Shown here piece after piece: positions 1 through 45,912 of a DNA stretch of 45,912 nt. The stretch lies in assembly GCA_022702125.1 (NCBI GenBank), contig JAKOND010000338.1:1-45912 (forward strand), read 5' to 3'. Position numbers and translations under genes: made by a program. Numbering within the stretch: the first letter of the stretch is position 1; every line of letters begins with the position of its first letter. Origin of the DNA: Burkholderiaceae bacterium (GTDB lineage Bacteria; Pseudomonadota; Gammaproteobacteria; Burkholderiales; Burkholderiaceae_C). Under the pieces are notes generated by a model. That model was not told the origin of the DNA, made no database searches, and saw only the letters and a list, made by a program, of their open reading frames with translations.

Positions 1-669
<669 letters not shown>

Positions 670-671
670 GC

Positions 672-718
672 CGCTGCCGGCCGGGCCGCGGTACGGCGTG
701 CCGGCCACGGCGGCAGCG
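672..718. terminator. Inverted repeat between convergent genes, possible bidirectional terminator
   Basis: CGCTGCCG at 672-679 pairs perfectly with CGGCAGCG at 711-718, and an inner GCCGG/CCGGC (680-684 with 701-705) can extend the stem with a bulge. It fills the 57-base gap between the ABC ATPase stop and the ihfA stop. No T-tract follows on either strand, so its role as a terminator is a guess. Confidence 0.3.
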
Positions 719-726
719 CGTTCGGC

Positions 727-1104
727 TCAGGCGGCCGGGGGCTCCAGGCTGTCGAGGGCGGACTGCACCTGGTCCTTGAGCTTGTGGCTCGCGTGGAAGA
801 TCACCACGCGGCGCGCGTCGATCGGGATCAGCTCCCCCGTCCGGGGATTGCGGCCCGGACGCGGCGCCTTGGTGCGGATCTGGAAATTGCCGAAGCCCGA
901 GAGTTTCACGTCGTGGCCTTCGATCAGCCGCCCGGCGACCATCTCGAAGAACGCGTCCACCATGTCCTTGGCGTCGCGCCGGTTCAGCCCCGCCTGCGTG
1001 CCGACCAGCTCGGACAGGACCGCCTTGGTCAGGGCCGGACCGTCGGTCGTCTCGTCGCCGGACGCGTCGGACAGGGAATCGCGGTTCGTGTTGCGTGGGT
1101 TCAT
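727..1104 (-). CDS. ihfA: Integration host factor subunit alpha
   Basis: A 125-residue DNA-bending protein of the HU/IHF family, which pairs with IhfB and folds DNA sharply for recombination, replication and sigma-54 promoters. The body from [10 protein letters not shown] to the end carries the family core [18 protein letters not shown], followed by TGE and the C-terminal helix. E. coli IhfA has about 99 residues; the extra 25 or so at the N-terminus (rich in Asp, Ser and Thr) form an unstructured-looking extension. The start at ATG 1104 lies 11 bases after the pheT stop, so the gene is translated from the pheST message, the same arrangement as in E. coli. No merR gene follows it; an ABC gene converges instead. 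Confidence 0.95.
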
Positions 1105-1115
1105 TCCAGGATTCC

Positions 1116-3572
1116 TCAGGCGCGCATGCGTGCGCCGACGCGGGTCTTCAGGGCCTCGATGGCCTGCTGCACCGCGGCATCGATCTGGGCATCGGTCAGC
1201 GCGGCCGCCCCGCCGTTGATCCGCAGCCGCAGCGCCAGGCTCTTCTCGCCCGCGCCGAGCCAGGACGCCCCCTCTTTCGCCGCGTCCGCCGCCGGGCGGT
1301 ACACGTCGAACAGCGTCACGCTGCGCACCAGGCCACCGTCCGCCTGCGCGCCCAGGATCGCATCCTGCACCTGCGCATGGCCCACCCGGTCGGCGACGAT
1401 GACCGCGATGTCGCGCTCGATGTCCTGGTGGCGGTCCACCGGCTGGAACACCGGCACGCGGCGCTGCAGCAGGGCATCGAGTTCCAGCTCGAACAGCACC
1501 GGGATCTGCGTGGCCGCCAAGCCGTAGCCCTGGCGCCAGCGCGGATGCAGTTCGCCGACGAAGCCGATCTCCCGGCCATCGAGCAGCACCCGCGCGCTGC
1601 GGCCGGGGTGCAGGGCGGGATGCTCGGCCGCTTCGAAGCGCGGCTGCAGCGGTGCCAGCAGCGCCTCGATGTCGCCCTTGGCGTCGTAGAAATCGACCGC
1701 CTGCCGACGGCCGTCCCACTGCAGCGCGTCGGTGCGGCCCGCGGCCAGGCCGGCCAGCCGCATCGGCTGGCGGTAGCCCCGCACGGTCGTGTCGCTGTCT
1801 GCCACCGTGGCGTCGCGCCGGAAGACGCGGCCGATCTCGAAGACCCGCACCCGCTCGGCCTTGCGGTCGAGGTTGAACTTCAGCACTTGCAGCAGCGACC
1901 CCATCAGCGACGAGCGCATGACGTTCATCTGGCTGGCGATGGGGTTGAGCAACCGGATCGGCTCCGGATTGCCGGCCAGCTCGTGCTCCCAGCGTTCCTC
2001 GACGAAGCTGAAATTGATGGTTTCCTGGTACCCGAGGCCGGCCACCTGGCGGCGCAGCGCATGGATGCCGCGGCGCGACTCGGGCTGCAGCTTCGCGGTG
2101 ATCGGGGCCAGCGGCGGCGTGGTGGGCAGATTCTCGTAGCCGACGACGCGCGCCACCTCCTCGATCAGGTCTTCCTCGAGGGCGATGTCGAAGCGGTAGG
2201 ACGGCGGGGTCACGACCAGCACGCCCCCATCGTCCTGCTGTTCCGCCTCGGCCACGCCCAGCCCCAGGCCGGCCAGCGCATCGCGGCATTGCGCCAGGGT
2301 CAGCGGCATGCCGATGACCTTCGCGGCGCGGGCCACCCGCAGACGCACCGGCGGCTGCTCCGGCATGCGGACCTGCAGGTCGTCGACCGGGCCGGGCTCG
2401 CCGCCGCAGATCTCCAGCACCAGCGCGGTGATGCGTTCGAGGTGCTCGACCAGATGACCCGGATCGACGCCGCGCTCGAAGCGGTGGCCCGCGTCGGTCG
2501 AGAAGTTGAAGCGGCGCGAGCGGCCGGCGATGGCCGCCGGATGCCAGAACGCGGCCTCGATGTAGATGTTGGTCGTGCCGTCGGTGATGGACGAGGCCTC
2601 GCCGCCCATGATGCCGGCCAGCGACTCGACCTGCTGCGCATCGGCGATCACGCCGACCTGCGCGTCGAGCGCGACCGTGCTGCCGTTGAGCAGTTGGAGC
2701 TGTTCGCCCGCGCGCGCCCAGCGCACGTCCAGCGGCGCATGGATCTTGTCGAGGTCGAACATGTGCGACGGACGGCCGAGTTCGAACATCACGTAGTTCG
2801 AGATGTCCACCAGCGGCGCGACCGCGCGCTGGCCGCAGCGGGCCAACCGCTCCACCATCCACTGCGGGGTGGTGGCCCGGGGATTCACGTTGCGCACGAC
2901 GCGGCCGGCGAAGCGCCCGCACAGGTCGGGGGCCGAGACGGTGACCGGCAGGCGCTGGTCGTGCATTGCCGGCACCGCCGGGAAGGATGGCGCCTGCAGC
3001 GGCGCCCCGGTCAGGGCCGCCAGCTCGCGCGCCACGCCGTAGACGCTCAGGCAGTGCGCCAGGTTGGGCGTGAGCTTCAGGGTGAAGAGCGTGTCGTCCA
3101 GGTTCAGCCAGTCGCGGATGTCGGTGCCGACCGGCGCATCGGCCGCCAGCTCCAGCAGCCCGCCGGTGTCCTCGCCGATCCGCAGTTCGCGCGCCGAGCA
3201 CAGCATGCCCTGGCTTTCCACGCCGCGCAGCTTGCCGACCTTGATCAGGAAGGGCTTGCCGTCCTCGCCGGGCGGCAGTTCGGCCCCGACCAGCGCGCAG
3301 GGTACCAGGATGCCAGCGCGCGCGTTGGGCGCGCCGCAGACGATGTTCAGCGGCGCGTCCTGGCCGACATCGACCTGGCACACGCGCAGGCGGTCGGCAT
3401 TGGGATGCTGCTCGGCCTGCAGGATGCGGCCGACCACGATCTTGCGGAAGGCGGGCGCCACCGGGCGCAGTTCCTCGACTTCCAGTCCGGCCATCGTCAG
3501 GGTATCGGCCAGCGCCTGCGTATCCAGCGGGGGATTGCAAAAGGCGCGCAGCCAGGATTCCGGAAATTGCAT
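1116..3572 (-). CDS. pheT: Phenylalanyl-tRNA synthetase beta subunit
   Basis: The 818-residue beta chain of the alpha2-beta2 PheRS, which charges tRNA-Phe in the cytoplasm together with PheS. Domains in order: an N-terminal tRNA-binding OB-fold around residues 40-150 ([19 protein letters not shown], then [19 protein letters not shown]), the B3/B4 editing region (about 200-400), the B5 domain, the catalytic-like core, and a C-terminal ferredoxin-like anticodon-binding domain ending near VTLFDVYRP and the ALTDAQID segment. Length is close to E. coli PheT (795). The start ATG at 3572 follows an upstream GAGAGATCCC. It lies 63 bases after pheS and 11 bases before ihfA, so the three form one transcript. 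Confidence 0.97.
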
Positions 3573-3635
3573 GGGATCTCTCTCGTGATTCGTGTCTCGA
3601 TGGTTCGGTGCGGACCCGCGGCCCGCGTCCCGGGC

Positions 3636-4691
3636 CTAGCGGAACTGGCGCAGGAAGCGCAGGTCGCCCTCGAAGAACAGGCGCAGGTCGTTGATGCCGT
3701 AGCGCAGCATGGTCAGGCGGTCCGGCCCCATGCCGAAGGCGAAGCCGATGAAGCGCTCCGGATCCAGCCCCATGTTGCGCACCACGTTCGGATGCACCTG
3801 GCCGGACCCCGCCACCTCCAGCCAGCGGCCGGCGAGCGGGCCGCTCTGGAACTGGATGTCCACTTCGGCGCTGGGCTCGGTGAAGGGGAAGAAGCTCGGT
3901 CGGAAGCGCAGCACCAGGTCGCGGCTCTCGAAGAAGGTGCGGCAGAAGTCGGTGAATACGACCTTGAGGTCCTTGAAGCTCACGTTCTCGCCGATCCACA
4001 GGCCCTCGCACTGGTGGAACATCGGCGAATGGGTCGCATCGCTGTCCACCCGGTAGGTGCGGCCGGGGGCGATGACCCGAATCTCCGGCATGCCCTCACC
4101 GGCATCGAGCGCGGCGCGGTGGCGCTTCACATGCTGGACCGCGTGGCGGATCTGCATCGGGCTGGTATGGGTGCGCAGCAGGTGCGGCGGCGCGTCGGGG
4201 CCCGCGCCCTCGACGTAGAAAGTGTCGTGCATCGAACGCGCCGGATGGTCTTCCGGCGTGTTGAGCGCGGTGAAATTGAACCAGTCGGTCTCGATCTCCG
4301 GACCGTCGGCCACCTCGAAACCCATCGAGGCGAAGATGCCTTCGATGCGCTCCAGCGTGATCGATACCGGATGCAGCCCGCCCGGGCCGCGCTGCCGCCC
4401 CGGCAGGGTGACATCCAGCGCCTCGGCCTGCAACTGCGCCTGCAGTTCCGCATCGGCCAGCGCCTGGCGGCGCGCATTCAGCGCCGCCTCGATGGCCTGC
4501 TTGGCCAGGTTGATCGCTGCCCCACGGGTCTTCTTCTCGTCCACCGGCAGGCTCGCCAGGTCTTTCATCAGGGCGGTGATGCGCCCGGATTTCCCGAGGA
4601 AGCGCGCCTTGGCATTCTCCAGATCGGCGGGCAACGCGGCCTGCGCGAAATCCGTCTCGGCGCTGGCGACCAGCGCGTCCAACTCGTTCAT
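3636..4691 (-). CDS. pheS: Phenylalanyl-tRNA synthetase alpha subunit
   Basis: The 351-residue catalytic chain of PheRS. An N-terminal coiled-coil (about residues 1-90, ending in [19 protein letters not shown]) is followed by the class II core, with motif 2 near [11 protein letters not shown] and [18 protein letters not shown], and motif 3 near [18 protein letters not shown]. Start choice: ATG at 4691 has GAAAGA about 6 bases upstream and matches the usual N-terminus (MNELDALV). In-frame start codons at 4733 and 4710 would run through the terminator hairpin at 4712-4743 and look less likely. The 124-base gap from rplT holds that hairpin, so expression may be tuned separately from the ribosomal protein genes. 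Confidence 0.96.
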
Positions 4692-4711
4692 AGCGATTCT
4701 TTCGTCCATGG

Positions 4712-4743
4712 AAAAAGGGCCAGGACTCGACAAGCCCTGGCCC
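4712..4743 (-). terminator. Rho-independent terminator or attenuator before pheS
   Basis: GGGCCAGG (4717-4724) pairs with CCTGGCCC (4736-4743), with two further inner pairs, and on the minus strand the stem is followed at once by five T (4716-4712). It lies between rplT and pheS, 21 bases before the pheS start codon. Read on the minus strand it has full intrinsic-terminator form and can either stop or attenuate operon read-through into pheST-ihfA. Confidence 0.75.
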
Positions 4744-4815
4744 TTGTTTCTGGCATCGCGGATCGCCGCGCCATCACCAGCGAACTGGCGGGACGCAACG
4801 GTTCCGGGATGCGTC

Positions 4816-5178
4816 TCAGGCTGCTGCCAGCGTGCTCTTGACCTGATCGACGATGCGGGCGAAGCCCGCCTTGTCGTGGACGGCCAGATCGGCGAGGACC
4901 TTGCGGTCGATCTCGATCGAAGCCTTCTTCAGGCCGTTGGCGAACTGGCTGTAGGTCATGCCCAGTTCGCGGGATGCGGCGTTGATACGCGCGATCCAGA
5001 GCTGGCGGAAGACGCGCTTCTTGGTCCGGCGATCGCGGTATGCGTACTGGCCGGCCTTCATCACCGCCTGCTTGGCGATGCGGAAGACGTTGCCGCGGCG
5101 ACCGCGGAAGCCCTTGGCGAGGGCGAGGACTTTCTTGTGGCGGGCGCGTGCCGTTACACCACGTTTGACGCGAGGCAT
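4816..5178 (-). CDS. rplT: 50S ribosomal protein L20
   Basis: A 120-residue, very basic rRNA-binding protein needed for early 50S assembly, and in many bacteria a repressor of its own operon. The N-terminus [18 protein letters not shown] and the sequence from [15 protein letters not shown] through [11 protein letters not shown] to RLW-type [15 protein letters not shown] are diagnostic of L20. Length is within a few residues of E. coli L20 (118). It follows rpmI by 29 bases, with AAGGAGCACAC before the ATG as a strong ribosome binding site. It is the last ribosomal gene before the terminator-like hairpin. Confidence 0.98.
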
Positions 5179-5207
5179 GTGTGTGCTCCTTCAGTTCGTC
5201 GTGTTGA

Positions 5208-5411
5208 TCAAAGGCCTGCCAGCGGCAGCATCTGTGCGATATGACCCATGTTGGTCTCGTGCACCGACACCGAACCGCGCAGCTGGCGCTTGTTCTTGGT
5301 GGTCTTCTTGGTCAGGATGTGACGCTTGAAGGCTTGACCGCGCTTGACGGTTCCACCCGGACGAACGCGAAAGCGCTTTTTCGCGCTGCTCTTGGTCTTC
5401 ATTTTGGGCAT
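5208..5411 (-). CDS. rpmI: 50S ribosomal protein L35
   Basis: A 67-residue basic large-subunit protein. [20 protein letters not shown] and the [16 protein letters not shown] segment are the L35 signature, and the length equals the family norm (64-67). A near-perfect AAGGAGC stands 5-11 bases before the ATG at 5411. It lies between infC and rplT, as in nearly all bacteria. The 221-base leader separating it from infC is long for this operon and contains hairpins. Confidence 0.98.
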
Positions 5412-5632
5412 GTCGATGCTCCTTTTTGCGTGCTCGTGAGGCGCTGCGAACCTACGCAGGCTTGATGGCCCCGAGCCACTTGTTCGGCCGACAGCCCGAA
5501 GGCTGACGCCGGTACGCGGGCCGAAACCCGCGCTGCAGGAAAGCTATCGCTTTCCTGCGGTTCAAAGAAATGCCGCTGGAGCAATTCCTCTGAAATTCTT
5601 TTGTCGGATCCTCCGGCACCGATGCCCGTCTA
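5412..5632 (-). promoter_or_regulatory. Structured infC-rpmI spacer, candidate L20-binding leader
   Basis: This 221-base stretch carries no convincing gene. It has a perfect 10-bp hairpin, GCAGGAAAGC (5535-5544) with GCTTTCCTGC (5549-5558) and a 4-base loop, and next to it GCGGG (5516-5520) with CCCGC (5527-5531). In E. coli, L20 represses rpmI-rplT by binding a structured leader in this same place. Equating the two is an inference from position and structure; no T-tract follows, so a terminator is unlikely. Confidence 0.4.
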
Positions 5633-6226
5633 TCAGGCGGCAGCGGATGCCGGGGCATCGGAAGCACGTGCCTGCACGGGCTTCTTGCGACCCGGCGCGA
5701 TCATCATGATCATCTGCCGGCCTTCGAGCTTGGGGAACTGCTCCACCTGGATCAGGTCGCCGAGATCGGTTCGGATGCGCTGCAGCAGGGCCATGCCGAT
5801 TTCCTGGTGGGTGATTTCCCGACCGCGGAAACGCAGCGTGATCTTGCACTTGTCGCCTTCCTCGAGGAAACGGCGAATGTTGCGCATCTTGATGTTGTAG
5901 TCGCCGTCGTCGGTACCGGGCCGGAACTTGATTTCCTTGACCTCGATGACCTTCTGCTTCGACTTCGCTTCCGCCGCCTTCTTCTGCTCCTGGTACTTGA
6001 ACTTTCCGTAGTCCATCAGGCGGCAGACCGGCGGATTGGCGGTCGCGGCGATTTCCACCAGGTCCACGTCCAATTCACCCGCCATGCGCAATGCATCTGC
6101 GAGGCTCACGATGCCGAGGGGCTCGTTCTCCGGACCGGAGAGTCGAACCTCCGGGGCCATGATTTCACGGTTCAGGCGGTGCTTCCGCTCTTCGCGGTGA
6201 CGGCGGTCACGAAATTCAGTAGCGAT
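5633..6226 (-). CDS. infC: Translation initiation factor IF-3, ATC start codon
   Basis: A 197-residue factor that binds the 30S subunit, checks the start codon and initiator tRNA, and keeps the subunits apart. The N-terminal domain ([19 protein letters not shown], then [13 protein letters not shown]) and C-terminal domain ([20 protein letters not shown], then [12 protein letters not shown]) are both complete. Start: homology runs upstream of ATG 6160 to ATC at 6226-6224. An in-frame TGA lies two codons further up (6232-6230), and there is no ATG, GTG or TTG in between. AAAAGGA lies 8 bases before the ATC. Rare AUU or AUC starts are known for infC and let IF-3 limit its own synthesis. The C-terminal Ala-rich tail is slightly long. 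Confidence 0.95.
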
Positions 6227-6241
6227 GGCTCAAATCCTTTT
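6227..6241 (-). promoter_or_regulatory. Ribosome binding site fixing the infC ATC start
   Basis: On the minus strand AAAAGGA (6241-6235) is followed by 8 bases and then ATC (6226-6224). The spacing is ideal for this codon and too far (more than 70 bases) for the downstream ATG at 6160. The in-frame TGA at 6232-6230 blocks any earlier start. Confidence 0.8.
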
Positions 6242-6302
6242 CAAATCGCCACGGTATGTGGCTTGGCCGCGCAGCGGGTGCGTCTCGCGATGATCGCCCG
6301 GA

Positions 6303-8210
6303 TCATCGCTTGAGGTCGATGTCGCTGGCGAGCTTCTCTCGGAAGCCTTCCAGCGTCATGACGCCGAGGTCTACATTGCCTCGGGCACGGACTGCAACGG
6401 AACCCGCCGCCTTCTCCTTGTCGCCCACGACGAGGATGTAAGGAGGCTTTTGCAACGAATGCTCTCGTATTTTATACGTAATCTTCTCGTTGCGCAGATC
6501 GAGCTGCACCCTAAGCCCTTGTTGCTGCAGCATTTTGGCAATTTCGCGACAGTAATCGGCCTGGGCATCGGTGATGTTGAGCACCACGACCTGCACCGGC
6601 GCGAGCCAGGCGGGCAGCGCGCCCGCATGCTGTTCGATCAGGATGCCGATGAAACGCTCCAGGCTGCCGACGATGGCGCGGTGCAGCATCACCGGCCGGT
6701 GGCGCTCGCCGTCCTCGCCCACGTACTCGGCGTCGAGGCGCTCGGGCATCGAGAAATCGACCTGGATGGTGCCGCACTGCCACTGGCGGCCGATGGCGTC
6801 GCGCAGGGTGTACTCGATCTTCGGGCCGTAGAAGGCGCCGTCGCCGGGCGCGATCTGGAATTCGCATCCCGAGGCCTTGAGGCTCTCGATCAGCGCGTGC
6901 TCGGCCTTGTCCCAGACCGCATCGGAGCCGATGCGCTTCTCGGGCCGGGTCGCCACCTTGTAGATGATGTCGGTGAAGCCGAACTCGCGGTAGACCTTCA
7001 CCAGCAGGCTGGTGAAGTCGGTGCACTCCTGCAGGATCTGCTCTTCGGTGCAGAAGATGTGACCGTCGTCCTGGGTGAAGCCCCGCACCCGCATGATGCC
7101 GTGCAGGCCGCCGGTCGGCTCGTTGCGGTGGCACTGTCCGAATTCGCCGTAGCGCAGCGGCAGGTCGCGGTAGCTCTTGATGCCCTGGTTGAAGATCAGG
7201 ATGTGGCCCGGGCAGTTCATCGGCTTGAGCGCGTAGTCGCGCTTCTCCGATTCGGTCGTGAACATGTTCTCGCGGTACTTGTCCCAGTGGCCGGTCTTCT
7301 CCCAGAGGGTCTTGTCCAGGATCTGCGGGCCCTTGACTTCCAGGTAGCCGTTGTCCCGGTAGACCGCGCGCATGTACTGCTCCACGCCCTGCCAGATGGC
7401 CCAGCCCTTCGGATGCCAGAACACCAGCCCCGGCGCATGCTCGTCGAGGTGGAACAGGTCCAGCTCGCGGCCGAGCCTGCGGTGGTCGCGCTTCTCAGCC
7501 TCTTCCATGCGCTGGATGTACTGGTCGAGCTGCTTCTTGTCGGCCCAGGCGGTGCCGTAGATGCGCTGCAGCTGCTCGTTCTTCGCGTCGCCGCGCCAGT
7601 AGGCCCCGGACACCCGGGTCAGCTTGAAGGCCTTCAGGAAACGCGTGTTCGGCACGTGCGGGCCGCGGCACATGTCCACGTATTCCTGGTGGTAGTAGAG
7701 GCCCATGGCCTGCTCGTCGGGCATGTCCTCGATGAGGCGCAGCTTGTAGTCCTCGCCGCGGCTGCGGAACACCTCGACGACCTCGTCGCGCGGCGTCATC
7801 CTCTTGACCACGTCGTAGTCCTGCGCGATGAGCTCCTTCATCCGCTGCTCGATCGCGGCGATGTCTTCGGGCGTGAACGGACGCTCGTAGGCGATGTCGT
7901 AGTAGAAGCCTTCGTCGATGACCGGGCCGATGACCATCTTCGCGCCGGGATAGAGCTGCTTGACCGCATGACCGACCAGGTGGGCGGTGGAGTGGCGGAT
8001 GATCTCGACGCCCTCGTCGTCCTTGGGCGTGATGATCTGCAGGCGGGCGTCCCGGTCGATGCGGTCGCTCGCATCGACCAGGCGCCCGTCCACCTTGCCT
8101 GCGACGGTGACCTTGGCCAGCCCCGGGCCGATGGAGGAGGCGACATCTGCCACGGTGACCGGGCCGGGGTACTGGCGCTGCGAACCGTCGGGAAGCGTGA
8201 TCTGGATCAT
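6303..8210 (-). CDS. thrS: Threonyl-tRNA synthetase
   Basis: A 635-residue class II synthetase that charges tRNA-Thr and hydrolyses mischarged Ser-tRNA-Thr. Domains: TGS at about 1-62 ([16 protein letters not shown]), the editing domain with its metal-type HxxxH at H73/H77 (HSTAH), the catalytic core with the zinc cysteine in MNCPGH and motif 2 in the [15 protein letters not shown] stretch, and the C-terminal anticodon domain ending [10 protein letters not shown]. coli ThrS has 642 residues. The start at ATG 8210 matches the usual [10 protein letters not shown]-terminus; a GTG at 8246 would add 12 unlikely residues. No good Shine-Dalgarno precedes it. It is first in the operon, 70 bases after an attenuator-type terminator. 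Confidence 0.97.
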
Positions 8211-8281
8211 GGGGGATTCGAAGAGGGAAAGAGGAGGGATCGGCACGGATGCCGCTGGGTGCGGGCAGGCGTCCGGAAACG

Positions 8282-8305
8282 AAAAAGCGCGGGGAGCCCG
8301 CGCTT
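8282..8305 (-). terminator. Terminator hairpin in the thrS leader
   Basis: A perfect 9-bp stem, AAGCGCGGG (8285-8293) with CCCGCGCTT (8297-8305) and a 3-base loop, is followed on the minus strand by a run of five T (8286-8282). It lies between the Thr-rich leader ORF (8346-8396) and the thrS start (8210), where a transcription attenuator is expected. Confidence 0.8.
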
Positions 8306-8339
8306 CGGTCTGGATCTGGCTCAGGCAGGCGCGAACGGT

Positions 8340-8356
8340 CCCGCCTCAGCGGCGGG
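8340..8356 (-). promoter_or_regulatory. Hairpin over the leader-peptide stop codon
   Basis: CCCGCC (8340-8345) pairs with GGCGGG (8351-8356), placing the leader ORF's TGA (8348-8346) in the 5-base loop. In leader-peptide attenuators a hairpin in this place is the early pause stem that a ribosome at the stop codon would melt. That role is inferred here from position only. Confidence 0.45.
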
Positions 8357-8396
8357 TCAGGATTCCTGTCGTAGTTCGCGGTGTCATAACCGGCAT
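8346..8396 (-). CDS. Threonine-rich leader peptide of the thrS operon (attenuator)
   Basis: A 16-codon ORF reading MPVMTPRTTTGILTRR, with five Thr codons (ACA, ACT, ACG, ACA, ACC), three of them consecutive. It ends 40 bases before a perfect terminator hairpin (8282-8305) and 135 bases before thrS. GAGAAAGG lies just upstream; a second in-frame ATG at 8387 is better spaced from AAAGG. By the logic of known amino-acid leader peptides, ribosome stalling on Thr codons when charged tRNA-Thr is scarce would let transcription pass the terminator. Content, order and terminator are seen; the mechanism is inferred, and I could not fold the RNA to show the competing antiterminator. Confidence 0.6.
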   Translation of the reverse strand: MPVMTPRTTTGILTRR

Positions 8397-8534
8397 GCCT
8401 TTCTCGCTCTTTCGGATGAAATGAAACCGCTCGATGGTAACAGGCGGCCCCGGGCGTCCGCCACCCAGGAAGCCCCGGTGCCGCGCGCTATCGACCGCGA
8501 CGCAACAGACGTGACGCGCACACGGCAAAAAACC

Positions 8535-8563
8535 TTGGAAACCCGTTTTTTCTCCAGTAGCAT
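8535..8563 (+). promoter_or_regulatory. Candidate sigma-70 promoter for the SWIB gene
   Basis: TTGGAA (8535-8540) and TAGCAT (8558-8563) are separated by exactly 17 bases. Both match four of six consensus positions. Transcription would begin near 8570, about 70 bases before the SWIB start. The region 8397-8534 shows nothing else that I can assign. Confidence 0.4.
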
Positions 8564-8642
8564 GGAAGGAGCCACGTGCACGGCCGAAGGGCCGCCACTT
8601 CCTCGGCGATTCACCATACTCCAAGAAGGGAAAATTCAGACC

Positions 8643-8972
8643 ATGGCCACTGCGAAGAAAGCGCCAGCAACCAAAGCTCCTGCCAAGACCGCGGCGGCTT
8701 CTGCAAGCGTCCCTGCCAAGAAGCGGACTCCGAATCCGGCCTTCATGAAAGCCCTCAAGCCCAGCCCGGCACTCGCCGCCGTCGTCGGCGCCACGCCGCT
8801 GCCGCGCACCGAAGTCGTCAGCAAGCTGTGGGTCTACATCAAGGAACACAACCTGCAAGAGCCGACCAACAAGCGCCTGATCAACGCCGACGCCAAGCTC
8901 AAGGCCATTTTCGAGAAGGACCAGGTGTCCATGTTCGAACTGGCCGCGCTGATCGGCAAGCACGTCAGCTGA
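8643..8972 (+). CDS. Small SWIB/MDM2-domain protein
   Basis: A 109-residue protein. Residues 1-30 are Lys/Ala/Pro-rich (KKAPATKAPAKTAAA), like a histone H1 tail. Residues of about 35-109 form a SWIB fold (FMKALKPSPALAAVVG, LPRTEVVSKLWVYIKEHNLQ, KRLINADAKLKAIF, MFELAALIGKHV). In eukaryotes SWIB domains sit in chromatin remodellers and MDM2; in bacteria, stand-alone copies occur in chlamydiae and some beta- and deltaproteobacteria, with no settled role. The basic tail suggests nucleoid binding, which is an inference. GAAGGG lies 13 bases before the ATG, and a strong terminator follows, so it appears to be a single-gene transcript. Confidence 0.88.
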   Translation: MATAKKAPATKAPAKTAAASASVPAKKRTPNPAFMKALKPSPALAAVVGATPLPRTEVVSKLWVYIKEHNLQEPTNKRLINADAKLKAIFEKDQVSMFELAALIGKHVS

Positions 8973-9028
8973 TCGCACCCGGCCGCCCGACAGAACCGCT
9001 CTGCACGTTCCATCGGGCTCCAAAGAAG

Positions 9029-9055
9029 GCTTCTCTCGCGAGAAGCTTTTTTTTT
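9029..9055 (+). terminator. Rho-independent terminator after the SWIB gene
   Basis: GCTTCTC (9029-9035) pairs with GAGAAGC (9040-9046) across a TCGC tetraloop and runs straight into nine T (9047-9055). It is the clearest plus-strand terminator in the window and isolates the SWIB gene from aat. Confidence 0.9.
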
Positions 9056-9135
9056 GGGGAAGGCGGCATCCTCGTTCCCGTCTCGCGTTTTCGCGGAATC
9101 GCCTGCACCGCACACCCCGCCCGCCGCTCCCGCCC

Positions 9136-9885
9136 ATGCGCATCCCTCACCTGCTGTCCCACCAACCGCTTCCCCCGCCCGAGTCGGCCTGGGGGGCATC
9201 GGACCCCCTGCCGGGCCTGCTGGCCATCGGCGGGGAACTCGACACCCGACGGTTGGTCGAGGCCTATTCGCACGGCATTTTCCCGTGGTTCGGTCCGGCG
9301 GAGCCCACCCTCTGGTGGAGCCCCGATCCACGCATGGTGCTGCGGCCGGAGGCGCTGCGGCTGCACCGGTCGCTGCGCAAGACGCTCCTGCGCTTCCGCG
9401 AATCGGCGGGCTGCGAGATCCGCATCGACCACGATTTCGCCGCGGTGATGAATGCCTGCTCCAGCACGCCCCGGCCGCGCCAGAGCGGCACCTGGATCGT
9501 GCCGCGCATGCAGAAGGCCTATACCGCCCTCCACCACGTCGGCCATGCCCACAGCGTCGAAACCTGGATCGACGGGGAACTCGCGGGCGGCCTGTACTGC
9601 GTGAACATCGGCCGCAGCGTCTTCGGCGAATCGATGTTCGCCCACCGCACCGACGCCTCGAAGATCGCGCTGGCGGCGCTGGTGGCGTTCTGCCTGCGCA
9701 ACGGCGTGCGGATGATCGACTGCCAGCAGAACACCGCGCACCTGGCGTCCCTCGGCGCCCGGGAAATCCCCCGGAAGGAATTCCTGGACATCGTGGCCGC
9801 CGAGCGCGTCAAGCCGGCGCCCGCGTGGCGTTTCGACCCGGGGATCTGGCAGGAGCTTCCGGGCATGGAAGAATCCGAACGGTGA
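9136..9885 (+). CDS. aat: Leucyl/phenylalanyl-tRNA--protein transferase
   Basis: A 249-residue cytoplasmic enzyme that adds Leu or Phe from charged tRNA to proteins with N-terminal Lys or Arg, making them ClpS-ClpAP substrates. Family marks: [21 protein letters not shown], then [54 protein letters not shown] and the late [18 protein letters not shown]. coli Aat has 234 residues. The bpt start codon overlaps its stop (GTGA at 9882-9885), so the two transferases are translationally coupled. Confidence 0.96.
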
Positions 9886-10664
9886 CCCAGCTCAAGGACC
9901 TCCCCCTGCGGGCCGTGCAGTTCTATGCGACGGCCCCCTACCCCTGCAGTTACCTGCCCGACCGCCAGGCCCGTTCGCAGGTTGCGACGCCCGGCCACCT
10001 GGTGCACGGCGACGTCTACAGCGGCCTGGTGGCCACCGGCTTCCGGCGCAGCGGCATCTTCACCTACCGGCCCTACTGCGACGGCTGCCGGGCCTGCGTT
10101 CCGCTGCGCGTCGACGTGGCCCGTTTCCGCCCGGACCGCAGCCAGCGCCGCGCCTGGAAACGCCATACGGGGCTCACGACGCGCATCCTGTCGCTGGGCT
10201 TCGACGACGAGCACTACCAGCTGTACCTGCGCTACCAGGCCGGCCGGCACGCCGGCGGCGGCATGGACCACGACAACATCGACCAGTACACCCAGTTCCT
10301 GCTGCAGAGCCGGGTCAATTCGCGCCTGGTGGAATTCCGCGAGGACGGCGACGGCGCCCGGCCCGGGACCTTGCGCATGGTGTCGATCCTGGACCTGGTG
10401 GACGACGGCATCTCGGCCGTCTACACCTTCTACGATCCGGAGCCCCCGGCGGACTACGGCACCTGGGCGGTGCTGTGGCAGATCGAGCAGGCGCGCCAGC
10501 TGCAGCTGCCCTACGTCTACCTGGGCTATTGGATCGCGGAGAGCCGCAAGATGCGCTACAAGACCCGCTTCCAGCCGTGCGAACTGCTGCTGGACGGCCG
10601 CTGGCAGCCCCCGCCGGCTTCTCCGGATGCGGCGGCGGACGCTGCCGCCGATCCGCAGCCATAG
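9882..10664 (+). CDS. bpt: Aspartate/glutamate leucyltransferase (Bpt-type arginyltransferase homologue)
   Basis: A 260-residue member of the ATE1-like family. Bacterial Bpt transfers Leu to proteins with N-terminal Asp or Glu. The N-terminal ATE domain has C22 (YPCSYL) and the cluster CDGCRAC (C66, C69, C72). The C-terminal domain has the [20 protein letters not shown] stretch, then [11 protein letters not shown] and the [13 protein letters not shown] ending. The frame is open far upstream, but GTG 9882, overlapping the aat stop with GGAAGA before it, gives the family N-terminus ([19 protein letters not shown]). The Asp/Ala/Pro-rich C-terminal tail is extra. With aat it forms a two-gene N-degron operon. 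Confidence 0.94.
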
Positions 10665-10856
10665 CGCGCTGGCAGCCGTTCCGGCGACCATGGGGACCGG
10701 GATCGGGGCTCCAGCATCGGGAGCCATGTAGGCGCCATCCGACAGCATCTGCGCCTATCGAGGACAAATGGTCCGAACCAAGAAGGTTCTGCACGATAAC
10801 AGTGCCCGGCGTCCTACATGGGCGCGGGCGACGGTCCGGATACTGGAAGGCGACCC

Positions 10857-10885
10857 GCGGCTGCGCTGCAACGCAGCGCAGTCGC
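10857..10885. repeat. Strong hairpin in the leader of the aldehyde dehydrogenase operon
   Basis: CTGCGCTGC (10861-10869) and GCAGCGCAG (10873-10881) are perfect complements around a 3-base loop. Four more pairs (one G-U) extend the stem to 10857 and 10885. It ends 25 bases before the start codon at 10911 and has no T-tract. The 246-base spacer 10665-10910 holds no gene; besides this hairpin it contains TGGT-4-ACCA (10768-10779). Confidence 0.5.
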
Positions 10886-10910
10886 CCCACTCCAAGAACA
10901 GGATCGCCCC

Positions 10911-11615
10911 ATGCAACCACCCCGCTGCGACAGTTCGGCACTCTCGTGTCCACCGCTCTCCCGACGCAACGTCCTCAAATCCACCGCCTGCGCCACGGCC
11001 ATCACCGCAGCCGGCACCTTCGCCGACAGCGCATCGGTCGCCGAAGCGGCGCCGGTGGCCGCTTCCGGCCCCGCGGATACCCGTGAAGTCACCCAGCGCG
11101 TCCAGCTGCAGGTCAACGGCAAGCCGGCCGACCTGACGGTCGACCCCCGCACCACGCTGCTCGACGCCCTGCGCGAACACCTCCGCCTGACCGGCACCAA
11201 GAAAGGCTGTGACCACGGCCAGTGCGGCGCATGCACGGTGCTGGTCAATGGCGAGCGCATCAATTCCTGCCTGTCGCTGGCCGTGATGCACGAAGGCGAC
11301 CAGGTCACCACCATCGAAGGCCTGGCGCGCGGCGACCAGCTGCACCCGATGCAGGCGGCCTTCGTCGAGCACGACGGTTTCCAGTGCGGCTACTGCACCT
11401 CGGGCCAGATCTGCTCCGCGGTCGGCATGCTCGACGAAGCCAAGCGCGGCATGCCCAGCCATGTCACCGAGCGGCTCGACGGTTCGTCGACCGCCCTCAC
11501 CGACGCCGAAATCCGCGAGCGCATGAGCGGCAACCTGTGCCGGTGCTCGGCCTACCCCAACATCGTGGCCGCCATCCGGGTGGTGGCGCACGGCGGCAAG
11601 GGAGGCGCGGCATGA
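10911..11615 (+). CDS. paoA: Periplasmic aldehyde dehydrogenase, 2Fe-2S subunit
   Basis: A 234-residue electron-transfer subunit of the xanthine oxidase family. It has a twin-arginine signal (SRRNVLK at 17-23, then a hydrophobic stretch to about residue 50), so the complex should be exported folded. The plant-type 2Fe-2S cluster uses C100, C105, C108 and C120; the second cluster uses C159, C162, C210 and C212 ([12 protein letters not shown]). The start ATG 10911 has AGGA 8 bases upstream, and earlier in-frame starts would bury the Tat signal. The next gene begins in its stop codon (ATGA). The layout and sizes match E. coli PaoABC; the symbol rests on that match. Confidence 0.9.
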
Positions 11616-12574
11616 AGCAGTTCACCTACGAACGCGCCGATTCGGTGGATGGCGCCGTCCGGGCGCTTTCCACGCGCCCCGATGCCAAGTTCATCGCTGG
11701 CGGCACCAACCTGCTCGACCTGATGAAGCTGCAGATCGAGACGCCCACCCACCTGGTGGACGTCAGCCGCCTGCCGCTGGCCGCCATCGAGCCCACGGCC
11801 GACGGCGGACTGCGCATCGGCGCCATGGTGCGCAACGCGGCCCTGGCGGCCGACATGCGGGTCCGCAAGCAGTACCCGGTACTGAGCCAGGCCCTGCTGT
11901 CCGGCGCATCGGGCCAGCTGCGCAATCGCGCGACCACCGGCGGCAACCTGCTGCAGCGCACCCGTTGCCCGTACTTCTACGACACCGCCATGCCCTGCAA
12001 CAAGCGCCAGCCGGGCACTGGCTGCGCGGCGCGCGGCGGCGTCAACCGCATGCACGCGGTGCTGGGCGCGAGCGAGGCCTGCATCGCGGTGCACCCGTCC
12101 GACATGGCGGTCGCCATGCGGGTGCTGGATGCGCGGGTCGAGACCGAAGGCGGCCCGGGCGGCCGCCGGGTGATCCCGATCGCCGACTTCCACCGGCTGC
12201 CGGGCGACCGGCCGGAGCGCGACACGGTGCTGGAACCCGGCGAATTCATCACCGCCGTGGCCCTGCCCCCGCCCCCGCCGGGCCGCCAGCTCTACCGCAA
12301 GGTCCGGGACCGCGCCTCGTACGCCTTCGCCATCGTGTCGGTCGCGGCCATCGTGGACCGGGCGGGCAACAGCGGCCGCATGGCGGTCGGCGGCGTCGCG
12401 CACAAGCCGTGGCGCACGCCGGAGGTGGATGCCGCCATCGCCGCCGGCGACTGGGCGCGCACCGCCGACACGCTGCTGGCCGATGCCCGCGGCCAGGGCT
12501 ACAACGATTTCAAGATTCCGCTGCTGCGGCGCACCGTCCCCTCGGTGCTGGCCGAAGCCGCCGCCAGCGCCTGA
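11612..12574 (+). CDS. paoB: Aldehyde dehydrogenase FAD-binding subunit with 4Fe-4S insert
   Basis: A 320-residue FAD subunit of the PaoABC-type heterotrimer. FAD-binding signatures [13 protein letters not shown] (about 27-39) and [17 protein letters not shown] (109-124) are present. Cysteines 119, 129, 138 and 157 lie in the extra loop that in PaoB carries a 4Fe-4S cluster, which separates this from ordinary xanthine dehydrogenase FAD subunits. There is no signal peptide, so it should be carried out through the Tat system with PaoA. The start overlaps the paoA stop by 4 bases. Length equals E. coli PaoB (318). Confidence 0.9.
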
Positions 12575-12583
12575 GGAGCATCC

Positions 12584-14779
12584 ATGGAAGTCAGCAAACC
12601 CATCGGGCATACCGCCCTCGACGAACGCACCAGCACCCATGTGGGCAAGCCCATCGACCGGATCGACGGCCGGCTGAAGGTCACCGGCGGCGCCACCTAC
12701 GCGGCCGAATTCCGCGAAGCCGGCATGGCCTGGGGCGTCATGGCGTGCTCCACCATCGGCAAGGGCCGCATCGTCTCCATCGACACCGCGGCCGTGGAAC
12801 GCATGCCGGGCGTGGCGCTGGTGCTCACGCACAAGAACGCACCGCCGCAAGCCAAGGGCGACGACCTCGCGCCGCAGCTCACCGGGCCCGAGATCGCCCA
12901 CTGGGGCCAGCCCGTGGCGCTGGTCGTCGCGGAAACCTTCGAGCAGGCGCGCGCCGGCGCCAAGGCGCTGCAGGTGCGCTACCAGGCGAGCGAAGGCCGC
13001 TACGACACCGACCGGGTGCGCGCCACCGCCCGCAAGCCGCCGGAGTCGCAGCAGCCGGTCGACACCGCCGTCGGCCAGTTCGCCAAGGGCTACGCCGATT
13101 CGCCGGTGAAGCTCGACGTGACCTACACCACCCCGGACCAGTCGCACGCCGCGATGGAGCCGCACGCGGCCCTGGCCCAGTGGAAAGGCGACCAGCTCAC
13201 GGTGCACATCGCGCACCAGATGCTGGAGCGCGGCGCGAAGTCGCTGGCGGGCACGCTCAAGATGCCGACCGACAAGGTGCGGCTGATCAGCCCGTTCATC
13301 GGCGGCGGCTTCGGCGGCAAGCTGCAGATCTGCCCCGAGACGGTGCTGGCGGCCATCGCCGCCAAGAAGCTCGGCCGCCCGGTGCGGGTGGTCCTGGCGC
13401 GCCAGCAGATCTTCCACGCGACCAACCGCCGTTCCGAGACCATCCAGCGCATCCGCCTCGGCGCCAAGCCGGACGGCACGCTGCTGGCGATCGGCCACGA
13501 CAGCTGGTCGGACAACGGCGAAGGCTTCGATTTCTTCGAGCCGTCCGCCCTGTCCACCCGGGTGCTGTACGCCGCGCCGGACCGGATCACCACCCACCGG
13601 CTGGCCACGCTCGACAAGCCCGAGGCGGCCTCGATGCGCGCCCCGGGCGAGGCGGTCGGCATGCTGTCGCTCGAAAACGCGATGGACGAACTGGCGCACC
13701 AGCTCAATATCGATCCGATCGAGCTGCGGCTGCGCAACGAGCCGAAGGAAGATCCGGAGAAGCATGTTCCCTTCTCCAGCCGCCAGTACGTCGAATGCCT
13801 GCAGGAAGGCGCCAAGCGCTTCGGCTGGGACAAGCGCAACCCCAAGCCGGCGCAAGTGCGCGACGGCGACTGGTGGGTGGGCATCGGCGTGGCGGGCGCG
13901 GCGCGCGGCAACATGCTGATGCCGTCCAAGGCACGGGTGCAGCTGCATCCGGGCGGCCAGGTGGTGGTGCAGACCGGCATGACCGACATCGGTACCGGCA
14001 CTTACACCATCCTCGCGCAGATCGCCGCCGACATGCTCGGCGTGCCGCTGCCGAAGGTGCGCGTGGAGCTGGGCGACACGAAGTTCCCGGCCAGCGCCGG
14101 ATCGGGCGGCTCGTGGGGCGCGGCCAGCGCCGGAAGCTCGGTCTACGAGGCCTGCGTGCAGGTGCGCGACCAGCTTGCCAAGAAGGCCGGATTGAACCCG
14201 ACCAAAGCCATCGCCGCCGCGGGCCGGATCTCCGACGGGACGACCAGCGCGGCCCTGGACGATGTCCTGGGCGGCGGCACGGTCGAGGCGGTCGGCGAGA
14301 TCAAGCCGGGCGACAACAAGAAGACGCACTCGCAGTTCTCCTACGGCGCGCATTTCGCCGAGGTGGGCGTGAATGCGGTGACCGGCGAGATCCGGGTGCG
14401 GCGCATGCTGGGCGTGTACGCGGCGGGCCGCATCCTCAACGAGAAGACGGCCCGCTCGCAGTGCATCGGCGGCATGGTGTTCGGCATCGGCACCGCGCTG
14501 CACGAGGAGCTGCAGGTGGACACGCGCCACGGCCAGTTCGTCAACCACGACCTGGCCGAGTACCACGTGCCCTCGCATGCCGACATCCCCAACCTGGAGG
14601 TGGTGTTCATGCCCGAGCGCGACGAGTGGGCCAACCCGCTCAAGGCCAAGGGCATCGGCGAGCTGGGCATCTGCGGCGTGGGCGCGGCGGTGACCAACGC
14701 GGTCTACAACGCCTGCGGCGTGCGGCTGCGCGAGTACCCGCTGACGGTCGACAAGATGGTGACCGCGATGGCCGCCTGA
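12584..14779 (+). CDS. paoC: Aldehyde dehydrogenase molybdenum-binding subunit
   Basis: The 731-residue catalytic subunit, which oxidises aldehydes to acids at a molybdenum cofactor. It shows the glycine-rich molybdopterin loop GGGFGGK near residue 240, a second cofactor segment [14 protein letters not shown] near 507, and the C-terminal [10 protein letters not shown] with Glu 693, the expected catalytic base. Length matches E. coli PaoC (732). The start lies 9 bases after paoB, with GAGGAGCATCC as a good binding site. A PaoD/XdhC-type cofactor chaperone, usual at this place, is absent; a terminator hairpin follows instead. Substrate range cannot be read from the sequence. Confidence 0.92.
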
Positions 14780-14815
14780 CCCCGGGCGCATGGCCGCCGC
14801 GGCGGCGATCCGGCT

Positions 14816-14853
14816 CGGCCGGCGGATGGCACCCTGCCATCCGCCGGCCGTTT
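14816..14853 (+). terminator. Long terminator hairpin after paoC
   Basis: A perfect 16-bp stem, 14816-14831 with 14835-14850, closes on a CCC loop and is followed by TTT. It stands 37 bases after the paoC stop and before the next gene, so it probably ends the paoABC transcript. Confidence 0.7.
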
Positions 14854-14921
14854 CGCATGGCGCCTCCGCCGACGGTCCGCTGGCTACACTGGCGCATCTC
14901 CACTGCCCGAAGAGAACGCCG

Positions 14922-16445
14922 ATGGCCGCCGATCCGACCGCTCCCCTGCCGATCGCCCGCAACGCCGGGGCCGTCTTCGAGATGCTGCCGGCCCTGGCCA
15001 ACCGCCACGGGCTGATCACCGGCGCCACCGGCACCGGCAAGACGGTGACGCTGCAGGCGCTGGCCGAGCGCTTCTCGGGCATCGGGGTTCCGGTGTTCCT
15101 GGCCGACGTCAAGGGCGATCTCTCGGGCATCGCCGAACCGGGCCGCATCGGGGACAAGCTGCGCGGCGTGCTCGCGTCCCGCGGCATCGAGCCGCCCGCG
15201 CCGGCCGCCTGCCCGGTCACCTTCTGGGACGTCTTCGGCGAGAAGGGCCATCCGGTCCGCGCCACCGTCTCCGACCTGGGCCCGCTGCTGCTGGGCCGCA
15301 TGCTCGACCTGAACGACACCCAGGCCGGCGTGCTCAACCTGGTGTTCCGCATCGCCGACGACCAGGGCCTGCTGCTGCTCGACCTGAAGGACCTGCGGGC
15401 GATGCTGCAGCACGTGGCCGACCATGCGGCCGACTACAAGACCGGCTACGGCAACGTCAGCGCCGCCAGCGTCGGCGCCATCCAGCGCGGGCTGCTGCAG
15501 ATCGAGAGCCAGGGCGGCGACCGTTTCTTCGGCGAGCCGATGCTCGACATCGCCGACCTGCTGCAGACGGTGGACGGCCGCGGCGTGGTCAACCTGCTGG
15601 CGGCCGACCGGCTGATGCAGTCGCCGCGCCTCTACGCCACCTTCCTGCTGTGGCTGCTGTCCGAGCTGTTCGAGCACCTGCCCGAGATCGGCGACCCGGA
15701 CAAGCCCGTGCTGGTGTTCTTCTTCGACGAGGCCCACCTGCTGTTCGAGGGGGCGCCCAAGGTGCTGGTCGAGCGCATCGAGCTGGTGGTGCGGCTGGTG
15801 CGCTCCAAGGGCGTGGGCGTGTACTTCGCGACGCAGAACCCGCTCGACATCCCCGACAGCGTGCTCGCCCAGCTGGGCAACCGGGTGCAGCACGCCCTGC
15901 GCGCCTTCACCCCGCGCGACCAGAAGGCGGTGCGCGCCACCGCCCAGACCATGCGCCAGCGCCCCGGCCTGGACATCGAGGCCGCGATCACCGAACTGGC
16001 GGTCGGCGAGGCGCTGGTCAGCCTGCTCGACGCGCAGGGCCGGCCCGGCGTCACCGACCGCGCCTTCGTGCTGCCGCCGGCGAGCCTGCTCGGCCCGGTG
16101 ACGCCCGAGCGGCGCGACGCGCTGATGCGGCGGTCGCTGGTCGCCGGCACCTACGAGAAGACGGTGGACCGCGAATCGGCCTACGAGGTGCTGCGCGACC
16201 GGGGCGCCGCCTCGGGCTCGCCCGCGCCCGGCGCCGCCGGCGCGGCGGCCGCGTCGAAGGACGGCGGCCTGCTCGGCGGCCTCAACGACGTGCTGTTCGG
16301 CACCACCGGCCCGCGAGGCGGCAGGCACGAGGGGCTGGCCCAGTCGATGGCGAAATCGGCGGTGCGCACCATGGGCACCACCGTGGGCCGCGAGATCGTC
16401 CGGGGCGTGCTCGGCAGCCTGTTCGGTGGCGGCCGCAGGCGCTGA
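14922..16445 (+). CDS. HerA-like P-loop ATPase, YjgR/DUF853 family
   Basis: A 507-residue cytoplasmic ATPase. Walker A is GATGTGKT near residue 35 and Walker [14 protein letters not shown] near 263; a [14 protein letters not shown] segment and [14 protein letters not shown] (sensor region) also fit the YjgR (500 residues in E. coli) branch of the HerA/VirD4-like superfamily. The C-terminal 60 residues are Ala/Gly-rich and end in GGGRRR. The cellular role of YjgR is not established. The start ATG 14922 has AGAGAAC upstream and matches the family N-terminus; the frame is open earlier, but into the paoC terminator. It stands alone, with no HerA-partner nuclease next to it. Confidence 0.88.
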
Positions 16446-16522
16446 ACCGGCCCGCCCCCGGGACCGGCGCCGCCGCGGGAGGGCGTGCTATCCTGCGCCG
16501 CCTTTTTCGGCGGCCGATTTCC

Positions 16523-16534
16523 GACCATTTGGTC
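16523..16534. promoter_or_regulatory. Palindrome upstream of upp, possible operator
   Basis: GACCA (16523-16527) and TGGTC (16530-16534) form a perfect inverted repeat with a TT centre. It lies 139 bases before upp, in a 227-base spacer (16446-16672) without a gene. The element AAATGGTCCG at 10763-10772, before the paoABC operon, is similar to one side. Whether a regulator binds is unknown. Confidence 0.3.
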
Positions 16535-16672
16535 CGGATCGGGCACGGGGCTTGCTGCGCACTGCGCACGGCGTCCACCGAGGAGGCCCGCGCCCGGCCC
16601 GCGATCCCGATCCCCTTTTCCGTCCCTTCCCGCGCCCGCTTCCCCGGACGCTTTCCCTCAGGACCGTCTCCC

Positions 16673-17320
16673 ATGCCCCAATCCCCGCGCTTCCCCAACC
16701 TCCACGTCATCGACCACCCGCTGGTCCAGCACAAGCTCACCCTGATGCGCCGCAAGGAGACCAGCACCAACGGTTTCCGCCGCCTGGTCGGCGAGGTCAG
16801 TACCCTGATGGCCTACGAGGTCACCCGTGACATGGCGCTGCAGGACGTCGAGATCGAGACGCCGATGGAGACCATGATGGCGCCGATGATCGACGGCAAG
16901 AAGCTGGTGCTGGTGTCCATCCTGCGCGCCGGCACCGGCATCCTGGACGGCATGATGGCGGTGGTGCCGGGCGCGCGCGTCGGCCACATCGGCATGTACC
17001 GCGACCCCGAGACGCTCAAGCCGGTCGAGTACTACTTCAAGATGCCCGCCGAGACCGAGGCCCGCGACCTGATCGTGGTCGACCCGATGCTGGCCACCGG
17101 CAACTCGGCCATCCTGGCGATCGAGCGGCTCAAGAAGCTCAACCCCAAGTCCATCAAGTTCGTCTGCCTGCTGACCTGCCCCGAGGGCGTGGCGGCGATG
17201 CAGGCGGCGCATCCGGACGTGCCGGTCTACACCGCCGCGATCGACCGCCAGCTCGACGACCACGGCTACATCCTGCCGGGCCTGGGCGACGCGGGCGACC
17301 GCATCTTCGGCACCAAATGA
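16673..17320 (+). CDS. upp: Uracil phosphoribosyltransferase
   Basis: A 215-residue salvage enzyme turning uracil and PRPP into UMP. It shows [20 protein letters not shown] near residue 18, the [12 protein letters not shown] segment, the PRPP loop [12 protein letters not shown] near 137, and the C-terminal [13 protein letters not shown], all typical of Upp. E. coli Upp has 208 residues. The start ATG 16673 has AGGA 9 bases upstream; the frame is open far upstream only because of high GC. The deaminase gene begins 89 bases further on, so cytosine, uracil and UMP are linked by one operon. Confidence 0.96.
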
Positions 17321-17409
17321 GCCCGGAGCCCGGGCATCACCTTGGCCGGCAGCTACCGATTCGATAGCGCACGGCCGTCCGATCCACCCGTCCGACCCCG
17401 GAGTCCGCC

Positions 17410-18696
17410 ATGCCCCAGCCCGACCTGATCCTGCGCAACGCCCGCCTGCCCGACGGCCGGGAGGGCTGCGACATCGCCGTCGCCGACGGCCGCATCCAGG
17501 CCGTCGCGCCCGCCCTGCCCGCCACCGCGCCGCAGGAGGTGGACTGCGCCGGCCAGCTGGTCAGCCCGCCCTTCGTCGATGCGCACTTCCACCTCGACGC
17601 CACGCTGAGCTACGGCATCCCGCGCATCAACGCCAGCGGCACGCTGCTGGAGGGCATCGCGCTCTGGGGCGAACTCAAGCCCCGGCTCACCCACGAGGCC
17701 CTGGTTGAGCGGGCCCTGGCCTACTGCGACTGGGCGGTCGGCCGCGGCCTGCTGGCCATCCGCAGCCACGTGGACACCAGCGATCCCCGCCTGGTCACCG
17801 TCGAGGCGATGCTCGACGTGCAGCGGCGCGTGGCGCCCTACCTGGACCTGCAGCTGGTCGCCTTCCCGCAGGACGGCGTGCTGCGCAGCCCCGGCGGCCT
17901 GGACAACCTGATCCGCGCGCTGGACCTGGGCGTGCAGGTGGTCGGCGGCATCCCGCACTTCGAGCGCACCATGGCCGAGGGCGCCGAGAGCGTGCGCATC
18001 CTCTGCGAGCTGGCCGCCGAGCGCGGCCTGCCGGTGGACATGCACTGCGACGAGACCGACGACCCGCTGTCGCGCCACATCGAGACCCTGGCCTGCGAGA
18101 CGCAGCGCCTGGGCCTGCAGGGCCGGGTGACCGGGTCGCACCTGACCTCGATGCACTCGATGGACAACTACTACGTCTCGAAGCTGCTGCCCCTGATGGC
18201 CGAGGCGCAGGTATACGCCATCGCCAACCCGCTCATCAACATCACCCTGCAGGGCCGCCACGACACCTATCCCAAGCGCCGCGGCATGACCCGGGTGCCC
18301 GAGATGCTGGCCCATGGCATCCCGGTCGCCTTCGGCCAGGACTGCTGCATGGACCCGTGGTACAGCCTGGGCTCGGGCGACATGCTCGACGTGGCGCACA
18401 TGGCGCTGCACGTGGCGCAGATGACCGGCCCGGCCGCGATGCGCCAGTGCTTCGAGGCGGTCACGACCGCGCCGGCGCGCATCCTGGGCCTGGACGGCTA
18501 CGGCCTGGAGGTCGGCTGCCACGCCGACCTGGTGCTGCTGCAGGCGCGCGACCCCATCGAGGCCCTGCGCCTGCGCGCCACCCGGCTCAAGGTCTGGCGA
18601 CGCGGCCGCCTGGTGGCCGAGACCCCGCCCGCGGCCGCGTCGCTGCGCCTGCCGGGCCGACCGGCGGCGACCGGCTTCGCGCTGTCGCGCGGCTGA
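17410..18696 (+). CDS. codA: Cytosine deaminase-type amidohydrolase
   Basis: A 428-residue metal-dependent hydrolase, the same length as E. coli CodA (427). Metal ligands are visible in DAHFHLD (H59, H61), HCDETDD (near 214), GSHLTSMHS (near 245) and FGQDCCMDPWYSLG (near 313). CodA converts cytosine to uracil and also deaminates isoguanine; close relatives act on other azines, so the substrate is inferred mainly from the upp neighbour. No CodB permease is present nearby. It converges with the LysR gene at 18721, with a 24-base gap. Confidence 0.85.
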   Translation: MPQPDLILRNARLPDGREGCDIAVADGRIQAVAPALPATAPQEVDCAGQLVSPPFVDAHFHLDATLSYGIPRINASGTLLEGIALWGELKPRLTHEALVERALAYCDWAVGRGLLAIRSHVDTSDPRLVTVEAMLDVQRRVAPYLDLQLVAFPQDGVLRSPGGLDNLIRALDLGVQVVGGIPHFERTMAEGAESVRILCELAAERGLPVDMHCDETDDPLSRHIETLACETQRLGLQGRVTGSHLTSMHSMDNYYVSKLLPLMAEAQVYAIANPLINITLQGRHDTYPKRRGMTRVPEMLAHGIPVAFGQDCCMDPWYSLGSGDMLDVAHMALHVAQMTGPAAMRQCFEAVTTAPARILGLDGYGLEVGCHADLVLLQARDPIEALRLRATRLKVWRRGRLVAETPPAAASLRLPGRPAATGFALSRG

Positions 18697-18720
18697 GCGC
18701 GGCGCACCGGCAGGGTCCGA

Positions 18721-19620
18721 TCATCCGACCGCGTACGTCCGCAGCAGCCGCTCCCGCAAGGCCCCGGCCGCCGGGCTGAGCATCCGGGCGCGGCGCTGCA
18801 GCAGGCCCAGGGTGCGCCATTGGTCGGGTTCGGTCAGCGGGATTCCGCAGACCTGCGGATGCGCGGGCGAAATCGCCAGCTGCGGCAGGGCGGCCAGCCC
18901 CAATCCCGCCTCCACCAGCGCCAGCACGCCCGCCACGTGGTTGCATTCGTACCAGGCCACGGGGGGCTGCGGCAGTTCCGCCATGGCCTGGTCCAGCAGC
19001 AGGCGGTTGCTGCTGCGGCTGGAGACCGATACCAGCCGCTGCCCGGCCAGTTCCGCCCAGCGCACGTCTGCGCGCCCTGCCCAGGCATGATCGCGCGGCA
19101 TGGCGAGCACGTAGCGTTCGCGCATCAGGGCCTGGAACTGCAGGTCCGGCTCCTGACTGCCGGTGAAGCTCAGGCCGAAATCGGCCTCGCCGCGGGCCAC
19201 GGCCTCCAGCACCTGGCTGGCGTTCTCGTCGATCACGTGCACCTGCACCTCGGGCAGCGCCCGGGAGAATTCCACCAGCACGCGCGGCAGCAGGTGGTGC
19301 GCCACCGACGGCACGCAGGCGACGGTCACGCGGCCCCGGCGCAGCTCCACCCGGTCGCCCAGGCGCTGGACCGCGTCGTCCAGCCCGGCCAGCGCCGTGC
19401 GCGCCTCCTGCAGGAACTCCCGGCCCACCGCCGTCAGCTCCACATGCCGGGTGGTGCGCTCCAGCAGCCGGGCGCCGAGCGCCGTCTCCAGCCGCTCCAC
19501 CCGCCGGCTCAGTGCGGGAGGCGACAGGCACAGGGTTTCCGCGGCCACGCGGAAGCTGGCCTTGTCCGCCGTGACCACGAAAGCCTGCAATTCCCGGAAA
19601 TCGAATTTGATGCACTGCAT
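18721..19620 (-). CDS. LysR-type regulator divergent from a Bug protein gene
   Basis: A 299-residue transcription factor. The N-terminal winged helix (about 8-65) reads FRELQAFVVTADKASFRVAA, with LSPPALSRRVERLETALG as recognition helix. The effector domain follows from RGRVTVACVPSVAHHLLP. It is transcribed away from the solute-binding protein gene at 19727, the usual pairing in Burkholderiales, and probably controls it. The palindrome at 19638-19647 is a plausible binding site. The effector is unknown. The start ATG at 19620 could also be moved a few codons downstream. Confidence 0.88.
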   Translation of the reverse strand: MQCIKFDFRELQAFVVTADKASFRVAAETLCLSPPALSRRVERLETALGARLLERTTRHVELTAVGREFLQEARTALAGLDDAVQRLGDRVELRRGRVTVACVPSVAHHLLPRVLVEFSRALPEVQVHVIDENASQVLEAVARGEADFGLSFTGSQEPDLQFQALMRERYVLAMPRDHAWAGRADVRWAELAGQRLVSVSSRSSNRLLLDQAMAELPQPPVAWYECNHVAGVLALVEAGLGLAALPQLAISPAHPQVCGIPLTEPDQWRTLGLLQRRARMLSPAAGALRERLLRTYAVG

Positions 19621-19637
19621 GCAATAGTCTCTTTGTG

Positions 19638-19674
19638 AATTGCAATTTACAGATCATCGGCCACTGTCTAGGAT
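19638..19674 (+). promoter_or_regulatory. Promoter and palindrome before the Bug protein gene
   Basis: TTTACA (19646-19651) and TAGGAT (19669-19674) are spaced by 17 bases, a good sigma-70 match reading toward 19727. The perfect palindrome AATTGCAATT (19638-19647) touches the -35 box, where a LysR activator would sit. The 106-base divergent gap is the most AT-rich stretch in this part of the window. Confidence 0.55.
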
Positions 19675-19726
19675 GGCGTCCTTTCCGCGCGGCCCATCGC
19701 CTTTCGGCCACCCTCCAGAGACCACC

Positions 19727-20701
19727 ATGCAACGACGCCCCCTTCTCGCCACCGTCCTCCTCGCCGCCGGCATCCCCCTGATCGGCACCGCCGCCCGGGC
19801 CCAGGAGTTCCCGCCCAAGCGGGCCGTGACCCTCGTGGTCGGCTTCGCCGCCGGCGGCTCGGCCGACATCGCAGCCCGCATCATCGCCAAGAAGCTGAGC
19901 GAGAACATCGGCCAGAGCGTGGTGGTGGACAACAAGCCCGGCGCGGGCGGCAACCTGGCCCACGCCCAGGTGGCCCACGGGCCGACCGACGGCTCGATGC
20001 TGCTGTTCGGCTCCATCGGGCCGCTGAGCATCTCGCCCCATTTCATGAAGGTGGCCTACGACCCGCTCAAGGACCTGGCGCCCATCTCCATGGGCGTGAC
20101 CTTCCCGAACGTGCTGGTCGTGCCGGCCAGCACCGGCATCAAGACGCTCGGCGAGTTCGTCGCCCGGGCCAAGCGCGATCCCGGCAAGCTGGACTACGCC
20201 TCCACCGGCCCCGGCTCGGCCGCGCACATGGCGGGGGAGCTGCTCAACGACGTGGCCAAGATCGATACCGTGCACGTGCCGTACAAGGGGGGCGCGCCCG
20301 CGCTGCAGGACGTGCTCGGCGGCCGGGTCACCGCGTTCTACGCCGCGCCGCCGTCGGCCCTGCCCCACCTCGAATCGGGCAAGCTCGTCCCCCTCGCGAC
20401 GACAGGCCTGACCCGTCCGGCCTACCTGCCCAACGTGCCCACCGTGGCCGAAACCTATCCGGGCTTCAACGCCACCAACTGGTATGCCTTCCTGGCCCCC
20501 GCCAAGACGCCCCAGCCCCTGCTGGACCGCTGGAACACCGAGATCGTCAAGGCGCTCAACACGCCGGAAGTGCGCGACAACCTGCTCAAGCACGGCCAGA
20601 CCGCCGGGCCCACCAGCCGCGAGGAGCTCGGCAAGTTCATCGCCACCGAGCACGCCAAGTGGGGCCGCATCATCCGCGAACGCAAGATCACCGCCGACTG
20701 A
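19727..20701 (+). CDS. Bug/TctC family periplasmic solute-binding protein
   Basis: A 324-residue extracytoplasmic receptor. Residues 1-26 are a signal peptide (RRPLLATVLLAAGIPLIG, cleavage likely after ARA before QE). The mature part has the family marks FPPKRAVTLVVGFAAGGSAD near the start, VVVDNKPGAGGNLA near 64, and VPYKGGAPALQDVLGG near 185. Bug proteins bind carboxylates and related small molecules; Burkholderiales carry many, most without a partner transporter, as here, where no TctA/TctB follows. The ligand is unknown. AGAG lies upstream of ATG 19727. Confidence 0.93.
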   Translation: MQRRPLLATVLLAAGIPLIGTAARAQEFPPKRAVTLVVGFAAGGSADIAARIIAKKLSENIGQSVVVDNKPGAGGNLAHAQVAHGPTDGSMLLFGSIGPLSISPHFMKVAYDPLKDLAPISMGVTFPNVLVVPASTGIKTLGEFVARAKRDPGKLDYASTGPGSAAHMAGELLNDVAKIDTVHVPYKGGAPALQDVLGGRVTAFYAAPPSALPHLESGKLVPLATTGLTRPAYLPNVPTVAETYPGFNATNWYAFLAPAKTPQPLLDRWNTEIVKALNTPEVRDNLLKHGQTAGPTSREELGKFIATEHAKWGRIIRERKITAD

Positions 20702-20817
20702 GGCCGCAGGCGGGCGGCGGGCGCGCGGGCCGCCCGAGCGGTCCCGCGCATCTCCGCGGGCGGCCGGCCTGCCGCCCTGTCTTCCGGGCCCGCCGTCCGC
20801 ATGGCAGGATCCGGCCG

Positions 20818-21348
20818 ATGAGCACCCTCGACGACCTCGGCCCGCGCATCTGCCTGCTCGGGCCGTCCAACAGCGGCAAGTCCACCCTGGCGCAGGCCAT
20901 CGCGCGCGGACGCGGCCTGCCGGCGGTCCACCTGGACCAGTTGTTCCACCAGCCGCATACCGACTGGGTGCCGCGCCCCGAAGCGGAATTCCTCCGCCTG
21001 CACGACGAGGCGATCCGGCAGGCGCGCTGGGTCATGGACGGCAACTACACGCGCTGCCTCCCGCAGCGGCTCGCGCGCGCCACCGGCCTCATCCTGCTCG
21101 ACGTGCCGACGGCCACCGGGCTGTTCCGCTACTTCCGCCGTACCTGGTTCGAGCGCGACCGGCACGGCACGCTGGAGGGCAGCCGGGACAGCGTGAAATG
21201 GCAGATGGTGCGCTACCTCGCCGTGACGACCCCGCGCAACCGGCGTCGGTACGCGGCGATGTTCGAAGGCGTCGGCCTGCCCAAGGTCCGCCTGGCGACG
21301 GCCGCCGAGCGGGACCGCTTCTACCGGACGGAAGGACTCCGCCGGTGA
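20818..21348 (+). CDS. Small P-loop NTPase of the topology-modulation (FlaR-like) type
   Basis: A 176-residue nucleotide-binding protein. Walker A GPSNSGKST lies at about 15-23, followed by HLDQLFHQPHTDWVPRP, WVMDGNYTRCLPQRL and ILLDVPTATGLFRYFRRTW, the pattern of adenylate-kinase-like proteins annotated as DNA topology modulation protein or FlaR. The true function is not known. AGGA lies 12 bases before ATG 20818. It stands between the Bug gene and GntP without tight coupling to either. Confidence 0.82.
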   Translation: MSTLDDLGPRICLLGPSNSGKSTLAQAIARGRGLPAVHLDQLFHQPHTDWVPRPEAEFLRLHDEAIRQARWVMDGNYTRCLPQRLARATGLILLDVPTATGLFRYFRRTWFERDRHGTLEGSRDSVKWQMVRYLAVTTPRNRRRYAAMFEGVGLPKVRLATAAERDRFYRTEGLRR

Positions 21349-21475
21349 GCCACCGCCGCCCGCGGGCCTCGCGCGGAAGCGGTATCCTGGTTTTCCCTGC
21401 GCGCCGCCCGCCCGGCGGCGGCGTCCGTCCCGGCGGGCATGCGCGGCTTCCTCAACCCCTCACAAACCACACAAC

Positions 21476-22864
21476 ATGCATCCAGGGGATATCCGACTGC
21501 TGGCCACCGCGCTGGCCAGCGTGCTCGCGCTCGTCGCGCTGATCGTTTCCAGGCCCAGGCTGCACCCCTTGCTGGCGCTGCTGATCGTCTCGGTGGCCAC
21601 CGGGCTGGTCACCGGCATGCCGCCGGACCGGGTGGTGCAGGCGGTGTCCGGCGGGGCCGGCAAGACGCTCGGCGCGGTCGGCCTGGTCGTGGCGCTGGGC
21701 GCCATGCTGGGCAAGATCCTGGCGGACTCGGGCGTCACCGACACCGTGGCGAACGCCATCCTCCGCCGCGCGTCGCGCCGGGCCCTGCCGTGGGCGATGA
21801 CCGGGGTCGCGTTCATCATCGGCATCCCGATGTTCTTCGAGGTGGGCCTGGTGGTGCTGCTGCCGCTGGTCTTCGGCGTGGCCCGGAAGCTGGAGGCCGA
21901 GCAGGAAGGCAGCGGCTCCGCCTATGTCTACATCGGCGTGCCGGTGATCGCGGCCCTGGCCGCCATGCACGGCATGGTGCCGCCGCACCCCGGCCCGCTG
22001 ACCGCCATCGCCACGCTCAAGACCAGCGTGGGCGCGACCATGATCTACGGCTTCGTCGCCGCGGTTCCGGCCATCGTGCTGGCCGGGCCGGTGTACGGCG
22101 CGTTCATCGCGCCGCGCATGTCGGTGCGCCCCGACGACGCCCTGGTGGCGCAGTACGCGCCCGAGGCCGACGGACGGGACGCCGCCTCGCGGAAATCGCC
22201 GCCCGGCCTCGCGCTGGGCGTGCTGGCGGCCCTCGCGCCGGCCCTGCTGATGCTGTGCCATGCCCTGGGCGAGGTGCTGCTGCCCGAGGGCTCGGCCCTG
22301 CTGCATGCCGCGTCGTTCGTCGGCAACCCGATCATCGCCATGCTGCTGGGCGTGGTCTTCGCCATCCTGGCACTGCGCCCCGGCCGGCCCGAGGTCGTGC
22401 GCAAGGCGCTGAGCGAGAGCATCAAGCCGATCGCCAACGTGCTGCTCATCATCGCGGGCGGCGGCGCCTTCCAGCAGGTGCTGACCGACGCCCGCGTGGG
22501 CGACGCGATCGTGCACATGAGCCACCAGCTGGCCCTGTCGCCGCTGCTGCTCGGCTGGCTGATCTCGATGCTGCTGTCGGTCTCCACCGGATCCGCCACG
22601 GTCGGCATCGTGGGCGCGGCCGGCCTGCTGGCGCCCCTGGCCGCCTCCGGCGCGGCGGTGAACCAGCCCCTGCTGGCCCTGGCCATCGGCTGCGGGTCGC
22701 TGTTCTTCAACTACGCCAACCACGCCGGCTTCTGGCTGGTGAAGGAATCGTTCGGCATGAGCATGGGCGAGGCGACGAAGACCATCTCGGTGGTGCAGTC
22801 CATCGTGGCGCTCGTGGGCCTGGCGATGGTGCTGCTGCTCGACCTGCTGCCGCCGCTGGCGTGA
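21476..22864 (+). CDS. GntP family gluconate-type permease
   Basis: A 462-residue inner-membrane transporter with about 12 hydrophobic segments. Typical GntP stretches include [19 protein letters not shown], then [31 protein letters not shown], and [17 protein letters not shown] late in the protein. Members move gluconate or related sugar acids with protons. No gluconate kinase or sugar-acid dehydrogenase lies nearby, so the substrate is open. Its stop is only 4 bases from the stop of the convergent PLP enzyme gene. The Shine-Dalgarno before ATG 21476 is poor. Confidence 0.92.
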
Positions 22865-22868
22865 CGGA

Positions 22869-24140
22869 TCAGCCGGGGGCGCCGCCGCCGTCCAGCGCCT
22901 GCCGGAAGTCGGCCAGCAGCTGCTCCGGCTCCTCCAGCCCCACCGACACCCGCACCAGGCCGTCGGCGATGCCCATGCGGGCCCGCACCTCGGCGCCGGC
23001 CTCCCAGAAGATCGTGGGCGCCACCGGGATCACCAGCGTGCGGGTGTCGCCGAGGCCGGTGGACTTGACCGCCAGCCGCAGGCGGTCGAGGAAGGCCAGG
23101 GTGTCGTCGGCGTCGCGCAGCTCGAAGGAGAGCAGCCACGAGCCGGCGGCGAACAGACGGGTGGCGCGCCCGTGCTGCGGATGCGACGGCAGGAAGGGGT
23201 AGTGCACCCGCCCCACCGCCGGATGCGATTCGAGGAAGCGCGCCAGCTGCAGCGTGGAATCGCTGGCATGGTTCATCCGCAGCGAGAGCGTCTCCGCGCC
23301 GATGGCGATGGCGTGCGCATGCTGCGACGACAGCGACGCGCCCATGTCGCGCAGGCCCTTCTTGCGCAGCTGGGTCAGGCCCCATTGCTTCGTGTCGCCC
23401 TTGCGGTAGGGGGCGGCGATGTTCGGGTAGCCCGACCAGTCGAAGCGGCCGGTATCGACCACCGCGCCGCCCAGCGCGTTGCCGTGGCCGCCGATGGACT
23501 TGGTGAGCGAATGCACCACCAGGCCCGCGCCGATGTCGCCGGGCCGGAACAGCCAGGGCGACAGGATGGTGTTGTCCACCACCAGCAGGATGCCGCGCTC
23601 CCGGCACAGCGCGCCGATGCCCTCCAGGTCGGCGACCTGGGTCGCCGGGTTGGCCACCGTCTCGACGAAGACCATCCGGGTGTCGGGCCGCAGCACCGCC
23701 GCGACATTCTCCGCCTCGGTGGCATCGACCTTGTCCACGGCGATGCCCAGATCGCCCAGCGTATCGAGCAGGCTGTTGGTGTTGCCGAAGACGTGCTGGC
23801 TGCACACCAGGTGGTCGCCGGCGCGCAGCAGCGTCAGGAAGACGGCGGTGATCGCCGCCATGCCGGTCGCGAAGCAGATGGTGCCGACGCCCTGCTCCAT
23901 CCGGGTCAGGCGCGCTTCGAGCGCCGAGGTGGTCGGGGTGCCCTGGCGCGCATAGGCGTAGGCGCCCTTGGTGGTCCCCTGGAAGACGCCGACCAGATCG
24001 TCGACCCGGTCGAAACCGTACTGGACCGCGGTGTGGATCGGCTTCTGCAGGCTGCCGTGCTCGGCGCCGAAACGTCGGTCGGTGTGGACGATGTCGGCGG
24101 TGAAGGTCGCGGGATGGACGGGAGGCGTCGGTGTGGTCAT
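22869..24140 (-). CDS. Cys/Met metabolism PLP-dependent enzyme (cystathionine synthase/lyase type)
   Basis: A 423-residue fold type I PLP enzyme. It has YARQGTPTTSALEARLTRME near residue 60, FATGMAAITAVFLTLLRAGD near 89, VVDNTILSPWLFRPGDIGA near 182 and the PLP lysine in HSLTKSIGGHGNALGG near 211. The family includes cystathionine gamma-synthase, beta- and gamma-lyase and O-acetylhomoserine sulfhydrylase, and the sequence alone does not choose among them. It lies 12 bases after the exonuclease I gene and reads in the same direction, so the two are probably co-transcribed. The gene is convergent with gntP. Confidence 0.87.
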   Translation of the reverse strand: MTTPTPPVHPATFTADIVHTDRRFGAEHGSLQKPIHTAVQYGFDRVDDLVGVFQGTTKGAYAYARQGTPTTSALEARLTRMEQGVGTICFATGMAAITAVFLTLLRAGDHLVCSQHVFGNTNSLLDTLGDLGIAVDKVDATEAENVAAVLRPDTRMVFVETVANPATQVADLEGIGALCRERGILLVVDNTILSPWLFRPGDIGAGLVVHSLTKSIGGHGNALGGAVVDTGRFDWSGYPNIAAPYRKGDTKQWGLTQLRKKGLRDMGASLSSQHAHAIAIGAETLSLRMNHASDSTLQLARFLESHPAVGRVHYPFLPSHPQHGRATRLFAAGSWLLSFELRDADDTLAFLDRLRLAVKSTGLGDTRTLVIPVAPTIFWEAGAEVRARMGIADGLVRVSVGLEEPEQLLADFRQALDGGGAPG

Positions 24141-24152
24141 GGCGAAGTGGGG

Positions 24153-25601
24153 TCAGTCCTGTTCGGGAGCGATGGTTTCCGCGTAGTCGTAGAGCGCGCC
24201 CAGCAGGCCCTCGGCGCGCTCGTCGGCCGTCTCGCCCAGGGTGTCGATGTCGGCGAAGAAGGCGTCGATGGTACGCGCCCCGCCCGCGCCCTCGAACAGC
24301 CGGGCGGCGCGGTGCGCCTCCCAGCGGGCGGCGTCCTCGGGCGAGAGCGTCTCCGGGAAGTTGCGCGCCCGGTAGCGCCGGACCAGCTCGGCCAATCGCG
24401 GATCGTCGAAGCCGGTGCGGTCGGCCGCCAGCTCGGCCGGGGACAGCGCGCGCAGCCGGTCCAGCCGGCGCCGGTCCTCGTCGCCCAGGAAGCTGCCGTA
24501 GAGGTCGGCGTCCACATCGGGCGGCGCTTCCTCGGCCTCGGCCGGGCGCGGGAACACCCGGGACCAGATCGCGCTCAGGTCGGTCAGGTCGCGCGCGATG
24601 GCCGCATGGCGCAGGGCCCGGTCCATGTCCACCTGCCAGCGCTCGGCCATCGCGGGCGACAGGGTGCGCAGGTGGGACACCACCATCGGCGACTTGTTGA
24701 GGTGCAGGTTCTTGATCGGCAGGCGCTCGATGCCTTCGGGCAGGTCGGCCGCGCGGGTGAAGAGGCGCTGGCGGATGTCCTCGGCCGAGAGCGTCGCCAG
24801 GATCGACGGGTCGTGCGCCAGGTCCCAGGCGATGAGCTCGTTGCGGTTCTTCGGATGGCTCGCCAGCGGCCACATCACCGCCAGGCAGCCCCGGTCGGCC
24901 GGGAAGCGGCCCGAGACGTGCAGGAAAGGCTTGGCGGTCCCGGCGGTGGCGGGCAGGCCGAGTTCGGCCATGACGCGGTCCTTCTTGTGCAGCCCGAAGG
25001 CGAAATCGAACAGCTTGGGCTGCTTCTGCCGGATCAGCCGCGCCAGCGCGATGGTGGCGCGCACGTCCGAGAGCGCGTCGTGCGCCGCCTCGTGGGCCAG
25101 GCCGTTGGCGCGCGCCAGGTCCTCCAGCTTGAAGCTCGGGCTGCCGTCGCCCTTGGTCGGCCAGGCGATGCCCTCGGGCCGCAGCGCGCGGGTCAGACGC
25201 ACCACGTCGAGCAGGTCCCAGCGGCCGCAGCCGTTGCGCCATTCGCGGGCGTACGGGTCGTACAGGTTGCGCCAGAGCAGGAAACGGGTGAACTCGTCGT
25301 CGAAGCGGATGGTGTTGTAGCCCACGCCCACCGTGCCTGCGGCGGCGAACTCGCGCTCGATGCGGGCGGCGAAAGCGTGCTCGGGCACGCCCTGCGCCAG
25401 GCACTGCTGCGGCAGGATGCCGGTGAGCAGGCAGGAGCGCGGATCGGGCAGGTAGTCGTTCGCCGGCTGGCAGTGGAGCATCAGCGGCTCGCCGATCTCG
25501 CGGAGTTCGGCGTCGGTGCGGATGGCGGCGAACTGCGCCGGCCGGTCGCGGCGCGGGTCGATGCCGAAGGTCTCGTAGTCGTGCCAGAGGAAGGTGTGCA
25601 T
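24153..25601 (-). CDS. sbcB: Exodeoxyribonuclease I
   Basis: A 482-residue 3'-5' single-strand DNA exonuclease of the DEDD superfamily, acting in recombination and mismatch repair. The first motif is HDYETFG (D8, E10); later motifs are GYNTIRFDDEFTRFLLWRNL and HDALSDVRATIALARLI. A C-terminal domain follows, with LAVMWPLASHPKNRNELIAWD. E. coli SbcB has 475 residues. The start ATG 25601 gives the family N-terminus directly. No SbcCD genes are present. It leads a short minus-strand unit with the PLP enzyme. Confidence 0.95.
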   Translation of the reverse strand: MHTFLWHDYETFGIDPRRDRPAQFAAIRTDAELREIGEPLMLHCQPANDYLPDPRSCLLTGILPQQCLAQGVPEHAFAARIEREFAAAGTVGVGYNTIRFDDEFTRFLLWRNLYDPYAREWRNGCGRWDLLDVVRLTRALRPEGIAWPTKGDGSPSFKLEDLARANGLAHEAAHDALSDVRATIALARLIRQKQPKLFDFAFGLHKKDRVMAELGLPATAGTAKPFLHVSGRFPADRGCLAVMWPLASHPKNRNELIAWDLAHDPSILATLSAEDIRQRLFTRAADLPEGIERLPIKNLHLNKSPMVVSHLRTLSPAMAERWQVDMDRALRHAAIARDLTDLSAIWSRVFPRPAEAEEAPPDVDADLYGSFLGDEDRRRLDRLRALSPAELAADRTGFDDPRLAELVRRYRARNFPETLSPEDAARWEAHRAARLFEGAGGARTIDAFFADIDTLGETADERAEGLLGALYDYAETIAPEQD

Positions 25602-25688
25602 GGACGGGATCGGTGCGGAGGGAGGAATGCACTGTAGCGCCGGACGACGCGCGGCCCGGTCACGCTCCGGTCACGGCCGGAACCTTGG

Positions 25689-27143
25689 CTACAGCAGCGG
25701 GGAGAAGAGCCGCGCCGTCGCGTCGAAGAGCTTCTGCCATCCCGGCGCCGGCCGGTTCGCCTCGACCCGCGTGGACTTGCGCAGGTCGCGCTCGAACTGC
25801 GCCCCCAGCGCCACCGTGAGCTCGTCGCCATAGACCACCGCGCAGACCTCGTAGTTGAGGCGGAAACTGCGGTTGTCGAAGTTGGCGGTGCCGACGAAGC
25901 CGCAGTCGTCGTCCACCACCATGGTCTTGGAATGCAGCATCCGCGCCTCGTATTCCCAGACCTTGACGCCGACCGCGATCAGTTCGTCGAAGTACGACCG
26001 CGCCGCCGCGCTCACGACCAGCGAGTCGCTGCGCCGCGGCACCAGCAGCCGTACGTCCACCCCGCGCAACGCGGCGCTGCTGAGCGCCATCAGCGCCGAC
26101 TGGCCCGGCACGAAGTACGGCGTGGTGATCCACACGCGCCGGGTGGCCGCGCCGATGGCCGCGAGGACCATGCGGTGGATCGCTTCGAGTTCGCTGTCGG
26201 GGCCGGAGGCGACGATCTGCACCGGATGCGCGCCCTCGCAGGACGGCGGCAGCCAGTCCTCGAAATCGGCGGCGGTGCGGCGCTTGCGCTCGTCGGTCGC
26301 GTAGACCCAATCCTCCAGGAAGACGGTCTGCAGCCAGCGCACCGCGTTGCCTTCGAGCCGCAGGTGCACATCGTGGTAGGCGTCGGGGCGGGTGCGCTCG
26401 TCCTCGTCGTCGGTGATGTTGAGCCCGCCGGTGAAGCCGACGGTGCCGTCGCAGACGACGATCTTGCGGTGGGTCCGGAAATTGATCACCGGCCGCAAGC
26501 GCCGGCCGATGCGGCTGTCGTGGAACAGGCCGATCTCGGCGCCGGCCTCGCGCAGCGGCGCGAAGAAGGCGCGGCCGAGCTTCTTGGAGCCGAGGGCGTC
26601 CACCAGCAGCCGCACCGCCACGCCCTCGCGCGCCTTCTCCGCCAGCAGGTCGCGCAGCGCGGTGCCGATGCGGTCCGGCTCGTAGATGTAGTACTCCAGG
26701 TGCACATGCCGGCGCGCTTGGCGGATCGCCTCGAACAGCGCGTTGAAGGTCTGCCCGCCGCCGACCAGCAGTTGCACGCTGCCGGCGGTGGAGACCGGGA
26801 TGCCGCAGGTCGCCAGGCCCAGCCGGCCCATCTGCCGCAGGTGCGCCGGGGCCTGGTCGGCCAGGTCGCGCAGGCTGGCCGTGTCGGCCTTCACCGACAG
26901 GTTGGCCTGGCTGCGCAGGCGCTTGAGATGCTGCCGCCGCATCCGCTGCGGCCCCAGGAAGTAGTACACCACGAAGCCCAGCACCGGCAGCCAGGCCATG
27001 GACAGGATCCAGCTCAGCGTCGACAGCGGGGGCCGGCGCTGCAGCACGATCCAGACCGCCAGCACCGCGATGTAGGCGCTCCAGCCGATGGACAGGCCGG
27101 TGCGCAGGGTTTCGTTGTCGAGGAAGGATGGGAGGGAGAACAT
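25689..27143 (-). CDS. cls: Cardiolipin synthase (phospholipase D type)
   Basis: A 484-residue membrane enzyme that joins two phosphatidylglycerol molecules into cardiolipin. Two N-terminal hydrophobic helices (about 15-35 and 43-63) anchor it. The two HKD motifs are complete: HRKIVVCD with H225, K227 and D232, and HSKTMVVD near residue 405, each followed by the FxGTAN/FTGG-type continuation. E. coli ClsA has 486 residues. The frame is open much further upstream, but ATG 27143 gives the family N-terminus; its ribosome binding site is weak. It is divergent from mltB across a 166-base gap in which I see no clear promoter. Confidence 0.93.
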   Translation of the reverse strand: MFSLPSFLDNETLRTGLSIGWSAYIAVLAVWIVLQRRPPLSTLSWILSMAWLPVLGFVVYYFLGPQRMRRQHLKRLRSQANLSVKADTASLRDLADQAPAHLRQMGRLGLATCGIPVSTAGSVQLLVGGGQTFNALFEAIRQARRHVHLEYYIYEPDRIGTALRDLLAEKAREGVAVRLLVDALGSKKLGRAFFAPLREAGAEIGLFHDSRIGRRLRPVINFRTHRKIVVCDGTVGFTGGLNITDDEDERTRPDAYHDVHLRLEGNAVRWLQTVFLEDWVYATDERKRRTAADFEDWLPPSCEGAHPVQIVASGPDSELEAIHRMVLAAIGAATRRVWITTPYFVPGQSALMALSSAALRGVDVRLLVPRRSDSLVVSAAARSYFDELIAVGVKVWEYEARMLHSKTMVVDDDCGFVGTANFDNRSFRLNYEVCAVVYGDELTVALGAQFERDLRKSTRVEANRPAPGWQKLFDATARLFSPLL

Positions 27144-27309
27144 GGGCTGGCGGGATTCTAGGCGGCGGTTTCTGCGCTGCCGTGCGCATTCCGGCACCGA
27201 CGGCTGCTGGACCGATTCACAATCACGGTCAATCCCGGCGCCCGCACCGTGCGTGCCGCTCCCCACCCCGCTGACCGTCCAGCCATCGACCGAAGAAGCC
27301 GATTCGCCC

Positions 27310-28734
27310 ATGCCACTCCCAGCCGTCCCTGCACGCCCCGCCCTTCCCGATACCTGCTGCCCGACGCGACGCGTCGCGCTCCGCCCCCTCGGCGTCCTGG
27401 CACTGGCGACCGCGGTCGCGCTCACCGGCTGCGCGGCGACGCCGCCGGCCACGACGGCCGGCCCCCCGTCGGCCCGGAAGCCCCCAGGCGCGGAGGCGCA
27501 GGTCGCTGCCCTGCCCGCGGGGTCCGCCCCGGCATCCCGGCCCGCCGCGCCGGCGAAAACCCCCGCGGCGGCCGCCACCGCCGCCGACACGGGAGCGCAG
27601 CAGGCGGCCGAGGAAGCCGACTTCTCGCGCTGGATCGCCGACTTCCAGCGCCGGGCCGCGGCGCAGGGCGTGCGCTCCGCCACGCTGCACAACGCGTTCG
27701 ACCGGGTCCGTTTCCAGCCGCGCGTGATCGAACTCGACCGGTCGCAGCCCGAATTCACCCGCCAGGTCTGGGATTACCTGGACGGCGCGGTGTCCGCCCA
27801 GCGCGTCGCCCAAGGCAAGGCGAAGCTGCAGCAGTACCGGGCGGAAACCGCGCAGGCCCAGGCCCGCTACGGCGTGCCGGCCGCGGTGCTGGTCGCGATC
27901 TGGGGCATGGAAAGCAACTACGGCGGGAACTTCGGCAACTTCTCGACCATCGACGCGCTCGCCACGCTCGGCTTCGAGGGCCGGCGCCGCGAGTGGGCCA
28001 GCAACGAGCTGCTGGCGGCCCTGAAGATCATCGACAGCGGCGACATCGACCGCGCCCGCATGACCGGCTCCTGGGCCGGCGCGATGGGCCACACCCAGTT
28101 CCTGCCGTCCAGCTACCTGGGATACGCGGTCGATGCCGACGGCGACGGCCGGCGCGACATCTGGGGCAGCATCGCCGACGTGATGGCCTCCACCGCCAAC
28201 TACCTGGCCCGCTCCGGCTGGCAGCCGGGCCAGCCCTGGGGCGCCGAGGTGCGGCTGCCGCCCGGCTTCGACTACGAGCGCGCCGACACCGCGCTGCGGC
28301 AATCCACCAGCCAATGGGCCGCCGCCGGCGTGGCGCCGCTGGACGGACAGGCGCTGCCCGACTTCGCGGACGGCTCGGTCATCGCACCGGCGGGCGCCCG
28401 CGGACCGGCCTTCCTGGTGGGGCCGAATTTCCGCGCCGTCCTGCGCTACAACAATTCGAACAGCTACGCGCTGGGCGTATCCCTGCTGGCGCAGCGCATC
28501 GACGGCGGCCCTGGCGTGGTCGGGAGCTGGCCGCGCGACCTGAAGAGCCTGTCTCGCACCCAGGTGCGCGCGCTGCAGACCGCGCTCGGCGAGCGCGGTT
28601 TCGACACCGGCACGCCGGACGGCGTGATGGGCCCCGCGACCCGCGACGGGGTGCGCCGCTACCAGCGCGGCGCCGGCCTGCCGGTCGATGGATTCCCGAC
28701 CGTCGAGCTGCTCCAGCAGCTGCAGGGCCCGTAA
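27310..28734 (+). CDS. mltB: Lytic murein transglycosylase B family lipoprotein with PG-binding domain
   Basis: A 474-residue outer-membrane lipoprotein that cleaves peptidoglycan glycan strands with anhydromuramic ends. A lipobox LTGC (C41) follows a hydrophobic stretch; residues 45-100 are a Pro/Ala-rich linker. The catalytic domain holds the active glutamate in AIWGMESNYGGNFG, plus GSWAGAMGHTQFLPSSYL and DADGDGRRDIWGSIADV. The last 60 residues form a PG_binding_1 repeat (LSRTQVRALQTALGERGFD, then DGVMGPATRDGVRRYQ). E. coli MltB lacks that C-terminal domain. The start ATG 27310 places the lipobox well; upstream in-frame ATG codons would bury it. Confidence 0.92.
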   Translation: MPLPAVPARPALPDTCCPTRRVALRPLGVLALATAVALTGCAATPPATTAGPPSARKPPGAEAQVAALPAGSAPASRPAAPAKTPAAAATAADTGAQQAAEEADFSRWIADFQRRAAAQGVRSATLHNAFDRVRFQPRVIELDRSQPEFTRQVWDYLDGAVSAQRVAQGKAKLQQYRAETAQAQARYGVPAAVLVAIWGMESNYGGNFGNFSTIDALATLGFEGRRREWASNELLAALKIIDSGDIDRARMTGSWAGAMGHTQFLPSSYLGYAVDADGDGRRDIWGSIADVMASTANYLARSGWQPGQPWGAEVRLPPGFDYERADTALRQSTSQWAAAGVAPLDGQALPDFADGSVIAPAGARGPAFLVGPNFRAVLRYNNSNSYALGVSLLAQRIDGGPGVVGSWPRDLKSLSRTQVRALQTALGERGFDTGTPDGVMGPATRDGVRRYQRGAGLPVDGFPTVELLQQLQGP

Positions 28735-28744
28735 TCCGCACGGC

Positions 28745-28789
28745 AAAAAGCCCGCGACCGACCTGGATGACTCCAGGCCGGTCGCGGGC
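28745..28789 (-). terminator. Terminator after clpA
   Basis: An 11-bp stem (28750-28760 with 28779-28789) continues into an inner CCTGG/CCAGG stem with a 6-base loop, and on the minus strand runs into five T (28749-28745). It lies 40 bases past the clpA stop, between convergent clpA and mltB, and clearly ends the clpS-clpA transcript. Confidence 0.85.
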
Positions 28790-28830
28790 GTTGGTCGCAG
28801 CGGGCCGCGCGAGGCGGCCCGGCCGGACGG

Positions 28831-31182
<2,352 letters not shown>

Positions 31183-31269
31183 GAAACTTCCTTTTGCCTG
31201 GCTGTAAAAACGATTTGGAGGGCAGTTGAGTCCGGAGGTTCGCGATTCAACCTGTGCCTGCCAGAAAAT

Positions 31270-31653
31270 TCAGCCTTGGACCGGCTCGCTCACACACTGT
31301 AGCGGATGCCCGGCCTTTTGTGCGGCGTCCATCACCTGATCAACTTTCGTAGCAGCGACATCGCGCGAATACACGCCGCAGACTCCTTTTCCGTCCAGGT
31401 GGATCTTGAGCATGATCTGGGTGGCGGTCTCCGAATCCTTCCCGAAGAATTCCTGGATCACCACGATCACGAACTCCATCGGGGTGAAGTCGTCGTTGAG
31501 CATGACGACCTGATACATGGACGGCGGCTGGACCCGCTGGGCGATGCGTTCGAGGACGACGGAATCGGATCCGCCGGTGCCGGGCTGCTGCGCGGGCTTG
31601 GTGGGCGCGGCGGGTTGCTTGGGAGGAAGCTTGGTGGCCATGTTGAAATTCAT
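31270..31653 (-). CDS. clpS: ATP-dependent Clp protease adaptor ClpS
   Basis: A 127-residue adaptor that recognises N-terminal Leu, Phe, Trp and Tyr and delivers such proteins to ClpAP. The core starts at [20 protein letters not shown], containing the degron-pocket residues Asn-Asp-Asp and Thr-x-Met, followed by [18 protein letters not shown]. The N-terminal 45 residues are Pro/Lys/Gln-rich and flexible, the arm that engages ClpA. The start may be ATG 31653 or ATG 31641 (MATKLPPK); the binding sites do not decide between them. It completes the N-degron route with aat and bpt at 9.1-10.7 kb. Confidence 0.96.
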
Positions 31654-31725
31654 TCTATCGGCGGCTTCGACGCATTGCTGCGTCAGGGAATTCGCGGCAC
31701 GGCGACTGCCGGGCCGGCGGGGCGT

Positions 31726-34700
31726 TCATTCGTAGACGATGACGGCGCGTCCGCCGTCGGCCTGGGCGATCCAGTGCTGGAGCGCGGCGTCGGTCGGGTA
31801 GAAGCGGGCGTCCTCGCCCAGCTGGAGTTCGGCGGTGGCGGCGCAGGCGCCGTCGCTGCGGCGCAATTGCAGCCGCACATCGAGGCCGCGCACCAGTTCG
31901 CCGTGCTCGGTGGCCTCGCGCTGCGGCGGGAAGTCCCGGACCATGCGGCGGATGTCGGGCGCATGGCCGTTGACCGCCACCCGCAGAAACTTGCCGAAGC
32001 GGCAGCGCGCGGCGGCCAGGTCCCAGACCTGCTGGACCTGCAGCCGCAGGCCGCCGGAGAAGCGGTCCTGCTGGAGCTTGCCGCTGACGATGACCAGCTC
32101 GTCGTCCTTGAGCAGGCCGCGGGCGGCCTCGATGACGTTGGCGTCGGCGGTGGCCTCGATCACCGCCGACTTGTCGTCGAGCTTGAACAGCGCGAGCTTG
32201 CCGCGCTGGCCGTTAATGACCCGGAAGTCGGTCACGATGCCGGCCAGGGTCTGCGGCTCGCGGCTGTCGATGAGCTCGTCGATCTCGCGTCGGATGAACT
32301 GGCGCACCTCGCCGGCCACCTCGTCGAACAGGTGGCCCGACAGGTAGAAGCCGATGGCGGTCTTCTCGAAGGTCAGCTGCTCCTTGATGCCCCAGGGCGC
32401 GGCGGGCACCAGGTCCGGGTCCTGGGTGCTGGAGCCGTGCGCGTCGTCGTCCTCGCCGCCCATGTCGAACAGACCGCCCTGGTGGACATTGGCGGCGCAG
32501 GTGGCGGCGAAGGCGAAGGCGCGGTCGATCGAGGCGGCCAGGCTGGCGCGGTTGGGCTCGATGGTGTCGAAGGCGCCGGCCTTGACCAGCGCCTCGACGG
32601 CGCGCTTGTTGATGCGGGTGCGGTCGACCCGGCAGCAGAAGTCGTAGAGGCTGGCGAACGGCCCGGTGGCGGCGCCGCGCGGACCCACGCCCCGGCCTTC
32701 GCGGGCGGCGACGATGGCCTCGATGGCCGAGGCGCCGGCGCCCTTGATGGCGCCCAGGCCGTAGCGGACGGTCTTGTCGTCCACCGGCTCGAAGCGGACC
32801 ACGCCGGCGTTGACGTTGGGCGGCTCGAAGGTCATGCCCATCTTCAGGCCGTCCTCGTGCAGCACCCGCAGCTTGTCGGTGTCGTCCATCTCCACCGTCA
32901 TGTTGGCGCAGTAGAACTCGGCCGTGTAGTGCACCTTGAGCCAGCCGGTGTGGTAGGCCAGCAGCGAGTAGGCGGCGGCGTGCGACTTGTTGAAGCCGTA
33001 GCCCGCGAACTTCTCCATCAGGTCGAAGACCTCGTCGGCCTTGTCCTGGGCGATGCCCTTCTCGGCCGCGCCCTTGCGGAAGATCTCGCGGTGCTCGGCC
33101 ATCTCCTCGGCCTTCTTCTTGCCCATCGCGCGGCGCAGCAGGTCGGCGCCGCCGAGCGAGTAGCCGCCCAGGATCTGGGCCGTCTGCATCACCTGCTCCT
33201 GGTAGACCATGATGCCGTAGGTCTCGGACAGCATCTCCTCGACCAGCGGGTGCGGGTACTCCACCTCCTCGCGCCCGTGCTTGCGGGCCACGAAGCTCGG
33301 GATCAGGTCCATCGGGCCGGGGCGGTAGAGGGCGTTGAGGGCAATCAGGTCCTCCAGCCGCGTCGGCCTGGCGTCGCGCAGCATGCCCTGCATGCCGCGG
33401 GATTCGAACTGGAACACCGACTCGGTCTTGCCCTCGGCGAAGAGCTGGTAGGTCCTGCGGTCGTCGAGCGGGATGTTCTCCCAGGCGAACTTCTCCTGGC
33501 CCTTGTGGCGCTTGACGATGAACTCGCGGGCGATCTCCAGGATGGTCAGCGTCGCCAAGCCCAGGAAGTCGAACTTCACCAGGCCGACCGCCTCCACGTC
33601 GTCCTTGTCGTACTGGCTGACGGCCGAGTCGCTGCCGGGCTGCTGGTAGAGCGGGCAGAAGTCGGTGAGCTTGCCCGGCGCGATCAGCACCCCGCCGGCG
33701 TGCATGCCGATGTTGCGGGTCATGCCTTCGAGCTTCTGGGCCAGCTCGACCACGGTGCGCACCTCCTCCTCGCGCTCGATGCGGTCGGCGAGCACCGGCT
33801 CCATCTCGATGGCGTAGTTGTTCTTGTCGCCCGGCGGCTTCGGGTTCGGCGGGTACTGGATGGTGACCGGCTGGCCCGGCTTGTTGGGGATGAGCTTCGA
33901 GATGCCGTCGCAGAAGGTGTAGCTCATGTCCAGCACCCGGCCCACGTCGCGGATGGCGGCGCGGGCGGCCATGGTGCCGAAGGTGGCGATCTGGCTGACG
34001 GCGTTGCGGCCGTACTTGTCCTTGACGTAGTCGATGACCCGGTCGCGGTTGCTCTGGCAGAAATCGATGTCGAAGTCGGGCATGGACACCCGCTCCGGGT
34101 TCAGGAAGCGCTCGAACAGCAGCTTGTACTGCAGCGGGTCCAAGTCGGTGATCTTGAGCGCGTAGGCCACCAGCGAGCCGGCGCCCGAGCCCCGGCCCGG
34201 GCCGACCGGGCAGCCGTTCTCCTTGGCCCAGCCGATGAAATCGCCCACGATCAGGAAGTAGCCCGGGAAGCCCATCTTCAGGATCACGCCGATCTCGAAT
34301 TCGAGCCGCTCGACGTAGGTGGGGCGCTGCTTCTCGCGTTCCTCGGGCTTGGGGAACAGGTGGACCAGGCGCTCCTCCAGCCCCTCGAAGGAGGCGACGC
34401 GGAAGTACTCGCCGATCGGCATGCCGCCGGGCGTCGGGAAGTCGGGCAGCTGCGGCTTGACCAGGTCGAGCACCAGGCTGCAGCGCTTGGCGATCTCCAC
34501 CGTGTTGGCGATGGCCGAGGGGATGTCGGCGAACAGCGCCTCCATCTGGGCGCTGCTCTTGAAGTACTGCTCGCGGGTGAATTTGCGCACCCGGCGCGGG
34601 TTGCTCAGGATCTCGCCCTCGGAGATGCAGACGCGCGCCTCGTGCGACTCGTAGTCGTCGTAGGTCTGGAACTGCACCGGGTGGGTGGCCACCACCGGCA

Positions 34701-35271
34701 GCTGCATCCGGGCGGCCAGGCGCACGGCGGCGACCACTTGCGGCTCGTCGTCCGGACGGCCGGCGCGCTGCAGCTCCAGGTAGAAGCGGCCGGGGAAGAT
34801 GCCGGCCAGCTGCCGCGCGGCGGCTTCGGCGCGGGCGGTGTCGCCCTGCACCAGCGCCTGGCCGACCGGGCCGGCCTGGGCGCCGGACAGCGCGATCAGG
34901 CCCTCCTGCAGCTCGCGCAGGCAGGCGAGCGAGACGACGGCCTGGTTCTTGACCACGTTCTGCGTCCAGGCGCGGGCCAGCATCTCCGACAGGTTCAGGT
35001 AGCCGGTGCGGTTCTGCACCAGCACGATGATGCGGGTGGTGGCGCCGGGGTTGGAGCCCAGGCCCTCGATGTGGATCTCGGCGCCCAGCACCGGCTTGAC
35101 GCCCTTGCCGCGGGCTTCCTTGTAGAACTTGACCCCGCCGAAGAGGTTGCTCAGGTCGGTGATCGCGAGGGCGGGCTGGCCGTCCTTGGCGGCGGCCTTG
35201 ACGATATCGTCGATGCGGTTGGTGCCGTCGACGACGGAGAACTCGGTATGGAGGCGCAGGTGGACGAACAT
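31726..35271 (-). CDS. dnaE: DNA polymerase III subunit alpha
   Basis: The 1181-residue replicative polymerase catalytic subunit; E. coli DnaE has 1160. The N-terminal PHP domain begins FVHLRLHTEFSVVDGTNRID. The palm carries GPGRGSGAGSLVAYALKITD and the catalytic aspartates in MPDFDIDFCQSNRDRVIDYV (near 400). A helix-hairpin-helix region (FNKSHAAAYSLLAYHTGWLK onward), an OB fold and a C-terminal tau-binding domain follow. It is a single-gene unit divergent from nothing obvious, with clpS downstream 72 bases away. The start ATG 35271 is the family start. Confidence 0.97.
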   Translation of the reverse strand: MFVHLRLHTEFSVVDGTNRIDDIVKAAAKDGQPALAITDLSNLFGGVKFYKEARGKGVKPVLGAEIHIEGLGSNPGATTRIIVLVQNRTGYLNLSEMLARAWTQNVVKNQAVVSLACLRELQEGLIALSGAQAGPVGQALVQGDTARAEAAARQLAGIFPGRFYLELQRAGRPDDEPQVVAAVRLAARMQLPVVATHPVQFQTYDDYESHEARVCISEGEILSNPRRVRKFTREQYFKSSAQMEALFADIPSAIANTVEIAKRCSLVLDLVKPQLPDFPTPGGMPIGEYFRVASFEGLEERLVHLFPKPEEREKQRPTYVERLEFEIGVILKMGFPGYFLIVGDFIGWAKENGCPVGPGRGSGAGSLVAYALKITDLDPLQYKLLFERFLNPERVSMPDFDIDFCQSNRDRVIDYVKDKYGRNAVSQIATFGTMAARAAIRDVGRVLDMSYTFCDGISKLIPNKPGQPVTIQYPPNPKPPGDKNNYAIEMEPVLADRIEREEEVRTVVELAQKLEGMTRNIGMHAGGVLIAPGKLTDFCPLYQQPGSDSAVSQYDKDDVEAVGLVKFDFLGLATLTILEIAREFIVKRHKGQEKFAWENIPLDDRRTYQLFAEGKTESVFQFESRGMQGMLRDARPTRLEDLIALNALYRPGPMDLIPSFVARKHGREEVEYPHPLVEEMLSETYGIMVYQEQVMQTAQILGGYSLGGADLLRRAMGKKKAEEMAEHREIFRKGAAEKGIAQDKADEVFDLMEKFAGYGFNKSHAAAYSLLAYHTGWLKVHYTAEFYCANMTVEMDDTDKLRVLHEDGLKMGMTFEPPNVNAGVVRFEPVDDKTVRYGLGAIKGAGASAIEAIVAAREGRGVGPRGAATGPFASLYDFCCRVDRTRINKRAVEALVKAGAFDTIEPNRASLAASIDRAFAFAATCAANVHQGGLFDMGGEDDDAHGSSTQDPDLVPAAPWGIKEQLTFEKTAIGFYLSGHLFDEVAGEVRQFIRREIDELIDSREPQTLAGIVTDFRVINGQRGKLALFKLDDKSAVIEATADANVIEAARGLLKDDELVIVSGKLQQDRFSGGLRLQVQQVWDLAAARCRFGKFLRVAVNGHAPDIRRMVRDFPPQREATEHGELVRGLDVRLQLRRSDGACAATAELQLGEDARFYPTDAALQHWIAQADGGRAVIVYE

Positions 35272-35386
35272 GGCCCGATTGTAGGAAACCGGCCCTGCCC
35301 GACCGGCATGCCCCGGCGCGCGGGCGGGGCGGCGGGGCCGGTCCGCCGGCTCCCGTCCGATGGTGCTAGGGGATGGCGCCCGGAGC

Positions 35387-35833
35387 CTAGCGCGGCTTCT
35401 TCAGGCTGCGCGCCAGCTCGGCGAAACCCTGGATCAGCTCGGCGTGGGCGGCGGCGTAGTCCACCCCGCCGAACTCCCGCGCCACCGGATGCTCGGCCTG
35501 GCTGCGGGCCGCCTCCGCCCGCGCCGCGTCCAGCTCGGCGCTGCGCACCGCCACGTCGGCCAGCACCGTCACCCGGTCGGGCTGCACTTCCAGGTAGCCG
35601 CCGGAGACGTACACCCGCAGCGGTTCGCCCTGCACCGGATCGATGCGGACCATGCCCTCGCGCAGGCGGGTCAGCAGCGGCAGGTGGCGCGGCAGGATGC
35701 CCAGTTCGCCCTCGGTGCCCGGCACCACCACCATCCGGGCCTCGCCCGACCAGACGGTGCCGGCCGGGTTGGCGATCTCCAGGTGCAGGGACGTCGGCGG
35801 GGCGGAGGGGCTGTCGGAAACCGGAGAAGGCAT
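35387..35833 (-). CDS. Orphan F1 ATP synthase epsilon (AtpC)-like protein
   Basis: A 148-residue protein with both epsilon-subunit domains: the beta sandwich ([20 protein letters not shown], then [20 protein letters not shown], then [20 protein letters not shown]) and the C-terminal helical hairpin (from [18 protein letters not shown] to the end). Epsilon binds gamma in F1 and inhibits ATP hydrolysis. No other ATP synthase gene is near; atpC normally ends the atp operon. ATG 35833 has GAGGAT 9 bases upstream; the frame is open further up to 35971. The first 14 residues are a Ser/Pro-rich extension. It could be a second, diverged epsilon, or the only one if the main operon lacks it. Confidence 0.82.
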
Positions 35834-35942
35834 GGAAGGGGATCCTCGGCGGGGATGGCGGAGCGCATGGGGGCGGCCTGGCGACCGGACGATTGTGGCC
35901 CGTCCGGATGGGGGTTCCGGCGACGTTCCTACAATCCGGACC

Positions 35943-36770
35943 ATGCCTGAATCGCGCGACATCCTCAACATTTCCGCCTATCTTTTCACCCCCGTCGCCG
36001 ATGCGGACGCGCTGCGGACGGTCCTGCTCGGCCGGGCCCGGGACGCCGACCTGAAGGGCACGATCCTGATTGCCGAGGAAGGCATCAACCTCTTCCTGGC
36101 CGGCCCGGCGGACGCGGTGCGCGGCTTCGTCGGCCTGCTGCGGGCCGACGCGCGCTTCGCCGCGCTCGAACCGAAGGAGAGCTGGTCCGCGCGCCAGCCG
36201 TTCCGCAAGATGCTGGTCAAGGTCAAGCGCGAAATCATCCGCATGGACCACCCCGCCATCCGGCCCGCCGCCGGCCGGGCGCCGGCGGTGGACGCCCGCA
36301 CCGTGCGCCGCTGGCTCGGGCAGGGCCACGACGACGCCGGCCGCCCGGTGGTCGCGCTCGACACCCGCAACGCCTTCGAGGTGGACCACGGCACCTTCGA
36401 GGGCGCCATCGACTGGCGCATCGAGAAGTTCACCGAATTCCCCGCCGCCCTGCGGGCGCACCGCGACGAACTCGCAGGCAAGACGGTGGTGAGCTTCTGC
36501 ACCGGCGGCATCCGCTGCGAGAAGGCGGCCATCCTGATGGCCGAGGAAGGCGTGGAACACGTCTACCAGCTCGAAGGCGGCATCCTGAAATACTTCGAGG
36601 AGACCGACGGCGCACACTACCGGGGCAGCTGCTTCGTCTTCGACGAGCGCCGGGCGCTGGCGGCCGACCTGTCGACCGCGCCCGCACCGACACCAGCGCC
36701 TGCAGGCGCTGTCGCCGCCGATGCCGGGGCCGACGGCGCCCGCACCGCGCATTTGCTACAGAATCCCTAG
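35943..36770 (+). CDS. trhO: Rhodanese-domain protein, TrhO (tRNA uridine 34 hydroxylase) type
   Basis: A 275-residue protein. The N-terminal acylphosphatase-like domain (about 1-100) has [19 protein letters not shown] and the [16 protein letters not shown] segment. The rhodanese domain has [20 protein letters not shown] and the active loop [10 protein letters not shown] with Cys 186. TrhO (YceA) makes 5-hydroxyuridine at the tRNA wobble position with prephenate-independent chemistry using oxygen. E. coli TrhO has 350 residues; this form ends soon after [11 protein letters not shown] and finishes with an Ala/Pro-rich tail, lacking the C-terminal cysteine region. The start ATG 35943 is the family start. 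It is divergent from the epsilon-like gene across 109 bases. Confidence 0.85.
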
Positions 36771-36837
36771 CTTCAGGCCCGGGCGACTCCTTGTCTGGCG
36801 CCTGATCCGAGCCTCATTTCCAGCCTGGAACGAATGC

Positions 36838-37251
36838 ATGCCGACCTCCCACGCCTCCGCCGCCCCCGACCTTCCCGCATCGCAGGACGACCTCCCCGCG
36901 GGCATCGTGCTCTTCGGCCACGGCTCGCGCGACCCGCTGTGGCGCATGCCGATCGAGTCGGTGGCCGAGCGCATCCGCGAACAGCAGCCCGGGGTGCCGG
37001 TGCGCTGCGCCTACCTGGAGCTGACGGAGCCGGACCTGCAGACCGCCTGCGACGACCTGGCGGCCGGCGGCGTGCGCGCGGTGCGCATCCTGCCGATGTT
37101 CCTGGGGGTGGGGCGGCATGCGCGGGAAGACCTGCCGGCCCTGGTGGAGGCGGTGCGGGCGCGGCACCCGGGCCTGCGCGTCGAGCTGCGCCGCGCGGTC
37201 GGGGAGGAGCCGCAACTGCTCGACCTGCTGGCGACGCTGGCGCGCGGCTGA
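36838..37251 (+). CDS. CbiX/SirB sirohydrochlorin chelatase-like protein
   Basis: A 137-residue single-domain chelatase. After a 20-residue leader it shows GIVLFGHGSRDPLWRMP with the metal-binding His, then AYLELTEPDLQTACDDL and RILPMFLGVGRHAREDLPAL, the CbiX/SirB small form. It would insert Fe into sirohydrochlorin for siroheme (sulfite reductase), or Co for cobalamin. The CysB-type regulator 67 bases downstream favours siroheme, which is an inference. Start ATG 36838; another ATG at 36834 is out of frame. Confidence 0.85.
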   Translation: MPTSHASAAPDLPASQDDLPAGIVLFGHGSRDPLWRMPIESVAERIREQQPGVPVRCAYLELTEPDLQTACDDLAAGGVRAVRILPMFLGVGRHAREDLPALVEAVRARHPGLRVELRRAVGEEPQLLDLLATLARG

Positions 37252-37318
37252 CGGCCCGTGCGTGCGCGGCGGGCCGGCACATAATCGATCGCCTGCCTAC
37301 TCCCGCACTCCCTCCTTC

Positions 37319-38260
37319 ATGAATCTCCACCAGTTCCGCTTCGTCCAGGAAGCCGTGCGCCGCAACCTCAACCTGACCGAGGCGGCCAAGTCGCTGCACA
37401 CCTCGCAGCCGGGGGTGTCGAAGGCGATCATCGAGCTGGAGGAGGAACTCGGCGTGGAGATCTTCGCGCGCCACGGCAAGCGGCTCAAGCGGGTGACCGA
37501 GCCCGGCGAGCACGTGCTGCGCAGCATCGAGCTGATCATGCGCGAGGTGGGCAACTTGAAGCGCATCGGCGAGCAGTTCAGCGCCCAGGACAGCGGCACC
37601 CTGTCCATCGCCACCACCCACACCCAGGCGCGTTACGTGCTGCCGGTGCCGGTGGCGCGGCTGCGCGAGACCTACCCGAAGGTCAACGTCAGCCTGCACC
37701 AGGGCTCGCCCGACCAGGTGGCGCGGATGGTGATCGAGGAGATCGCCGAGATCGGCATCGCCACCGAATCGCTCTCGGGCTACAGCGAGCTGGTGACGCT
37801 GCCCTGCTACGAATGGCAGCACGTGCTGGTGGTGCCGGCGGGCCATCCGCTGGCGCAGGTCGAGCGCATCGCGCTGGAGGACCTGGCGCGCGAGCCGATC
37901 ATCACCTACCACCCGTCCTTCACCGGCCGCACCCGCATCGACCAGGCCTTCGCCGCGCGCAAGCTGCAGCCGCGCATCGCGCTGGAGGCCATCGACTCGG
38001 ACGTCATCAAGACCTACGTGCGGCTCGGCCTGGGCATCGGCATCGTGGCCGAGATGGCGGTGCGCGACGACTCCAACGCCGACCTGGCCGTGCGCCCGCT
38101 GGGCCAGCTGTTCGGCCAGAACGTGGCGCGGGTGGCCTTCAAGCGCAGCGCCTACCTGCGCAATTTCGTGTTCCGCTTCGCCGAGCTGCTGAGCGACCGG
38201 CTCAGCCGCGACCTGATCGCGCGCGCGCTCAGCGGCCGCTCCGACGACTTCGAGCTATGA
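37319..38260 (+). CDS. CysB/Cbl-type LysR regulator
   Basis: A 313-residue LysR protein with the CysB-group N-terminus MNLHQFRFVQEAVRRNLNLT and recognition helix HTSQPGVSKAIIELEEELGV, and an effector domain from GTLSIATTHTQARYVLP, the stretch where CysB holds sulfate or N-acetylserine. CysB and Cbl activate sulfur assimilation genes when cysteine or sulfate is short. The start ATG 37319 is the family start. The aminotransferase gene begins in its stop codon (ATGA), an unusual coupling of a regulator with a metabolic enzyme. The chelatase, the aminotransferase and nearby metNIQ suggest a sulfur role. Confidence 0.88.
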   Translation: MNLHQFRFVQEAVRRNLNLTEAAKSLHTSQPGVSKAIIELEEELGVEIFARHGKRLKRVTEPGEHVLRSIELIMREVGNLKRIGEQFSAQDSGTLSIATTHTQARYVLPVPVARLRETYPKVNVSLHQGSPDQVARMVIEEIAEIGIATESLSGYSELVTLPCYEWQHVLVVPAGHPLAQVERIALEDLAREPIITYHPSFTGRTRIDQAFAARKLQPRIALEAIDSDVIKTYVRLGLGIGIVAEMAVRDDSNADLAVRPLGQLFGQNVARVAFKRSAYLRNFVFRFAELLSDRLSRDLIARALSGRSDDFEL

Positions 38261-39438
38261 CCTCCATGGCCCTTTCCCCTCCTTCCTCCCCCGCCACGCC
38301 CGCGCTGCGCACCAAGCTGCCCGCCGTGGGCACGACGATCTTCACCGTCATGTCCGCGCTCGCCGCCGAGACCGGCGCGGTCAACCTCGGGCAGGGCTTC
38401 CCGGACTTCGACTGCGATCCGGCGCTGGTCGAGGCGGTCGCCGCGGCGATGCGCGCCGGCGCCAACCAGTACCCGCCGATGGCCGGCGTGCCCGCGCTGC
38501 GCGAGGCGGTCGCCGGCAAGATCGAGGCGATGCACGGCCGCCGCTACGATCCCGGCACCGAGATCACCATCACCGCCGGCGCCACCCAGGCCATCCTGAC
38601 CGCGATCCTCGCGGTGGTGCGGCCGGGCGACGAGGTGATCGTGCTGGAGCCCTGCTACGACAGCTACGTGCCCAACATCGAGCTGGCCGGCGGCACGGTG
38701 GTGCGGGTGCCGCTGACGCCGGGCAGCTTCCGGCCCGACTTCGGCCGCATCGCCGCCGCGCTCACGCCGCGCACCCGCGCCCTCATCGTCAACACGCCGC
38801 ACAACCCCGGCGCCACCGTCTGGACGCGCGAGGAGATGCTGCGGCTCGAAGCGCTGCTGGCGCCGACCGAGACGCTGCTGATCAGCGACGAGGTCTACGA
38901 GCACATGGCCTTCGACCGGGAGCACGAGAGCGCCTCGCGCTTCCCGGGGCTGGCGGCGCGGGCCTTCGTGGTGTCGAGCTTCGGCAAGACCTTCCACGTT
39001 ACCGGCTGGAAGGTCGGCTACGTGGCGGCGCCCCCGGCGCTGACGACCGAATTCCGCAAGGTGCACCAGTTCAACGTGTTCACCGTCAACACGCCGATGC
39101 AGCACGGCCTGGCCGCCTACCTGCGCGACCCGGCGCCCTACCGCGGCCTGCCCGGTTTCTACCGGGCCAAGCGCGACCTGTTCCGCGACGGCATCGCCCG
39201 CACGCGGCTGCGGCTGCTGCCGGGCGAAGGCACCTACTTCCAATGCGTGGACATCTCGGACGTCACCGACCTGGACGAGGCCGCGTTCTGCCAGTGGCTG
39301 ACCCGCGAGCGGGGCGTGGCGGCGATTCCGCTGTCGGCCTTCTACGGCGACGGCTTCGACCAGCGGGTGGTGCGCTTCTGCTTCGCCAAGAAGGACGAGA
39401 CCCTGCACACGGCGCTGGATCGACTGCGCCGACTCTGA
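38257..39438 (+). CDS. Methionine-type aminotransferase (class I/II PLP)
   Basis: A 393-residue fold type I aminotransferase. It has AVNLGQGFPDFDCDPALVEA near 40, NQYPPMAGVPALREAV near 70, TPHNPGATVWTREEM, LISDEVYEHMAFD and the PLP lysine in SSFGKTFHVTGWKVGY near 247. This matches the YbdL methionine aminotransferase / kynurenine aminotransferase branch, which transfers amino groups from Met, Phe or Tyr to oxo acids. The start ATG 38257 overlaps the regulator stop; ATG 38266 is an alternative. The methionine importer on the opposite strand supports a Met-related role, which is an inference. Confidence 0.85.
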   Translation: MTSMALSPPSSPATPALRTKLPAVGTTIFTVMSALAAETGAVNLGQGFPDFDCDPALVEAVAAAMRAGANQYPPMAGVPALREAVAGKIEAMHGRRYDPGTEITITAGATQAILTAILAVVRPGDEVIVLEPCYDSYVPNIELAGGTVVRVPLTPGSFRPDFGRIAAALTPRTRALIVNTPHNPGATVWTREEMLRLEALLAPTETLLISDEVYEHMAFDREHESASRFPGLAARAFVVSSFGKTFHVTGWKVGYVAAPPALTTEFRKVHQFNVFTVNTPMQHGLAAYLRDPAPYRGLPGFYRAKRDLFRDGIARTRLRLLPGEGTYFQCVDISDVTDLDEAAFCQWLTRERGVAAIPLSAFYGDGFDQRVVRFCFAKKDETLHTALDRLRRL

Positions 39439-39553
39439 GAACATCGGCCCCGGCACGCCGCGCGCCCGTCCCATCGGCCGCGGCGGAGTCGTCGGCAGGC
39501 CGGCACTGCGCAATCCCGCGCACGGCGGGGCCTGCCGCTGCAGGGGAGATTCC

Positions 39554-39958
39554 ATGAACACATCGGACGACGCGGGCAAGCTGGTGCTGCGGGTGGCACT
39601 GGGCGTATTGATACTGCTGCACGGCATCTACAAGATCGGCACGGGCGTCGGCGGCATCGCCGGCATGCTCCAGGGCCACGGACTGCCGGGCGCCCTGGCC
39701 TACCTGGTGTACGTGGGCGAGGTGGTCGCCCCGTTGCTGCTGATCCTCGGCGTCCTGACCCGGCCGGCGGCCTGGATCATCGTGGTCAACATGCTGTTCG
39801 CCTTCGGACTGGTGCACATGCAGGACCTGACGGCCCGGGGCGGCAGCGGCGGCTGGAAGCTCGAACTGCAGGGCATGTACCTGTTCGGCGCGCTGGCGGT
39901 CGCCCTGCTGGGCGCGGGGCGCTACAGCCTGGGCGGCACGCGCAGCCGCCTGAACTGA
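39554..39958 (+). CDS. DoxX family membrane protein
   Basis: A 134-residue inner-membrane protein with four predicted helices (about 8-25, 48-66, 72-90 and 105-122). The N-terminal LVLRVALGVLILLHGIYKI with its helix-end His, and YVGEVVAPLLLILGVLTRPA, are typical of DoxX. The function is poorly known; some relatives work with redox proteins. GGGGAGATTCC precedes ATG 39554. A 115-base spacer separates it from the aminotransferase, and a terminator follows. Confidence 0.85.
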   Translation: MNTSDDAGKLVLRVALGVLILLHGIYKIGTGVGGIAGMLQGHGLPGALAYLVYVGEVVAPLLLILGVLTRPAAWIIVVNMLFAFGLVHMQDLTARGGSGGWKLELQGMYLFGALAVALLGAGRYSLGGTRSRLN

Positions 39959-39971
39959 GCCCGCACGGCAC

Positions 39972-39996
39972 GACGCCGGCGGGTGCCGGCGTCTTT
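39972..39996 (+). terminator. Terminator after the DoxX gene
   Basis: GACGCCGGC (39972-39980) and GCCGGCGTC (39985-39993) form a perfect 9-bp stem with a GGGT loop, followed by TTT. It is 14 bases after the DoxX stop, between convergent genes. Confidence 0.6.
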
Positions 39997-40054
39997 CGGG
40001 GAGCCTCGCGCGGAAGCGGGGCCTATCCCCGCCGCTCCCGCCGTCTCCGCCGGA

Positions 40055-40873
40055 TCACTTCAGGAAATCCGGCTTGGCGTAGCCGGGGAAGCGCTGGTCC
40101 ACCACCGCGTTGAATTCCTTCGAGCGGAAGGCCTCGGCGATGTCCTTCGCCCAGGGCGCGTCCTTGTCGGCCCGCTTGACCGCCACCACGTTCAGGTAGT
40201 AATCGGGCGTCTTCTCCAGCTTCACGGCTTCCTTGAGCTTCAGGCCCGAGGCGACCGCGAAGTTGCCGGTGACGACCGCGTACTCGGCGTCGCCGAGCGA
40301 GCGCGGCAGCTGCGCGGCCTCCAGCGGGATGAACTTGAGCTTGTGCGGGTTCTCGGCCAGGTCCTTCTCGGAGGCGCGCAGCGGATCGATGCCGTCCTTG
40401 ATCTTGACCAGGCCGTTGGCCTGCAGCATCGTCAGCGCGCGCGCCAGGTTGGCCGGGTCGTTCGGCAGCGTCACCCGGTCGCCGTCGCGCACCTCTTCCA
40501 GCGTCTTGCGCTTGGTCGAGTAGACGCCCAGCGGCGCGATCGGGCCGGAGACGATGTCCACCAGGTCGAGCTTCTGGTCGGCGGCGAATTTCTTCAGGTA
40601 GACCAGGTGCTGGAAGAAGTTGGCGTCGAGCGCGCCCTGGGCCAGCGCGTTGTTGGGCTGCACGTAGTCGTTGAACTCGACCAGCTTGACCTGGTAGCCC
40701 TTCTTCTCCAGCTGCGGGACGATGCCCCACTTGAGCTGGTCGAAGTTGGAGCCGGCGGTCGCGCCGATGGTCAGCGTCTTCTTGGCGGCCGGCTGCGCGC
40801 GGGCGGACAGGCCGGCGACGGCCAGCGAGGCGGCGACGAGGCCCAGGGCCAGGGTGCGGCGGAGAACTTGCAT
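40055..40873 (-). CDS. metQ: Methionine ABC transporter substrate-binding protein
   Basis: A 272-residue periplasmic NlpA-family receptor. Residues 1-26 are a signal peptide (RRTLALGLVAASLAVAG, cleavage near ARA). There is no lipobox cysteine, unlike E. coli MetQ, so it is likely soluble. The mature part starts LTIGATAGSNFDQLKWGIVP and has YVQPNNALAQGALDANFFQH, ISGPIAPLG-like VSGPIAPLGVYSTKRK, and VTLPNDPANLARALTMLQ. The start ATG 40873 is chosen for the signal peptide. It is last in metN-metI-metQ. Confidence 0.94.
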   Translation of the reverse strand: MQVLRRTLALGLVAASLAVAGLSARAQPAAKKTLTIGATAGSNFDQLKWGIVPQLEKKGYQVKLVEFNDYVQPNNALAQGALDANFFQHLVYLKKFAADQKLDLVDIVSGPIAPLGVYSTKRKTLEEVRDGDRVTLPNDPANLARALTMLQANGLVKIKDGIDPLRASEKDLAENPHKLKFIPLEAAQLPRSLGDAEYAVVTGNFAVASGLKLKEAVKLEKTPDYYLNVVAVKRADKDAPWAKDIAEAFRSKEFNAVVDQRFPGYAKPDFLK

Positions 40874-40932
40874 GGGAGACGATCCTTGGAACGAAGAAAA
40901 ACGAAAGAACGGAGGGGCGGAAGGACGGGCGG

Positions 40933-41622
40933 TCAGCCGCGCTTGTCCAGCCGGCGGGCCAGCAGGTTGCCGACGAACTGCAGGATCTGCACCATCACCA
41001 CCAGCAGCGCGACGGTCAGCACCATCACGTCGGTCTGGAAGCGGTAGTAGCCGTAGCGGATCGCGAGGTCGCCGATGCCGCCGCCGCCCACCACGCCCGC
41101 CACGGCCGAGTACGACAGGAAGCTGACCGCGAGCACCGTCAGGGCCAGCACCAGCCCCGAGCGCGCCTCGACCAGCAGCACCCGCCAGACGATCTGCAGC
41201 TCGGACGCGCCCATGGCATGCGCCGCCTCGATCACGCCGCGCGGCACCTCGCGCAGGCACTGGTCGACCAGCCGCGCGAAATACGGGATGGCCGCGAAGG
41301 ACAGCGGCACCGCCGCCGCCAGCGGCCCGATGGAGGTGCCGGCGATGACCCGGGTGAAGGGCACCAGCGCCACCAGCAGGATGATGAACGGGAAGGAGCG
41401 CACGGTGTTGACGATCCAGTTCAGCACCACGAAGGCCGGACGGTTCGCCAGCGATTGGCCCGGGCCCAGCAGGAACAGCAGCACGCCGAGCGGCCCGCCG
41501 ATCAGGATCGCCGCCGACAGGCCGATGCCCAGCATCAGCGCGGTCTGGCCGGTGGCGACGCCCAGTTCGGGGACGATGGCGGCGATGTTCTCGGGCAGCA
41601 TCGCGAGGAAGGACTCAAGCAT
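40933..41622 (-). CDS. metI: Methionine ABC transporter permease
   Basis: A 229-residue inner-membrane permease with about five helices. It carries the EAA loop for contact with MetN (EAAHAMGASELQIVWRVLL) and the MetI-typical VNTVRSFPFIILLVALVPFT. It imports methionine and its oxidised forms together with MetN and MetQ. Its first codons overlap the end of metN by 8 bases, so the two are translationally coupled. Confidence 0.95.
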   Translation of the reverse strand: MLESFLAMLPENIAAIVPELGVATGQTALMLGIGLSAAILIGGPLGVLLFLLGPGQSLANRPAFVVLNWIVNTVRSFPFIILLVALVPFTRVIAGTSIGPLAAAVPLSFAAIPYFARLVDQCLREVPRGVIEAAHAMGASELQIVWRVLLVEARSGLVLALTVLAVSFLSYSAVAGVVGGGGIGDLAIRYGYYRFQTDVMVLTVALLVVMVQILQFVGNLLARRLDKRG

Positions 41623-42523
41623 GGCGGATCTCGTTCGGGACGGCGGGCCGGGAGGAGGCGGCTTCGGCGGGGACGGGGGACGCGGCGGCGGCGCGGCGCT
41701 CTTCCTCGGCCGCCTCCTCCGCCTCGATGCGCGCCTCGCGGGCCTTGCGGCGCACCAGCCGGTCGAGTTCGCGGCCGAGCAGCGTCAGGCGTTCGGCGCC
41801 GGTCGCCTCGCGCACCTCGAACTCCTCGGCGATGCGCCCGTCCTCGACGATGGCGACCCGCCGGCAGATCGCCTGCACCACCGACAGCTCGTGGGTGACG
41901 ATGACGATGCTCACGCCGAAGCGGCGGTTGATGTCGGCCAGCGTGGCGAGCACCGCGCGGGTGGTCTCGGTGTCGAGCGCCGAGGTCGGCTCGTCGCACA
42001 GCAGCACCTGCGGGTTGGGCGCCAGCGCGCGGGCAATGGCCACCCGCTGCTTCTGCCCGCCGGAGAGCTGGGCCGGATAGCTCGACGCCTTGTCGGCCAG
42101 TCCGACCACGTCCAGGCATTCGCGCACCCGCGCGTCGATCTCGGCGCCGCGGTGGCGGCCGTGGATCCGGAGCGGGAAGGCGACGTTGTCGGCCACGGTG
42201 GCGTTCTGCAGCAGGTTGAACTGCTGGAAGATCATGCCGATGGACTGCCGCGCGCCCATCAGGTCGCGCTTGGACAGCCGGGTGAGCTCGCGGCCCGCGA
42301 CGTGGACGCGGCCGGTGTCGGGGCGTTCGAGCAGGTTGATCAGGCGCAGCAGCGTGGACTTGCCGGCGCCGCTCTTGCCGATCAGGCCGACGATGTCGCC
42401 CCGGGCCACGTCGAGCGACACCGCGCGCACGGCCTCGAAGGCGCTGCCGTCCGGCATGCGGAAGGTCTTGCCGACGCCGTCGAGCCGGATGACCGGCGGC
42501 GCCTCAGCGGAATGGGATTGCAT
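41615..42523 (-). CDS. metN: Methionine ABC transporter ATP-binding protein
   Basis: A 302-residue ATPase. Walker A is GKSGAGKST near residue 44, Q-loop IFQQFNLL, signature LSGGQKQR, Walker B LLCDEPTSAL and switch His in VIVTHELSVV. The segment after residue 240 is shorter than the regulatory C2 domain of E. coli MetN (343 residues) and instead contains a Glu/Ala-rich helix, so methionine trans-inhibition may be lost; this is an inference. ATG 42523 gives the family N-terminus but has no clear Shine-Dalgarno, because a long hairpin with a TTTT tail ends about 7 bases before it. Confidence 0.94.
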   Translation of the reverse strand: MQSHSAEAPPVIRLDGVGKTFRMPDGSAFEAVRAVSLDVARGDIVGLIGKSGAGKSTLLRLINLLERPDTGRVHVAGRELTRLSKRDLMGARQSIGMIFQQFNLLQNATVADNVAFPLRIHGRHRGAEIDARVRECLDVVGLADKASSYPAQLSGGQKQRVAIARALAPNPQVLLCDEPTSALDTETTRAVLATLADINRRFGVSIVIVTHELSVVQAICRRVAIVEDGRIAEEFEVREATGAERLTLLGRELDRLVRRKAREARIEAEEAAEEERRAAAASPVPAEAASSRPAVPNEIRHA

Positions 42524-42529
42524 GAATGG

Positions 42530-42585
42530 AAAAGGGCCGCGGCTGCGGGCGCCGCCTGCGGCGCAGGCGGACGCCGCACGCGGCC
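42530..42585 (-). terminator. Long terminator-like hairpin in the metN leader
   Basis: Stems read on the plus strand: GGCCGCG (42535-42541) with CGCGGCC (42579-42585), TGCGG (42544-42548) with CCGCA (42574-42578), and CCGCCTGC (42552-42559) with GCAGGCGG (42563-42570), separated by small bulges. On the minus strand it ends in TTTT (42533-42530). It may end the HD-GYP transcript or attenuate metNIQ. The rest of the 196-base spacer (42586-42719) holds no gene. Confidence 0.6.
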
Positions 42586-42719
42586 GGAGACGAAAAAAAG
42601 AAGGCGCAAGTATGCCGCGCCCGCCGCGGCGGGGCGAAGCGCACCGGGAATGCTTATCCGTTTTCCGAATGAGGCGTTCCTGCCGGCCGTTCGCCGCGGC
42701 GCGATCCGCGCGGCGGGAT

Positions 42720-43952
42720 TCAGGCCATCCAGTACCGGTCGAGCGGGCCGAACCCCCACTTGACCGGGTTCTCGATGCCGACGATGCGGTCGTGCGCGCC
42801 CGGCAGCGCCAGGTCGATGCGCTGCGGCGGCAACGGCAGGTTCGTCCTGGCGGAATGGAAGACATGGACCACCGGCCGCAGCAGCGAGCGGCTGATCTGC
42901 TCGCAGACCACGCCCAGCCGCCCCGATTCGAGCCGCACCAGCGAGCCGATCGGGTAGATACCGATGCTGCGGATGAAGGCCTCGAGCAGCCTGCGGTCGA
43001 AATGGCCGGTCCAGGAGCTCATCTGGCGCACCGCATGCCCCGGCTCCCAGCCGGCCTTGTAGCAGCGCGCCGAGGTGATCGCATCGTAGACATCGCAGAT
43101 CGCCCCCATGCGGGCGAAATGGCCGATGCCCTCGCCATGGAGCTTGTGCGGATAGCCGCTGCCATCGAATTTCTCGTGGTGGTGCAGCGCCACATCCAGC
43201 ACGGATTCGGTGGTCTGGGTGCCCTCGCGCAGCAATTGCCATCCCTGCACCGGATGGCGCTTCATGATGGTGAACTCTTCCTCGGTCAGCGCGCCCGGCT
43301 TGTTGAGCACCTCGGGGGGCGACATCGCCTTGCCGAGGTCGTGCACCAGCCCGGCCATGCCGGCTTCGCGGACCAGGCGCTCGTCCATGCCGAGCTGCTG
43401 GCCCAGCGCCACCATCAGGCCGCAGACCGCGACCGAATGCATGTAGGTGTAGTCGTCCTGCGTCTTGAGCCGCGCGATGCTGATGAGCGCCCTGGGGTTG
43501 CGGCTGACCGAGTCGGCGATGTCCTGCACCATCGGCAGCGCATGCGAGGTATCGACGATCCGGCCCATGCGGATGTCCTGGAACAGGCTGGCGATCGCCA
43601 CGCTGCTGTCCTGGCAGACCTTGCGCGCGCGCTCGATCTCTTCCAGGAAGCAGGCGTGCGCGACGGCGGGCAGCGCCGGTGCGGCCCGCACGGCGATGGG
43701 GGCCGCGGATTCCGGCGCTGCGTTCTCCGGCGCCGGGACGCCGGGCGCGGATTCGGGGGGCGGCGCGACGTCCAGCCCGCGCGAGGTATCGATCCAGATC
43801 TCCTCGATGCCGTGCTCCCGGATGGCATCCAGGTCCTTGGGGTCGTCCAGGACGAACGCGCCGCGCCAGAAAGGGTGGTCGAGCCATGATCCGCCCAACC
43901 GGTGCAGATACATGCCGTGTCGAAGCTCGGATGGCTGTATCTTTTTAAGCAT
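42720..43952 (-). CDS. HD-GYP domain phosphohydrolase (DUF3391)
   Basis: A 410-residue probable cyclic-di-GMP phosphodiesterase. The N-terminal DUF3391 part is MLKKIQPSELRHGMYLHRLG followed by the WLDHPFWRGAFVL segment. A Pro/Ala-rich linker (about 75-110) leads to the HD-GYP domain: YMHSVAVCGLMVALGQQL, LVHDLGKAMSPPEVLNKPG, the signature HHHEKFDGSGYP, and GAICDVYDAITSARCYK. These hold the HD metal ligands. The start ATG 43952 is typical of the family but has no Shine-Dalgarno; ATG 44006 has GGAG 8 bases upstream and would add 18 residues. It lies just after merR on the same strand. Confidence 0.9.
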   Translation of the reverse strand: MLKKIQPSELRHGMYLHRLGGSWLDHPFWRGAFVLDDPKDLDAIREHGIEEIWIDTSRGLDVAPPPESAPGVPAPENAAPESAAPIAVRAAPALPAVAHACFLEEIERARKVCQDSSVAIASLFQDIRMGRIVDTSHALPMVQDIADSVSRNPRALISIARLKTQDDYTYMHSVAVCGLMVALGQQLGMDERLVREAGMAGLVHDLGKAMSPPEVLNKPGALTEEEFTIMKRHPVQGWQLLREGTQTTESVLDVALHHHEKFDGSGYPHKLHGEGIGHFARMGAICDVYDAITSARCYKAGWEPGHAVRQMSSWTGHFDRRLLEAFIRSIGIYPIGSLVRLESGRLGVVCEQISRSLLRPVVHVFHSARTNLPLPPQRIDLALPGAHDRIVGIENPVKWGFGPLDRYWMA

Positions 43953-44011
43953 GGGGGCAATTATCCGTAAATCGTGCTCGACAGTTCCGACGGGAGAAAT
44001 GCCCATTCGGA

Positions 44012-44491
44012 TCACTCCACGTGCCGCACCGCCGAGCGGCCCCGTTCCTGCTGCGGCGGCATCGCCCGCACCGGCTGCGCATCCGCGCGCTCGTGCAGCG
44101 TTTCGATCAGGCGGCAGGTGCTGTCCTGCCCGTCGCAACGGTCGCGCAGGTGGCGCAGGTCCTCTTCCAGCGACTGCAGCTCCCGCAGGCGCGCCTGCAC
44201 ATGGTCGAGGTGGACGGTCAGCAGGTCGCGCGCCCGGCCGCAGTCGGCCTTGTCGGCGAGGTCGAGCCCGAGCAGGGTGCGGACCTCGTCGAGCGACATG
44301 TCCATGGCCCGGCACAGGCGGATGAAGCGCAGCCGGTGGATGTCGTCGTCGCCGTACAGGCGGTAGCGGTTCTCGCTGCGGCCCACGGACGGCAGCAGCG
44401 CCTCGCGCTCGTAATAGCGGATGTTGGCCGCGCCGACGCCGGAACGCCGCGCCGCCTCGGCAATACGGTAGGAGGGTTTCTGGTGGTCCAT
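44012..44491 (-). CDS. CadR/PbrR-type MerR family metal sensor
   Basis: A 159-residue repressor-activator. The winged helix reads YRIAEAARRSGVGAANIRYY with YRLYGDDDIHRLRFI. Cys 84, 119 and 126 are spaced 35 and 7 apart, the same spacing as C77, C112 and C119 of CadR, a Cd(II)/Pb(II) sensor. The C-terminus is a flexible Arg/Gln tail. The start ATG 44491 gives the family N-terminus; ATG 44524 would overlap its own operator. It is divergent from the P-type ATPase gene, whose promoter (44495-44525) it should distort when metal is bound. Confidence 0.9.
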   Translation of the reverse strand: MDHQKPSYRIAEAARRSGVGAANIRYYEREALLPSVGRSENRYRLYGDDDIHRLRFIRLCRAMDMSLDEVRTLLGLDLADKADCGRARDLLTVHLDHVQARLRELQSLEEDLRHLRDRCDGQDSTCRLIETLHERADAQPVRAMPPQQERGRSAVRHVE

Positions 44492-44494
44492 GGC

Positions 44495-44525
44495 TTGACC
44501 TTGTAGCGGCTTCAGGGTTTTCAAT
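44495..44525 (+). promoter_or_regulatory. MerR-type promoter/operator for the P1B ATPase gene
   Basis: TTGACC (44495-44500) and TTCAAT (44520-44525) are separated by 19 bases, the lengthened spacer that marks MerR-regulated promoters. Inside it, ACCTTGTAGC (44498-44507) and GCTTCAGGGT (44509-44518) form a dyad (8 of 10 positions) around a central G, very like cadR/pbrR operators. The same site probably limits merR expression on the other strand. Confidence 0.85.
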
Positions 44526-44595
44526 CATGGCACGACACGGCCGCGCGCCGGTCCGGAATCGGTCCGGACCCCGCCGGCCGGGAGAAATTTCCGAC

Positions 44596-45912
44596 ATGCC
44601 CCAGTCCTTCCCATCGAACGTGGCCGAGCGGCCCGAGCCCGACACCGCGCCGAAGACCGTGCGCCCGAGCATCGAGATCTCCTGCTGCGGCGGGGGCTGC
44701 GGCAGCGGCACCCGTGCCGCCACCGCGCGTGCGGCGACTCCGCCCGCGGCGCATGGGCAGGGCGCCGGGCACGGCCATGCGCACGACCACGACCACGACC
44801 ACGACCACGAGCATGACCATGCCGCCGGCCCGGCCGGGGCGGACGACCACGCGGGCCACGACCACGGCGCACTGCCCGGTCCGGTCCGTCTCGGCGCCGC
44901 GTTGGCGCTGGCGCTGGCCGCCGAGGGCGCGCACTGGTGGGCCGGCGACGGCGCCGGGCGGCCGTGGGGGCAGTACGCCGGCATGGCGCTGGCGGCGGTG
45001 TCGATCGCGCTGGCGGGCCTGGGCGTGTTCCGCAGCGGATGGCGCTCGCTGCTGGGCGGCAAGCTCGGCATCAGCGCCCTGATGGCGGTCGCCGTGACCG
45101 GCGCCTTCCTGATCGGCCAGTGGCCGGAGGCGGCGATGGTGATGGCGCTCTACGCGCTGGCCGAGCGCATCGAGGAGCGCAGCGTGCAGCGCGCCCGCGA
45201 CGCGGTCGCCGCCCTGCTCTCGCTGCGGCCCGACACCGCCGAGACGCGGGGGCCCGACGGCGGCTGGCGGCAGGTCGCGGCCTCGGCGGTGCCGGCCGGC
45301 GCACTGGTGCGGGTGCGGCCGGGCGGCCGCATTCCCCTGGACGGCGAGGTGACCGCCGGGCGCGGCGCGGTCGACGAGGCCAGCATCACCGGCGAGAGCC
45401 TGCCGGTGGACAAGGCGCCGGGCAGCCCGCTCTTCGCCGGCACCGTCAACGCCCAGTCGGCGCTGGAGTTCCGGGTGACCGCCGCGGCCGGCGACACGAT
45501 GCTCGACCGCATCGTGCGGGTGGTGGCGCAGGCCCAGGCCGCGCGCGCGCCGACGCAGCGGCTGGTGGACCGGTTCGCGGCGGTCTACACGCCGGCGGTG
45601 TTCGTGCTGGCGGTGGCGGTGGCGCTGGGCGCGCCGCTGCTGCTGGACTGGAGCTGGACCGGCGCGCTCTACCGGGCGCTGACGCTGCTGGTCATCGCCT
45701 GCCCGTGCGCGCTGGTGCTGTCCACGCCGGTGACGGTGGTGAGCGCGCTGGCCGCCGCCGCGCGGCGCGGCATCCTGGTCAAGGGCGGCACCTGGCTGGA
45801 GGAGGCGCGCGGCATCCGCGCGGTGGCCTTCGACAAGACCGGCACGGTGACCGCCGGCCGGCCGGTGCTGGTGGCGCACGAGTTCCTGCCGGACGACGGC
45901 GGGGCCGACGGC
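44596..45912 (+). CDS. P1B-type heavy-metal-exporting ATPase, 3' end outside the window
   Basis: The first 439 residues of a Zn/Cd/Pb-type efflux ATPase; the frame is open to the window edge. A soft N-terminal cluster CCGGGC (C30, C31, C35) and a His-Asp run between residues 59 and 90 replace the usual HMA fold. Membrane helices begin near 98. The actuator loop has ITGES, the transport helix the CPC motif (C369-P-C371), and the phosphorylation site DKTGT has Asp 413. ATG 44596 has GGGAGA 10 bases upstream; ATG 44527 lies right at the promoter and is less likely. The CadR-like regulator supports Cd/Pb/Zn. Confidence 0.93.
   Translation, partial: MPQSFPSNVAERPEPDTAPKTVRPSIEISCCGGGCGSGTRAATARAATPPAAHGQGAGHGHAHDHDHDHDHEHDHAAGPAGADDHAGHDHGALPGPVRLGAALALALAAEGAHWWAGDGAGRPWGQYAGMALAAVSIALAGLGVFRSGWRSLLGGKLGISALMAVAVTGAFLIGQWPEAAMVMALYALAERIEERSVQRARDAVAALLSLRPDTAETRGPDGGWRQVAASAVPAGALVRVRPGGRIPLDGEVTAGRGAVDEASITGESLPVDKAPGSPLFAGTVNAQSALEFRVTAAAGDTMLDRIVRVVAQAQAARAPTQRLVDRFAAVYTPAVFVLAVAVALGAPLLLDWSWTGALYRALTLLVIACPCALVLSTPVTVVSALAAAARRGILVKGGTWLEEARGIRAVAFDKTGTVTAGRPVLVAHEFLPDDGGADG

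Follow-up and report, generated by a model that had tools for sequence, protein, structure and literature searches.

What controls thrS, the gene for threonine-tRNA ligase, where a short threonine-rich reading frame and a terminator-like hairpin lie in front of it? The question arose for a contig of 45,912 nt from a Burkholderiaceae bacterium (hereafter, the window), in which the sequence-only reading had proposed an amino-acid attenuator upstream of thrS. The thrS gene of Escherichia coli is the classic case of synthetase self-repression by tRNA mimicry: ThrRS binds anticodon-like hairpins in the mRNA and blocks the ribosome, as accounts of that system describe it (PMC3858243, PMC11088916). 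For the window, the attenuator reading gained support from comparison with related genomes, through conserved threonine codons, a conserved terminator and the fit of each spacer to its own terminator arm. We consider it very likely that thrS is subject to ribosome-mediated transcription attenuation governed by threonyl-tRNA charging.

The reading frame initially reported lies on the minus strand, from an ATG at 8396 to a TGA ending at 8346, and comprises 16 codons, five of them for threonine, 186 bases before the thrS ATG (8210). Its presence, threonine content and distance proved exact, but its start was placed differently by the comparison. The true leader is probably a 13-codon form, MTPRTTTGILTRR (8346-8387, minus strand, stop codon 8348-8346), because it is the second ATG (8387), preceded at 10 nt by AAAGG, that is conserved in relatives, and the first is not. 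The start at 8396 was rejected for this reason; what relatives keep is ATGACACCGCGAAC. The Shine-Dalgarno-like AAAGG is part of AAAGGC (8397-8402, minus strand), whose AGGC is able to pair with GCCT at 8330-8327. All five threonine codons are retained in the shorter form (ACA, ACT, ACG, ACA and ACC; 5 of 13 codons). Among the 163 threonine codons of nine window genes, whose families were confirmed by NCBIfam or Pfam profile matches, ACA was absent and ACT occurred three times; the leader holds ACA twice and ACT once. Some known leaders have rare control codons.

We searched 399 genomes of the order Burkholderiales for the 18-mer around the leader start, GGTTATGACACCGCGAAC, allowing one mismatch. 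It occurred once each in 46 genomes, every copy lying upstream of thrS and on its strand, compared with one genome of 399 for a reversed-pattern control. Outside the order, two of 145 genomes, from a set of 150, contained it, both with one mismatch and without thrS nearby, level with two reversed-control hits. In addition, 80 thrS loci were fetched by protein search, where copies of the 18-mer are upstream of thrS by construction. Pooling the genome copies with those of the protein-fetched loci gave 85 loci, with the leader 113-280 nt from thrS (median 146), and 84 distinct leaders. All 84, collected by the word TTATGACACCGCG, open with MTPRT, of which MTPR and the ACA of codon 2 are fixed by the collecting word. 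Beyond MTPRT, 146 of 744 in-frame codons encode threonine (19.6%), while in the other two frames threonine is outside the eight commonest amino acids. Codon choice is always ACA at position 2 and either ACT (72 leaders) or ACG (12) at position 5, with all four codons in use from position 6 on. The number of threonines per leader ranges from two, those of MTPRT only (21 of 84), to nine in one leader from Leptothrix. A terminator-like hairpin with a T tract follows in 84 of the 85 loci, the exception being that of Rhodoferax antarcticus (L029).

Chance controls agreed with this picture. When 1.28 Mb (the window and the 80 thrS loci, both strands counted) was screened for short reading frames in which one amino acid made up at least 30% and behind which a terminator lay, the threonine cases numbered 22 at thrS and none elsewhere; other amino acids did have cases elsewhere, mainly alanine (29). 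Similarly, reading frames with a threonine run were found in 45 of 240 regions upstream of thrS, compared with 0.6 in shuffles, although in one of the 45 (L142) the frame is a tRNA gene read as codons. The next commonest runs were of glutamate and serine, 13 each, which probably derive from an upstream coding sequence ending in ...STEEEQFH.

As a check, the sequence-only reading had proposed to see whether the threonine codons, the terminator and the stop-codon hairpin are conserved in related genomes. The former two are kept, and the hairpin is kept in Comamonadaceae-type leaders, but the MTPR leader is missing from 25 of the 65 loci of Burkholderiales type; this set of 65 consists of the window and 64 protein-fetched loci, after removal of Xanthomonadales-like and Pseudomonas loci, and includes some titles that are only bins and a few short upstream stretches. 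A GCGCGG-type hairpin is retained in 18 of the 25. In one locus (L030) a decayed leader is visible, with ATA replacing the ATG start and the hairpin retained. Ten leaderless loci (L015, L016, L018, L020, L024, L031, L042, L045, L047 and L055) carry a -10-like box and a GCGCGG-type hairpin within 110 nt of thrS.

The start of transcription probably lies ahead of the leader, because a conserved TANAAT box precedes the latter. The box was found in 28 of 40 loci, compared with 1.1 expected from shuffles, and in 27 of the 28 it lies at -57 to -45 from the leader ATG. The window itself has TACCAT at this place (8434-8439, minus strand, 52 nt before the leader ATG) as a possible -10 element, and a looser pattern that covers it was present in 35 of 40 loci versus 5.8 in shuffles. 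A sigma-70 promoter scan of the window returned no full promoter, and the evidence for the -10 element comes from the relatives. Adjoining the leader is a divergent gene for a small protein with a SWIB/MDM2 domain (8643-8972, plus strand; Pfam PF02201, 97 bits). Since this likely SWIB-domain gene is on the other strand, no upstream transcript is evident on the strand of the leader.

Between the leader and thrS, the predicted intrinsic terminator occupies 8282-8305 on the minus strand. The perfect 9-bp stem with five T that had been noted before thrS was indeed found: AAGCGCGGG-CTC-CCCGCGCTT at 8305-8285, with CTC as the loop and a T tract that reaches 8282; of its five T, two pair within the stem. 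Equally confirmed was the stop codon in the loop of a small hairpin, CCCGCC-GCTGA-GGCGGG at 8356-8340 (minus strand), which in the window is better than shuffles (p 0.02) and in which four pairs change on both sides among relatives. Upstream, a start-codon hairpin, GGU-UAUGAC-ACC (8380-8391, minus strand), appears in both the minimum-energy and the consensus folds; its pairs are invariant, hence give no covariation evidence. The remaining elements can be described as four segments on the minus strand. Segment 1, GCGAAC (8374-8379), lies inside the Pro-Arg-Thr codons and is predicted by the same two folds to pair with segment 2, again through invariant pairs. Segment 2, GTTCGCGC (8329-8336), falls in the spacer stretch GTTCGCGCCT (8336-8327) and can pair either with segment 1 or with segment 3. 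Segment 3, GCGCGGGC (8296-8303), is the 5' arm of the terminator plus the first loop base, and together with segment 4 it forms the terminator.

A competing antiterminator, which the sequence-only reading had called for, can be written as GUUCGCGC:GCGCGGGC, the duplex of segments 2 and 3 (-12.0 kcal/mol). Within the window alone it was no better than dinucleotide shuffles (p 0.59, and 0.25 for the duplex of segments 1 and 2), and co-transcriptional folding of the window barely distinguished a stalled ribosome (0.77) from one at the stop codon (0.73) or from shuffled sequence (0.73). Nor, taken alone, did scans around this place in the window find more terminator-like sites than chance (2 and 4 found, 2.1 and 4.7 expected); the call at 8282-8305 is supported because it is conserved in relatives, not by simple scan counts.

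Group tests, by contrast with the window alone, supported the competing pairing. We folded 18 of the 84 distinct leaders, chosen for a similar segment 2, with RNAalifold. The consensus contains AGGC:GCCU, the start-codon hairpin (GGU/ACC), GCGAAC:GUUCGC, the stop-codon hairpin and the terminator. AAAGGC is invariant across the 18 aligned leaders, and the AGGC:GCCU pairs are kept in 17 or 18 of them. Of the 26 consensus pairs, five have both partners changed among the leaders, four of them within the stop-codon hairpin and the fifth at the terminator's inner end. Seventeen are invariant, including the core of the pairing between segments 1 and 2, so that these give no covariation evidence. The stop-codon hairpin is not general among leaders, beating shuffles in only 15 of 84, mostly of the Comamonadaceae type. 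Among 15 leaders picked for display, relatives having GGTTCGCGC with GCGCGGACC would form a longer antiterminator, and the GCTAGTC/GGCTAGT types one of other sequence. In a swap test, the spacer fitted its own terminator arm better than the arms of other species, with 0 of 5000 permutations as good, and its fit to segment 1 gave p 0.04; in a subset with one leader per arm (71), the values were 0 of 5000 and p 0.016, all from permutations that ignore relatedness. In co-transcriptional folding of 83 leaders, the ribosome was assumed to cover the A-site codon and a further 11 nt. The predicted engagement of the terminator's 5' arm at the stage when segment 4 is still to be transcribed was 0.727 with a stalled ribosome, 0.544 with a ribosome at the stop codon, 0.501 without a ribosome and 0.628 with shuffled spacers (paired p 2e-10 versus shuffled; stalled-minus-stop difference p 7e-9 versus shuffles). 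A difference above 0.3 was seen in 18 leaders, always in the expected direction. Judged by duplex energy alone, the pairing beat shuffles at p 0.05 in only 13 of 83 leaders for segments 1 and 2 and 27 of 83 for segments 2 and 3, which we think arises because shuffled GC-rich spacers keep CGCG.

The leader, its hairpins, the pairing options, their conservation and the placement before thrS are features of the sequence and of its comparison with relatives. We infer from them where transcription begins, that the leader is translated, that transcripts end at 8282 and that this responds to threonine, which may combine as follows. RNA polymerase would begin some 35-45 nt ahead of the leader of 13 codons. 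On a transcript free of ribosomes, GCGAAC (segment 1) would pair with GUUCGC (segment 2) and AGGC with GCCU over the Shine-Dalgarno-like site, and the terminator (segments 3 and 4) would form. When Thr-tRNA(Thr) is scarce, a ribosome would wait at threonine codon 2, 5, 6 or 7 (ACA, ACT, ACG and ACA, all rare except ACG) and cover segment 1. Segment 2 would then be free to pair with the terminator 5' arm (GUUCGCGC:GCGCGGGC), allowing readthrough into thrS and the following genes. With ample Thr-tRNA, a ribosome reaching the stop codon would open the stop-codon hairpin and cover the beginning of segment 2, and the terminator would form.

Could thrS here instead be controlled as in E. coli, by ThrRS repressing translation of its own mRNA through hairpins resembling tRNA-Thr? 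We searched for such hairpins by a rule (stem of at least five pairs, T-N-G-T-[AG] loop, within 85 nt of thrS). The gene is the same, and the rule recovered an anticodon mimic in 5 of 5 Pseudomonas loci and in 22 of 48 genomes from other orders (0.3 expected), one of the 22 (L275) being doubtful for its resemblance to an ordinary terminator stem; the 48 are the 49 fetched of 57 other genomes of the class with a match, less one Xanthomonadales-like genome. Against this, the mimic was found in none of the 65 Burkholderiales-type loci, the window included, in none of 11 Xanthomonadales-like loci, and in 3 of 114 loci from Burkholderiales genomes without the 18-mer, where 1.45 are expected by chance. 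The ThrRS-binding hairpins described for the E. coli operator were not found here, and we regard this type of control as highly improbable for the window. Rather, judging from these sequences, self-repression by ThrRS seems to have given way to attenuation in this group. Other known RNA families gave no competing assignment: an Rfam search of the window returned nothing at gathering score and a tRNA search none, positions 8150-8700 gave five weak, unrelated Rfam matches with no T-box among them, and the Rfam threonine operon leader model had no match at gathering score in the window.

In two further explanations the threonine run is secondary or due to chance. The region could be a structured RNA to which ThrRS, some other RNA-binding protein or ribosomes at initiation bind, with MTPRT kept for the sake of the RNA and the threonine run secondary. 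This would account for conservation at synonymous positions (codon 5 is ACT in 72 and ACG in 12 of 84 leaders; codon 2, ACA, is fixed by the word), for the 21 of 84 leaders with only two threonines and for the start codon inside a small predicted hairpin. The nucleotide conservation, however, also fits a segment 1 locked to segments 2, 3 and 4. Moreover, threonine is enriched at variable positions with all four codons in use, threonine runs recur in leaders that begin differently, such as MFKRTTTTRISR and MAFRTTTTGISTLA, and the tRNA-Thr anticodon mimic was found in none of the 65 loci, leaving the structured RNA unlikely. Less likely still is a plain terminator, or an mRNA 5' hairpin, beside a chance reading frame, serving constitutive partial termination or transcript stabilisation. 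Such a hairpin would agree with terminator-like sites not exceeding shuffles in a simple scan and with its retention in 18 of the 25 leaderless loci. It does not explain why 84 distinct sequences share the leader peptide, its position and its codons, or why threonine leader-terminator cases number 22 at thrS versus 0 elsewhere in 1.28 Mb; and with the likely SWIB-domain gene on the other strand, no same-strand transcript from upstream is evident.

How far would attenuation reach? The sequence-only reading had coupled ThrRS, IF-3, L35, L20, PheRS and IHF-alpha to tRNA-Thr charging. All genes lie on the minus strand: thrS (6303-8210; NCBIfam TIGR00418, 726 bits), infC for IF-3 (5633-6160; TIGR00168), whose real start may lie farther upstream, rpmI for L35 (5208-5411; TIGR00001), rplT for L20 (4816-5178; TIGR01032), pheS (3636-4691; TIGR00468), pheT (1116-3572; TIGR00472) and a gene for an IHF/HU-family DNA-binding protein, ihfA by position (727-1104; Pfam PF00216, 87.7 bits). 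A second terminator-like hairpin, GGGCCAGG...CCTGGCCC-TTTTT (4712-4743, minus strand), lies directly before pheS, and by eye a similar one is present in most of 45 displayed regions (72 in all). In those 45, no phenylalanine leader was evident by eye before pheS. Control of thrS, and probably of infC-rpmI-rplT, is plausible; the extension to PheRS and IHF-alpha found no support, and threonine control of pheST-ihfA is doubtful because of the second hairpin, so that these genes may be separate. As the genes for IF-3, L35 and L20 follow thrS, the supply of threonine could bear on the cell's capacity for translation.

Attenuation of synthetase genes is already known. In E. coli the pheM leader peptide precedes pheST, and in enterobacteria threonine codons of the thrL leader of thrABC control a terminator. 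The arrangement described here resembles pheM/pheST in placing a leader peptide, an antiterminator and a terminator before an aminoacyl-tRNA synthetase operon, but with threonine and thrS in place of phenylalanine and pheST. With thrL-thrABC it shares threonine codons and a terminator, whereas the gene downstream is here a synthetase gene. Accounts of peptide attenuation at synthetase or related genes include the classical case of pheST and the leuS and trpS attenuators of Streptomyces (PMC1262725) as well as a histidine leader of hisS*/hisZ in bacilli (PMC2965389); the leuS, trpS and hisS*/hisZ leaders concern, in these accounts, other amino acids, genes and phyla. A further likeness is a short leader with threonine codons, thrL, proposed upstream of thrS in Streptomyces lividans TK24 in 2021 (PMC8079986). 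As portrayed there, it (MKRVRPFLETTPGFVPAR) differs in having two threonines, a leaderless transcript and one hairpin without a U-rich tract, in one actinobacterial strain. The literature covered, mainly titles and the openings of abstracts, yielded no thrS leader peptide in Proteobacteria, with Lopatovskaya 2010, the likeliest precedent, and Vitreschak 2004 outside this coverage; the terms leader peptide, thrS, attenuat and threonyl are absent from the main text of a Burkholderia cenocepacia start-site paper (PMC4603805). A proteobacterial thrS leader would be a new and widespread case. Being compact and without an Rfam match here, the element, with its set of leaders and losses, should be useful for studying how RNA sensors are replaced.

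Leaders of different sequence may extend the picture. Among 115 Burkholderiales genomes without the 18-mer, two gave no match and the other 113 gave 114 thrS loci, one genome giving two. Thr-dense short reading frames were found in 30 of these loci and none in 84; of the 30, those of L142 and L241 are the tRNA-Val gene itself read as codons, and three (L148, L202, L233) are doubtful. Clear examples are MFKRTTTTRISR, MAFRTTTTGISTLA, MSFRTTTTGTLNQG, MQLNRTTTTS, MFRTSTTTQS and MPRTRTTTGFFSRRG. Runs of three threonines occurred in 16 of the 114 regions versus 0.25 in shuffles, or in 15 after dropping the tRNA reading L142. In 11 of 12 Xanthomonadales-like loci (L013, L028, L041, L048, L054, L058, L061, L065, L067, L076 and L244), a conserved GCG[TA]GCGACATG accompanies a reading frame of 6-8 codons, beginning MSTT... 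in six and MDTT... in two; of 10 such loci covered, 7 have a terminator of GGCGC type, and this element is a candidate for a second, separate threonine leader. The comparison suggests that much of the order, and perhaps Xanthomonadales, may sense uncharged tRNA-Thr via a stalled ribosome instead of by tRNA mimicry.

Of the 114 loci without the 18-mer, 80 have a tRNA-Val(GAC) gene at most 330 nt upstream of thrS, and so do 42 of 51 families; where a leader is present there, it comes after the tRNA. More speculatively, Burkholderiales may have lost the tRNA-mimic operator and come to use a leader attenuator that doubles as a start sensor, reading both initiation and Thr-tRNA charging in an IF-3 operon; elsewhere the leader would follow tRNA-Val, maybe sharing its transcript, and Xanthomonadales may have the separate MSTT.../MDTT... 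version. We hold this wider scheme only tentatively and think it somewhat doubtful as a whole; its dual sensing is proposed because AGGC can be held by GCCU and because every MTPRT leader collected retains threonine codons 2 and 5. The tRNA-Val(GAC) gene is found upstream of thrS in other orders of the class as well.
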